43,205 nt of DNA from Candidatus Hemicellulosilyticus sp. P3 (lineage in GTDB: Bacteria; Bacteroidota; Bacteroidia; Bacteroidales; P3), in contig LPNH01000018.1 in NCBI GenBank assembly GCA_001543385.1, forward strand, positions 1-43,205. The letters run 5' to 3'. The position numbers were made by a program, and so were the translations under genes. This document shows positions 1 to 43,205 of the stretch, piece by piece (within the stretch, counting starts at the first letter, position 1; the number at the start of each line of letters is the position of its first letter). The notes beneath the pieces were generated by a model. That model made no database searches. It was not told the origin of the DNA and saw nothing but the letters and a program-made list of their open reading frames with translations.

Positions 1-78
1 CAGAAAACGCGCGCCAAAATATGTACCAATTAATCCACCTATTAACGCTGTTAATAGCGCTATTATAAAATTTGCCAT
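1..78 (-). CDS. N-terminus of a small membrane protein, cut by window edge
   Basis: Only the first 26 codons lie in the window; the reading frame is still open at base 1. The visible peptide begins MANFIIALLTALIGG and continues with a second Gly-rich stretch (LIGTYFGARF). This looks like a hydrophobic N-terminal membrane segment or glycine-zipper hairpin. An AAGGA sequence lies a few bases upstream of the ATG at 78, a good Shine-Dalgarno match for this genome, and supports the start. It is on the same strand as the restriction operon and begins 69 bases after the GIY-YIG gene ends, so it may be the last gene of that transcript. The family cannot be named from 26 residues. Confidence 0.5.
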   Translation of the reverse strand, partial: MANFIIALLTALIGGLIGTYFGARFL

Positions 79-147
79 ATTTATCCTTATATTAAAAATA
101 GTCCTACATTTTGTTCATAACATACATTACCATAAAGAATAGCGAAT

Positions 148-975
148 CTATTCCAATTGCTTTCTATACACAGCGTCTAATGTCTGACCGTCTTTGTCTT
201 TCCATACGAGCCAACCGTTATTGCTACTGCCTATGCAGAAATCGGCTGCAGTACTGGGACTGGAGAAAGTCTTGTCAGACTCTAATTTCAACTTGTCACC
301 ATTGCTGATGGTATAATCCTTGAGAAGATTCTCACGCTTCTCCTTCCATGTAAACGATGGGACTGACGATTTGGCGATAATGCTACCCTTTAAGACAGTG
401 AATCCGTTGGCATCATAGAAACCTCTGGCATCACAACCACGTCCCTTTGTATAGAACAGATGTTCTTCCTTTGGCTTTGCTATATCAAAGATATTACAAC
501 CAATAAAGGATGTGAGGAACTTCACATCTTCAAAGAAACCCTCCATATCATCCTTCCTGTACTCAGGTAGATTGGGAGTCTTTGGCGTTTGCTTGTTCTC
601 ATTCAGAACGAAAGTGTTGGATACCTTTGCCTCTGCGATTGCCCGATGCTCTAAGTATTGCACATCTGCCTTTGTCATAGCAGCGTCTTTAGAAATAAAA
701 AGCAATGCCTTTTGCCAAAATGCTTTCTTGCTATCGTGGTCTTTCACACGTTCACGGAAATTCTCCGTCTCACCAATGTAAGCCTTTGGTTTTGTTGCCT
801 CATCCTCACCCAATAAGATATAAAATGCTGGTGTCTGCAATTCCTGTCGCTCATTCAGGATAGAGAGATTTGAACGAGGAATCACATACATCTGGCAAAT
901 CTTATTGCTAATGAACACATACTGAGTCCCTTTCGGATCTCCGTCTATCAAATATGTTGTTACTGTTTTACCCAT
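148..975 (-). CDS. GIY-YIG nuclease-like protein with C-terminal DUF4357
   Basis: The protein has 275 residues. A GIY-YIG fold is visible at about residues 50-112: the first strand reads FYILL (51-55) in place of GIY, the second has AYIG (65-68), an Arg-containing helix follows (ENFRERV, 71-77), and a Glu in YLEHRAI (E109) sits where the family carries its metal-binding Glu. The C-terminal 80 residues look like DUF4357, with the characteristic S.S.AA..C.G.S.NGW..W...DG.TLD pattern. GIY-YIG domains cut DNA in homing enzymes, repair nucleases and some restriction enzymes; GIY-YIG plus DUF4357 proteins occur often in bacteria and their target is not established. The gene starts 9 bases after the 1227-residue gene ends and is the last complete gene of the type III restriction operon. 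Nuclease activity is inferred; the role in the operon is unknown. Confidence 0.8.
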   Translation of the reverse strand: MGKTVTTYLIDGDPKGTQYVFISNKICQMYVIPRSNLSILNERQELQTPAFYILLGEDEATKPKAYIGETENFRERVKDHDSKKAFWQKALLFISKDAAMTKADVQYLEHRAIAEAKVSNTFVLNENKQTPKTPNLPEYRKDDMEGFFEDVKFLTSFIGCNIFDIAKPKEEHLFYTKGRGCDARGFYDANGFTVLKGSIIAKSSVPSFTWKEKRENLLKDYTISNGDKLKLESDKTFSSPSTAADFCIGSSNNGWLVWKDKDGQTLDAVYRKQLE

Positions 976-984
976 AAATCTATT

Positions 985-3900
985 TTAATTTGTTAAATCT
1001 AGAAATATAGCCCTATTATCTTCTTTTTCTGCCATTTGTTGGTATTCTTTAATCAGATTGTCAAAGATTCGAGTTAAACGTGGGGAACGAAGGCGGGCTT
1101 TATCTCTATATTTTGTGAATGTTTCCACATGATTTCGTTCAATTGATCCTCCTTCAAAATAGGCCCGTGAAGTCATTCCTCTTCGATTGCTTATAGCGCA
1201 TCTTATTTCTGTATCTACGTTGTCGTCATTAAAATATTCAACAAAACGACATAATATATCTGAAGGATAGTCTTCGATCTCTCTAAAATTACCAAGTATC
1301 CGACCAACTATCATTGAAAGAATGTGTGTTCGGTGGCATTGTTCTGCTTGCTGCTTTAACTCTTCAAAATAATTCGATAAGGCCTTCTCGTCAACTTTTC
1401 CTGAAAGATCTGAGCAAGGTACTTCATGATAATGAAAGATAAAATTAAATGCGAGTTGTGCAATTCCTGCTCGAAAGTCTTTTTCTGCATCGTCTTTAGG
1501 TACTTCCTCTTCGTGTCCTTCATCTGCGGGATAAGCCAGAGAAAACAATTCCATTAACAATGAAGGATTCTGATTTATCTCGTGAACAAGATGAATGTTA
1601 TGTGTATTCATGTTATGGCGTAAATGGTCAAAGATAAATAGTTCCATTTGAAGTATTAAATTCCTTTGCTTTATGTCCTTTGGCAAAGAAACCGTTTTGA
1701 GAATTTCCGCTACCATATATGACTCATTCCTAAGAATGTCCCATTTACCTTTATATTGCATTTCACATAATAATTCTATTTTAATTACATCTGAAATTAT
1801 GTTAGAGCTTCTGTTAAATGTTATAATCCTAAGTGTATCACCATATCTTCCAACATAGCATAATTTTCTTATTATGTTTTCAATCTCTGTTTCTGGAAAT
1901 ATTGATACTGTTACCTTACTCCAATAATCCTTATCAATGTCAGAAGATGATGCTTTCGCTATCTCAGATAAGTTTTTCTGATATCCTGGTGCAGATAATA
2001 AAATAGAAATATGCTTTTCAGAGACAGCTTTTAATTCCTCAATTATAGGAATATATGCCGATTCCCCTTTTTCGTAAAAAAAAGTGCAGAAATATTGCTT
2101 TACAAAGACCTCGTCCAAATCTCCGTTACAGAATTTCCTGTATATTTCTTTTCTTATATCTGTTCCATATAAATCAAAAAGTGCATTAGCAATACCTTCT
2201 TTATACTTTACTTTTTTTTCAAATTCCCAAACAGCATCAAAGCCTTTCTGTAGGATAATATTGTTTATTACTTCTGCCCTTACATTGCGAGTTTCTTTAG
2301 TCTTTTCAACATACTCCTTGTCATAGTTCAGAAAATCAGGTTCTTTAATAAACAAGTCCGAAAAGAGATGTTTATTTTTAATAATGATATCATCAGATTC
2401 TATATCGGCTAATAATTTCTGATATGGCAGTAATTCTTGTTCAGCCAAAGCCCATGCTGTCCTTTTGTATTGTAGGTGGTGATTAATTTTTTTTCGTAAG
2501 TTCTCTACAACGATTTCATTTCCCTTTATTATTTCTTTATGCTCATTAATTGCGTCCAACAACATAGCGCGACAACATCTCATATTTTTGTTGAATGACA
2601 AGTCGAGTATGTCTTTTATTTCATCAATAGAAAAATCAGATACATCTATTAAGAGTTTTGCTATAGCTATCACATTGGCTTGAGGGACAAGAGGTGCATG
2701 GCGTGGAGATTCTTTTTTTTCACGCATACGCCATCTGAAGTGTATATTTGGCTGAAAAACTCTATCCTCAAGTCCTTTTAATATTATAATACATAAATTT
2801 GCCACCACCTTACGATGCTTCACTATAAGGCTTTTTAAAACGTCTAGACGGTACTCAAAAGGTGCATAAGTCTGAGGCAATATAAATCGATAAATATGTG
2901 ATAAGGTATTAATCGGTTTATTTGAATAGTTACTATCATTAGGATAAGAACAAAGATGCATCAAAATGTCTGTTGTATTATACAGATATTGTTCGTCCCA
3001 TGATATTGCCTCTAATGCAAATAATAACTCTGCATAATAAATATCAGACCCGATGATACTAAACTCTTTGTGCTTTATTTCCATTAATTGGCTCAAAAGT
3101 ATAGAGCCATGCTCTATGTCATTTTGTATGAACTTCACAAAGGACATAGGAGACGCTTCCGCCAGCCATCGTAGATTATGACGATGTGTCAGATAACGTT
3201 TTAAATCAAACTCAATAAATTTCTTTTCAATAAGATTATCAACCCATTCTGTGTTGTTTAGAATGCGTCCTTTTACTATCGCAAGTAATGTAAGTCCTTG
3301 AAAAACGCCTTCTTTTATATTCCCAGAAAACGCTTGTTTGTTTTGCCACCAGAACAAACTGCCAGCATTCATTTTTTCTTCTGCATCTGGATCATCATCT
3401 TGAAGTACCCACTCTACCACTTCTCCAAACTTATCTAATTGAGGTTGGGCAACATAGTTAATCAATTGCGACATTAACTCAAAGGGGGATTTAACCTTCC
3501 ATATTTTCCCAATACGTATTAATGGCGCTTCATCAACAAAAAGCAAAGGAGTGACTAATTCAATAAAATCAGCATATTCATTCCCTGACATCAATTTAAT
3601 CATTTCTTTATCATCCGACCAGTCTTCATTCCATTCTCCAAGTAATAAGGCAGGGATAATTACACGAATGTTCTCTGGTGTTTGCCAGGCAGGCGGATTG
3701 TCAGCAAACCCTAAAAGATGTCTTAGTACATTAATATCACGTGCCGAATCTACAGCATAACTTTGAGCTTTCGCATCATCAATGCCACTTTCTGTAAGAG
3801 CTTTTATGAATCCTTCACGATTCAATTTGGGCAAAGAAATGGTACAATTATCATTGCGTCTATCAGATGGACTTATACACAAAATAACAGAATGACCATG

Positions 3901-4668
3901 AGACACCACATAATGAGCATTTTCTTGAATATCGGTAATAAAAATCATTCCATTACTAATCTCTGTCATCTCTTTGTAGGCATCGTCGTTTGTTACTACA
4001 ATAGAACGTTCTGCAAGCGAGTTGCTTTCACTAATGATAGAAGCTACGGAGAAAGCGATTGCTTCTTTCACAGAAATAGCCTCAATATAAAGAACACTTG
4101 GAGAATAACAGCATTCTATAACTTTTTGTCTTTCATCTTCTCGTCCTGTAAGTAATATGTTTGTATTCAACTTTACATTAGGACCAATAGCCCATCGTTC
4201 CCAGTATATATGACAATTTGTTGTACCTCTATTCTTTAATTGCTCAATCTGGGCTTTAATAATATTGGTTTCTTTTAATATCTCTTTAGCAGTAAGACAC
4301 CCTTCCTCCAGTTTCAATGCCATTATCTGATGTTCATAATTCAATATAAACTGATGACATTCTTCATCATTCAAAATTTCTTCTGACCATAATCTTAACA
4401 ATTCATTCTCTCTTGGATGACGACCAACAGGTTTATGCGCAATAAAGTCTTTTAATTGGAGAAGATATTTTGTCATTTGTTCCCCAACAGCTTTCCGCGT
4501 TTCGGGATGATTTGTCCATCTGTCAACTGCACGTTTAAAACATAATTCCAGCTTTTTCTCTACTGATTTGTGATTCTTAAACCAATCATTTGGTACAAGA
4601 TTGGACACATATGAAATAACAAAACTTAATGCAATATCCAATGGTGTCATTGTTGTATTATTAGTCAT
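985..4668 (-). CDS. Uncharacterised 1227-residue restriction-operon protein, possibly STAND-like
   Basis: I do not recognise a named family. Residues 1-150 are mostly helical and charged. Residues about 165-330 resemble the core of a STAND/AAA-type ATPase by layout: a strand ending ILLTGREDERQKV, a second strand with a helix where a P-loop would be expected (LYIEAISVKEAIAFSVASI) but no GxxxxGK[ST], then strands SIVVTND, MIFITDI and SVILCIS, and a lid-like helical part with SLPKLNREGFIKAL. The segment NPPAW...IIPALLLGEW...IGKIWKVKSPFEL (about 325-415) recalls large uncharacterised bacterial proteins. The remaining 800 residues look like an alpha-helical repeat scaffold with no transmembrane segment or signal peptide. 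The gene starts 6 bases after mod and ends 9 bases before the GIY-YIG gene. It is visibly more AT-rich than mod and res, which suggests separate acquisition. A sensor or regulator of the restriction system is a guess. Confidence 0.7.
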   Translation of the reverse strand: MTNNTTMTPLDIALSFVISYVSNLVPNDWFKNHKSVEKKLELCFKRAVDRWTNHPETRKAVGEQMTKYLLQLKDFIAHKPVGRHPRENELLRLWSEEILNDEECHQFILNYEHQIMALKLEEGCLTAKEILKETNIIKAQIEQLKNRGTTNCHIYWERWAIGPNVKLNTNILLTGREDERQKVIECCYSPSVLYIEAISVKEAIAFSVASIISESNSLAERSIVVTNDDAYKEMTEISNGMIFITDIQENAHYVVSHGHSVILCISPSDRRNDNCTISLPKLNREGFIKALTESGIDDAKAQSYAVDSARDINVLRHLLGFADNPPAWQTPENIRVIIPALLLGEWNEDWSDDKEMIKLMSGNEYADFIELVTPLLFVDEAPLIRIGKIWKVKSPFELMSQLINYVAQPQLDKFGEVVEWVLQDDDPDAEEKMNAGSLFWWQNKQAFSGNIKEGVFQGLTLLAIVKGRILNNTEWVDNLIEKKFIEFDLKRYLTHRHNLRWLAEASPMSFVKFIQNDIEHGSILLSQLMEIKHKEFSIIGSDIYYAELLFALEAISWDEQYLYNTTDILMHLCSYPNDSNYSNKPINTLSHIYRFILPQTYAPFEYRLDVLKSLIVKHRKVVANLCIIILKGLEDRVFQPNIHFRWRMREKKESPRHAPLVPQANVIAIAKLLIDVSDFSIDEIKDILDLSFNKNMRCCRAMLLDAINEHKEIIKGNEIVVENLRKKINHHLQYKRTAWALAEQELLPYQKLLADIESDDIIIKNKHLFSDLFIKEPDFLNYDKEYVEKTKETRNVRAEVINNIILQKGFDAVWEFEKKVKYKEGIANALFDLYGTDIRKEIYRKFCNGDLDEVFVKQYFCTFFYEKGESAYIPIIEELKAVSEKHISILLSAPGYQKNLSEIAKASSSDIDKDYWSKVTVSIFPETEIENIIRKLCYVGRYGDTLRIITFNRSSNIISDVIKIELLCEMQYKGKWDILRNESYMVAEILKTVSLPKDIKQRNLILQMELFIFDHLRHNMNTHNIHLVHEINQNPSLLMELFSLAYPADEGHEEEVPKDDAEKDFRAGIAQLAFNFIFHYHEVPCSDLSGKVDEKALSNYFEELKQQAEQCHRTHILSMIVGRILGNFREIEDYPSDILCRFVEYFNDDNVDTEIRCAISNRRGMTSRAYFEGGSIERNHVETFTKYRDKARLRSPRLTRIFDNLIKEYQQMAEKEDNRAIFLDLTN

Positions 4669-4674
4669 GTGTTA

Positions 4675-6645
4675 TTAGAATGCGAAGAACTTGTCTTGCA
4701 TCTTGTTTTTGAGATTGAATTTCTTGGTGGTGTCGAGAGCTCGCTCTATGCAGATAAACTTGGTGTCTGGATGGGACATGAAGTAATCTACGGTCTCATC
4801 ATAGAGGTTAGAGTCAACGGTGATGTAAGCTGTCTTAATACCATCTGTGGCTTTGTACACCTTGTTCTTGGCAAACTGTGGCTGCGACTCTAACTTATAA
4901 GTGAGCATAAAGCCCTGCTTAATCAGAATCTCTGTTATCAGTTCGTCTTCATTGAAAGCAAGGGTAAGCTGCTGTTCTTTTTGAGCGACATACTCCTGGA
5001 ACAATGCAAGATTCTCTTCTTCGTTCTTATCTGGGTCAGGAGCAAAATCCACACGGGGGAAGCTGGATTTACTCAGCGTGAATACCTTGAAACCAAGTTG
5101 GTCTAACTGTTGTTGGTCTTCTGGAGTAATGAGTTTCCCTTCATAAGAAGCTTTTATCTTATCATATACAGCCTTGTTACGAGCGATAGTTTGATCACTT
5201 ATCTTCTTATATCCATGTTTGGCTGCAGCATGTTTTGCAGAGATTGCTTCAGGAAACTGTACAAGGATGAACTTTCGTTTTCCTCCGACATCTTGTAGAT
5301 TGCAGTTGACCACAGCGTGTCCAGTTGTTCCTGAACCTGCAAAAAAATCAAGAATTATACAATCATCACAATTGTTCATCCGAATTAGATACTCTATGAG
5401 TTTGGTCGGTTTTGGATAATCAAAACCATATATACCCAAAGCACTTAATTCGCTAGTAGCACTTTGTGTGCCACCAAAATTCTGAAGAAGAGAGATAACA
5501 TGGCTTTTAAACCCTCTATCCTTGACACATTCTATTGTTCCAGATTCTAGAAGAACAAATGTGGTGTCTTGTCCCTTAGTGTCTTTTACTGGTTTCCAAT
5601 TGTTCTCTTCATTCATAAATGCATCAAATTGTCCACGTGCTGCCCAACCACTTTCTATCTCAACATCGTTTACAACCTTATAATTATCGACAACAATGTC
5701 TTCGCTAAAATGTGGCCATTGATTCTGTCTTGCAGGAATTACACCACTCTTAAATTCACATGGGAAACCTGCTTTCAATATAACCTTCTGGACTGGATTT
5801 TTAGGCCCATTCTTAACGATTGTATTTCTAATCTGTGCATTATTGAGTTTACTCTTGTCCGTAATATTGGGATCGACTATATGTGGAAAATCAAACTCTG
5901 ATGCGTTTTTGGCATAGAGCAAAATATACTCGTGACAAGTCTTTATCTTTGCTTGATTATCGAAATTACCATCAGTTCCCCAAACAAATTGGGCAATAAA
6001 GTTGCTTGGAAAGAATACCTCATCACAGATTTTCTTCAAATGCGTGACTTCTTTATCATTGATGGAAATAAAAATAATACCATCCGATGTTAGCAAAGAA
6101 CGGGCTTGGAGCAAACGTGCATATATATCGCTCATCCAAACGCTATGTATACGTCCTTCTGGCACAGTTTCTGTATCTACAACCACACCATTTTCAGTTA
6201 TTCCGCTCTCTTCCCAATACTGTTTTTTGTCTTGGGCAAAATTGTCATTATAAGCTGTCAGGGCATCGGCATTGTATGGAGGATCAATATATATACACTT
6301 TATTCTTCCACGATAACTGGAAGAAAGTATTTTGAGAACTTCGAGGTTTTCACCTTCAATGATGATGTTGTCAGTCGTGCCAGCATTAACGCTACGCTCT
6401 GCATCGTAATGTAACGTTGCGCGTGTAGGCGTAAAAGCATTACGCTTAGCCGCAGACTTGCCAAACCAACGGAACTCATATCGTTCAGTCTCTTCAACAC
6501 TATCTGGATTTACAGCTTTCTTGACTTCGTTGATATCAAGATGGCCTTCCTGTGTGAACCAGTCAGGGAACAGTTCGCGGAGGGTGTTCAGACGTTCCTC
6601 ATTCATGTCGGGAGTCAACGTTATGTGGTCTTTATATGTTTCCAT
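4675..6645 (-). CDS. mod: Type III restriction-modification DNA methyltransferase (Mod)
   Basis: This 656-residue N6-adenine DNA methyltransferase is the modification and specificity subunit of a type III system; it transfers methyl from S-adenosylmethionine to adenine in an asymmetric site. Catalytic motif IV is DPPYN (121-125) and the AdoMet-binding motif I is FAGSGT (435-440). This order, catalytic motif before AdoMet motif, is the beta-class arrangement of Mod proteins. The long segment between them (about 200-420) should hold the target recognition domain. An N-terminal alpha-helical part and a C-terminal part (about 500-656) flank the core, as in other Mod subunits. The gene overlaps the 3' end of res by 14 bases, so translation is probably coupled. 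No simple-sequence repeat of the phase-variable mod type is visible. Confidence 0.95.
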   Translation of the reverse strand: METYKDHITLTPDMNEERLNTLRELFPDWFTQEGHLDINEVKKAVNPDSVEETERYEFRWFGKSAAKRNAFTPTRATLHYDAERSVNAGTTDNIIIEGENLEVLKILSSSYRGRIKCIYIDPPYNADALTAYNDNFAQDKKQYWEESGITENGVVVDTETVPEGRIHSVWMSDIYARLLQARSLLTSDGIIFISINDKEVTHLKKICDEVFFPSNFIAQFVWGTDGNFDNQAKIKTCHEYILLYAKNASEFDFPHIVDPNITDKSKLNNAQIRNTIVKNGPKNPVQKVILKAGFPCEFKSGVIPARQNQWPHFSEDIVVDNYKVVNDVEIESGWAARGQFDAFMNEENNWKPVKDTKGQDTTFVLLESGTIECVKDRGFKSHVISLLQNFGGTQSATSELSALGIYGFDYPKPTKLIEYLIRMNNCDDCIILDFFAGSGTTGHAVVNCNLQDVGGKRKFILVQFPEAISAKHAAAKHGYKKISDQTIARNKAVYDKIKASYEGKLITPEDQQQLDQLGFKVFTLSKSSFPRVDFAPDPDKNEEENLALFQEYVAQKEQQLTLAFNEDELITEILIKQGFMLTYKLESQPQFAKNKVYKATDGIKTAYITVDSNLYDETVDYFMSHPDTKFICIERALDTTKKFNLKNKMQDKFFAF

Positions 6646-9352
6646 TTACTTGATTATTTATTGTTTGTTCGGCTTGCGCCATAAATGTTGAAAATTCACG
6701 TATTGGAGCTTTATAAACAGCTTCGATGCCGAGAGAGCAAAAATGCTTTTTGGCAAATTCCATACGAGCTATTTCATGGGGAGTAAGAGCTTTCTTGTCG
6801 TTAATATCATTGGTGCCTTTAATTTCAACAACAAAATAATATTCTTGTTGATCTTGATTATTCCGTAAGGAAACACGCTTCAACACGACACCAAAGTCTG
6901 GCTCGTAGTTACCGATAGGTGTTGGAATCTTGTACCATGATGGAAATTTCAAGAAACACACTACCTTTTGATTTTCATTTTTGTCTGCATCAACAGCAAA
7001 GTCGCGTTCAAGTCCACTGTCATAGAGCGTTTTATCCCAAACACCATGATTAGGAGTTGAGACGTAATTGTCACAAGCATCCTTGGTGAAGTCTGCAAAG
7101 TCGAAAGGATACACCTCATCAGTTGGATTATATTTCACGCATCTGACTAATTCGTCAAGCTGCACCTGTTTGATTTTGAACGCTGCTGTTTCTAGAAAAA
7201 CTGGAGGATTCTTCAGATACTCCTTTTGGGTCTCAATATCCCGAACGATACGCATTATGGAATTATAACATAGTCCAGTCTTTTCGCTAAGGTCTTCTAC
7301 CAAATCCTGTGGAGAATAATGTCCTTTTAGGTTGCGATCTTCCGAACCTATGTATTCCCGTTGCGACAAATCTTCAATGTCACCAACACGATAGCTGGAT
7401 ACTTCAGCTTTGTATTCAGTAATAGAGATCGTATTCAACTCCTCTATGCTACGACGTATGATAGCATCCTCATCGAAGCTGACGCGATAGGTTGTCTTCT
7501 TGGCAATTGTATTCCAGAATCTGCGGAACACACTCTGAATGTTTTCGTCTTTATTTAATTTGAACGTTACGCGGTTCTGATGCTTGCCTTTATGAGTATG
7601 TTTAAGCTTGGCGCCAGCACCAGACTTGCCAAATGCCTTCTCGTTTTCGTTCTGATAACTGCGTGCAAAAGTCTCGTAGGTCTCATTTGGAACTACTGTG
7701 AGTTGATTAATGACTTCATCATCTGGAGTTCCCTCTGCATCATAAACACGTTCGCCTTGCTGGTTTACACAGATACGAAGACCTCGGCCAATTTCCTGGC
7801 GTTTCTTATTCTCAGAATAACTTTCGTTGAGAGTGGCAATACCGAACACATTTGGATTGTCCCATCCTACACCAAGCGCAGAATGAGAGAACACGAATTC
7901 TATTGTACTACTAAATGATAGGAGCTTCTGCTTGTTATGCAAAATTTCGTCGTATATTTCCTTGTTGCTCTGATTACTCTTCTCATTATCTGTATATTCA
8001 CCATTTGTAGTTTTGGCAAAATAGTACCCCTGAACAGCTGTCACTTGATCTTCCAAAGGAGTCTGTCCATTGTGAAACTCAGCATATACTGTTTTGTACT
8101 GCTGTTCGAAAATTTTCTTGATGACTGGGTTGTCAGGGCTCATATAGTTAGCTACCTTGTCAATGAAGATGAGTGAAAGATTCTTGATGCCTTTAGGCTT
8201 TAAACGTTCTTGGTTTTGGAAGTGACGGCGAATGAGCCATTCCAACTGCAATGCCCAAACCTGTTCCTTGTTTGCCGACGATGCTCCCTCTTCGATGCTG
8301 GTACCATTGGTGAACTCTACAACCCATTTACGAGTACTCAATTTCTTATAAATGCGACTGATCGTAAAGTCAGAATAGGTGTCGTTACCAGATTTCTCGG
8401 CAAGGTTATCGCCTTTCTTTAAAAGGTTGGAATCTTTGAAGACAAAGTTCTCTTTGGATTTATTGTATTTCCAGAACTTCAATTTCACCTTTGGCTCTGT
8501 CTTGGTTTCCTGCACTTCGCTGATTTCAATTTTCAGAGTTGCTTCATCGTTTTTCTCAGTCACAGTAAGCACCTCAATTTTCTTGACCAGCCCCAAACGA
8601 TAGCTCTCACTTGGGGTCAGTTGATAGAGCATATTAACCTTCACAGCATGCGTGGCAGAATATCGGAACTTGAACAATGGAGAAAGCTTTGAAAGCCAAA
8701 GTTGTGAATTTTCCGTGTCCATACCCTCTTGCGGCTCGTCCATAAAAACGATGGGATGAGTGCGAGCGATAGCCTCAATGAAGGGCTTGTTGTTGAACAG
8801 GTCTTCACGCACTTCTTGATTCAGAATCTTGTCTTCAGAGTTGAACGAGGCCATCGTCATTATCATGATCTGTGGTGTCTCAGCAGTAATGAAGTCACGA
8901 AGGTCGTTCAACTTGGAACTATCATAGACAAAAGCATTAGGCGTAAAACCGTATTTGTCTTCCAATTGCCCTTTGAAATTCTCAAACGTATCTATGGCTC
9001 CCTGACGGATGGGAATTGACGGAACAAGAACGATGAACTTTGTTAGCCCATATTCTTTGTACAGCTCGTATGCTGTCTGTAGATAGGTCAAGGTCTTGCC
9101 CGTACCCGTCTCCATTTCTATACATGCATTCCTGGTTTCTTGAAGATTGGATTGTAAAGGATCCACTCCGTTTTCCGCTGCAATCTTGTTTATGTTTGCC
9201 ATCAATGCCTCCGAAGACAACGAGCAGTAGTTGGCCCGAATGTCCTCATCCGTTGCATTATCGTATGTATTTTTTTCCATTCCACGAAAGACCTCCACCA
9301 CACTTTGTATGGCAGTTCTTTGGTGTTCTGGAGTTTCTAATTTAAATATCAT
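6632..9352 (-). CDS. res: Type III restriction enzyme, helicase/nuclease subunit (Res)
   Basis: The 906-residue superfamily 2 helicase plus nuclease works with Mod to cut unmodified DNA. From the chosen start, Walker A is ETGTGKT (81-87), motif II is DEPQ (205-208), motif III is the YSAT stretch, and motif VI is in QEIGRGLRI. The C-terminal PD-(D/E)xK nuclease is visible as PD (818-819) and ExK (E843, K845 in VVEIKG). The frame is open upstream to 9445, but the extra 31 residues are low-quality sequence, while the ATG at 9352 gives the family-typical beginning (MIFKLETPEHQRTAI, the Q-motif-like region) and has AGGA upstream. The gene follows an XRE regulator by 137 bases and overlaps mod. All catalytic motifs are present, so it is probably active. 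Confidence 0.95.
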   Translation of the reverse strand: MIFKLETPEHQRTAIQSVVEVFRGMEKNTYDNATDEDIRANYCSLSSEALMANINKIAAENGVDPLQSNLQETRNACIEMETGTGKTLTYLQTAYELYKEYGLTKFIVLVPSIPIRQGAIDTFENFKGQLEDKYGFTPNAFVYDSSKLNDLRDFITAETPQIMIMTMASFNSEDKILNQEVREDLFNNKPFIEAIARTHPIVFMDEPQEGMDTENSQLWLSKLSPLFKFRYSATHAVKVNMLYQLTPSESYRLGLVKKIEVLTVTEKNDEATLKIEISEVQETKTEPKVKLKFWKYNKSKENFVFKDSNLLKKGDNLAEKSGNDTYSDFTISRIYKKLSTRKWVVEFTNGTSIEEGASSANKEQVWALQLEWLIRRHFQNQERLKPKGIKNLSLIFIDKVANYMSPDNPVIKKIFEQQYKTVYAEFHNGQTPLEDQVTAVQGYYFAKTTNGEYTDNEKSNQSNKEIYDEILHNKQKLLSFSSTIEFVFSHSALGVGWDNPNVFGIATLNESYSENKKRQEIGRGLRICVNQQGERVYDAEGTPDDEVINQLTVVPNETYETFARSYQNENEKAFGKSGAGAKLKHTHKGKHQNRVTFKLNKDENIQSVFRRFWNTIAKKTTYRVSFDEDAIIRRSIEELNTISITEYKAEVSSYRVGDIEDLSQREYIGSEDRNLKGHYSPQDLVEDLSEKTGLCYNSIMRIVRDIETQKEYLKNPPVFLETAAFKIKQVQLDELVRCVKYNPTDEVYPFDFADFTKDACDNYVSTPNHGVWDKTLYDSGLERDFAVDADKNENQKVVCFLKFPSWYKIPTPIGNYEPDFGVVLKRVSLRNNQDQQEYYFVVEIKGTNDINDKKALTPHEIARMEFAKKHFCSLGIEAVYKAPIREFSTFMAQAEQTINNQVNGNI

Positions 9353-9489
9353 TATTTTACTTTTATTCCTTTTGCTACTATCTTCGAAGACTTTTTGTTG
9401 CCCTTTCTTGGGCGGTAGGGCCTTCAGCAGTGCACATGCCATCACAGGTTATCTACGCTCAGCCTATGCTACGCTAATGCGCACCGTTG

Positions 9490-9699
9490 CTACATTCTCA
9501 GCAGTTCTTGTATATCCACCTTCAAACATTTGGCAATTTCCATCAAGTTTTCCAAGTTTGGCTGCGCACTGTTAGTACACCATTTAGATACCGTGGCTTG
9601 GTCAACACCGATTTGCTCAGCTAACCACTTGTTGGTGCGCTTCTTCTCTGCAAGCACTACTTTCAGTCGGTTTAAATCTTTACCTTCCATGTTATTCAT
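9490..9699 (-). CDS. XRE-family HTH regulator, first gene of restriction operon
   Basis: The protein has 69 residues, almost all one helix-turn-helix domain of the XRE/Cro type. LAEQIGVDQATVSKWCTN holds the two key helices and is followed by the usual helix NLENLMEIAKCLKV. Small single-domain XRE proteins ahead of restriction genes often act as controllers that delay nuclease expression until methylation is established; that role here is inferred from position. It starts 13 or so bases from the predicted transcript start, and res follows after 137 bases. A second in-frame Met (9690) could also be the start. It could equally be a transcriptional repressor of its own operon. Confidence 0.85.
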   Translation of the reverse strand: MNNMEGKDLNRLKVVLAEKKRTNKWLAEQIGVDQATVSKWCTNSAQPNLENLMEIAKCLKVDIQELLRM

Positions 9700-9718
9700 T
9701 ATTACATAATACTGGGTA

Positions 9719-9726
9719 CAAAGATA
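9719..9726 (-). promoter_or_regulatory. -7 box for the restriction operon
   Basis: Read on the minus strand this is TATCTTTG, a perfect match to the Bacteroidota -7 consensus TAnnTTTG, ending 19 bases upstream of the XRE start. No clear TTTG is seen at the -33 position. Confidence 0.6.
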
Positions 9727-10014
9727 GCGTTTTTTCGGCAGAAATCATTATGTTTTGATAAAAATATGAGCAGAGGGACAAAAATATTTGTCTTTTAACA
9801 AATTCTCGCCTCAAATTATCAATACCATCATTATGCCATAACACAATTGATGTGTCTTTTATGAGACAAATTTTATAGTCGTAAAATTTACAGCCATAAA
9901 ATTACATAAAGAGGTCCTTTAAAGATGTACTCATCGATTGTTAATCGGCAAAATTGCAGATTTCTATAAAAATGTCCCCCCAAAAGAGTGTCTAAGCAGT
10001 TTTTTAATAAAATG
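9727..10014. other. AT-rich divergent intergenic region between restriction operon and hipBA
   Basis: The interval between the XRE gene and hipB is about 366 bases, very AT-rich, and holds no open frame worth calling. It should contain the operators of two divergent HTH regulators (the XRE protein and the HipB-like antitoxin). Several AT-rich half-palindromes around TTTTAT and ATAAAA occur between 9860 and 9910, but I could not assign a convincing operator by eye. Confidence 0.4.
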
Positions 10015-10046
10015 TTTGTTATATTAAACATTTTTATTTATCTTTG
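10015..10046 (+). promoter_or_regulatory. Bacteroidota promoter of hipBA-like operon
   Basis: A TTTG (-33) at 10015-10018 is followed by 20 bases and TATCTTTG (-7) at 10039-10046. This is a full match to the Bacteroidota sigma-ABfr consensus. The ATG of the hipB-like gene is 20 bases downstream. Confidence 0.8.
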
Positions 10047-10065
10047 CACCCAATAAGATACAATT

Positions 10066-10365
10066 ATGGGTAAGAATACATTTGGTAAAACGATGCCAAG
10101 GGCATTGAGCCAGAACCTGAAGATTATGGGCGAGCAAATCATGTTGGCCCGCAAGCGCAGGCATTTGTCTATGCAGGATATTGCAGACAGGGCTACTGTG
10201 ACACGTCTGACTGTCTCAAAGGTGGAACATGGCGACCCAACGGTTTCCATGGGTATCTATGCGCGTGTACTCTTTGCACTTAATCTGGAAAAGGATATCA
10301 CCTTGTTAGCTGCCGACGATGCTCTTGGCAGACAACTTCAGGATGCAGAATTACTCAGAAAATGA
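10066..10365 (+). CDS. HipB-like XRE-family antitoxin
   Basis: The 99-residue protein has a central XRE helix-turn-helix at about residues 20-75 (ARKRRHLSMQDIADRATV, then RLTVSKVEHGDPTVS). In HipBA systems the small HTH protein represses the operon and neutralises the HipA kinase. Its stop codon overlaps the hipA-like start by 4 bases (ATGA), the usual translationally coupled arrangement. A full promoter lies directly upstream, so this gene is the first of a two-gene operon. Confidence 0.9.
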   Translation: MGKNTFGKTMPRALSQNLKIMGEQIMLARKRRHLSMQDIADRATVTRLTVSKVEHGDPTVSMGIYARVLFALNLEKDITLLAADDALGRQLQDAELLRK

Positions 10366-11621
10366 AAAGGATTACAGTTTACGCAGATTTTGACTTCCTC
10401 TCTGCCCCACAGGAGATAGGGACATTAGGCTACGAACATGTTCGTGGCAAAGACCATTTTGTCTTTGAGTATTCGCGCCAGTGGTTGAAACAGCATGGTG
10501 GCATTCTGCTGAGCGGTGACTTGATGAATGTCCCCTCGTTGCAGCATCCTCGTGGCAATGATAATGTGTTCGGGTTCGTCAAGGATTCCTTCCCCGATCG
10601 CTGGGGACGGTTGTTGCTTGACCGCAGAGAGCGACTGACTGCTCAACAGGAAGGTAGGCCGAAACGTATGCTCACTAATTACGACTACCTTATAGGTATC
10701 GAGGACTTTACACGTATGGGAGGCATACGTTACAAAGAGGAAGAAGGCGATGACTATATCAATGCGAGTGCAAAATATCTTGTCCCCCCGATTGAGAGTC
10801 TTCGCGCCCTATGCGATGCTTGCCATGAGATTGAGTTGGCAGAGGAACGCAACGAATTGCCAGAGCAACGCTGGCTCGACCAGTTGATTGACCCGGGAAC
10901 CTCGCTTGGTGGTGCTCGTCCTAAGGCTAACGTGGTTGATACAGACGGAAAACTATATGTAGCCAAGTTCCCATCTAAGAAGGACTTGGATAATACCGAG
11001 CTTATTGAGCACTTCTCGCATCAACTTGCGGCCAAGGCTGGCATCAACGTGGCAAAGACGCGCACCATCAAGATTTCAAAAGACCGTGACCTGCTTCTTT
11101 CTGAACGCTTCGATAGAACAGCAGAAAGCCGTCGCATCCATTTTGCTTCCGCTATGTCGTTGCTTGGTTTAGACGATGGTGCTGGCAGCAGCACAGGTAA
11201 CGGCTATCTTGACATCGTTGATTTCATTCTTCGTGGGTGTACAGATGTGCGCCAGAATCTCCGCGAACTCTATCGCAGAGTGGCATTTAACATCATGTAT
11301 GGCAATACCGATGACCACTTCCGTAATCATGGTTTCCTGCTTACCCCGAAAGGTTGGACACTCTCTCCTGCATACGACATCAATCCAGGAGCAAAGTTAC
11401 ATCAATGCTTGCTCATAGACTCATACACAGAAGAATCGGACATCAACGCCTTACTCTCTGCAAGCGAGAGCTACATGCTTGAACGCCAAGAAGCATCAGA
11501 AATTATTGAGGAGGTTCGTGCGGCCATCAAAGACTGGCGCAAAACCGCAACAGAACTGCAAATACCCCTCAAACTGCTTGAATCATACTCAATGCGATGG
11601 GATGATCGTAAGCTCAAGTAA
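10362..11621 (+). CDS. hipA: HipA-like Ser/Thr kinase toxin
   Basis: At 419 residues this is a full-length HipA-family kinase with both N-terminal subdomain and kinase core. Visible motifs are the Gly-rich ATP loop SLGGARPK (181-188), the lysine strand YVAKFPS (199-205), the catalytic loop NTDDHFRNH (315-323) and the metal-binding YDINP (338-342, the DFG equivalent). E. coli HipA phosphorylates glutamyl-tRNA synthetase and causes persistence; other members have other targets, so the substrate here is not known. The gene overlaps its antitoxin gene. Being next to a restriction operon is common for toxin-antitoxin modules in defence islands. No truncation or missing catalytic residue was seen. 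Confidence 0.93.
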   Translation: MKRITVYADFDFLSAPQEIGTLGYEHVRGKDHFVFEYSRQWLKQHGGILLSGDLMNVPSLQHPRGNDNVFGFVKDSFPDRWGRLLLDRRERLTAQQEGRPKRMLTNYDYLIGIEDFTRMGGIRYKEEEGDDYINASAKYLVPPIESLRALCDACHEIELAEERNELPEQRWLDQLIDPGTSLGGARPKANVVDTDGKLYVAKFPSKKDLDNTELIEHFSHQLAAKAGINVAKTRTIKISKDRDLLLSERFDRTAESRRIHFASAMSLLGLDDGAGSSTGNGYLDIVDFILRGCTDVRQNLRELYRRVAFNIMYGNTDDHFRNHGFLLTPKGWTLSPAYDINPGAKLHQCLLIDSYTEESDINALLSASESYMLERQEASEIIEEVRAAIKDWRKTATELQIPLKLLESYSMRWDDRKLK

Positions 11622-11641
11622 GAAATGAACACAAAGGTAAT

Positions 11642-11668
11642 AAAACGCCAGACAAAATCTGACGTTTT
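11642..11668. terminator. Hairpin between convergent hipA and luxS
   Basis: Two 11-base arms (11642-11652 and 11658-11668) pair with one mismatch around a 5-base loop. The arms end in AAAA and TTTT, so the hairpin could stop transcription from both sides. It lies between the 3' ends of hipA and luxS. Confidence 0.5.
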
Positions 11669-11760
11669 CAGGTAAGTGGTTGCTTTGTATCAAACATGAA
11701 AACCACTGCAGATTCAACAAGTGATTGCTACAAACAGATCCGTTGTCTGACAAGCGGCAC

Positions 11761-12255
11761 TTATGCGTCGGCAAACACCTTCCCGTCGTTGAGGGTAACC
11801 TGCAGCTTGGTGTACTCGCAGTGGAAATCGTGCTCCAGACGGTCCAGATAGCGGGCACACTCCCATTTGCACATCGGCAGGTCGTGAAGCAGGTAGTTGC
11901 CGCACGTCTCAGGACGTGTGGCTGGCACCTCGGTCTGCGTGAGAATCCACCGCAGGCACTCGACGGTCAGACGCCGCATATCCTCCACAGAGTAGGCTCC
12001 CGTCATGATGACATACATGCCCGTGAGGCAACCCATAGGGCCTACATACACCACGTCATCCTTCGCCTCGGAATTGCGGAACCATGTGGCCATCAGGTGC
12101 TCTAAACTGTGCATGGCTGCAGGAGCCACAGCGGGCTCTTGGTTCGGCTCGGTGATACGCAGGTCGAAGGTGGTGAAACCCTTGTCCTCACGCGAAACAT
12201 AGATACCCGGCTTCAGATGGGTGTGGTCGATAGTGAAACTCTGTATAACTTCCAT
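11761..12255 (-). CDS. luxS: S-ribosylhomocysteine lyase LuxS
   Basis: LuxS (164 residues) converts S-ribosylhomocysteine to homocysteine and DPD, the precursor of autoinducer 2. The metal ligands are visible as HSLEH (H49, H53) and the Cys in ETCGNY (C118). The catalytic Cys is in GPMGCLTG (C76). Length fits the family. The substrate comes from the Pfs nucleosidase, also encoded in this window at 39.6-40.2 kb, so both steps of this S-adenosylhomocysteine recycling route are present, though not linked. A full Bacteroidota promoter lies just upstream. Confidence 0.97.
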   Translation of the reverse strand: MEVIQSFTIDHTHLKPGIYVSREDKGFTTFDLRITEPNQEPAVAPAAMHSLEHLMATWFRNSEAKDDVVYVGPMGCLTGMYVIMTGAYSVEDMRRLTVECLRWILTQTEVPATRPETCGNYLLHDLPMCKWECARYLDRLEHDFHCEYTKLQVTLNDGKVFADA

Positions 12256-12298
12256 GATGCTGTTTTTGATGAAACGCCTATCCTCATGCTTTTCGCTG

Positions 12299-12330
12299 CA
12301 AAACTACTGCTTTTCCCGTAAACTGTCAAA
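12299..12330 (-). promoter_or_regulatory. luxS promoter
   Basis: On the minus strand TTTG occupies 12330-12327, then 20 bases, then TAGTTTTG at 12306-12299. Both boxes and the spacing fit the Bacteroidota consensus. The -7 box ends 43 bases upstream of the luxS ATG. Confidence 0.8.
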
Positions 12331-12361
12331 CTATTTTAGCAGGGAACCCGCCATACGGCTG

Positions 12362-12405
12362 ATTGTTGATGGGCGACATCGTGTTCGATGTCGCCCATCA
12401 ACAAT
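12362..12405. terminator. Perfect 20-bp inverted repeat, 4-base loop
   Basis: Arms 12362-12381 and 12386-12405 are perfect inverted repeats. The hairpin lies just downstream of the beta-helix protein gene and upstream of the luxS promoter, so it is positioned to end the upstream minus-strand transcript. No T-run follows. Confidence 0.55.
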
Positions 12406-12435
12406 GGACATTTCACATGGCACGGAACCTGTCGG

Positions 12436-14433
12436 TTATCTGATTTTGAAGTGCTTCTTGCCGTTCTGGATATAAACGCCGCGGAAAGTGCCGGGCACTT
12501 CGGTGCCGAGATATCGACCGTCGATGGTGTAGACGCGGTCGTCGCGGACAGCAGGATCTGCTTCAACGTCATCGATGCCCGTGACACTGCCGCTAAGCGT
12601 CACCGAAGAGCCTCCACTGACGGTAGCGTCAAGATAACAGTTATCCTCGAAGATGCCGGTGCCGCCGCTTACCGTAACTCCGCTTTTGAGTGTGGGAGTT
12701 GAAGAGGTCGAAACCACCATTCCGGACGAACCGCCGCCACCGGGATTACCACCGCCACCGGGGTTACCTCCACCTCCGGGACCGTCACCCGATAAGTCTT
12801 TACCGACGGGATTGCCACCACCGTTGCCGCTAACCGCTGGCGTGTAGAAAGCAATGGTTTCACTTCCGTATGCAAGCGAGTACCAGGTGTTGCCGCTCAC
12901 TGACGAGGTCTGATAGCAGGTCTGGTTTTGGACGCTTCCCTGCTCCAGGCCGCCGATGGCGATAATGGTTCCACCATTGATGTAGAGTTGCTTGTTCTCC
13001 TCGGTGTTGGCGTCGATGGCCACCTCGGACGAACCGGATCCGACAGCGTAGACCAAGCCGCCGTTGATGTAGCAGTTGCCGTTGGCATCAATGCCGTCAT
13101 TGTTGGTGGCACGCGAATAGACATAGCCACCGGTGATGACCATGTCCTGTGCTGAGTTGATGCCGTCGTCATAAGTGTTGACATAGACTTCACCGCCGGT
13201 GATGTCCAGCGTGTTCTTGCTTTCGACACCCTCGGCGTTGGTGCCGCTGGTGGTCACCTTCACATAGCCGCCGCTGATGACCAGACCGCCGCTGTAAGTG
13301 TAGCTGTTGCCGCTCTGCGTCTTCACGCCAGCCTTGATACCCTTGGGCGACGAATAGTAGTCGCTGCTCACGTTGTCGGTGTTGCCCGTATAGTTAATAT
13401 TCTCCGTAGTGCCATTGTTATAATAGAGACCACCGGTGGTGACCGCCGTTATGCTGCCGTCGGCAATGGTCATCACCCCGTCGCATTTCATGCCCTTTCC
13501 ACCCGAGCCGGTGGCAGTGAGTGTGAGCGTGCCTCCACCGATGTTCATGTTGCCGTCGCAGCTGAGGCCGCAAGCGGCCTTAGTTTCCAGGTCGTCACTG
13601 TCCCACTCGCCGTTGCCGGAGGTGCTAACGGTGATGTCGCCCCCCGTGACATTCATGTCGCCGTCACACTTGATGCCTTTTGCAGCAGTGGCGGTGCAGA
13701 TAACGTTGATAGTGCCGCCGCTGATATAGATATTGCCCGAATCCTCGTCCTCATGGTCAGTCGTTTCACCGGTGGTGGTGTCGCCGTCGAGGTCGCACTG
13801 GATGCCGTCGTCACCCGTGCCACTGATATTGATGGTGCCGCTTTCCATAAGGAAATACTCGCTGCACGAGATACCGTCGCCCACGGCGGATGTCACATTG
13901 ATGGTGGCGTTTTTCAGGCTGATGTATTCGCCCGCCTTGATGCCATGCTTCACATTACCCACGACGTTCAGCGTGCCCTGCTGCTTGAACTCGGCGTGGC
14001 CTTTCACGTAAAGACAGCCCTTCTGTGAGCCGCTGGCCGCATCGACAAGGGTGTTGGTGGTGCCAGTGACAACCTTCACGTTGATACGCTTGCCGTTCTG
14101 GATATGCACGGCGGCGCCACTGTAGACCGGGGTGGCATTGGTCAAGGTGAGGCCGTTCAACTCGATGGTAGCCTTGTAGGAACCCGACATATAAAACTCG
14201 CCGTCGGTCGAGGTGCCGCTGAGGTTGTAGGTGATTTCGCCGGCGAGGGAGTCGCTTTGCGCGATGGAGACGTGCGCCCCCTCCTGGGTAACGGTCAGAT
14301 ACTGCGCCACATTGTCGGCCACGCTGACCGTCGCCGTCGCGCCGCTGTAGACGACCTCAACGGTGTTGTCGCTCTGGGCCGTCGCCACAGCCGATGCAAT
14401 GCAAAGCACTGCAAAAAGAATACTTTTTCTCAT
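12436..14433 (-). CDS. Exported beta-helix carbohydrate-binding-like protein (Cthe_2159/DUF4353 type)
   Basis: The protein has 665 residues with a clear signal peptide (MRKSILFAVLCIASAVATAQ). The body (about 70-520) is built of repeated Asn/Gly-rich rungs (G-I-[KQS]-[CS]-[DE]..., then NISGGTI or NVTGGDI-like turns). This is the right-handed beta-helix pattern of the Cthe_2159 family; the founding member binds polygalacturonate. A Gly/Pro-rich linker (GGGNPGGGG repeats, about 550-570) precedes a second small part. The C-terminus VYTIDGRYLG...GVYIQNGKKHFKIR resembles the type IX secretion sorting domain of Bacteroidota, so surface delivery is likely. An in-frame Met at 14436 or 14469 gives a longer start without a better signal. 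Carbohydrate binding is inferred from the family. Confidence 0.8.
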   Translation of the reverse strand: MRKSILFAVLCIASAVATAQSDNTVEVVYSGATATVSVADNVAQYLTVTQEGAHVSIAQSDSLAGEITYNLSGTSTDGEFYMSGSYKATIELNGLTLTNATPVYSGAAVHIQNGKRINVKVVTGTTNTLVDAASGSQKGCLYVKGHAEFKQQGTLNVVGNVKHGIKAGEYISLKNATINVTSAVGDGISCSEYFLMESGTINISGTGDDGIQCDLDGDTTTGETTDHEDEDSGNIYISGGTINVICTATAAKGIKCDGDMNVTGGDITVSTSGNGEWDSDDLETKAACGLSCDGNMNIGGGTLTLTATGSGGKGMKCDGVMTIADGSITAVTTGGLYYNNGTTENINYTGNTDNVSSDYYSSPKGIKAGVKTQSGNSYTYSGGLVISGGYVKVTTSGTNAEGVESKNTLDITGGEVYVNTYDDGINSAQDMVITGGYVYSRATNNDGIDANGNCYINGGLVYAVGSGSSEVAIDANTEENKQLYINGGTIIAIGGLEQGSVQNQTCYQTSSVSGNTWYSLAYGSETIAFYTPAVSGNGGGNPVGKDLSGDGPGGGGNPGGGGNPGGGGSSGMVVSTSSTPTLKSGVTVSGGTGIFEDNCYLDATVSGGSSVTLSGSVTGIDDVEADPAVRDDRVYTIDGRYLGTEVPGTFRGVYIQNGKKHFKIR

Positions 14434-14509
14434 CATAAAATTTATATTTATATAGTAATCAATTGTCAATAGTCACCAAGTCACTAATCATCAGGCTCTA
14501 ATCCGAGTG

Positions 14510-14517
14510 CAAAAATA
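14510..14517 (-). promoter_or_regulatory. -7 box for beta-helix protein gene
   Basis: Minus-strand TATTTTTG matches TAnnTTTG. No -33 box at the right distance is seen. It would give a leader of about 70 bases. Confidence 0.4.
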
Positions 14518-14536
14518 GCATATCCATTCTGAATAA

Positions 14537-14695
14537 CTCTTGTCAAACCGCCTTAATCGTTTTGCAAAAAAACAACCTCAAGCCTCCCTGTTGAACATCG
14601 CCGACAGGATGGGATTCCCCGACCTTGCCACCTTCAGCCGCTACTTCAAGCGGGCCACCGGCCTCTCTCCCAGCGACTACCGCAACAGACAATGA
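14537..14695 (+). pseudogene. 3' remnant of an AraC-family regulator gene
   Basis: A short open frame ends at TGA 14693-14695 and encodes a typical AraC second helix-turn-helix: NIADRMGFPDLATFSRYFKR, followed by ATGLSPSDYRNRQ. This matches the conserved IA..xGF.d.s.FsR.FK...G.sPs.yR signature. Upstream of about 14585 the similarity fades, and a stop codon closes the frame at 14534-14536, so the sensor domain and most of the first HTH are gone. It has no usable start codon in context. The region from 14434 to 14880 otherwise holds only promoter elements. Confidence 0.7.
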
Positions 14696-14842
14696 ACATT
14701 GCCCGCACAGCCCTGCCAAACGCACATTTAATTTTGAAAAAAAACTGAGATTCTCAAACAAAGCACTTGCCCTTGTGACGAAAAAACACCCTGACGGTTC
14801 CGATTCAGGAGCGCTATGGCCGCGTTTTCGGAAAATAAAAAC

Positions 14843-14850
14843 TAACTTTG
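14843..14850 (+). promoter_or_regulatory. -7 box of the radical SAM/flavoprotein operon
   Basis: TAACTTTG matches the Bacteroidota -7 consensus and lies 30 bases upstream of the ATG at 14881. Confidence 0.6.
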
Positions 14851-14880
14851 CACTGTCATATCAACAAAGAGGCAAGAACG

Positions 14881-15756
14881 ATGCACTTCACAGAGCCCGT
14901 ATACCGCAACCCCTACTGGCCGACGTGGCCACTGATTCAGATTACACAAGGCTGCACCCACAACCGTTGCAAATTTTGCACGATGTATAAAGACGTTCCT
15001 TTCCGTATGCAGCCGATAGATTGGCTGGAACAGGACTTGAAAGAACTTCGCGCGGCAGCCCCGCATGCAAAGACCATTCAGCTGCTGAGCGCCAACCCCC
15101 TGGCACCAACCTACGATCGACTGATGCCACGGCTGGAGTTGATCAGGGAGTATCTGCCTGAGCTGGAGCACATGTACTGTGCCACCCGTGTCTCAGACCT
15201 GAAAAACAAGACGGTGGAACAGTTGCGCCGGTTGAAAGAAGTGGGTGTTGACGAGATCAGCCTTGGCGTGGAAAGCGGCGACGACTGGACGCTGCAACGC
15301 ATCAACAAGGGCTACACCGCGCAGGACATCCTGGAGCAGTGCCACAAGCTGGAAGAGGCCGGAATCAGATATTGGATGACCTTCCTCAACGGTGTGGCAG
15401 GACGCGAGCACAGCCACGAACATGCCGTCAACTCGGCACTGATATTTAACCAGTGCAAACCGATGCTTGTAGGGACGGGCGGACTGACACTCTTTCCCGG
15501 CACTCCGCTTTTGGAGGAAGCCCGGCGCGGCGAGTTCACCCCATTGACCGAGCGCGAGCTGATGCTGGAACTTAAAGACTTCCTCGAAGCGCTCACCTGC
15601 GATTGCGAGCTGAACACCCACCACACCTCCTCGATGAATCTCAGCGGCCCGTTCCTCGCCCGCAAACAACAAATACTGGAAGACTTGCAATACGGCCTCG
15701 ACCACTTCGATATGGACGAGCTCACAAACGTTAGACAAAACAAACAGACATTATAA
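14881..15756 (+). CDS. Radical SAM protein
   Basis: The enzyme has 291 residues and should use a [4Fe-4S] cluster to cleave S-adenosylmethionine. The cluster Cys are in GCTHNRCKFC (C25, C30, C33), a C-x4-C-x2-C spacing that differs from the classical C-x3-C-x2-C but recurs in related GC..NKC.FC proteins. The downstream GVESGDDWTLQRINKG segment is a conserved strand and helix of the TIM-barrel. The frame also permits a TTG start at 14848, but that codon lies inside the -7 promoter box; the ATG at 14881 has GAGG upstream. The substrate is unknown. The next gene starts 2 bases later, suggesting a joint function with a flavin/iron-sulfur protein. Confidence 0.88.
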   Translation: MHFTEPVYRNPYWPTWPLIQITQGCTHNRCKFCTMYKDVPFRMQPIDWLEQDLKELRAAAPHAKTIQLLSANPLAPTYDRLMPRLELIREYLPELEHMYCATRVSDLKNKTVEQLRRLKEVGVDEISLGVESGDDWTLQRINKGYTAQDILEQCHKLEEAGIRYWMTFLNGVAGREHSHEHAVNSALIFNQCKPMLVGTGGLTLFPGTPLLEEARRGEFTPLTERELMLELKDFLEALTCDCELNTHHTSSMNLSGPFLARKQQILEDLQYGLDHFDMDELTNVRQNKQTL

Positions 15757-15758
15757 CC

Positions 15759-16424
15759 ATGACAAAAGCACTATTCATCAATGGAAGTCCGCGCAAAAAC
15801 GGCAACACAGCGCAGTTGCTCAAGCGGGCAATGGACGGTGCCCGGGAAGCCGGCGCCGAGACCGGACTGGTGGACCTCTACGACCACAGCATGAACTTCA
15901 AAGGCTGCATGAGCTGCTTCGCCTGCAAGATCAAAGGCGGACGGAAAGGGGTCTGCTCCTTCCGCGACGACCTCCAGCCCGTCATGGAAAAGGCCGCCGA
16001 CGCCGACGTGCTGGTGTGCGGATCGCCCGTCTATTGCGGCTACCCGACAGCCGGCCTGCGAGCCTTCATGGAACGTCTCATCTTCCCTGCCGTAAACTAC
16101 TCCGACTTCAGGAGCCCCGTCATCAACAAACCCAAGCGGTCTGCCAGCATCTTCACGATGAACTGCCCCGACAGGCAGATATACCAAAGCAATACCTACG
16201 ATATCCTGATGGATGTAAACGCCCGCAGTCTTGGCATGTTCGGACCGACCGAAATCCTCTATTCATTTGACACCTACCAGTTCAACGACTACAGCCGCTA
16301 CGACGCGGCGCAGATCGACGAAAGGCACAAGGACGAGATGCGCCGTACACAGTTTCCCGAAGACCTCCGCAACGCCTACGAAACGGGGAAGCGACTGGTC
16401 GAAGAGGCTGCAGGCGACAAATAA
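15759..16424 (+). CDS. NAD(P)H-dependent FMN reductase / iron-sulfur flavoprotein-like
   Basis: This 221-residue flavodoxin-fold protein has an N-terminal phosphate-binding loop for FMN (INGSPRKNGNTAQLL, about 7-21). GCMSCFACK and the following GVC supply clustered Cys residues typical of the iron-sulfur flavoprotein/NADPH-dependent FMN reductase group. GSPVYCGYPTAGLRAFMERL is the second conserved FMN-binding stretch. It starts 2 bases after the radical SAM gene ends, so the two are co-transcribed. It may supply electrons to that enzyme; this is inference from proximity. Confidence 0.85.
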   Translation: MTKALFINGSPRKNGNTAQLLKRAMDGAREAGAETGLVDLYDHSMNFKGCMSCFACKIKGGRKGVCSFRDDLQPVMEKAADADVLVCGSPVYCGYPTAGLRAFMERLIFPAVNYSDFRSPVINKPKRSASIFTMNCPDRQIYQSNTYDILMDVNARSLGMFGPTEILYSFDTYQFNDYSRYDAAQIDERHKDEMRRTQFPEDLRNAYETGKRLVEEAAGDK

Positions 16425-16461
16425 ATCCCTAACCTGTGTGCAGCTGCAGGCAGGGCCGTCG

Positions 16462-16487
16462 GCGGGGAGGAAGGCGAAGCCCCCCGC
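16462..16487 (+). terminator. GC-rich hairpin after flavoprotein gene
   Basis: GCGGGG at 16462-16467 pairs with CCCCGC at 16482-16487, with an inner GGC/GCC pairing. It lies between the flavoprotein stop and the serS promoter and has no strong T-run, so it is only a possible terminator. Confidence 0.35.
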
Positions 16488-16508
16488 TGCTGAATTAAAA
16501 CTTTTCTT

Positions 16509-16516
16509 TATCTTTG
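16509..16516 (+). promoter_or_regulatory. -7 box of serS
   Basis: TATCTTTG is a perfect -7 consensus, 31 bases before the serS ATG. No TTTG is found at the -33 distance. Confidence 0.6.
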
Positions 16517-16547
16517 CAAACCGCAAAAAAACAACAAAAACGCAGCC

Positions 16548-17822
16548 ATGCTACAGCTACAATACATCAAAGAGCACACCGACGAAATCATCTCGCGGCT
16601 GGAGATAAAAAATGTCGCCGACGCCGCAGCCCGCATCGCCGACATATTGCAGCTCGACGCCGAGCGGCGCTCCCTGCAGCAGCAGACCGACGCCGCCAAA
16701 GCCGAGCAGAACAGCATCGCCAAAGAGATCGGCCAGCTTTTCAAACAAGGCCGTGCCGACGAAGCCGCCGCGCTCAAAAACCGCACCGCCGAACTGAAGT
16801 CAGCCGAAAAAGAACTTGCCGACCGCCAAGCCGCCGTCGAAGCCGACCTTAACGCGCGGCTGATAGCGCTGCCCAATGCGCCGCACCCCAGCGTGCCGAG
16901 GGGCAAAAGCGAAGCCGACAATGTGGTCGTGGCCGAACATGGAGAGCGACCTGTGCTGCCCTCCGACGCGCTTCCCCACTGGGAGCTCTGCGCCAAATAC
17001 GACATCGTCGACTTCGAGCTGGGCAACAAAATCACCGGCGCCGGCTTCCCCGTCTACAAAGGCAAAGGCGCCCGCCTGCAGCGTGCCCTCATCAACTTCT
17101 TCCTCGACGAAGCGGCCCGTGCAGGCTACGTCGAGGTGCAGCCGCCCCTGATGGTCAACGAAGCCAGTGGATTAGGCACCGGACAGCTGCCCGACAAAGA
17201 GGGCCAGATGTACGCCATACCCCTCGACGGCTACTACATGATACCCACCGCCGAGGTCCCCATCACCAACCTCTACCGCAACACCATCGTCGCTGCCGAC
17301 AGCTTCCCCATCCGCCATGTGGGCTACAGCGAATGCTTCCGCCGCGAAGCCGGCAGCTACGGCAAAGAGGTGCGCGGCCTCAACCGCCTGCACGAATTCA
17401 GCAAAGTGGAAATCGTCGTCATCGAGCACCCCGACCGCTCGTATGAGCAGCTGGAGACCATGAAACATCATGTCGGCGGCCTGCTCGAAAAGCTGGGACT
17501 GCCCTACCACATCCTCAAGCTCTGCGGCGGCGACATCAGCTTCACCTCCGCCATGACCTTCGATTTTGAAGTCTGGAGCGCCGCCCAGCAACGCTGGCTC
17601 GAGGTGAGCTCCGTCTCCAACTTCGAGACATTCCAAGCCAACCGCATGAAACTGCGCTTCAAAGACACCGACGGCAAGATGCGCCTGGCCCACACCCTCA
17701 ACGGCAGCGCCCTGGCGCTGCCCCGCATCGTCGCCGCCCTGCTCGAAAACAACCAGACGCCCGACGGCATCGTCATGCCCGAATGCCTGCATCCCTACTT
17801 AGGATTCGACAAGATAGACTGA
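16548..17822 (+). CDS. serS: Seryl-tRNA synthetase
   Basis: The cytoplasmic enzyme (424 residues) charges tRNA-Ser with serine. Residues 1-105 form the long antiparallel coiled-coil arm that grips the tRNA (Ala/Glu/Lys-rich heptads). The class II catalytic core follows, with motif 2 around FRREAGSYGKEVRGLNRLHEF (about 265-285) and motif 3 around NGSALALPRIVAALLEN (about 385-401). TAEVPI marks the serine-binding loop. Length is normal. The 3' end of this gene plus the next 17 bases is duplicated at 21794-21882, about 4 kb downstream. Confidence 0.98.
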   Translation: MLQLQYIKEHTDEIISRLEIKNVADAAARIADILQLDAERRSLQQQTDAAKAEQNSIAKEIGQLFKQGRADEAAALKNRTAELKSAEKELADRQAAVEADLNARLIALPNAPHPSVPRGKSEADNVVVAEHGERPVLPSDALPHWELCAKYDIVDFELGNKITGAGFPVYKGKGARLQRALINFFLDEAARAGYVEVQPPLMVNEASGLGTGQLPDKEGQMYAIPLDGYYMIPTAEVPITNLYRNTIVAADSFPIRHVGYSECFRREAGSYGKEVRGLNRLHEFSKVEIVVIEHPDRSYEQLETMKHHVGGLLEKLGLPYHILKLCGGDISFTSAMTFDFEVWSAAQQRWLEVSSVSNFETFQANRMKLRFKDTDGKMRLAHTLNGSALALPRIVAALLENNQTPDGIVMPECLHPYLGFDKID

Positions 17823-17839
17823 AGCCTTCCGGCTGACAA
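17751..17839 (+). repeat. Copy 1 of 89-bp direct repeat (serS 3' end)
   Basis: This stretch covers the last 24 codons of serS and 17 bases beyond. It matches 21794-21882 in the same orientation with three mismatches. It is the original copy because it lies in the intact gene. The crcB relic begins within about 20 bases of its end. Confidence 0.9.
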
Positions 17840-17854
17840 GAAAGAGCGCGGTCG

Positions 17855-18081
17855 GCAGGCAGTCTGCTCATCGGTGTACTGCGGGGATGGATGAATCGCA
17901 CGCTGAGCGTGTCGCCAGATCTGAACTTGTTTTTATGATTAGATTCTGCGGCGGTTTCACCACATTCTCCACCTTCTCAAAAGAGAGCCTTACCCTATTG
18001 CAGTCGGGCAGCCACGGGGCGTTCACCCTCTATGCCACCGGCAGTGTCGCCATCGGCATCCCTTTACTGGCGGTAATATAA
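17855..18081 (+). pseudogene. crcB: Truncated, frameshifted crcB/fluC (fluoride channel) relic
   Basis: Two reading frames carry consecutive parts of a CrcB/Fluc fluoride channel. Frame A (from about 17855) reads AGSLLIGVLRGWMNRTLS and continues to NLF. Frame B (from 17935) reads MIRFCGGFTTFSTFSKESLT and continues through YATGSVAIGIPLLAV. GGFTTFSTFS is the strongly conserved Fluc signature at the central sodium and Phe-box region. The frames join at a run of five T (17927-17932 area); one missing T explains the shift. The N-terminal half is absent, cut off at the serS repeat, and the last helix lacks its usual end and overlaps the convergent kinase gene. The relic is not functional as it stands. 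Confidence 0.72.
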
Positions 18082-19320
18082 CTTCAACGACATCTCGAAA
18101 GCGAGCCCGCCGCCCTCCCTCAGGCTGGCCTTGATTTCTCCACCGTGGAAGCTGACCGCGTTGCGGACCACAGACAGTCCGAGGCCGCTGCCCGTGTCTT
18201 CATTCCAATCCGAGCCCGTCTTCCCCGGTATGCGGAAGAATCGCTCGAAAATTGTGCCCAGCATCTCCGGAGGTACACCTGCGCCGGTGTCATAATAGCT
18301 GCATCTGCCAGGCGATGCATTGATGTAAATCTGCGTTCCGTCGCCGGCATATTTGTAGCTGTTCTCCACCAGGTTTCTGAACACAGCATACATCAAGCTG
18401 GGGCTGCCGGTCATCAGGAGCTGTTCCGGTATGGCATTCTCCGCATTCATATTCCGGGAGGCGATTTTTTCAGCGAACTCGTCCAGCACGCTGTCGACAA
18501 TCTCCTTCAAACACAGCTCCTCCACCTGAATCATGTCGGGCGACTCCTCAATCTTGGTGACCAAGCCGATATCGCGCAGCAGGTCCGACAGGCGGAGGGT
18601 CTGCAGGTAGGCCCGCTGCGTGAAAAGCTTCCGGCGTTCTTCGTCCAAGTCTTCGCAATCGGTCAAAGCCTCCAGATAGCCTCGCAGGCTGCTGACCGGG
18701 GTCCGTAGCTCATGGGCGATATTGTGCGTCATATCCCGTTTGATCCGCTGATTGTTCCGCCGTTCGTTCTCGACGTCATGTAACGCATCCTCCAACGATT
18801 TGTAACCGCGGAGCATAGAATGCCCGATAAGGCCCAAGAACAGGAGCAACAGCAACAGTCCCACAATGGTATAGACGGTGTCGGATCGGAGGAAGTGCTT
18901 CAAATCCACCTCGTAGGGAATGGCGACACGGATAATCCTGTCCCCGGCCATCTTCGTCAAGTAGCAGTAGTCGCGCCCCTCCGTCTCGGAGTGCCGGATG
19001 GCCCAACCGGAACAGTCCTCGCGGCATTGAAGAAACTCGGGGCGTCCGCTGTGGTCGCTCGACAGTCCGGGGTCTTCGGAGTCGTACAGCACCGTCCCTT
19101 CTCTGGAAAGCAACGTGACTCGGACCTCCTCGTTGAACGACACCTGCGGTCCGAACATGGCAATCCGGTCGGCATAGCCTTCGAGCCGCGTCTTGAGAAT
19201 CAGCTTCTTGTAATTCCTTTCGCTGTGCATCTGATACAGTGATGCCGCCAACGCAAATACGCCGACCACAACGGCCATATACAAAAGCAGCTGACGTATG
19301 TAAGTCCTGTTATGCTTCAT
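18064..19320 (-). CDS. Membrane sensor histidine kinase (PhoR-like)
   Basis: The 418-residue kinase has a transmembrane segment at about 10-30, a periplasmic sensor part (about 31-148), a second membrane segment (about 149-168), then the dimerisation helix with phospho-acceptor His203 (HNIAHELRTP) and the ATPase domain. The latter shows the N box NLVENSYKYA, DTGAGVPPE, and the G2 box GSGLGLSVV. Its start overlaps the response regulator gene by 11 bases. A phosphate-sensing role is inferred from the Pho-box-like repeats and the divergent Na+/phosphate cotransporter; the sequence of the sensor part alone does not show it. Its 3' end overlaps the crcB relic tail to tail. Confidence 0.92.
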   Translation of the reverse strand: MKHNRTYIRQLLLYMAVVVGVFALAASLYQMHSERNYKKLILKTRLEGYADRIAMFGPQVSFNEEVRVTLLSREGTVLYDSEDPGLSSDHSGRPEFLQCREDCSGWAIRHSETEGRDYCYLTKMAGDRIIRVAIPYEVDLKHFLRSDTVYTIVGLLLLLLFLGLIGHSMLRGYKSLEDALHDVENERRNNQRIKRDMTHNIAHELRTPVSSLRGYLEALTDCEDLDEERRKLFTQRAYLQTLRLSDLLRDIGLVTKIEESPDMIQVEELCLKEIVDSVLDEFAEKIASRNMNAENAIPEQLLMTGSPSLMYAVFRNLVENSYKYAGDGTQIYINASPGRCSYYDTGAGVPPEMLGTIFERFFRIPGKTGSDWNEDTGSGLGLSVVRNAVSFHGGEIKASLREGGGLAFEMSLKLYYRQ

Positions 19321-19978
19321 ACTTCAATCCATAACCGAAGCCCACCCGGCTAATCAACAGCCCCTTGTGGACATCCAGCTTCGACCGGATGTGAGCGATG
19401 TGGACATCAACAGTCCGGTCGATTACATAAGGCGCGTCCAGCCATAGTGCCTTGATAATCTGGCTTCGTGTAAAAAGGGTGCCCTGATGCTGAATCAAGA
19501 AAGTCAGTATCTCATACTCTTTTCTCGAAAACAGCACCTCCGCCCCGTCGAGGAACACCTTTTCCATATCCAGGTCAATCGTCAGCGGCCCGCATGAAAC
19601 TGACCCCGAACAGCCGGGGGTGGACCTTTTCAAGACAGCGCCGATACGTGCCAGCAGTTCCGCTGTAGAGAACGGCTTGCCCATATAGTCGTCGCCGCCC
19701 GAAGCAAAGCCGGAGAGGAGGTCCTCCTCAGAGGACCGGGCTGTCAAGAAAATAACAGGAGTCTTGTAACCCTTCTCCCGTAACACCGATGCAAACTCAT
19801 AGCCGGACATCCCCGGCAGCATCACGTCCAGCAGAATCAGCCGGGTCCGGTCGGACACCAGCTCCAATCCAGCCTCGGCGCTGCCCGCCTGAACGGTCTT
19901 GTAGCCAGCCCGTTCAAGGCTAAACTCCAAAATCTTCCTGAGGTCGACATCATCCTCGACTATCAATACTTCAACCAT
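19310..19978 (-). CDS. OmpR/PhoB-type response regulator
   Basis: The 222-residue regulator has a receiver domain with acidic residues (VEDD), phospho-acceptor Asp51 (LILLDVMLPG), and the conserved Lys101 (KPFS). A winged-helix DNA-binding domain of OmpR/PhoB type follows (ILTFLIQHQGTLFTRSQI ... VDVHIAHIRSKL). The frame continues upstream to 19993, but the ATG at 19978 gives the standard start MVEVLIVEDD. The -7 box of its promoter ends only 4 bases upstream of that ATG, so the mRNA may be leaderless. It probably binds the 11-base-spaced TTAACA repeats next to it, controlling itself and the divergent cotransporter. Confidence 0.93.
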   Translation of the reverse strand: MVEVLIVEDDVDLRKILEFSLERAGYKTVQAGSAEAGLELVSDRTRLILLDVMLPGMSGYEFASVLREKGYKTPVIFLTARSSEEDLLSGFASGGDDYMGKPFSTAELLARIGAVLKRSTPGCSGSVSCGPLTIDLDMEKVFLDGAEVLFSRKEYEILTFLIQHQGTLFTRSQIIKALWLDAPYVIDRTVDVHIAHIRSKLDVHKGLLISRVGFGYGLKYEA

Positions 19979-19982
19979 ACTG

Positions 19983-20014
19983 CAAAGGTACACATTATAA
20001 CTGCCGCCCCCAAA
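19983..20014 (-). promoter_or_regulatory. Response regulator promoter, very close to the start codon
   Basis: On the minus strand TTTG is at 20014-20011, then 20 bases, then TACCTTTG at 19990-19983. The match is complete. Transcription should begin at or within a few bases of the ATG at 19978. Confidence 0.8.
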
Positions 20015-20017
20015 CCC

Positions 20018-20056
20018 TTAACAAAAACTTAACTGACATTTAATAAACACTTAACA
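20018..20056. promoter_or_regulatory. Four TTAACA-like direct repeats at 11-base spacing (Pho-box-like operator)
   Basis: The hexamers TTAACA, TTAACT, TTAATA and TTAACA start at 20018, 20029, 20040 and 20051, exactly 11 bases apart. OmpR/PhoB-family regulators bind tandem repeats at this period, and the Bacillus PhoP box has the same TTAACA hexamer with 5-base spacers. The array lies between the divergent regulator and cotransporter genes, just upstream of the regulator's -33 box and over the -33 region of the cotransporter, fitting an activator site. Confidence 0.75.
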
Positions 20057-20093
20057 TCATCTATGTTTTTTTGCATCCGGTTAATAATACACT

Positions 20094-21767
20094 ATGATTC
20101 TGCAAATCTTCAATCTGCTCGGCGCCCTGGCGCTGTTCCTCTACGGGATGAACCTGATGTGCACCGGCATACAGAAAGCGACCGGCAACCGGCTCCGCTC
20201 CCTGCTCAAGACCATGACATCCAAACCCGTCAAGGGTGTCTTCACCGGCTTTGGCATCACTGCCATCATCCAGTCATCCAGTGCAACGACCGTGCTGGTG
20301 GTCAGTTTCGTAAGTGCAGGCCTGATCACGCTGGGCCAAGCCATCGGTGTCATCATGGGCGCGAACATCGGGACGACAGTCACCGCCTGGGTCATCGCCA
20401 TCTTCGGGTTCAAATTCGATATCGCCAGTCTGTCGGTGCCGTTCTTCCTCTTGGGTTTCGTCTTGACGCAGATGAAAAAAGACAAACTCCGTCATCTGGG
20501 GAGCTTTGTCATCGGTTTTTCGCTGTTGTTTATAGGGCTGTCGCTCATCAAATCCTCCGTCCCGGACCTCAAAGACTCGCCGGAAGCGCTGGCCTTCATC
20601 CAGAGCTGGAGCCACCTCGGCTTTGCAAGCGTTTTGCTCTCCGTCCTGCTCGGCTCCGTGCTCACCCTCGTCCTGCAATCCTCCAGCGCAACCATGGCCA
20701 TCACCCTCATCATGCTCAGCCAGCAATGGATTACCTTTGACATGGGAGCCGCCATGGTGCTGGGCGAAAACATCGGGACCACCATCACCGCCAATGTCGC
20801 CGCCGCGATGGGCAGCACCGAAGCGCGCCGGGCCGCCCTCGCCCACACCATCTTCAACGTCTTCGGCGTCTTGTGGGCACTTGTCCTGTTCCGACCTTTC
20901 CTCGCCCTGGACCGCGCCGCCGTCAGCCTGATAGGCGACTTCAACCCACTCATGGGCTTGTCGATGTTCCATACGCTGTTCAACATCATCAACACCGTCA
21001 TCCTGATTGGATTCACCTCCAAAATCGAAACGTTGGTGTCAAGAATCATCCCCGACAAAGAAACCCGTCAGGAAGAAGTGAAGCACCTGCGTTATATCAG
21101 CGCCGGTCCGGTGCCCACCCCGGAGCTAGGCGCCCAGCAGGCCCTGCTCGAAACCATCCACTTTGCCTCCATATCCCAACGGGAGGTCGATATAATAGGC
21201 GAGGCCGTCCGTAATCTGGAGACCAAAGACTTCGAGGTGTCGCGGACACGGCTGGTCAAATACGAATGCATTGCAGACAAAATTGAGCATGAAATCGCCG
21301 CCTTCCTGAGCTCGCTGACGGAAAACGACACCAGCCAGCACACCTCCCTGCTCACAAAATCCCTGTTCCGGATTATCTCCGAGCTAGAGAGTCTGGGCGA
21401 CAGCGGCGAATGCATCAGCCGTATCCTCCTCCGAATCAAAGAACGCGGCGACAGCCTGAGCCCGGAACGGAAAGACGGCATCACGCAAATGCTCTCCGCC
21501 CTGCAGAAAGCCTACAACACCATGCTCTTTAACCTGAAAGCCATTGACAACGACAGGCAACACATAGATTTGCACCAAGCCATCGAAGACGAACGTGCCG
21601 TCAACCAGTTGCGGGACCAGCTGCGGGACAAAGAATATGCCCGAATCGAGAGTGGCGACGGGCTCTATGCCGGCAGCACCCTTTATCTCGATGTCATTGC
21701 CGAACTTGAGCGGATGGGAGATTATCTCATCAACATCTCGCAGGCCGTTCAACGGGCCAACCCTTGA
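20094..21767 (+). CDS. Na+/phosphate cotransporter with C-terminal PhoU-like domain
   Basis: The 557-residue membrane protein belongs to the NptA/YjbB group of type II Na+/Pi cotransporters. Two inverted-topology repeats each hold the QSSSAT signature (from Q60 and Q195), flanked by GANIGTT and GENIGTT loops. Residues about 335-557 are cytoplasmic and helical, with acidic PhoU-like bundles (RIISELESLGDSGECISRI, VIAELERMGDYLINIS). Such transporters import or, in some bacteria, export phosphate. The promoter has no good -33 box, only a T-rich -7-like TTTTTTTG at 20066-20073, and the Pho-box-like repeats cover the -33 position. This suggests activation by the divergent response regulator. Confidence 0.93.
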   Translation: MILQIFNLLGALALFLYGMNLMCTGIQKATGNRLRSLLKTMTSKPVKGVFTGFGITAIIQSSSATTVLVVSFVSAGLITLGQAIGVIMGANIGTTVTAWVIAIFGFKFDIASLSVPFFLLGFVLTQMKKDKLRHLGSFVIGFSLLFIGLSLIKSSVPDLKDSPEALAFIQSWSHLGFASVLLSVLLGSVLTLVLQSSSATMAITLIMLSQQWITFDMGAAMVLGENIGTTITANVAAAMGSTEARRAALAHTIFNVFGVLWALVLFRPFLALDRAAVSLIGDFNPLMGLSMFHTLFNIINTVILIGFTSKIETLVSRIIPDKETRQEEVKHLRYISAGPVPTPELGAQQALLETIHFASISQREVDIIGEAVRNLETKDFEVSRTRLVKYECIADKIEHEIAAFLSSLTENDTSQHTSLLTKSLFRIISELESLGDSGECISRILLRIKERGDSLSPERKDGITQMLSALQKAYNTMLFNLKAIDNDRQHIDLHQAIEDERAVNQLRDQLRDKEYARIESGDGLYAGSTLYLDVIAELERMGDYLINISQAVQRANP

Positions 21768-21793
21768 CGGGCGCCTCGCGACCGCTAAAAGAC

Positions 21794-21882
21794 AACCGGA
21801 CACCCGACGGCATCGTCATGCCCGGATGCCTGCATCCCTACTTAGGATTCGACAAGATAGACTGAAGCCTTCCGGCTGACAA
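21794..21882 (+). repeat. Copy 2 of 89-bp direct repeat (serS 3' tail fragment)
   Basis: The stretch repeats 17751-17839 in the same orientation with three mismatches, and includes the serS stop codon and 17 bases after it, but no gene upstream. It begins 27 bases after the cotransporter stop and ends next to a perfect terminator hairpin, which may be the original serS terminator. Confidence 0.9.
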
Positions 21883-21883
21883 C

Positions 21884-21925
21884 ATACAAAGAGCAGGCGC
21901 ACCGCGGTGCGCCTGCTCTTTGTAT
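21884..21925. terminator. Perfect 20-bp hairpin between convergent genes
   Basis: Arms 21884-21903 and 21906-21925 are perfectly complementary around a 2-base loop; the outer ends are ATACAAAG and CTTTGTAT. It separates the cotransporter side from the convergent outer-membrane protein gene and can act on both strands. Confidence 0.75.
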
Positions 21926-21945
21926 CTATACGTGGAAACGGAAAC

Positions 21946-22668
21946 TTAGAAATGGAAAGCCACCTTCAGCGCCAACGCATTGATGCGGCGGTACTCCGCC
22001 CTGGCGTTGTTGGCAGCCCTGGCAAAGCCCGGCACACCCGGCTGCTCCGTGCGTTTTTCGTTGAAGTCAAACGCATGCTTGCCCAAGCCGTAATAAGTCA
22101 CGCCCACACTCACCATGCTTCCGATATAGGCACCCACGCCAAACTGCCATGCCGTGGCGGCGCTGGATTTGAAAACATAGTAAGGTTTGCTTCCGTCGTC
22201 CGACCATCCCTCGCGGCAAGGCAGGAACCAGTCGATGCCAAAGCCCAGATCCGCATAAGGCTTGACCATCGGCAACAGGTCATGGCGGAACTGCAGACCC
22301 ACCATCAGCGGCACATTGCGGTAGCGGGGGTCCTTGCTACGGGCATCGTCAAAGATGTCGCGGTTGTCGCCACCGATGCGGTTCCAGAAAAAGCCCACCT
22401 CGGCAAAGGGCATCAAATCGCCCACCAACACATCGAACGACTTGCCCAAACGGTAGCTGACACCGATACCCAACGAGGCATCCTTGCCGATTTGCGAACG
22501 GTCGAACACCGGCACCGACTCGCTGTTCACCGTCACAGACTTGGCAAACGAGCCCGTGGGCATCACGCCCACCAACGACACCGAATGAGAAAACCCCAGC
22601 AACTGGGCGTGCAACGGGGCTGCGGCCAGCATCAGCGCGGCCAATAGCGACACAAACTTTCTTTTCAT
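21946..22668 (-). CDS. Outer-membrane beta-barrel protein (PorT/OmpA-barrel-like)
   Basis: The protein has 240 residues with a signal peptide (MKRKFVSLLAALMLAAAPLHAQ). Alternating hydrophobic strands with Gly/aromatic pattern (VGVMPTG, GIGVSYRLG, LMVGLQFRHD, YADLGFGIDW, GAYIGSMVSVGVTYYGLG) and a last strand ending in Phe (LKVAFHF) show an outer-membrane barrel of 8 to 10 strands. The ATG at 22668 is chosen because it begins the signal peptide; a Met four residues earlier is possible. A good promoter is upstream. No substrate or partner can be inferred. Confidence 0.85.
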   Translation of the reverse strand: MKRKFVSLLAALMLAAAPLHAQLLGFSHSVSLVGVMPTGSFAKSVTVNSESVPVFDRSQIGKDASLGIGVSYRLGKSFDVLVGDLMPFAEVGFFWNRIGGDNRDIFDDARSKDPRYRNVPLMVGLQFRHDLLPMVKPYADLGFGIDWFLPCREGWSDDGSKPYYVFKSSAATAWQFGVGAYIGSMVSVGVTYYGLGKHAFDFNEKRTEQPGVPGFARAANNARAEYRRINALALKVAFHF

Positions 22669-22700
22669 AGTTACAGACATAATTCAAATTATTATGTCTG

Positions 22701-22731
22701 CAAAGATAGACACAATCCCACAATCAACAAA
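22701..22731 (-). promoter_or_regulatory. Promoter of outer-membrane protein gene
   Basis: Minus-strand TTTG at 22731-22728, 19 bases, then TATCTTTG at 22708-22701. Spacing and boxes match the Bacteroidota consensus. Confidence 0.7.
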
Positions 22732-22747
22732 AAATAAGTATATAAAA

Positions 22748-22779
22748 TTTGCAAAAAAATATTATTTTTCATTCCTTTG
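22748..22779 (+). promoter_or_regulatory. Promoter of the large oxidoreductase gene
   Basis: TTTG at 22748-22751, 20 bases, and TTCCTTTG at 22772-22779 (one mismatch to TAnnTTTG). The ATG at 22815 is 35 bases downstream. It is divergent from the outer-membrane protein promoter. Confidence 0.6.
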
Positions 22780-22814
22780 CACAAAATATATTAACACCCT
22801 TGACCGCAAAAACC

Positions 22815-25800
22815 ATGCACCCGATTCTCCACCACCCCGTGCTCGACATTCCGGAGCGTGAGACCGTCACCTTCACCTACAACGGGCAACGCATCGTCGC
22901 TCGCAAAGGCTACACCCTTGCCGCCGCCCTGCACCAAGCCGGGCACCCTGTCCACAGCCACAGTCTCGACGGCCGCGGACGCAGCCTGGAATGCGGAATC
23001 GGCAAGTGCGGAGCCTGCGAGATGCTCGTCGACGGTGTTGTGCGCCGCATCTGCATCACCCCCGTCGACGGCGTGCACGAGGTGCGCGAACTCGACCGCG
23101 AGCTGCCCGCTCCCGGCCTTGCGGACGCCGCCCCCGTGCACCACGTCTACAAAACCCGTGTCGCCATTGTCGGCGCCGGGCCCGCCGGCCTTGCCTGCCG
23201 CGAGCAACTGCGGGCCTTCGGCATCGACTGCCTGGTTGTCGACAGCAACAGCAGCGTCGGCGGCCAATTCAACATGCAGACCCATCGATTCTTCTTCTTC
23301 GAGCAAGAGCGCCGTTTCGGCGGGTTGCGCGGCTTCGACATAGCCCGCCGGCTTGCCGGCGACGACCGCGACGGCATTCTCAACGGCTACACCGTCTGGG
23401 ACATCCTCGAAGGCGGCCGTCTCGCCCTCAAAAACCTCATCGGCGGCGATCTCGCCTACATCGACGCCGACCATCTCGTCGTCGCCACCGGCGCCGTGCC
23501 TTTCATGCCGCCCTTCGAAAACGACGACCTGCCCGGTGTCTACACCGCCGCCGTCTTCCAGAAGATGATGAACCAGGAGCACACCCTCCTCGGTCGCCGC
23601 GTGCTCACCGTCGGAGCCGGCAACATCGGCTATCTGACCTCTTACCAAGCCATGCAGGCCGGCGCCGACATCCGCGCCATCATCGAAGCCATGCCGCGCG
23701 AAGGCGGGTTCCCCGTGCAGGCCAACCGTGTGCGCCGTTTAGCCATCCCCGTCATGACAGGCTACACCCTGCTCCGCGCCATCCCCAACGCCGACCGCAC
23801 CGGCGTCACCGGCGCACTCATCGCCCGTTGCAAGGACTTCCGTCCCGTCGCCGGCACCGAACGCATCCTCGACGGCATCGACCTCATCAACATCTGCACC
23901 GGGCTCACCCCCGACGACCAGCTGCTGGTCAAAGGGCGACTCATCTTCGGCGCACGCTGCCACGGAGCCGGCGACGCCATCCGCATCGGCGAGGGCACCA
24001 GCGCGGTGTTGCGCGGCCGCCAGGTGGCCTACGAAGTAGCCCAGGCCCTTGGCGTCCGCCACGACTACGACGACTATCTGGACCTGTCGCGCCGCTACAT
24101 CGACTCCCAGCAGCGCCCCGTGCCCGTCCGGCAGCAGCCCCTGCTCCCCGACGGAGGGCGGATGAAAACCAAACCCTTCGTCGTAGCCGACTGCCTCTAT
24201 GGATTTGCCTGCAACCCCTGCACCTTCGCCTGCCCGCAACGGGCCATCAGCAAAGCCGACACCCGTTCGGCACCCGTAATCGACTACAACCTCTGCGTCG
24301 GCTGCATGGAATGTGTACACCAATGCCCCGGCCTGGCCATCTTTGGCTACGACCTTGACAAACGGCTGTGCTACCTGCCCGTCGAATACGATGTCGCCGA
24401 CGGTGCCGCCGTCCATTTGGTCGACAACCAGGGGCAGCGCATCGGCGACGGCACCGTGGAGCGTGTCATCCACAAGCCCGGCAAGACCCACATCGCGCGC
24501 GTCAGTGTGCAGCGGGGCCCGAGTGCCATGACCGACATCAAAGGCTTCATCCCCGTCGACCGCTATCCCGAACCGCTGGTTCTGTCGGACCCGTCCGGTC
24601 CTGCAGGCAAAACCTACATCTGTCACTGCGAAGACATCACCGACGAAGCCATCCTGACAGCCGTCGGCGAACGGGACTACATCTCCGTTGACGAGCTGAA
24701 ACACATCACCCGCATGGGCATGGGCCCCTGCCGCGGCAAGCGCTGCATCGCCCGGGCCCGTCTGCTGCTGCAGCGCCACGACATCGAACTCACCGGCGAA
24801 GCCACCCCCCGCGCCCCGCTCTCCACCCAGGTGACACTGGGCGACCTCTACCGCGAAAGCCGGCGGGAGCGTTACATCTTCGCCACCGCCCATGGAGTGA
24901 AAGAGCGCCGCGTCGAGGTGCTTATCGCCGGCGGCGGCATCGCCGGCAGCGCCCTCTTCCGCTACTTTGCCGAAGCCGGACGCCGACCCGTGCTGCTCAA
25001 CTACGGCCGCGGCGCCTCGTGGCGCAACATCAGCGGCGGCCGGCCCGCTTTTTCCAACCCCGACATCGCCGACATCGCCGCCCACAACCACGAAATATTC
25101 AAGGAGATACAGCAGCGCTACAACATCAACTACGCCCCCACGCGCTACGTCAACCTCGTCCACGACGACGCCACCTACCGCGCCCTCGACGCCTCGCGGG
25201 CCTGGAGCGACGCCTACATGGTGGAGCGCAAAGATTTCCGCCGCGAGATCTCGCCGCTGTGGGACGACAGCCGCGACACCTACAGCCATGCCCTCATTAC
25301 GCGCGACTGCTGGCAAGCCACCCCCGGACGTGTCGTCGACTATCTGCGTCGATTAGCCTTGCAGCAAGGCGGCACACTCCACGAAGACAGCGAGCTGCTC
25401 CACGTCGGCCGCGTCGACGGCGGCTACGAAGCCTGGGGGCGCCTGCACGACGGCAGCCACATCCGCTACCGTTGCGACCACTTTGTCAACGCCATGGGCT
25501 GGGGCGCCGAGAAGTTCTGCGACATGCTCGGCCTCGACACCGGGCTCTACCCCGTCAAACACCAAGCCTTCATCTCCCGCCGCCTGCCCCTGCTCGGTGC
25601 CGGCGGCGCCCCGCTCGACATGGTCATCGACCGCCGGCGCTACAAAGGCTTCAGCGCTGTCTACGGACAACAGTTCGCCCACACCGGACAAATCATCGGC
25701 TGCGCCTCGCCCGACAGCGACGCCTACGAGTCGCGCCAACCGCTGCAGCACAACAGCCAGGCCTTCCTCGAAATCGTCAGCGAAATCTTTGCCCAATGGA

Positions 25801-26036
25801 TACCCAACCTGGCAGAAGCCGGCCTCCACGCCGTCTGGGCGGGCTGGTACACCGAGCCGCGCTACATCGTCGACCCCGACGCCGGACTGCTCGTCGGACT
25901 GCGCGGCCACGGCTTCATGCTGGGCCAATATCTGGCGCGTCTCTACGTCGACCGCTACCTGGGTCTCGACGTGCCGTCCTACATGGACGCCCTGCGCCTC
26001 GACGGCCCCGGTCTCAGCGAAAACGCATTCAAATAG
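22815..26036 (+). CDS. Single-chain FAD/iron-sulfur oxidoreductase (sarcosine oxidase alpha/beta-like fusion)
   Basis: The protein has 1073 residues and at least five modules. Residues about 15-95 are a plant-type [2Fe-2S] domain (C60, C65, C68, C80). About 114-410 is an FAD/NAD-binding disulfide-reductase-like domain (GAGPAG 120-125, GAGNIG 267-272). About 460-510 is a ferredoxin domain with two Cys clusters (C466, C469, C473; C494, C497, C500, C504). About 600-650 is a BFD-like [2Fe-2S] domain (CHC, then C639 and C644). About 699-1060 is a DAO-type FAD domain (GGGIAG 706-711). Heterotetrameric amine oxidases, proline dehydrogenases and HcnABC use these parts on separate chains. An amine or amino-acid substrate is likely but unproven. 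A TTG start at 22749 would lie in the promoter, so the ATG at 22815 was chosen. An outer-membrane protein and membrane transporter follow. Confidence 0.9.
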   Translation: MHPILHHPVLDIPERETVTFTYNGQRIVARKGYTLAAALHQAGHPVHSHSLDGRGRSLECGIGKCGACEMLVDGVVRRICITPVDGVHEVRELDRELPAPGLADAAPVHHVYKTRVAIVGAGPAGLACREQLRAFGIDCLVVDSNSSVGGQFNMQTHRFFFFEQERRFGGLRGFDIARRLAGDDRDGILNGYTVWDILEGGRLALKNLIGGDLAYIDADHLVVATGAVPFMPPFENDDLPGVYTAAVFQKMMNQEHTLLGRRVLTVGAGNIGYLTSYQAMQAGADIRAIIEAMPREGGFPVQANRVRRLAIPVMTGYTLLRAIPNADRTGVTGALIARCKDFRPVAGTERILDGIDLINICTGLTPDDQLLVKGRLIFGARCHGAGDAIRIGEGTSAVLRGRQVAYEVAQALGVRHDYDDYLDLSRRYIDSQQRPVPVRQQPLLPDGGRMKTKPFVVADCLYGFACNPCTFACPQRAISKADTRSAPVIDYNLCVGCMECVHQCPGLAIFGYDLDKRLCYLPVEYDVADGAAVHLVDNQGQRIGDGTVERVIHKPGKTHIARVSVQRGPSAMTDIKGFIPVDRYPEPLVLSDPSGPAGKTYICHCEDITDEAILTAVGERDYISVDELKHITRMGMGPCRGKRCIARARLLLQRHDIELTGEATPRAPLSTQVTLGDLYRESRRERYIFATAHGVKERRVEVLIAGGGIAGSALFRYFAEAGRRPVLLNYGRGASWRNISGGRPAFSNPDIADIAAHNHEIFKEIQQRYNINYAPTRYVNLVHDDATYRALDASRAWSDAYMVERKDFRREISPLWDDSRDTYSHALITRDCWQATPGRVVDYLRRLALQQGGTLHEDSELLHVGRVDGGYEAWGRLHDGSHIRYRCDHFVNAMGWGAEKFCDMLGLDTGLYPVKHQAFISRRLPLLGAGGAPLDMVIDRRRYKGFSAVYGQQFAHTGQIIGCASPDSDAYESRQPLQHNSQAFLEIVSEIFAQWIPNLAEAGLHAVWAGWYTEPRYIVDPDAGLLVGLRGHGFMLGQYLARLYVDRYLGLDVPSYMDALRLDGPGLSENAFK

Positions 26037-26039
26037 CCA

Positions 26040-26062
26040 CAGCCCGTTCCCGAATCGGGCTG
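26040..26062 (+). terminator. Possible hairpin after oxidoreductase gene
   Basis: CAGCCCG at 26040-26046 pairs with CGGGCTG at 26056-26062, with TTC/GAA extending the stem. No T-run follows. Confidence 0.4.
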
Positions 26063-26117
26063 CCCGTCGTATCTCCGTGCGGTATTGCGCCCCGCCGGCA
26101 AGGGGCGGACTCCAAGG

Positions 26118-26148
26118 TTGCGCATTCTATAAAGTTTTCGTAACTTTG
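26118..26148 (+). promoter_or_regulatory. Promoter of the porin-like gene
   Basis: TTG at 26118-26120, 20 bases, and TAACTTTG at 26141-26148 match the Bacteroidota consensus. The TTG start codon is 36 bases downstream. Confidence 0.7.
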
Positions 26149-26183
26149 CTACCGCACTCAATACAACAAACACACATACAGCA

Positions 26184-27296
26184 TTGAAAACCAACAGACT
26201 AACACTACTCATTATCCTTCTCTCCGCCGGCATTGCACTACAAGCCCAGGTCATCACCGACCCCATCTTCAGCCGGTTCAAACTGGAAGCCCGTGCCGAC
26301 CTCGACTACCAATACCGCAGCCTGGCCGCCGAAGGGGCCACACGCTACCCGCACGGATTCAACGGCCGCTACTTCAACCTCCTCGTCGGCGGCAACCTGA
26401 CCCCCGAAGTAAGCTACTACTTCCGCCAGCGCGTCATCGCCAAAGAAGGGGGCGTCAGCCTCTTCGACAACACCGACTTCCTCTACGTCAACTACCAACC
26501 CTCCACCCACTGGATGTTCCGGTTAGGCAAAGATGCCATCGCCGTCGGCGGCTTCGAATACGATGCGCCACCCATCGACGTGCTCTTCTCCACCGTCTAC
26601 TGGGACAACTTTTACTGCTTTCAGCTGGGGGCCTCCGCCGCCTACCGCAGCGCCGACGGCAGCCACACCCTCATGCTGCAGATATCCAACTCCCCCTACG
26701 TCCACCACAACGCCTTTGGTGTCAGCGAACAGGGCAGTGAATGGCAACGCGGCCTCTACGGCTACAGCATCTTCTACAGCGGCACCGCCGGCCATCTGCG
26801 GATGCTCTGCTCCGCCAACCTCTTCGAACGTCCCGACCACGGCTATATGAACTACCTCGCCCTCGGCGGCAAGCTCGTCTACGACCGTTGGGACATCTAT
26901 CTCGACCTCATCCACCGCGCCCACGACTACAACGACTGGGGCAACAACCTCGCCGTCGTCAGCTGCTTCAACTTCCAGCTCACCCCCTCGCTCAACCTCT
27001 TCGCCAAAGGCGCCTACGAGCAGAACCGTTCCGACAAAGCCGTCGACGGCTTCGGGCTCCTCGACGGACGTTTCGACTGCCTCGTCCCCGTCGGCGAAAG
27101 CTTCACCACCTACGGCCTCGGCTTCGAGCTGCGCCCTGTCTTCTGCCGCGACGTGCGCATCCACGGTTTCGTCGCCTCGCGCCACCACACCGCCTTGGGC
27201 AGTCCCAGCGACAACACCCTCTTCCTCAACTGCGGCATCACCTGGGACATGGACATCCACGCCATCGTCACCCAAAGGCTCAAACAAAACCGATAA
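26184..27296 (+). CDS. Outer-membrane porin-like beta-barrel protein, TTG start
   Basis: The product has 370 residues, beginning (from TTG) with a signal peptide, MKTNRLTLLIILLSAGIALQ followed by AQ. The body has alternating beta-strand pattern rich in Tyr, Phe and Gly (FKLEARADLDYQYRSL, YYFRQRVI, FRLGKDAI, FYCFQLGASAAYRSA), like the phosphate-selective porin/OprO-P type barrels of Bacteroidota. No ATG in this frame would keep the signal peptide, so TTG is the best start. It has its own promoter but sits between the oxidoreductase and a membrane transporter, so it may serve uptake of that enzyme's substrate; this is inference. Confidence 0.8.
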   Translation: MKTNRLTLLIILLSAGIALQAQVITDPIFSRFKLEARADLDYQYRSLAAEGATRYPHGFNGRYFNLLVGGNLTPEVSYYFRQRVIAKEGGVSLFDNTDFLYVNYQPSTHWMFRLGKDAIAVGGFEYDAPPIDVLFSTVYWDNFYCFQLGASAAYRSADGSHTLMLQISNSPYVHHNAFGVSEQGSEWQRGLYGYSIFYSGTAGHLRMLCSANLFERPDHGYMNYLALGGKLVYDRWDIYLDLIHRAHDYNDWGNNLAVVSCFNFQLTPSLNLFAKGAYEQNRSDKAVDGFGLLDGRFDCLVPVGESFTTYGLGFELRPVFCRDVRIHGFVASRHHTALGSPSDNTLFLNCGITWDMDIHAIVTQRLKQNR

Positions 27297-27301
27297 CCCC
27301 T

Positions 27302-27320
27302 CGGTCGGCGCCGCCGACCG
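27302..27320 (+). terminator. GC hairpin between porin-like gene and transporter
   Basis: Perfect 8-base arms (27302-27309, 27313-27320) around a 3-base loop. No T-run is present, so it may be an mRNA stabilising or attenuating structure rather than a terminator. Confidence 0.4.
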
Positions 27321-27338
27321 CCGACACACCTCCGACCC

Positions 27339-28571
27339 ATGTTCAACCCCCGCAAACGCACCACTGGCTACGCCCGGCGCATCGAAGCCATCTTCCGCGC
27401 CTTCGAACGCACACTGCGCCTCAAGTCGCCGCTCAAATTCACCACCAAACGCAGCCTCGAGGCCCTCGTCTTCCTCACCCTCTTCGTCGCCTTCTTCTGG
27501 GCCCTGGCCTACAAGATGACGCTGCCCCACATGCTCAACACCTTCATGCAGACCGCCTACCAGCTGCTGCTTGAGACCGTCTTCTACCTCATGGCCGTCT
27601 GCGTGCTCATGGGCGCCATCAGCAAACTCCTCGTCGAATTCGGCGTGGTGCGCCTCATGGAGAACCTCCTGCGGCCGCTCATGAAGCCCCTCTATAACCT
27701 GCCCGGGGTCTCGGCACTGGGTGCCGTCATGACCTTCCTCAGCGACAACCCCGCCATCATCTCCCTTGCCCACGACAAAAACTTCGCCCGCTACTTCAAA
27801 AAATACCAGCTCGTCTCGCTCACCAACTTCGGCACCTCCTTCGGCATGGGCCTTGTCGTGCTCGCCTTTATGACCGGCAAAGGCTACGGCCAGGGCGCCC
27901 TCGTCGGCCTCGCCGGCGCCTTCATCGGCAGCATCGTCACCACACGTCTCATGCAACGTTTCACCCTCAAAGCCTATCCGGAGATGGACGCCCCCGTCTG
28001 CGACAGCAACTCCACCGGCGACGAACAGGTCATCAGCTACAAAAGCGAAGGCTCCGTCTTCCAGCGCTTTCTCAACGGCGTGCTCGACGGCGGCAAAGAG
28101 GGTGTCAACATCGGACTGGCCATCATCCCCGGCGTGCTCTGCATCTCCACCCTCGTCATGATGCTCACTTTCGGCCCCGACGCCGAAACCGGCCTCTACA
28201 CCGGCGCCGCCTACGAAGGAGTCCCCGTCATCACCTGGTTAGCCGACAAAGTCAACATCGTCTTCTACTGGCTCTTCGGCTTCGAGAAAGGAGCCCTGGT
28301 CTCCTTCCCCATCACCGCATTGGGGGCTGTCGGCGCCGCGCTCAGCCTGGTGCCGCGTTTCATCGCCGAAGGCATCGTTAACCACAACGCCATCGCCGTC
28401 TTCACCGCCATGGGCATGTGCTGGAGCGGCTACCTCAGCACCCACACCGCCATGCTCGACAGCCTGGGACAGCGCAAACTCATCGGCAAAGCCATCGCCG
28501 CCCACACCATCGGCGGCCTCTGCGCCGGTGTCGCCGCCCACTGGCTCTGGGTGCTGATAAGCATCCTGTAG
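27339..28571 (+). CDS. Gate (nucleoside-recognition) domain membrane protein
   Basis: The 410-residue integral membrane protein has about 8-9 hydrophobic segments (for example ALVFLTLFVAFFWALAY, VFYLMAVCVLMGAIS, GVNIGLAIIPGVLCI, IGGLCAGVAAHWLWVLI). The parts around MTFLSDNPAIISLAHD and NFGTSFGMGLVVLAFM, and the internal duplication (FGVVRLMENLLRPL; IIPGVLCISTLVMML), fit the nucleoside-recognition Gate family, whose members are mostly uncharacterised transporters or channel-like proteins. It starts 42 bases after the porin-like gene and is probably co-transcribed with it. Substrate unknown; transport of the oxidoreductase substrate is a possible role. Confidence 0.75.
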   Translation: MFNPRKRTTGYARRIEAIFRAFERTLRLKSPLKFTTKRSLEALVFLTLFVAFFWALAYKMTLPHMLNTFMQTAYQLLLETVFYLMAVCVLMGAISKLLVEFGVVRLMENLLRPLMKPLYNLPGVSALGAVMTFLSDNPAIISLAHDKNFARYFKKYQLVSLTNFGTSFGMGLVVLAFMTGKGYGQGALVGLAGAFIGSIVTTRLMQRFTLKAYPEMDAPVCDSNSTGDEQVISYKSEGSVFQRFLNGVLDGGKEGVNIGLAIIPGVLCISTLVMMLTFGPDAETGLYTGAAYEGVPVITWLADKVNIVFYWLFGFEKGALVSFPITALGAVGAALSLVPRFIAEGIVNHNAIAVFTAMGMCWSGYLSTHTAMLDSLGQRKLIGKAIAAHTIGGLCAGVAAHWLWVLISIL

Positions 28572-28673
28572 CACCGGCCCGCCCCGCAACAACCGCAGCC
28601 GGCGGACCGGCGTTCCGCCGCCACGCCGCAGAAACCGGAAACCTCTGAAAACAAAACATACACCTTAATTCCC

Positions 28674-29180
28674 ATGTCTCCGATTGTCAGCATCATCATG
28701 GGCAGCACCTCCGACCTGCCGGTCATGGAGAAAGCCTGCCAGTTTTTTGAAGAGGAGGAGATCCCCTTCGAAGTCAACGCCCTCTCCGCCCACCGCACCC
28801 CCGCCGAAGTCAGCGCTTTCGCGCGTGAGGCGCATAAGCGCGGCATAAAAGTCATCATCGCCGGCGCCGGCATGGCCGCGGCGCTGCCCGGCGTCATCGC
28901 CGCCGAGACACCGCTGCCCGTCATCGGTGTCCCCATCAAAGGATCCAGCCTCGAAGGACTTGACGCCACTCTGGCCATCCTCCAGATGCCTCCGGGAATC
29001 CCCGTGGCCACCGTAGCCATCGGCGGCGCCCAGAACGCCGCCATCCTTGCCATGCAGATTCTCGCCCTCAGCGACGAGACGCTGATGCAAAAACTCACGG
29101 CCTACAAGTCCGGGCTGAAAAACAAAATCGTCAAAGCCAACGAAGAGCTCGCCCGGCTGCCGTACAAATACAAATGCTGA
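28674..29180 (+). CDS. purE: N5-carboxyaminoimidazole ribonucleotide mutase (PurE)
   Basis: PurE class I (168 residues) interconverts N5-CAIR and CAIR in purine synthesis. The substrate loops are visible as MGSTSDLPVM (9-18), SAHRTP (38-43) and AGAGMAAALPGVIAAET (about 63-79). IGVPIKGSSLEGLDA is the catalytic-core strand and loop. Length is standard for the bacterial octameric enzyme. It is about 100 bases after the Gate-domain gene and 58 before the kinase-deaminase fusion gene; purine and pyrimidine nucleotide functions lie next to each other here. Confidence 0.97.
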   Translation: MSPIVSIIMGSTSDLPVMEKACQFFEEEEIPFEVNALSAHRTPAEVSAFAREAHKRGIKVIIAGAGMAAALPGVIAAETPLPVIGVPIKGSSLEGLDATLAILQMPPGIPVATVAIGGAQNAAILAMQILALSDETLMQKLTAYKSGLKNKIVKANEELARLPYKYKC

Positions 29181-29238
29181 CCCGCTGCGCACAGCCCGGC
29201 GTTCACCGAACCATACAACCGCATAAAATCCAGAAACA

Positions 29239-30303
29239 ATGATAACCATCGGCATCACAGGCACCCTCGGGGCGGGCAAAGGCACCATCGTCGACTATCT
29301 GGTGCGTCGCCACGGCTTCACACACCATTCCGTGCGTGCCTTCATCACCGAAGAAATCCAGCGGCGCGGCATGCCTGTCAACCGTGACAGCATGACCGCC
29401 GTCGGCAACGACCTGCGGGCGCGGCACACCCCGTCGTACATCGTCGAGCAGCTCTACAGCCGGGCGCAGGCCTCGGGTGTCGACTGCATCATTGAGAGCG
29501 TGCGTACCCCCGGTGAGGTGGCAGCCCTGCGCGGCAAGCCCAACTTCTATCTCCTTGCCGTCGACGCCGACCCGCGTATACGCTACGAGCGGGTGGTGCT
29601 GCGCGGCAGCGAGACAGACCACATCGACTACGATACATTCGTCGCCAACGAGCAGCGTGAGATGGACAACGCCGACCCCAACAAGCAGAACCTCAGCCAC
29701 TGCATCGCACAAGCCGACTTCCGTTTCGACAACAGCGGCACCATCGGGCAGCTGGAAGAGCAGGTCGAGCAGTGCCTCCACACACTCGCAGGCAAAGGTG
29801 GTGACAGCGCCGCCTGCCGGACGGCACACCCCCGCCCGTCATGGGACGAATACTTCATGGAGCTGGCCAACGCCGCCTCCAAGCGTGCCACCTGCGACCG
29901 CGGCCGCAGCGGCTGCGTCGTCGTAAAAGACAAGCAACTGCTCGTGACCGGCTACGTCGGATCGCCTGCAGGTCTGCCCCACTGCGACGAAGTAGGGCAC
30001 CTCTTCCGCCAACACATCGATGCCGACGGCCACATCAGCACCCACTGTGTGCGCACAGTCCACGCCGAACAGAACGCCATCTGCCAAGCCGCACGCCGTG
30101 GCATCGCCCTCGACGGCGCCACCCTCTACTGCCGCATGACACCCTGCCGCACCTGCGCCATGCTCATCATCAACTGCGGCATCCGCCGTGTCGTCTGCGA
30201 ACGCAAATACCATGCCGGCGCCGAAAGCGAAGAACTCTTCCGCCAAGCCGGCATCCAGCTTGAATTCTTCCACGACGAAGTGCAGCAATACGACAACCAA
30301 TAG
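29239..30303 (+). CDS. P-loop NMP-kinase-like / dCMP deaminase fusion
   Basis: The protein has 354 residues. Residues 1-185 are a P-loop kinase-like domain with Walker A GTLGAGKGT (8-16), a lid-like basic region and the IIESVRTPGEV segment; it resembles dephospho-CoA kinase/UPF0200-type kinases. Residues about 200-345 are a zinc-dependent cytidine/dCMP deaminase domain with HAE (275-277, Zn ligand and catalytic Glu) and PCRTC (302-306, Zn ligands). Extra Cys/His near 219 and 248-249 may hold a second zinc, as in dCMP deaminases. dCMP to dUMP conversion feeds dTMP synthesis. The kinase substrate is unknown. The domain order recalls the phage-defence AvcD proteins, but this protein is shorter and sits among housekeeping genes. 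Confidence 0.88.
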   Translation: MITIGITGTLGAGKGTIVDYLVRRHGFTHHSVRAFITEEIQRRGMPVNRDSMTAVGNDLRARHTPSYIVEQLYSRAQASGVDCIIESVRTPGEVAALRGKPNFYLLAVDADPRIRYERVVLRGSETDHIDYDTFVANEQREMDNADPNKQNLSHCIAQADFRFDNSGTIGQLEEQVEQCLHTLAGKGGDSAACRTAHPRPSWDEYFMELANAASKRATCDRGRSGCVVVKDKQLLVTGYVGSPAGLPHCDEVGHLFRQHIDADGHISTHCVRTVHAEQNAICQAARRGIALDGATLYCRMTPCRTCAMLIINCGIRRVVCERKYHAGAESEELFRQAGIQLEFFHDEVQQYDNQ

Positions 30304-30443
30304 CCCTGTCGACCAAACCCAAACGACCTCACGGAAGAGCCCAAGACCACACAGCGTCCTGCGAACCGCATCAGACTCCCCGAAACCGTCCCGAGCCTCC
30401 CGCCCCACACAAACACACACCTCCAGCAAACCATCGCAACGCC

Positions 30444-32435
30444 ATGAAAAAAGGCCTCCGCATCACCCTCATCGCAGTCGGTGTCCTGCTGCTGCTCGTC
30501 ATCCTGGCCACCCTGACAGCCGCCCCCATAGCCAAAAACTACATCAACCGCCACGGCGAAGAGCTGACCGGCCGCCGCATCCAGCTCGACGAACTGCGGC
30601 TCAACATCTACAGCGGCCACATAGCCCTGCGCCGCATGGCCCTCTACGAGGAAGACGGCACCACTCCTTTTGTCAGCTTCGACACCCTCGACGTGCGGTT
30701 CAAACCGCTGAAACTGCTGCGCAGCGAAATCAACATCAAATCACTCATCCTGTCGGGCCTCAACGTGCGCGTTGAACAGCGCGACACCGTTTTCAACTTC
30801 AGCAGCCTGCTGGCCCGCTTCGCCGGCGACGGCAGTGAACCCGACGACACCGCCGCGTCGCCGTGGCTGCTCAGCTTCCACAACGTCGCGCTGCGCCACG
30901 GCCAGATTCACTACGCCGACCTGGGCCGCGACAGCCGCTGGGACTTCAACGACCTCAACCTGCGCATCCCCGACTTCACCATGGGCGGTGAGCAAGCCGC
31001 CGATGCCGGGCTCACCCTGCTCCTCGGCGACGGCGGACGCCTCTCGGCCGACGTGCGCTACGACATCAAGAGCAACGACCTCGCCGCCACCGTCGACCTG
31101 CAACACTTCAACCTCGCGCAAATCAAGCCCTATCTTGCCGACATCGTGCGGCTCGACGCATTAGAAGGCAGCCTGGGGCTTCACCTCGACGCCAAAGGCA
31201 ATCTGAGCCGCATCAACGCCTTGGTGTTCAGCGGCTCCCTTGCTCTCGACAACCTGCGTGTCACCGACCCGCGCGAAGAGCTGGCTGCCTGCCGTCGAAT
31301 CGCCGTCGACATACGCGACATCGACCTCGGACGCAACCGTTACCATATCGGTTCCGTCGCCGTTGACGGGCTCACATCACACTACGACCTGCGCCGGCAA
31401 GGCAGCACCTTCAGCGGCGTAGCCGTACCGGCGGCACCCGCCGGCAACGTCGCCGCGCCATCGCCCGCCGCATCCGACAGCGCCGCCCCGCGTCCTGCCC
31501 CCGACCTCGTCGTCGACCACTTCGAACTCAACGACGCCGCCTTCACCTTTGCCGACCACACGCTGCCCGACGCATTCCTCTTCCCCGTACACAACATCCG
31601 CATCAGCGCCGACAACCTGCGGCTGCATGGCGACAACGCTGCCCGCATCACCGCCGACCTGCCCGACGGCGGCCGTGCCGTCGTACACTGGCGGGGCGAC
31701 ATCAGCGACTGGCGGCGGCACCAAGACCTGCTGCTCGTCATCAGCAACCTCAAACTCACACGTCTGAGCCCCTACCTCGTCGCACACCTGGGCCAGCCGT
31801 TCACCGAAGGGACCCTCTCGTTCCACAGCCGCAACCGCATCCACCACAGCCAGCTCGACGGCCGCAACCACGTCGACATCTATAAAATCGATGTCGGCCA
31901 ACGGCGCAGCGATGTCGACGCCCCCCTGCGGCTGCCCCTCAAAGCCGCCCTCTATATCCTCAAAGACAAAGACGAAAAAATCGACCTCGAACTACCCGTC
32001 GCCGGCAACATCGACAGCCCCGAGTTCAGCTACATGAAACTTGTCTGGAAGACACTGGGCAACCTTCTCGTGAAAGTAACCACCTCGCCCCTGCGTGCCC
32101 TTGGCGACGCCCTCGGCATCGGCGGCGCCGACCTGGAATTCCTCGCCGTCGACCCCGAACAGTACGACTTCACCTCCGAGCAATACTACCACATTGAATC
32201 GCTCGCCAAGCTCATGCAGCGCGACACCCTCATCGGCGTCACATTCGAGCAACAACTCCACGCCGCCGAAGAAGATGCCCTGCTGCAACGCGCCGACCAT
32301 CGCAACGCCTTGCTGCGCCACCACCTCGACGAGCTGGGGCTGCCCGCCTCGCGCTACGAAGTCACCACCGTGATGTCCGACACCGTCCAACGCCCCGGCT
32401 ACCGCATCCTCTCACACTTCAACGACAACGAATAA
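30444..32435 (+). CDS. AsmA-like DUF748 protein
   Basis: The 663-residue protein has an N-terminal membrane anchor (LRITLIAVGVLLLLVILAT, about 5-24) and a long periplasmic beta-rich part. The start YINRHGEELTGRRIQLDEL...NIYSGHIALRRM and the later repeated strands (FDTLDVRFKPLKLLRSEINIKSL) are typical of AsmA/DUF748 proteins. These are thought to form grooves that move lipids between the inner and outer membrane. A short Ala/Pro-rich segment (about 325-350) links two halves, and an alpha-helical C-terminal region (about 560-663) follows. It begins 140 bases after the fusion gene; that gap holds nothing recognisable. Confidence 0.8.
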   Translation: MKKGLRITLIAVGVLLLLVILATLTAAPIAKNYINRHGEELTGRRIQLDELRLNIYSGHIALRRMALYEEDGTTPFVSFDTLDVRFKPLKLLRSEINIKSLILSGLNVRVEQRDTVFNFSSLLARFAGDGSEPDDTAASPWLLSFHNVALRHGQIHYADLGRDSRWDFNDLNLRIPDFTMGGEQAADAGLTLLLGDGGRLSADVRYDIKSNDLAATVDLQHFNLAQIKPYLADIVRLDALEGSLGLHLDAKGNLSRINALVFSGSLALDNLRVTDPREELAACRRIAVDIRDIDLGRNRYHIGSVAVDGLTSHYDLRRQGSTFSGVAVPAAPAGNVAAPSPAASDSAAPRPAPDLVVDHFELNDAAFTFADHTLPDAFLFPVHNIRISADNLRLHGDNAARITADLPDGGRAVVHWRGDISDWRRHQDLLLVISNLKLTRLSPYLVAHLGQPFTEGTLSFHSRNRIHHSQLDGRNHVDIYKIDVGQRRSDVDAPLRLPLKAALYILKDKDEKIDLELPVAGNIDSPEFSYMKLVWKTLGNLLVKVTTSPLRALGDALGIGGADLEFLAVDPEQYDFTSEQYYHIESLAKLMQRDTLIGVTFEQQLHAAEEDALLQRADHRNALLRHHLDELGLPASRYEVTTVMSDTVQRPGYRILSHFNDNE

Positions 32436-32454
32436 CACACACCCCGACCGACAA

Positions 32455-33249
32455 ATGAGTAACAGACGCTGGCTATTCGCCTTTTTAGGATGGGCCGCGG
32501 CAGGCCCCATCGGCGCCCTATTGGGCTACAGCCTCGGCCGCTCCATCGACACCCGTAAAGAAACCGGACGCCTCCTTGGCGGCGCCCCGCGCCAGGACAG
32601 ATCCCGTCGCGCCCCCTACCGCAACACCGGCACCCGCGACGACCTCAACATAGCGCTCCTCGTCCTCATCGCCGCCGTCATGAAAAGCGACGGCGTCGTG
32701 CGCCGCTCCGAGCTCGACCATGTCAAAGCCTTTCTGCGCCACAACTACGACGAGACGCAGGCCAAAGAACTCCTCAGCCTGCTCCGCGAAATGATGCAGC
32801 GCGACCTCGCCCTCGACGACATCTGCCGCCAAATCAAAGTCAACACCGACCACACCACGCGCTACCAGATGTTCGACTTTCTCTACTCCATTGCCGCTGC
32901 CGACGGTGAAATCGCGCAAAGCGAATCCTCCATCCTGATGCACATCGCACTGAACCTGGGCATCAGCCACAGCGACTACCTCTCCGTCGCCCAGCGCCAC
33001 GGCCGCGGCAGCTCATCCACGGCCTCCACCGCCTCGCACAGCGACCTTGCCGGCGACTACCGCACACTCGGGCTCGAACCCGACGCCACCGACGACGACG
33101 TCAAACGCGCCTACCGCCGGTTAGCCATGAAATACCACCCCGACAAAGTGGCCACCTTGGGCGAAGACGTGCGCAAAAACGCCGAGGCGCAGTTCCGCAC
33201 CATCAACCAAGCCTACGAATCCATCCGCGCCGCACGCGGCATGAAATAA
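32455..33249 (+). CDS. TerB-like/DnaJ-domain protein (DjlA-like)
   Basis: This 264-residue protein has a short N-terminal hydrophobic, Gly-rich segment (FAFLGWAAAGPIGALLGYSLG), a helical TerB-like domain (about 65-175: ALLVLIAAVMKSDGVVRRSEL, FLYSIAAADGEI) and a C-terminal J domain (about 198-262: DYRTLGLEPDATDDDVKRAY with the HPD tripeptide in KYHPDKV). The architecture is that of DjlA, a membrane-bound DnaJ-like co-chaperone of DnaK. It follows the DUF748 gene by 19 bases and probably shares its transcript. Confidence 0.88.
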   Translation: MSNRRWLFAFLGWAAAGPIGALLGYSLGRSIDTRKETGRLLGGAPRQDRSRRAPYRNTGTRDDLNIALLVLIAAVMKSDGVVRRSELDHVKAFLRHNYDETQAKELLSLLREMMQRDLALDDICRQIKVNTDHTTRYQMFDFLYSIAAADGEIAQSESSILMHIALNLGISHSDYLSVAQRHGRGSSSTASTASHSDLAGDYRTLGLEPDATDDDVKRAYRRLAMKYHPDKVATLGEDVRKNAEAQFRTINQAYESIRAARGMK

Positions 33250-33268
33250 TCCAGGACTTCATGCCGCA

Positions 33269-33312
33269 ATATAACGAGCAGGGGCGCCGGTCGGCGCCCC
33301 TGCTCGTTATAT
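33269..33312. terminator. Perfect 21-bp hairpin between convergent genes
   Basis: Arms 33269-33289 and 33292-33312 are fully complementary around a 2-base loop. It separates the DnaJ-like gene from the convergent Trigger factor gene. Its arms share a GAGCAGG-type core with the hairpin at 21884-21925. Confidence 0.75.
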
Positions 33313-33330
33313 AATATGTCGTGAAAACAC

Positions 33331-34689
33331 TCAGGCCTTGGCACGCTCCTCGAACTCCTTGGCGCTAATCTTCTCCACCTCCGGTTTCAGCTGCTTCTTC
33401 AGCAACTCGAACGTCTTGTGCAGGTAGAGTTGATCCACCACCTGGCGGCTGTTGTTCCCGTCGCGGGCGATGCTCTCCGCCGCCTCGCCGATGCGCTTCT
33501 CGTAAGCGGCGTCATCCTCACCCTCCTCACGTCCGGCGTTGCGGCCGATAAGCTCCTTGATGCGCGACACCACCTCCTCATGCGACGGGTCGATACGCTC
33601 AATCTTGTTCAGCGCACCGTCAATCAACTCCCACTTCATGCCGGGCAGATACTTCTCCGCCCAGTCCGCGTCGAGCTGCTCCGCCGTCAACTTTTCGTCC
33701 TTGCTGCGCGACAGAATCCAGCGCTTCAGAAACGCCTCAGGCAGTTCGGCGTCGAACTGCTCCAGCAGCGCCTTGCGCACCTGGTTCACAAACAAAATCT
33801 CACACTGCTCGGCGTTGGCTTGCTCAATCTGCCTGCCCACCGCCTTGCGGAACTGCTCCTCCGTCTTCACCCCTTCGCCCGGGAACACCCGCTCAAACAG
33901 CTCCTCGTCCAACGCATGGGGCGTGATGCGCGAACATCCGCTGATCGTCAACTCCATGTCACCTTTCAGCTTCTTCGCCGCCGCCGTGTCGAGACGGAAC
34001 ATCCGTTCCACGTCAGCCGTGCTGAACGCCTTGGCCACATTAAAAGTCACCTTCTCCTCGGCCTTTTTGCCCACAAAACTGTTGCGTATCTCCTCATCCT
34101 TCACCGACGGCAGCTCAAAACTCACAAACGACTGCACGCCGCCCTCCTTCACCTGACCCTGCTTGTCCAGCTCGACAGCCTTGCCGTAAATATAATCCCC
34201 GGCCTCCACCGTCTCGGGCGACTCGAACTTGCCATACTGGCGCGTCAGATAGTCCACCTGCTTCTCCGCATCCTTCGCTGTCACCTTCACCTGCGCCAGC
34301 TTCACATCCACCTTGTCCCAGGCGATGTTCACCGCCGGCATCAGCGCGGCGTCAAAATAAAACACAAACGAAGTCTCGTGCGCAAAATCCGGCTGCGGAG
34401 TCATCTCGTCGTTCGACAGCGGGCTGCCCAGCAGCTCCAGCTTCTCGTCGTCGATATACTTATACAGGCGCTCGCCCAACAAGTTCTGCACCTCGTCGGC
34501 CACCACGGACGACTTGTACATACGCTGAATCAGCCCCATCGGCGCCATACCCTTGCGGAAGCCCGGCACCGTGGCCTTATGTTGATACTCCTTCAGTTGG
34601 CGGGCGACACGCTCCTTGTAGTCATCCTCCACAATCTCCATCTTGATACGGAGGTCAAGGTTGCCCAATTTCTCGCTTGTAATATTCAT
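33331..34689 (-). CDS. tig: Trigger factor
   Basis: The ribosome-associated chaperone has 452 residues. The N-terminal ribosome-binding domain shows PGFRKGMAP (the family's GFRxGxxP signature at the tip of the domain). The middle region is FKBP-like but divergent (EAGDYIYGKAVEL...SFVSFELPS), and the C-terminal part is helical. The ATG at 34689 starts the family-typical MNITSEKLGNLDLRIKMEI; a 35-residue upstream extension in frame overlaps the promoter and was rejected. A Lys/Ala-rich end is normal. Confidence 0.93.
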   Translation of the reverse strand: MNITSEKLGNLDLRIKMEIVEDDYKERVARQLKEYQHKATVPGFRKGMAPMGLIQRMYKSSVVADEVQNLLGERLYKYIDDEKLELLGSPLSNDEMTPQPDFAHETSFVFYFDAALMPAVNIAWDKVDVKLAQVKVTAKDAEKQVDYLTRQYGKFESPETVEAGDYIYGKAVELDKQGQVKEGGVQSFVSFELPSVKDEEIRNSFVGKKAEEKVTFNVAKAFSTADVERMFRLDTAAAKKLKGDMELTISGCSRITPHALDEELFERVFPGEGVKTEEQFRKAVGRQIEQANAEQCEILFVNQVRKALLEQFDAELPEAFLKRWILSRSKDEKLTAEQLDADWAEKYLPGMKWELIDGALNKIERIDPSHEEVVSRIKELIGRNAGREEGEDDAAYEKRIGEAAESIARDGNNSRQVVDQLYLHKTFELLKKQLKPEVEKISAKEFEERAKA

Positions 34690-34750
34690 TGCGTTGAAAA
34701 TAAAAGAAATAAACAAAACATTCCGCTCGACACACGCCGAAACAGACGTG

Positions 34751-34758
34751 CAAAGATA
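34751..34758 (-). promoter_or_regulatory. -7 box for Trigger factor gene
   Basis: Minus-strand TATCTTTG is a perfect -7 consensus, 61 bases before the ATG. No -33 box at the right distance. Confidence 0.6.
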
Positions 34759-34908
34759 CAAAATATTTCCAACAACAGCCAGCCCCCGCCGCAAGCGTCA
34801 AGACCATCCGCCGCAAATCAAATCGCCGTTCGCGGCATACAATAATTCCGCCACATCCGCGTTATGTTCAAAATCAACCACCGTTTATCATCGTAAAACA
34901 CAACCCTC

Positions 34909-35472
34909 ATGAAACGCATCACAACGATCTTGGCGCTGACAGCCCTCACCTTCGGCGCCTTTGCGCAGAACGGCAAAACCGCGCAATATCCGAAAGGCTC
35001 CCGCGTGCTGGTGGCCTACTTCTCGGCGACGGGCGTCACCGAAGCCGCGGCGAAACAGGTGGCCGCCGTGACAGGCGGCGACCTCTACGCCATCACACCC
35101 GCCGACCCCTACACCGCCGCCGACCTGAACTGGCGCGACCGTCAGTCCCGCTCGTCGGCAGAGATGCACGACGTCTCAGCCCGTCCGCAGTTAGCCGACC
35201 GTGACGCACACATCGAAGACTACGACGTCATCTACATCGGCTTCCCCGTCTGGTGGAACACCGCACCGCGCATCATCAACAGCTTCATGGAGGCCTACAA
35301 CTTCACCGGCAAGCGCATGATTCCCTTCGCCACTTCGGGCGGTGACACTGTCGACGGAGCTGTCAGCGGACTCTCCGCCGCCTACCCCGACATCAAGTGG
35401 TCGGAAGGGCTGCTGCTCAACAACGCCACAGCAGACTCCATCCGTCAGAGGCTGGAACAATACGCCTGGTAA
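34909..35472 (+). CDS. Flavodoxin-fold protein with N-terminal export signal
   Basis: The protein has 187 residues. The first 20 (MKRITTILALTALTFGAFAQ) form a signal peptide, followed by a flavodoxin domain with VLVAYFSATGVTEAAAKQV (phosphate loop for FMN), YDVIYIGFPVWWNTAPRIIN, and FATSGGDTVDGAV. Exported flavodoxins of this kind are found in Bacteroidota; electron donors and acceptors are unknown. The gene ends 22 bases before the DUF4254 gene, so they may be co-transcribed. Confidence 0.87.
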   Translation: MKRITTILALTALTFGAFAQNGKTAQYPKGSRVLVAYFSATGVTEAAAKQVAAVTGGDLYAITPADPYTAADLNWRDRQSRSSAEMHDVSARPQLADRDAHIEDYDVIYIGFPVWWNTAPRIINSFMEAYNFTGKRMIPFATSGGDTVDGAVSGLSAAYPDIKWSEGLLLNNATADSIRQRLEQYAW

Positions 35473-35494
35473 CACCAACCCCGCTCCCATCCAC

Positions 35495-36094
35495 ATGAAA
35501 GCCAACGAACTCTACGACCTCTTCAGCCGGCAGGTGGCCGACTACCATATCGCCGACGACATCGACGCGGCGACCCGCAACCCCTACCCTGCCGACAGCT
35601 TCGGGTACCTGCTGTGGCAGAAAAGCCACATTGACACCGTACAGTGGCATCTGGAAGACCTCGTGCGTCCCGACGACGTAGACCCGGTGACAGCGTTGCA
35701 GCTCAAGCGCCGCATCGACCGTTCCAACCAGCAGCGCACCGACCTTGTCGAGCGCATCGACGACCACTATCTGGAGCGCTACGCAGGCGTGACACCGCAA
35801 CCCGGCGCCCGGATCAACACCGAGACTCCTGCCTGGGCCATCGACCGCTTGTCAATATTGGCACTGAAAATCTACCACTTCACCATCGAGGCGCAGCGCG
35901 GCGACGAAGCCCACCGCACCCGTTGCAAGCAAAAACTCGACACCCTCCTTGTACAACGCGGCGACCTGACCACCGCCATCGACCAGCTCTTCGACGAGCT
36001 CTCCGCCGGCACCCGCATCATGAAGGTATACCGGCAGATGAAGATGTACAACGACCCGTCGCTCAACCCGATGCTCTACAAGCAATCGTCATAG
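35495..36094 (+). CDS. DUF4254 protein
   Basis: The protein has 199 residues and is predicted to be mostly helical. Its features include an acidic start (MKANELYDLFSRQVADYHIAD), LLWQKSHIDTVQWHLEDLVRP and a C-terminal TRIMKVYRQMKMYNDPSLNP, which fit DUF4254. An in-frame ATG at 35342 is within the flavodoxin gene; the ATG at 35495 gives the family-typical start. It precedes a glycosyltransferase family 9 gene by 20 bases. DUF4254 next to this enzyme is a recurring Bacteroidota pair and probably works in lipopolysaccharide or related glycan assembly. No catalytic activity is known to me. Confidence 0.85.
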   Translation: MKANELYDLFSRQVADYHIADDIDAATRNPYPADSFGYLLWQKSHIDTVQWHLEDLVRPDDVDPVTALQLKRRIDRSNQQRTDLVERIDDHYLERYAGVTPQPGARINTETPAWAIDRLSILALKIYHFTIEAQRGDEAHRTRCKQKLDTLLVQRGDLTTAIDQLFDELSAGTRIMKVYRQMKMYNDPSLNPMLYKQSS

Positions 36095-36114
36095 CACGCC
36101 GACACCTCCGCTCC

Positions 36115-37146
36115 ATGCGCCTGTTAGTGATACGCCTTTCGGCTTTGGGCGACGTCGCCATTCTCGCCCCCGTGCTACGCGCCCGTGCCGCCGCCAACCC
36201 CGGCACCACCTTCCTGCTGGCTGCGCCGCCGCTGCTGCAGCCCCTCTTCGCCGGCATCGAAGGTGTCGAGTTCATCGCCACGCCGCGCCGCCAGTCGCCG
36301 CGCGAACTGGCAAGACAATGGATAGCGTTGCGCCCCGACCTCGTCGCCGACCTGCATGGCGTGCCGCGTGTACGCCGGGCGCTGTGCCGCCTGCGGCTGC
36401 ATGGCGTCGCCGTGCGTCACATCCGCAAAGAGCGCTGGCGCCGCTGGCGTCTCACACGCCGCCGGTGCAAAACACGCCGCCGCTTGACCGCCGCCTGGCA
36501 ACGCTACGACCGCGTCTTCGACGCCTGCGGCCTGCAGCCCGCCGCGGCAATAGCCGCCGAGTCCATGCAACCCCTCGCGCCGCGCCGCGCCGCCGACGGC
36601 CTGCGCCACATTGGCCTGGCCCCCGGGGCCCAACACCGCGGCAAAATCTGGCCCGCCGCATACATGGAGACACTTGTGCGGCAACTCAGTGCCGACCCCC
36701 GCAACCGCCTCCTGCTCTTCGGCGGCGCCGAAGACAAGCCGCAGTTGGAACGATGGAGCGCCGCCTACCCCAACACCCGCAGCCTGGCATGCCGCGGCAG
36801 TTTCGCCGACGAGCTGCAAGCCATGGCCGCTCTCGACCTCATGGTCAGCATGGACTCCGCCAACATGCACTTTGCCTCGGCATTAGGCGTGCCCGTCGTC
36901 AGCATCTGGGGCGCCACCCATCCCTTCGCCGGTTTCTACGGCTGGCGCCAACACCCCGGCAACGCACTCCAAGCCGACCTCCCGTGCCGCCCCTGTTCGG
37001 CCTACGGGCAGAAAGCCTGCCGCTACGGCGACTACCGTTGCCTCCACGCCGTCACCCCTGACGCCGTGCTGAGAAAAATAAACGAACTGACCGACTCGCC
37101 CTACCTGACGCCCGACGGCAGAACCACCGTGAATGTCGACCCCTGA
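36115..37146 (+). CDS. Glycosyltransferase family 9 (heptosyltransferase-like)
   Basis: The 343-residue GT-B enzyme begins MRLLVIRLSALGDVAILAPVL, with the first GT9 loop (SALGDV), and has GLAPGAQHRGKIWPAAYMETL as the donor-binding segment and MVSMDSANMHFASALGVPVVSIWGATHP as the second signature. It probably transfers heptose or a related sugar to lipopolysaccharide core. The segment 100-125 is unusually rich in Arg. Its 3' end overlaps the convergent sensor kinase gene by 46 bases. The start at 36115 is chosen from the family N-terminus; the frame is open much further upstream. Confidence 0.9.
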   Translation: MRLLVIRLSALGDVAILAPVLRARAAANPGTTFLLAAPPLLQPLFAGIEGVEFIATPRRQSPRELARQWIALRPDLVADLHGVPRVRRALCRLRLHGVAVRHIRKERWRRWRLTRRRCKTRRRLTAAWQRYDRVFDACGLQPAAAIAAESMQPLAPRRAADGLRHIGLAPGAQHRGKIWPAAYMETLVRQLSADPRNRLLLFGGAEDKPQLERWSAAYPNTRSLACRGSFADELQAMAALDLMVSMDSANMHFASALGVPVVSIWGATHPFAGFYGWRQHPGNALQADLPCRPCSAYGQKACRYGDYRCLHAVTPDAVLRKINELTDSPYLTPDGRTTVNVDP

Positions 37147-38633
37147 CCGAGCTCGCTTTCAACATCGACAGCACCCCGGTGCAGCGCCACCACCTGCGAC
37201 ACATAGTTCAGCCCGATGCCGAACCCCTTCACATTATGCACATTGCCTGTCGACACACGGTAAAACTTCTCGAAAATATGCTTCCTGTCCTCCGCGCTGA
37301 TGCCGATACCGTGGTCCGTCACTGAAAGCCGAACCCCCTGCGCGTCGCGCTGTGTGGCGATGACAATGTGCGGCGCCCCCTCCGAATACTTCACCGCGTT
37401 GTCCACCAAATTGTAAATCATATTCGTCAGGTGCATCTTGTCACCCTCGACAAGGGCCTGTCCGTCGCACAGCTCCACCTCCAACCTGCCGTTGCGGGAC
37501 TCCACCTGCAGGCCGAAACTGTTCACCACCTCGCGCACCAGATCGTTCAGATCCACGCTGACCGGACGGATGTAATAATGACGGTCCGACATCTTGCTGT
37601 TCTGCAGAATCGTCTCAATCAGCACCTGCATCCGGTGCGTCTCGTCCTTGATAACCGTCAGGAAACGCCGGCGTGTCGGCGCGTCGAGCGTCACCGTCTC
37701 GTCGCGCAACATCTCGTTCGTCAGACTGATCGTGGCGACAGGAGTCTTCAACTCATGTGTCATATTATTGATAAACGTCGTCTTCATTTCGTCCAGCATG
37801 TTCAGCTTCATAATAATGCGGATACACACTAAAAACAGCGCCACGAGGATGGCAATCAGCAGCAGACTCGTCACCAAGTCGAAACGCTGGTCTGTCAGCA
37901 GGCGCAGATCCGACGGCCGGAACGCAAGCACCACATAATAATCGTCGACAGCCGGCAGGCCGCCCAGATGCAGGTTATAGCGGAACGGCGAAGTGCGCAG
38001 CCTGTCGGACACCGCAACATCGCTGGCATAAAGCAGGTCGTCGCGCGAGGCACGCAGCACACCCAACTCGGGCGTCAAATCGACCCCGTTGATAATCAAC
38101 TCCTCGCGCACCAACGAATCCAACAAAGCATAATTAAAATCCGAGTCAAACACCTCGTCGCTCGAAACCAGCCCGTCGTCCATCATCGAGAGGCTGCGGG
38201 CGTCCGTCACCTGCAAGCGCTTGCGGGCGTTAAGCAGCGTGTTGTACTGCACCACCACATGGCTGTCCGAACGCGACAAGCGGACGCGACGGCGGATATA
38301 GGCGCTGTCCTGCAGCACCGTGCCGAACTGCACCTCCTGCTCATTATAAAACAAATCCTCATGCTGGCTCACCAGTTCTATCATACGATCGTTCAGCTCC
38401 TCATAACGCCGGAAAGCACGCATCGAGGCACGGTCGGCGGGCGACACATAGTCGTCCAGCTTCATCTGGCCAAACTGCGCCACCACATTGTCCATAGCGT
38501 TAGCCACACTGACATTGAACAAATTGCGGCTCACATTCACTGAGCGGTGCGTCTGCACCACCTGCACCACCACCAGGCCGATAGAAGTCAGCACCATCGC
38601 CACGACAAGGACAATAAAAGGCAAACGTTTCAT
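37101..38633 (-). CDS. Membrane sensor histidine kinase, no adjacent regulator
   Basis: The 510-residue kinase has transmembrane segments at about 5-27 and 254-275 around a 225-residue extracytoplasmic sensor, then the dimerisation helix with His293 (NNMTHELKTPVA) and the ATPase domain (N box NMIYNLVDNAVKYSEG; VTDHGIGIS; FGIGLNYVS). It resembles the RprX-type kinases of Bacteroides in size and layout. No response regulator lies beside it: the neighbours are GT9 (convergent) and radical SAM (divergent). Upstream extension to 38819 is in frame, but the ATG at 38633 gives the membrane anchor start. Confidence 0.9.
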   Translation of the reverse strand: MKRLPFIVLVVAMVLTSIGLVVVQVVQTHRSVNVSRNLFNVSVANAMDNVVAQFGQMKLDDYVSPADRASMRAFRRYEELNDRMIELVSQHEDLFYNEQEVQFGTVLQDSAYIRRRVRLSRSDSHVVVQYNTLLNARKRLQVTDARSLSMMDDGLVSSDEVFDSDFNYALLDSLVREELIINGVDLTPELGVLRASRDDLLYASDVAVSDRLRTSPFRYNLHLGGLPAVDDYYVVLAFRPSDLRLLTDQRFDLVTSLLLIAILVALFLVCIRIIMKLNMLDEMKTTFINNMTHELKTPVATISLTNEMLRDETVTLDAPTRRRFLTVIKDETHRMQVLIETILQNSKMSDRHYYIRPVSVDLNDLVREVVNSFGLQVESRNGRLEVELCDGQALVEGDKMHLTNMIYNLVDNAVKYSEGAPHIVIATQRDAQGVRLSVTDHGIGISAEDRKHIFEKFYRVSTGNVHNVKGFGIGLNYVSQVVALHRGAVDVESELGQGSTFTVVLPSGVR

Positions 38634-38658
38634 AACAAAAACAGATGATATAACGCCA

Positions 38659-38690
38659 TTGCAAAGGTAAACAAAAAAAGAGTATCTTTG
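38659..38690 (+). promoter_or_regulatory. Interlocked divergent promoters (kinase and radical SAM gene)
   Basis: On the plus strand TTG at 38659-38661 and TATCTTTG at 38683-38690 (21 bases apart) serve the radical SAM gene at 38710. On the minus strand TACCTTTG occupies 38669-38662 and serves the kinase gene. The minus-strand -7 box overlaps the region just after the plus-strand -33 box, so both polymerases cannot bind together. Confidence 0.6.
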
Positions 38691-38709
38691 CACACCAAAA
38701 CGTCCTGCC

Positions 38710-39465
38710 ATGCTACGCGAAAAAACCGTCTTTGGCCCCATACACAGCCGCCGGCTCGGCAACTCATTAGGCATCAACCTGCTGCCCGAAGAGGGCAAAC
38801 TCTGCAACTTCGACTGCATCTACTGCGAATGCGGCTGGAACCGCGACGGACACGGTGACACCCGGCTGCCTTCCGCCCGGGAAGTGCGCGACAAACTCGA
38901 CGCCATGCTGCGGCGCTGCGCCGCCGAAAGCATCGCCATCGACAGCATCACCTTCAGCGGCGACGGCGAGCCCACGCTCAACCCCGACTTCGCCGCCATC
39001 ATCGACGACACCCTGCGCCTGCGCGACCGCCACTATCCGGCGGCGCAAGTCTCCGTGCTCACCAATGCCACACGCGCCGACCGCCCTGATGTCGCCGCCG
39101 CGCTGCGCCGTGTCGACAACGCCATCATGAAAATCGACGCACCCACCAACGCCTTGGCCGCCGTCATCAACCGGCCTGCGCCGGGCTACGACGTCGCCCG
39201 CGTCGTCGAGTCGCTCAAAGCCTTCGACGGCCGGTTCGTGCTCCAAACCTGCATGCTGCGCTGCAGCGACTACGACTCCACCCAACCTGCCGTGCTCGAC
39301 GGCTGGATGGACATCGTGCGCACCCTGCGTCCGCGCCGCATCATGGTCTACACCGTCGACCGTGCCACCCCCCGTCCCGACATAGAAAAACTCAGCCCCG
39401 ACACCATGCGCCGGCTCGTGCAGCCCCTCCTCGACGAAGGCTTCCAAATCGAAATTTACGGCTAA
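38710..39465 (+). CDS. Radical SAM protein (COG0731-like)
   Basis: The enzyme has 251 residues. The cluster motif is CNFDCIYC (C-x3-C-x2-C) followed by ECGWNRDG, the S-adenosylmethionine glycine motif is SGDGEPTLN, and VLTNAT is a later strand. The N-terminus VFGPIHSRRLGNSLGINLLP is typical of the COG0731 group, which is related to the wyosine-synthesis enzymes but whose bacterial substrates are mostly unknown. It ends 96 bases before the Pfs gene, which has its own -7 box. Confidence 0.88.
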   Translation: MLREKTVFGPIHSRRLGNSLGINLLPEEGKLCNFDCIYCECGWNRDGHGDTRLPSAREVRDKLDAMLRRCAAESIAIDSITFSGDGEPTLNPDFAAIIDDTLRLRDRHYPAAQVSVLTNATRADRPDVAAALRRVDNAIMKIDAPTNALAAVINRPAPGYDVARVVESLKAFDGRFVLQTCMLRCSDYDSTQPAVLDGWMDIVRTLRPRRIMVYTVDRATPRPDIEKLSPDTMRRLVQPLLDEGFQIEIYG

Positions 39466-39482
39466 GCAAAAGAAAAAAATCG

Positions 39483-39490
39483 TATCTTTG
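39483..39490 (+). promoter_or_regulatory. -7 box of the nucleosidase gene
   Basis: TATCTTTG is a perfect -7 consensus 71 bases before the ATG at 39562. A -33 box is not clear. Confidence 0.5.
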
Positions 39491-39561
39491 CAAAAAATTT
39501 CAAGACACCGGCCAACGCTCCCGTCGCCCGGACAGCCTTGAAGCCAACTTGAAAAGACCAC

Positions 39562-40221
39562 ATGACAATCGGCATCCTCACCGCCATGGACATTGAATAC
39601 CGCCACTTGGTGGCGATGCTGGGCGGGCAGTCCGACGGCCGTCACGGCGCACACAGCGTTATTGCCTGCCAGACCGGCATCGGCAAAGTCAACGCCGCCG
39701 TCACCACCTGCCGTCTCATTGCCGACCGCAAGCCCGACTGCATTATCAGCACCGGCCTTGCCGGCGGGCTCGCCCCGGAGCTCCATCCGGGCGACCTCGT
39801 CATCGGACGGCAGTGCGCCTACCACGACGTGTGGTGCTCCATGGGCAACGAGTGGGGACAGGTGCAGGGGCTGCCGACGCGCTTCAACGCCGACGCCCGT
39901 CTGTTGGCCTGCGCACGCCAAGTGTCCGCCACGGCCCATACCGTCGAAGGGCTCATCGTCACCGGCGACCAATTCATCGACAGCGCCGACGGCGTGGCCG
40001 CCATCCGCCAGCGGACCCCCGACGCCTTGGCCTGCGAGATGGAATCGACCGCCATCGCCCAAACCTGCCATCTGCACGGAGTGCCCTTCCTCGCCGTGCG
40101 CCTTGTCAGCGACACCCCCGCCGACACCGCCGACCACGCCATGCAGTGGGAGACCTTCCTGCAGTCCATGAGCGACCGGTCGTTCCAATGGACCAAAGGG
40201 CTGCTGGATGCCTTGGGGTGA
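39562..40221 (+). CDS. mtnN: 5'-methylthioadenosine/S-adenosylhomocysteine nucleosidase (Pfs/MtnN)
   Basis: The 219-residue enzyme hydrolyses S-adenosylhomocysteine to adenine and S-ribosylhomocysteine, the LuxS substrate, and also methylthioadenosine. The conserved N-terminal Glu is E12 (AMDIEYRHL), the ribose-binding region is ACEMEST (158-163), and the catalytic Asp is D184 in RLVSDTPAD. STGLAGGL is the strand-turn for base binding. LuxS is encoded at 11.8-12.3 kb in this window, so the two enzymes act in sequence. A 9-base tandem repeat and tRNA-Arg follow. Confidence 0.92.
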   Translation: MTIGILTAMDIEYRHLVAMLGGQSDGRHGAHSVIACQTGIGKVNAAVTTCRLIADRKPDCIISTGLAGGLAPELHPGDLVIGRQCAYHDVWCSMGNEWGQVQGLPTRFNADARLLACARQVSATAHTVEGLIVTGDQFIDSADGVAAIRQRTPDALACEMESTAIAQTCHLHGVPFLAVRLVSDTPADTADHAMQWETFLQSMSDRSFQWTKGLLDALG

Positions 40222-40224
40222 TAG

Positions 40225-40263
40225 GTCTAATAAGTCAAATAAGTCTAATAAGTCCAATAGGTC
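40225..40263. repeat. Four imperfect 9-base tandem repeats
   Basis: Units GTCTAATAA, GTCAAATAA, GTCTAATAA and GTCCAATAG follow one another, plus a final GTC. They lie between the nucleosidase stop and the tRNA. The copy number is a likely site of length variation; no function is evident. Confidence 0.8.
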
Positions 40264-40278
40264 ACACTTTTTATCATA

Positions 40279-40355
40279 GGCCCCGTAGTTCAGCTGAATA
40301 GAACGTCGGATTCCGGTTCCGAAAGTCGTGGGTTTGAATCCCGCCGGGGTCACCA
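40279..40355 (+). tRNA. tRNA-Arg (anticodon CCG)
   Basis: A 77-base cloverleaf is complete. The acceptor stem GGCCCCG pairs with CGGGGTC (one G-T pair), with discriminator A and encoded CCA at 40353-40355. The anticodon stem TCGGA/TCCGA encloses the loop TTCCGGT, so the anticodon is CCG (40313-40315), which reads CGG (Arg). The T-loop region has GGTTTGAATCCC. A 12-base hairpin follows at 40367-40393. Confidence 0.93.
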
Positions 40356-40366
40356 TCCAACACTTG

Positions 40367-40393
40367 GTCAACGCAGGCAACGCCTGCGTTGAC
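40367..40393 (+). terminator. Hairpin downstream of tRNA-Arg
   Basis: Arms 40367-40378 and 40382-40393 are perfectly paired around a 3-base loop, 11 bases after the tRNA. It lies between the tRNA and the EamA gene and may end the tRNA transcript. No T-run follows. Confidence 0.6.
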
Positions 40394-40411
40394 TGTATCA
40401 TAAAGCAAAAC

Positions 40412-41335
40412 ATGAAGCAAACCCTCGTCAACCTGCTGCTGGGACTGGCGGCTCTTTTCTGGGGCGCCAGCTTCATCATCACCAAAGAAATCTTCGACAG
40501 CGAGCCGCACATCACCGTGCTGCACCTCATCACCTTCCGCATGGTCTGCGCCACCGCCGTCACCCTGCCCCTGCTGGCCGCCCTGCGCCGGCTCGAACCC
40601 GTCCGCCGCGGCGACCTGAAATGGTTTCTGCTCCTGGCCTTTGCCGAGCCCTTCCTCTACAGTTTCTGCGAAACCAGCGGCGTGCAGCGTGTCAGCGGCA
40701 GCCTCTCCGCCGTCATCGTCGCCACCATCCCCTTCTTCGTCGCCCTTGCCAACGCCGCCGTCTACCGTGAGCGGCTGCACAGCGCCGTGCTCTGCGGCGT
40801 GCTGCTGTCGGTGGGGGGCATCGGCCTCCTCGTGCAGGGCAACGGCGCCCTCGCCGCCTCACCCGAGACCCTGCGCAGCGGTGTCGCCTACCTTGCCGCC
40901 GCCGTCGCCATCGCCGTCGTCTACACCCTCGTCCTTGTACGCGTCGCCGACCGCTACCGTGCCGTCACCATCACCGCGTGGCAAAACCTCTTCGGCCTCT
41001 GCTACTTCCTGCCCGTCATGCTGCTGCACGACGGCGCCACACTGCCCCTCATCACCTACAGCCCCAGACTCATCCTGCTCGTGCTCGCCCTCGGCATCCT
41101 CTGCAGCACCGTAGCCTACATATTCTACAACCACGGCGTACAACACCTTGGCGCCACAGCCGCCTGCGTCTACACCAACTTCATCCCCATCTTCTCCTTC
41201 CTCACCGCCATCGCCATCGGCCAGGAACACTTCAGCTGGCAACGCCTTGCCGGCATCGCGCTGGTCATCGCAGGCGCCACCCTGGCACAACTCCCCGAGC
41301 GGCCTAAACGCTCCGGACCGTCCCGGAACCAATAA
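40412..41335 (+). CDS. EamA-family (DMT) membrane transporter
   Basis: The 307-residue protein has ten hydrophobic helices in two homologous halves of five, the EamA/DMT pattern (first helix LLLGLAALFWGASFIITKEI; second half AVAIAVVYTLVLVRVADRY, LLVLALGILCSTVAYIFYNHG, AIAIGQEHFSWQRLAGIAL). GASF and GVQHLGATAACVYTNFIPIFSFLTA are typical. Members export amino acids, metabolites or drugs; the substrate is unknown. The chosen ATG avoids the in-frame tRNA sequence. The protease gene begins 15 bases after the stop. Confidence 0.9.
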   Translation: MKQTLVNLLLGLAALFWGASFIITKEIFDSEPHITVLHLITFRMVCATAVTLPLLAALRRLEPVRRGDLKWFLLLAFAEPFLYSFCETSGVQRVSGSLSAVIVATIPFFVALANAAVYRERLHSAVLCGVLLSVGGIGLLVQGNGALAASPETLRSGVAYLAAAVAIAVVYTLVLVRVADRYRAVTITAWQNLFGLCYFLPVMLLHDGATLPLITYSPRLILLVLALGILCSTVAYIFYNHGVQHLGATAACVYTNFIPIFSFLTAIAIGQEHFSWQRLAGIALVIAGATLAQLPERPKRSGPSRNQ

Positions 41336-41350
41336 ACAAGAGCACAACCC

Positions 41351-42217
41351 ATGCCCAACCTCCGTTCATACCCCGCATTAGCCCGGCTCCTGATACTGGC
41401 CGGCACCATGCTGCTGGCCTGGGTAGCGGCCGCCGCCGTCACCCTGGCGTTGCCACAGCTCGGCCTCGACGACGGCGACCGCCGCCTCCGCCTCGGCCTG
41501 CAGGCCCTCACCCAGACACTCGTCTTCCTGTTGCCGTCGCTGCTCTTCGCACATCTCTTCCACGGCGGCACCGCCTTCTTCGGCTGCACCATCGGCCGGC
41601 GCCAATGGACCCTCGTAGCCATCGGCATCGCATCCCTCCTGCTGCTCACCCCCGCCGTCGACTGGCTCTCCGTCTGGAACAACAGCTGGCACTGGGGCGG
41701 CCGGTGGGCCGCCGTCGAGACACAGCTGCGTGGCGCCGCGGCACAAGCCGAAGCCCTCACCCTCCAGCTGCTCACCATGCCCCGTCCGGGCGACCTCCTG
41801 CTCTGCCTGCTCGTCGTCGCCCTCGTCCCCGCCGTCTGCGAAGAGGTGCTCTTCCGTGGTGTCATACAGCAGACGCTGCAGCTACACTGGCGCAACATCC
41901 ACGCCGCCGTATGGACCACAGCCCTCATCTTCAGCCTCCTGCACGGCGACCTCTTCGCCCTGCTGCCACGCATGGCGCTCGGCGCCCTGCTCGGCTACCT
42001 CTACGCCCTGTCGGGATCGCTTTCGGTCAGCGCCGCCGTCCACTTCGTCAACAACGCCGTCATCGTCATCCTGCACTACCTGCACCAGCACCACCTCGTG
42101 ACCTTCTCGCCCGACGACACGCTCTCCCTCCCCCTCCTGCTCAGCGTCTGCTGCGCCGTCGCCGCCGGAATCCTGCTCCACAAATCAAAGCCCGGCAAAC
42201 CGGAACAAGGGTCATAG
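41351..42217 (+). CDS. CPBP-family intramembrane metalloprotease
   Basis: The 288-residue membrane protein has about 7 hydrophobic segments. Motif 1 is EEVLFRG (E164, E165, R169), motif 2 is the His in LLHGDLF (H198) and motif 3 is HFVNNA (H231, N234, N235); together these form the CPBP/Abi active site. Relatives include CaaX proteases and bacteriocin self-immunity proteins. It is 15 bases downstream of the EamA gene and probably co-transcribed. Substrate unknown. Confidence 0.9.
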   Translation: MPNLRSYPALARLLILAGTMLLAWVAAAAVTLALPQLGLDDGDRRLRLGLQALTQTLVFLLPSLLFAHLFHGGTAFFGCTIGRRQWTLVAIGIASLLLLTPAVDWLSVWNNSWHWGGRWAAVETQLRGAAAQAEALTLQLLTMPRPGDLLLCLLVVALVPAVCEEVLFRGVIQQTLQLHWRNIHAAVWTTALIFSLLHGDLFALLPRMALGALLGYLYALSGSLSVSAAVHFVNNAVIVILHYLHQHHLVTFSPDDTLSLPLLLSVCCAVAAGILLHKSKPGKPEQGS

Positions 42218-42223
42218 CCGGAC

Positions 42224-42251
42224 AAAAAAAACCTGGCGGAACTCCGTCAGG
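42224..42251 (-). terminator. Strong intrinsic terminator of the TPR gene
   Basis: On the minus strand, a 9-base stem (42251-42243 with 42240-42232, one G-T pair) with a short loop is followed by eight T (42231-42224). It lies just after the TPR gene stop. Confidence 0.8.
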
Positions 42252-42279
42252 CAGTGAAAAAACACAAAATGAAAGATTC

Positions 42280-42960
42280 TTATTGCTTTGCCTCGGCATA
42301 GCCGATATACTTGTCCACCTCGTTGGCCTCGGTCGACTCGGGGTATTCGCGGCGGATAAGCTCCAGCTGCTCCACCGCGCGGGCGTTTTCGCCCTGGTGC
42401 AGCAACACCAGCGCCGCCTTGAAGCGGGCGGCGGGCGTCGTCGCCATATTGGCGTTCATGCCGGCAGCCTTCTCATAGTGGCGCAACGCCGCGTCATAAT
42501 GCTCCAGCTCCGCCTCGGCGTCGCCGCGCAGCATCTCCGCCTCGACCCGCGTCAGCAGATCGCGGCCCTTATACCTGTCCAACAGCTGCAACGCCTCGTC
42601 ATACCGACCCAGGTTCAACTGGCATACGGCGGCATAATAGCGTGCCAAATTGCCCGCCTTCGTGCGTCCGTAGCTGTCGATGATATCCAAAAATCCCAAC
42701 GACGCCGAATCGCCGTTGAGCGCCTGTTCGAACATCCCCTGGTCAAACCAGTTCTCCGCCGCGAACAACTCCTCGGAAGCCTCCACCTCGCGCGGCTGGA
42801 AATAATAACGGCGCAGGCCGAAGAAAGCCACCGCCGCAACAGCCACAACCGCCGCGCAGAGAATCAACTTCTTGCTGTTCCGCTCAATGAACTGCTCCGA
42901 TTTCGTAAGCATATCGCCAACATGGCTGTTGCCGTTGCTTTCAGTACTTGACTCCTTCAT
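42280..42960 (-). CDS. Membrane-anchored TPR protein
   Basis: The protein has 226 residues. A short cytoplasmic N-terminus with a helix (LTKSEQFIERNSKKLIL) leads to one transmembrane segment (about 32-49, LILCAAVVAVAAVAFFGL), then TPR-like helical repeats (ENWFDQGMFEQALNG, YYAAVCQLNLGRYDEALQLL, GDAEAELEHYDAALRHYEKA, ARFKAALVLLHQGENARAVEQL). It resembles YfgM/tetratricopeptide membrane proteins of Bacteroidota. The ATG at 42960 is chosen; an upstream extension would overlap the promoter at 43000-43007. Function is protein-protein contact, partner unknown. Confidence 0.85.
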   Translation of the reverse strand: MKESSTESNGNSHVGDMLTKSEQFIERNSKKLILCAAVVAVAAVAFFGLRRYYFQPREVEASEELFAAENWFDQGMFEQALNGDSASLGFLDIIDSYGRTKAGNLARYYAAVCQLNLGRYDEALQLLDRYKGRDLLTRVEAEMLRGDAEAELEHYDAALRHYEKAAGMNANMATTPAARFKAALVLLHQGENARAVEQLELIRREYPESTEANEVDKYIGYAEAKQ

Positions 42961-42999
42961 ATCTCGATTGCGTGTTTGAATGATTGCGTGAATAAAGTG

Positions 43000-43007
43000 C
43001 AAAGGTA
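43000..43007 (-). promoter_or_regulatory. -7 box of the TPR gene
   Basis: Minus-strand TACCTTTG matches TAnnTTTG, 39 bases upstream of the ATG. No -33 box is clear. The remaining 200 bases to the window end are AT-rich and hold no gene I can support. Confidence 0.5.
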
Positions 43008-43205
43008 GTGATTTTTTTTCTTCCGCACACCATTTCGCCCCCATTTCCGCCAAAAAATCTTTTTTCCGTTTTTATAGTGCAAAATTAAAATAAATCCTAA
43101 AATCCGCAACTATCATCCAATACACGATTAAGGGTAGATTTATGAGTCGTTAGTAGCAGCTTTCAGTAAAAAGCAACAGCACAACATCAATATGTAGCCA
43201 CCATC

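Follow-up and report, generated by a model that had tools for sequence, protein, structure and literature searches.

A type III restriction operon with a likely docking site for interchangeable defence genes behind mod

The minus-strand operon described here lies at one end of a window of 43,205 nucleotides (the whole stretch analysed, contig LPNH01000018.1 of Candidatus Hemicellulosilyticus sp. P3). The best reading, and a probable one, is a type III restriction operon that looks complete and has, in a slot behind mod, two defence genes that are likely interchangeable. One codes for a predicted NLR-like sensor that lacks a nucleotide-binding site, the other for a GIY-YIG/DUF4357 protein, probably an active nuclease. 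What is new here is the likely docking role of this class of type III operon, together with a receptor-like family that has no nucleotide site. No description of this gene set or of a cargo slot behind mod was found in the open literature searched.

Layout and type III core of the operon

The features are as follows, in the order of transcription.

9490-9699, minus strand: XRE-family regulator, 69 aa (Pfam HTH_26 and HTH_3 above cut-off)
6632-9445 (ORF tool), minus strand: res, type III restriction subunit, helicase and nuclease (Pfam, PADLOC, motifs)
4675-6645, minus strand: mod, type III adenine methyltransferase (Pfam, PADLOC, motifs)
4675-4772, minus strand: mod 3' end, candidate border for the exchange of cargo (end of the similarity to L003; stubs in L003, L058 and L192)
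985-4668, minus strand: cargo 1, STAND-like protein of 1227 aa without Walker A, predicted NLR-like sensor (models, fold matches, motif scan)
148-975, minus strand: cargo 2, GIY-YIG/DUF4357 protein, probable nuclease (Pfam DUF4357, PADLOC PDC-S14, invariant residues)
1-78, minus strand: start of a further ORF, 26 codons visible, possible third cargo gene (sequence; cut at the contig end)

The minus-strand ORFs confirm the five-gene order given in the first-pass annotation (XRE, res, mod, the 1227-residue gene, GIY-YIG/DUF4357), and the coordinates bear out its spacing: mod and res overlap by 14 bases, and the gaps are 6 bases from mod to the large gene and 9 bases from the large gene to the GIY-YIG gene. 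The ORF tool starts res at GTG 9445, but ATG 9352 (906 aa, MIFKLETPEHQ...) fits the relatives better; with this start 137 bases separate XRE from res, and the regulator is therefore coupled less tightly than the other genes. Window base 1 is the end of the contig, and since the ORF that starts at 78 runs off it, the operon may extend beyond the visible part.

Both subunits have the domains and motifs of type III restriction-modification. Res matches Pfam ResIII and RE_endonuc and PADLOC REase_III (E 1e-160), and contains both the helicase motif DEPQ and the PD...EIK motif of a PD-(D/E)xK-type endonuclease; Mod matches Pfam N6_N4_Mtase and PADLOC MTase_III (E 8e-129), with the motifs DPPY and FAGSG. 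From these sequence features the pair appears complete. Type III enzymes cut unmodified sites as a Mod-Res complex that depends on ATP, and Res and Mod would do so here on phage DNA, with the XRE protein as their regulator. The operon differs from the usual type III system, with its gene order mod-res, in having res before mod and cargo genes after mod.

The slot behind mod and its border

The survey took in 40 type III loci, mostly the best-scoring, 20 of them from matches in 85 of 190 genomes and 20 from matches in 69 of 393; 11 were dropped for want of a complete pair on one strand. The order is mod-res in 18 of the 29 complete pairs. A class of operons in which res precedes mod is defined by Res relatives of 51-69% identity, and in 8 of the 11 fetched operons of this class a gene follows mod within 60 bases, the first gap being 2-18 bases. 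Two of the remaining operons end at a contig edge, and in L162 a distance of 342 bases separates mod from the next gene; cargo thus stands behind mod in nine of ten uncut operons, the window counted. One sister operon (L155) also has an XRE gene before res, its product 68% identical to that of the window.

The cargo varies from operon to operon. It includes an AAA_21 ATPase in L057, followed 70 bases further by DUF2971; a 236-aa protein and an AAA_21 ATPase in L154; HD-CE/HATPase and RhuM in L155; a 151-aa protein and an SMC-like protein in L156; and a PD-Lambda-5_A-like protein with a gene read as Dam-like in L157. An all-against-all comparison of 16 cargo proteins gave one weak match, between two AAA ATPases, and neither the large gene nor the GIY-YIG gene occurs in the sister operons. 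PADLOC defence families match five of ten scanned neighbour proteins (one of them the L162 gene 342 bases off) and none was matched by the other five. Sister operons with different extra genes in the same spot make it likely that the spot is a docking site for interchangeable antiviral genes and not part of a fixed system. The first-pass argument that tight spacing suggests one function is not supported by this comparison, and in such operons spacing would be weak evidence for a common function.

Defence genes cluster in general, and the genes behind mod might be chance passers-by of a defence island with no special border. The mod-before-res class would agree with this in so far as nothing lies between mod and res in 5 of its 18 pairs (the other 13, in favour of a docking site, have genes in between). 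Against it stand the gap of only 2-18 bases between mod and the first cargo gene in eight sister operons, and three stubs, described below, whose ends coincide with the mod stop codon and adjoin cargo genes; we regard this as the least probable of the readings considered. The mod-first loci surveyed were L061-L076, L168, L169 and L171, and three of them (L066, L067 and L073) have nearly the same gene set between mod and res.

The mod 3' end is the candidate border of the docking site. Among 12 Mods of the class the last 40 residues have a mean identity of 71% against only 17-22% for residues 251-400, although high conservation is not confined to the C-terminal end, as residues 51-100 reach 78%. 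The last 71 mod codons, used as a query, gave matches in 3 of the 190 family genomes and in 15 of the 393 order genomes, 16 in total as the window and G100 are in both samples. Open frames of at least 456 codons are present in 14 of these, including G288, where the frame is a fusion produced by a deletion between res and mod; the other two, G085 and G492, keep the mod end only and with L003 make up the three stubs.

In L003 a 55-codon ORF precedes the large gene, and the last 34 residues of its product match Mod 623-656 with 82% identity. At the DNA level L003 resembles the window at 90% over window positions 149-4772, a stretch that reaches 98 bases into mod and is unbroken across the large gene and the GIY-YIG gene; beyond the stub the L003 genome gave no complete Mod of the class, only weaker matches of at most 45% over parts. 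The L058 stub (G085) corresponds to Mod 605-656 at 54%; a gene read as an ATPase follows it directly, and another Mod-like/helicase-like pair lies ahead of it. In L192 (G492:C462, local 4948-7332) the res-mod core is replaced by two ORFs, whose products are read as an ATPase and an HNH-like protein. They are flanked by what is left of the pair, Res residues 31-70 from the res start on one side and Mod residues 617-656 from the mod end on the other. We infer that the three stubs are scars of cassette exchange by recombination. Cargo would be exchanged with the mod 3' end as border, and in one locus also the res 5' end; the exchange step rests on the sister operons with other slot genes and on the three loci with a mod-end stub.

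The large predicted receptor-like protein

The models of the 1227-aa protein (pLDDT 85 and 90) predict three parts: an N-terminal domain made of helices, a unit resembling Apaf-1, CED-4 and Avs, and a solenoid, also helical, that spans about 800 residues. The NBD and helical/winged-helix unit of the STAND/NB-ARC fold are present in the predicted structure, but a motif scan found no Walker A in any of 27 aligned members of the family. The protein is thus predicted to have the fold of animal and plant immune receptors minus the ATP-binding motif. Its earlier description as ATPase-like holds for the STAND-like fold, and an ordinary nucleotide-binding ATPase is rejected on the missing Walker A.

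In its fold and its lost Walker motifs the protein resembles the inactive STAND proteins (BrxB/BrxF of BREX, MoxR-vWA systems), which share the STAND-type core without Walker motifs and the proposed role of sensor. It differs from them in its solenoid, its separate N-terminal domain and its type III operon setting. Inactive STAND proteins of BREX have been proposed as sensors (PMC12839542) that switch without ATP. From Avs and bacterial NLR-like receptors (Avs3, Avs5) the window protein differs by the missing Walker A; it also gave no PADLOC family match at E 0.1, in a search where HMMs may miss distant members. The repeat domain of Avs recognises phage terminase or portal.

Sequence searches added little. 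A PDB sequence search with the large protein gave no match; PDB searches with the family profile and the WExG domain gave only E 0.12 or worse, mostly ribosomal proteins. Residues 1-135 retrieved same-family members only. Matches to MTHFR_C (E 0.003, below cut-off, also in 3 of 20 relatives) and XopV (13.9 bits where the cut-off is 220) were taken as chance. Scanning genome contigs for relatives left 2 confirmed among 173 pattern matches, a viral scan none among 56, and a search of a phage collection gave one partial match. From conserved residues we guess that distant relatives have a degenerate PD-(D/E)xK fold in their WExG domain.

Some distant relatives match PD-Lambda-4 protein A weakly and at corresponding positions, whereas the window protein itself gives no match. 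Among 20 relatives, PADLOC at E <= 0.05 finds PDLC03991 in six and PDLC03990 in two (best 2e-6, weak). PADLOC PD-Lambda-4_A matched neither in the window's genome nor in 14 control genomes, and this search is hence uninformative. A P-loop is listed for PD-Lambda-4 in a table of PMC10952713, and the term pd-lambda-4 was not found in the main text of PMC9519451.

Relatives of the large gene occur in 4 of 190 genomes of the window's own family and in 7 of 393 genomes of the order sample, the window included in both counts and one of the seven marginal; of 22 records with plasmid relatives 6 were examined. The company of these genes is mixed. Upstream of the relative stand a type IIG enzyme in L003, a helicase and a type IIG-like methyltransferase in L007, and a YhcG PDDEXK gene, 11 bases away, in L013; AbiL-like genes lie near it in L002 and split type IIG-like ORFs in L026. 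No listed same-strand gene lies within 200 bases in L010-L012, L015 and L023-L025, as far as the records reach. In L008 (G046:C50, local 5995-13166) a Dsr2-like SIR2 gene follows 2 bases after the relative, and the two may be another sensor-effector pair.

Linkage of the two extra genes and proposed mode of action

The 275-aa GIY-YIG/DUF4357 protein matches Pfam DUF4357 above cut-off and GIY-YIG slightly below it (20.5 against 22.6 bits). PADLOC PDC-S14, a phage defence candidate, matches it over its full length (E 2e-83), and no difference from this family was seen, the GIY-YIG core residues and the DUF4357 domain both being present; a PDB sequence search with the GIY-YIG protein gave no match. 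The core residues of GIY-YIG proteins have catalytic roles, and Y52, Y66, G68, R76 and E109 are invariant in all 14 aligned proteins (the window protein and 13 of 18 fetched ones), which fits an active nuclease; the protein is probably one, as judged from these residues.

The gene occurs at 26 places in 23 of 190 family genomes. Neighbourhoods were fetched for 18 of the 26, some on short contigs; the other places are the window's own, those with weak or partial matches (G094, G088, G066, G101, G051 and G081) and one with a short fragment (G138). In all 18 neither the large gene nor a match to the window's mod or res was found within six listed ORFs on either side. In L116 the gene lies between HsdS and HsdR of a type I system, and in L108, L109 and L110 it lies beside methyltransferase or ATPase genes (all names read from sequence).

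The first-pass annotation had taken the type III pair and the extra genes for one system. As one four-gene system, type III restriction would be joined by two obligate back-up genes: when restriction fails, the large protein would detect this and switch on the GIY-YIG nuclease, which would kill the cell. The gaps of 6 and 9 bases, the linkage of the two extra genes in the window and L003, and strong purifying selection on the GIY-YIG gene would all suit such a system. However, the result is the one that the first-pass annotation itself had named as a refutation: by BLAST mod and res are both present in only 1 of 17 large-gene neighbourhoods, the window itself (L003 has a mod stub), leaving 16 without both, and the GIY-YIG gene stands without the large gene, mod or res at all 18 fetched places. 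The L003 pair, moreover, stands behind a type IIG enzyme in a genome with a mod stub and no complete Mod of the class, and both extra genes are missing from the sister operons. A fixed four-gene system is rejected on these grounds and we consider it highly improbable; what stands of the earlier claim is that a type III pair is followed closely by two extra genes.

The large gene and the GIY-YIG gene could instead form their own two-gene defence system of sensor and nuclease that was inserted whole, after mod in this operon and after a type IIG enzyme in L003. They are side by side in two of the three loci of the window's subgroup (the window and L003), with DNA similarity unbroken over both, but L002 has the large gene without GIY-YIG, and three genomes in which no large gene was found have a GIY-YIG gene of 91-92% identity. 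Between the window and L003 the GIY-YIG protein has 7 changes in 275 residues (dN/dS 0.013, dS 0.87) and the large protein 145 in 1227 (dN/dS 0.20, dS 0.28). The dN/dS values mean that both cargo genes are kept by selection, whereas the threefold difference in dS makes them seem to lack a shared history; a two-gene unit is rather unlikely. Within the large gene, dN/dS is 0.89 in the first 100 codons against 0.05-0.48 elsewhere, the former value being rough because dS is low there.

We favour the docking-site reading, with two cargo genes for which neighbouring genes and predicted fold point to a part in phage defence. The solenoid of the large protein would bind a phage product and, by analogy with the proposal for inactive BREX STAND proteins, the predicted receptor may switch without ATP. 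It would act as a back-up layer against phage that escapes restriction, and its output would depend on the N-terminal domain, a part that relatives have swapped for others. The GIY-YIG protein would be a nuclease accessory that travels independently among restriction loci and not an obligate partner of the large protein.

More tentatively, and as a possibility that we rate below an even chance, the whole type III class may be a docking site whose conserved res 5' and mod 3' ends act as recombination handles for entire defence cassettes. The cassette here would carry a cross-phylum immune receptor, NLR-like in architecture, that no longer binds nucleotides and signals phage infection via its helical solenoid, with the output set by exchangeable N-terminal domains or by neighbouring effectors. 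If the docking role is true, extra genes in restriction operons are cargo swapped at a fixed border and not parts of new fixed systems, and the mod 3' end can be used as bait for listing new defence genes. The large family would also make it testable whether an NLR-type receptor works without a nucleotide switch.

Elsewhere in the window, a divergent HipB/HipA-like pair (an HTH protein, then HipA_C/Couple_hipA; 10066-11621, plus strand) adjoins the XRE gene, a 164-aa ORF at 11761-12255 on the minus strand is read as LuxS from its sequence, and the sole tRNA gene found is a tRNA-Arg (CCG) at 40279-40355 on the plus strand.
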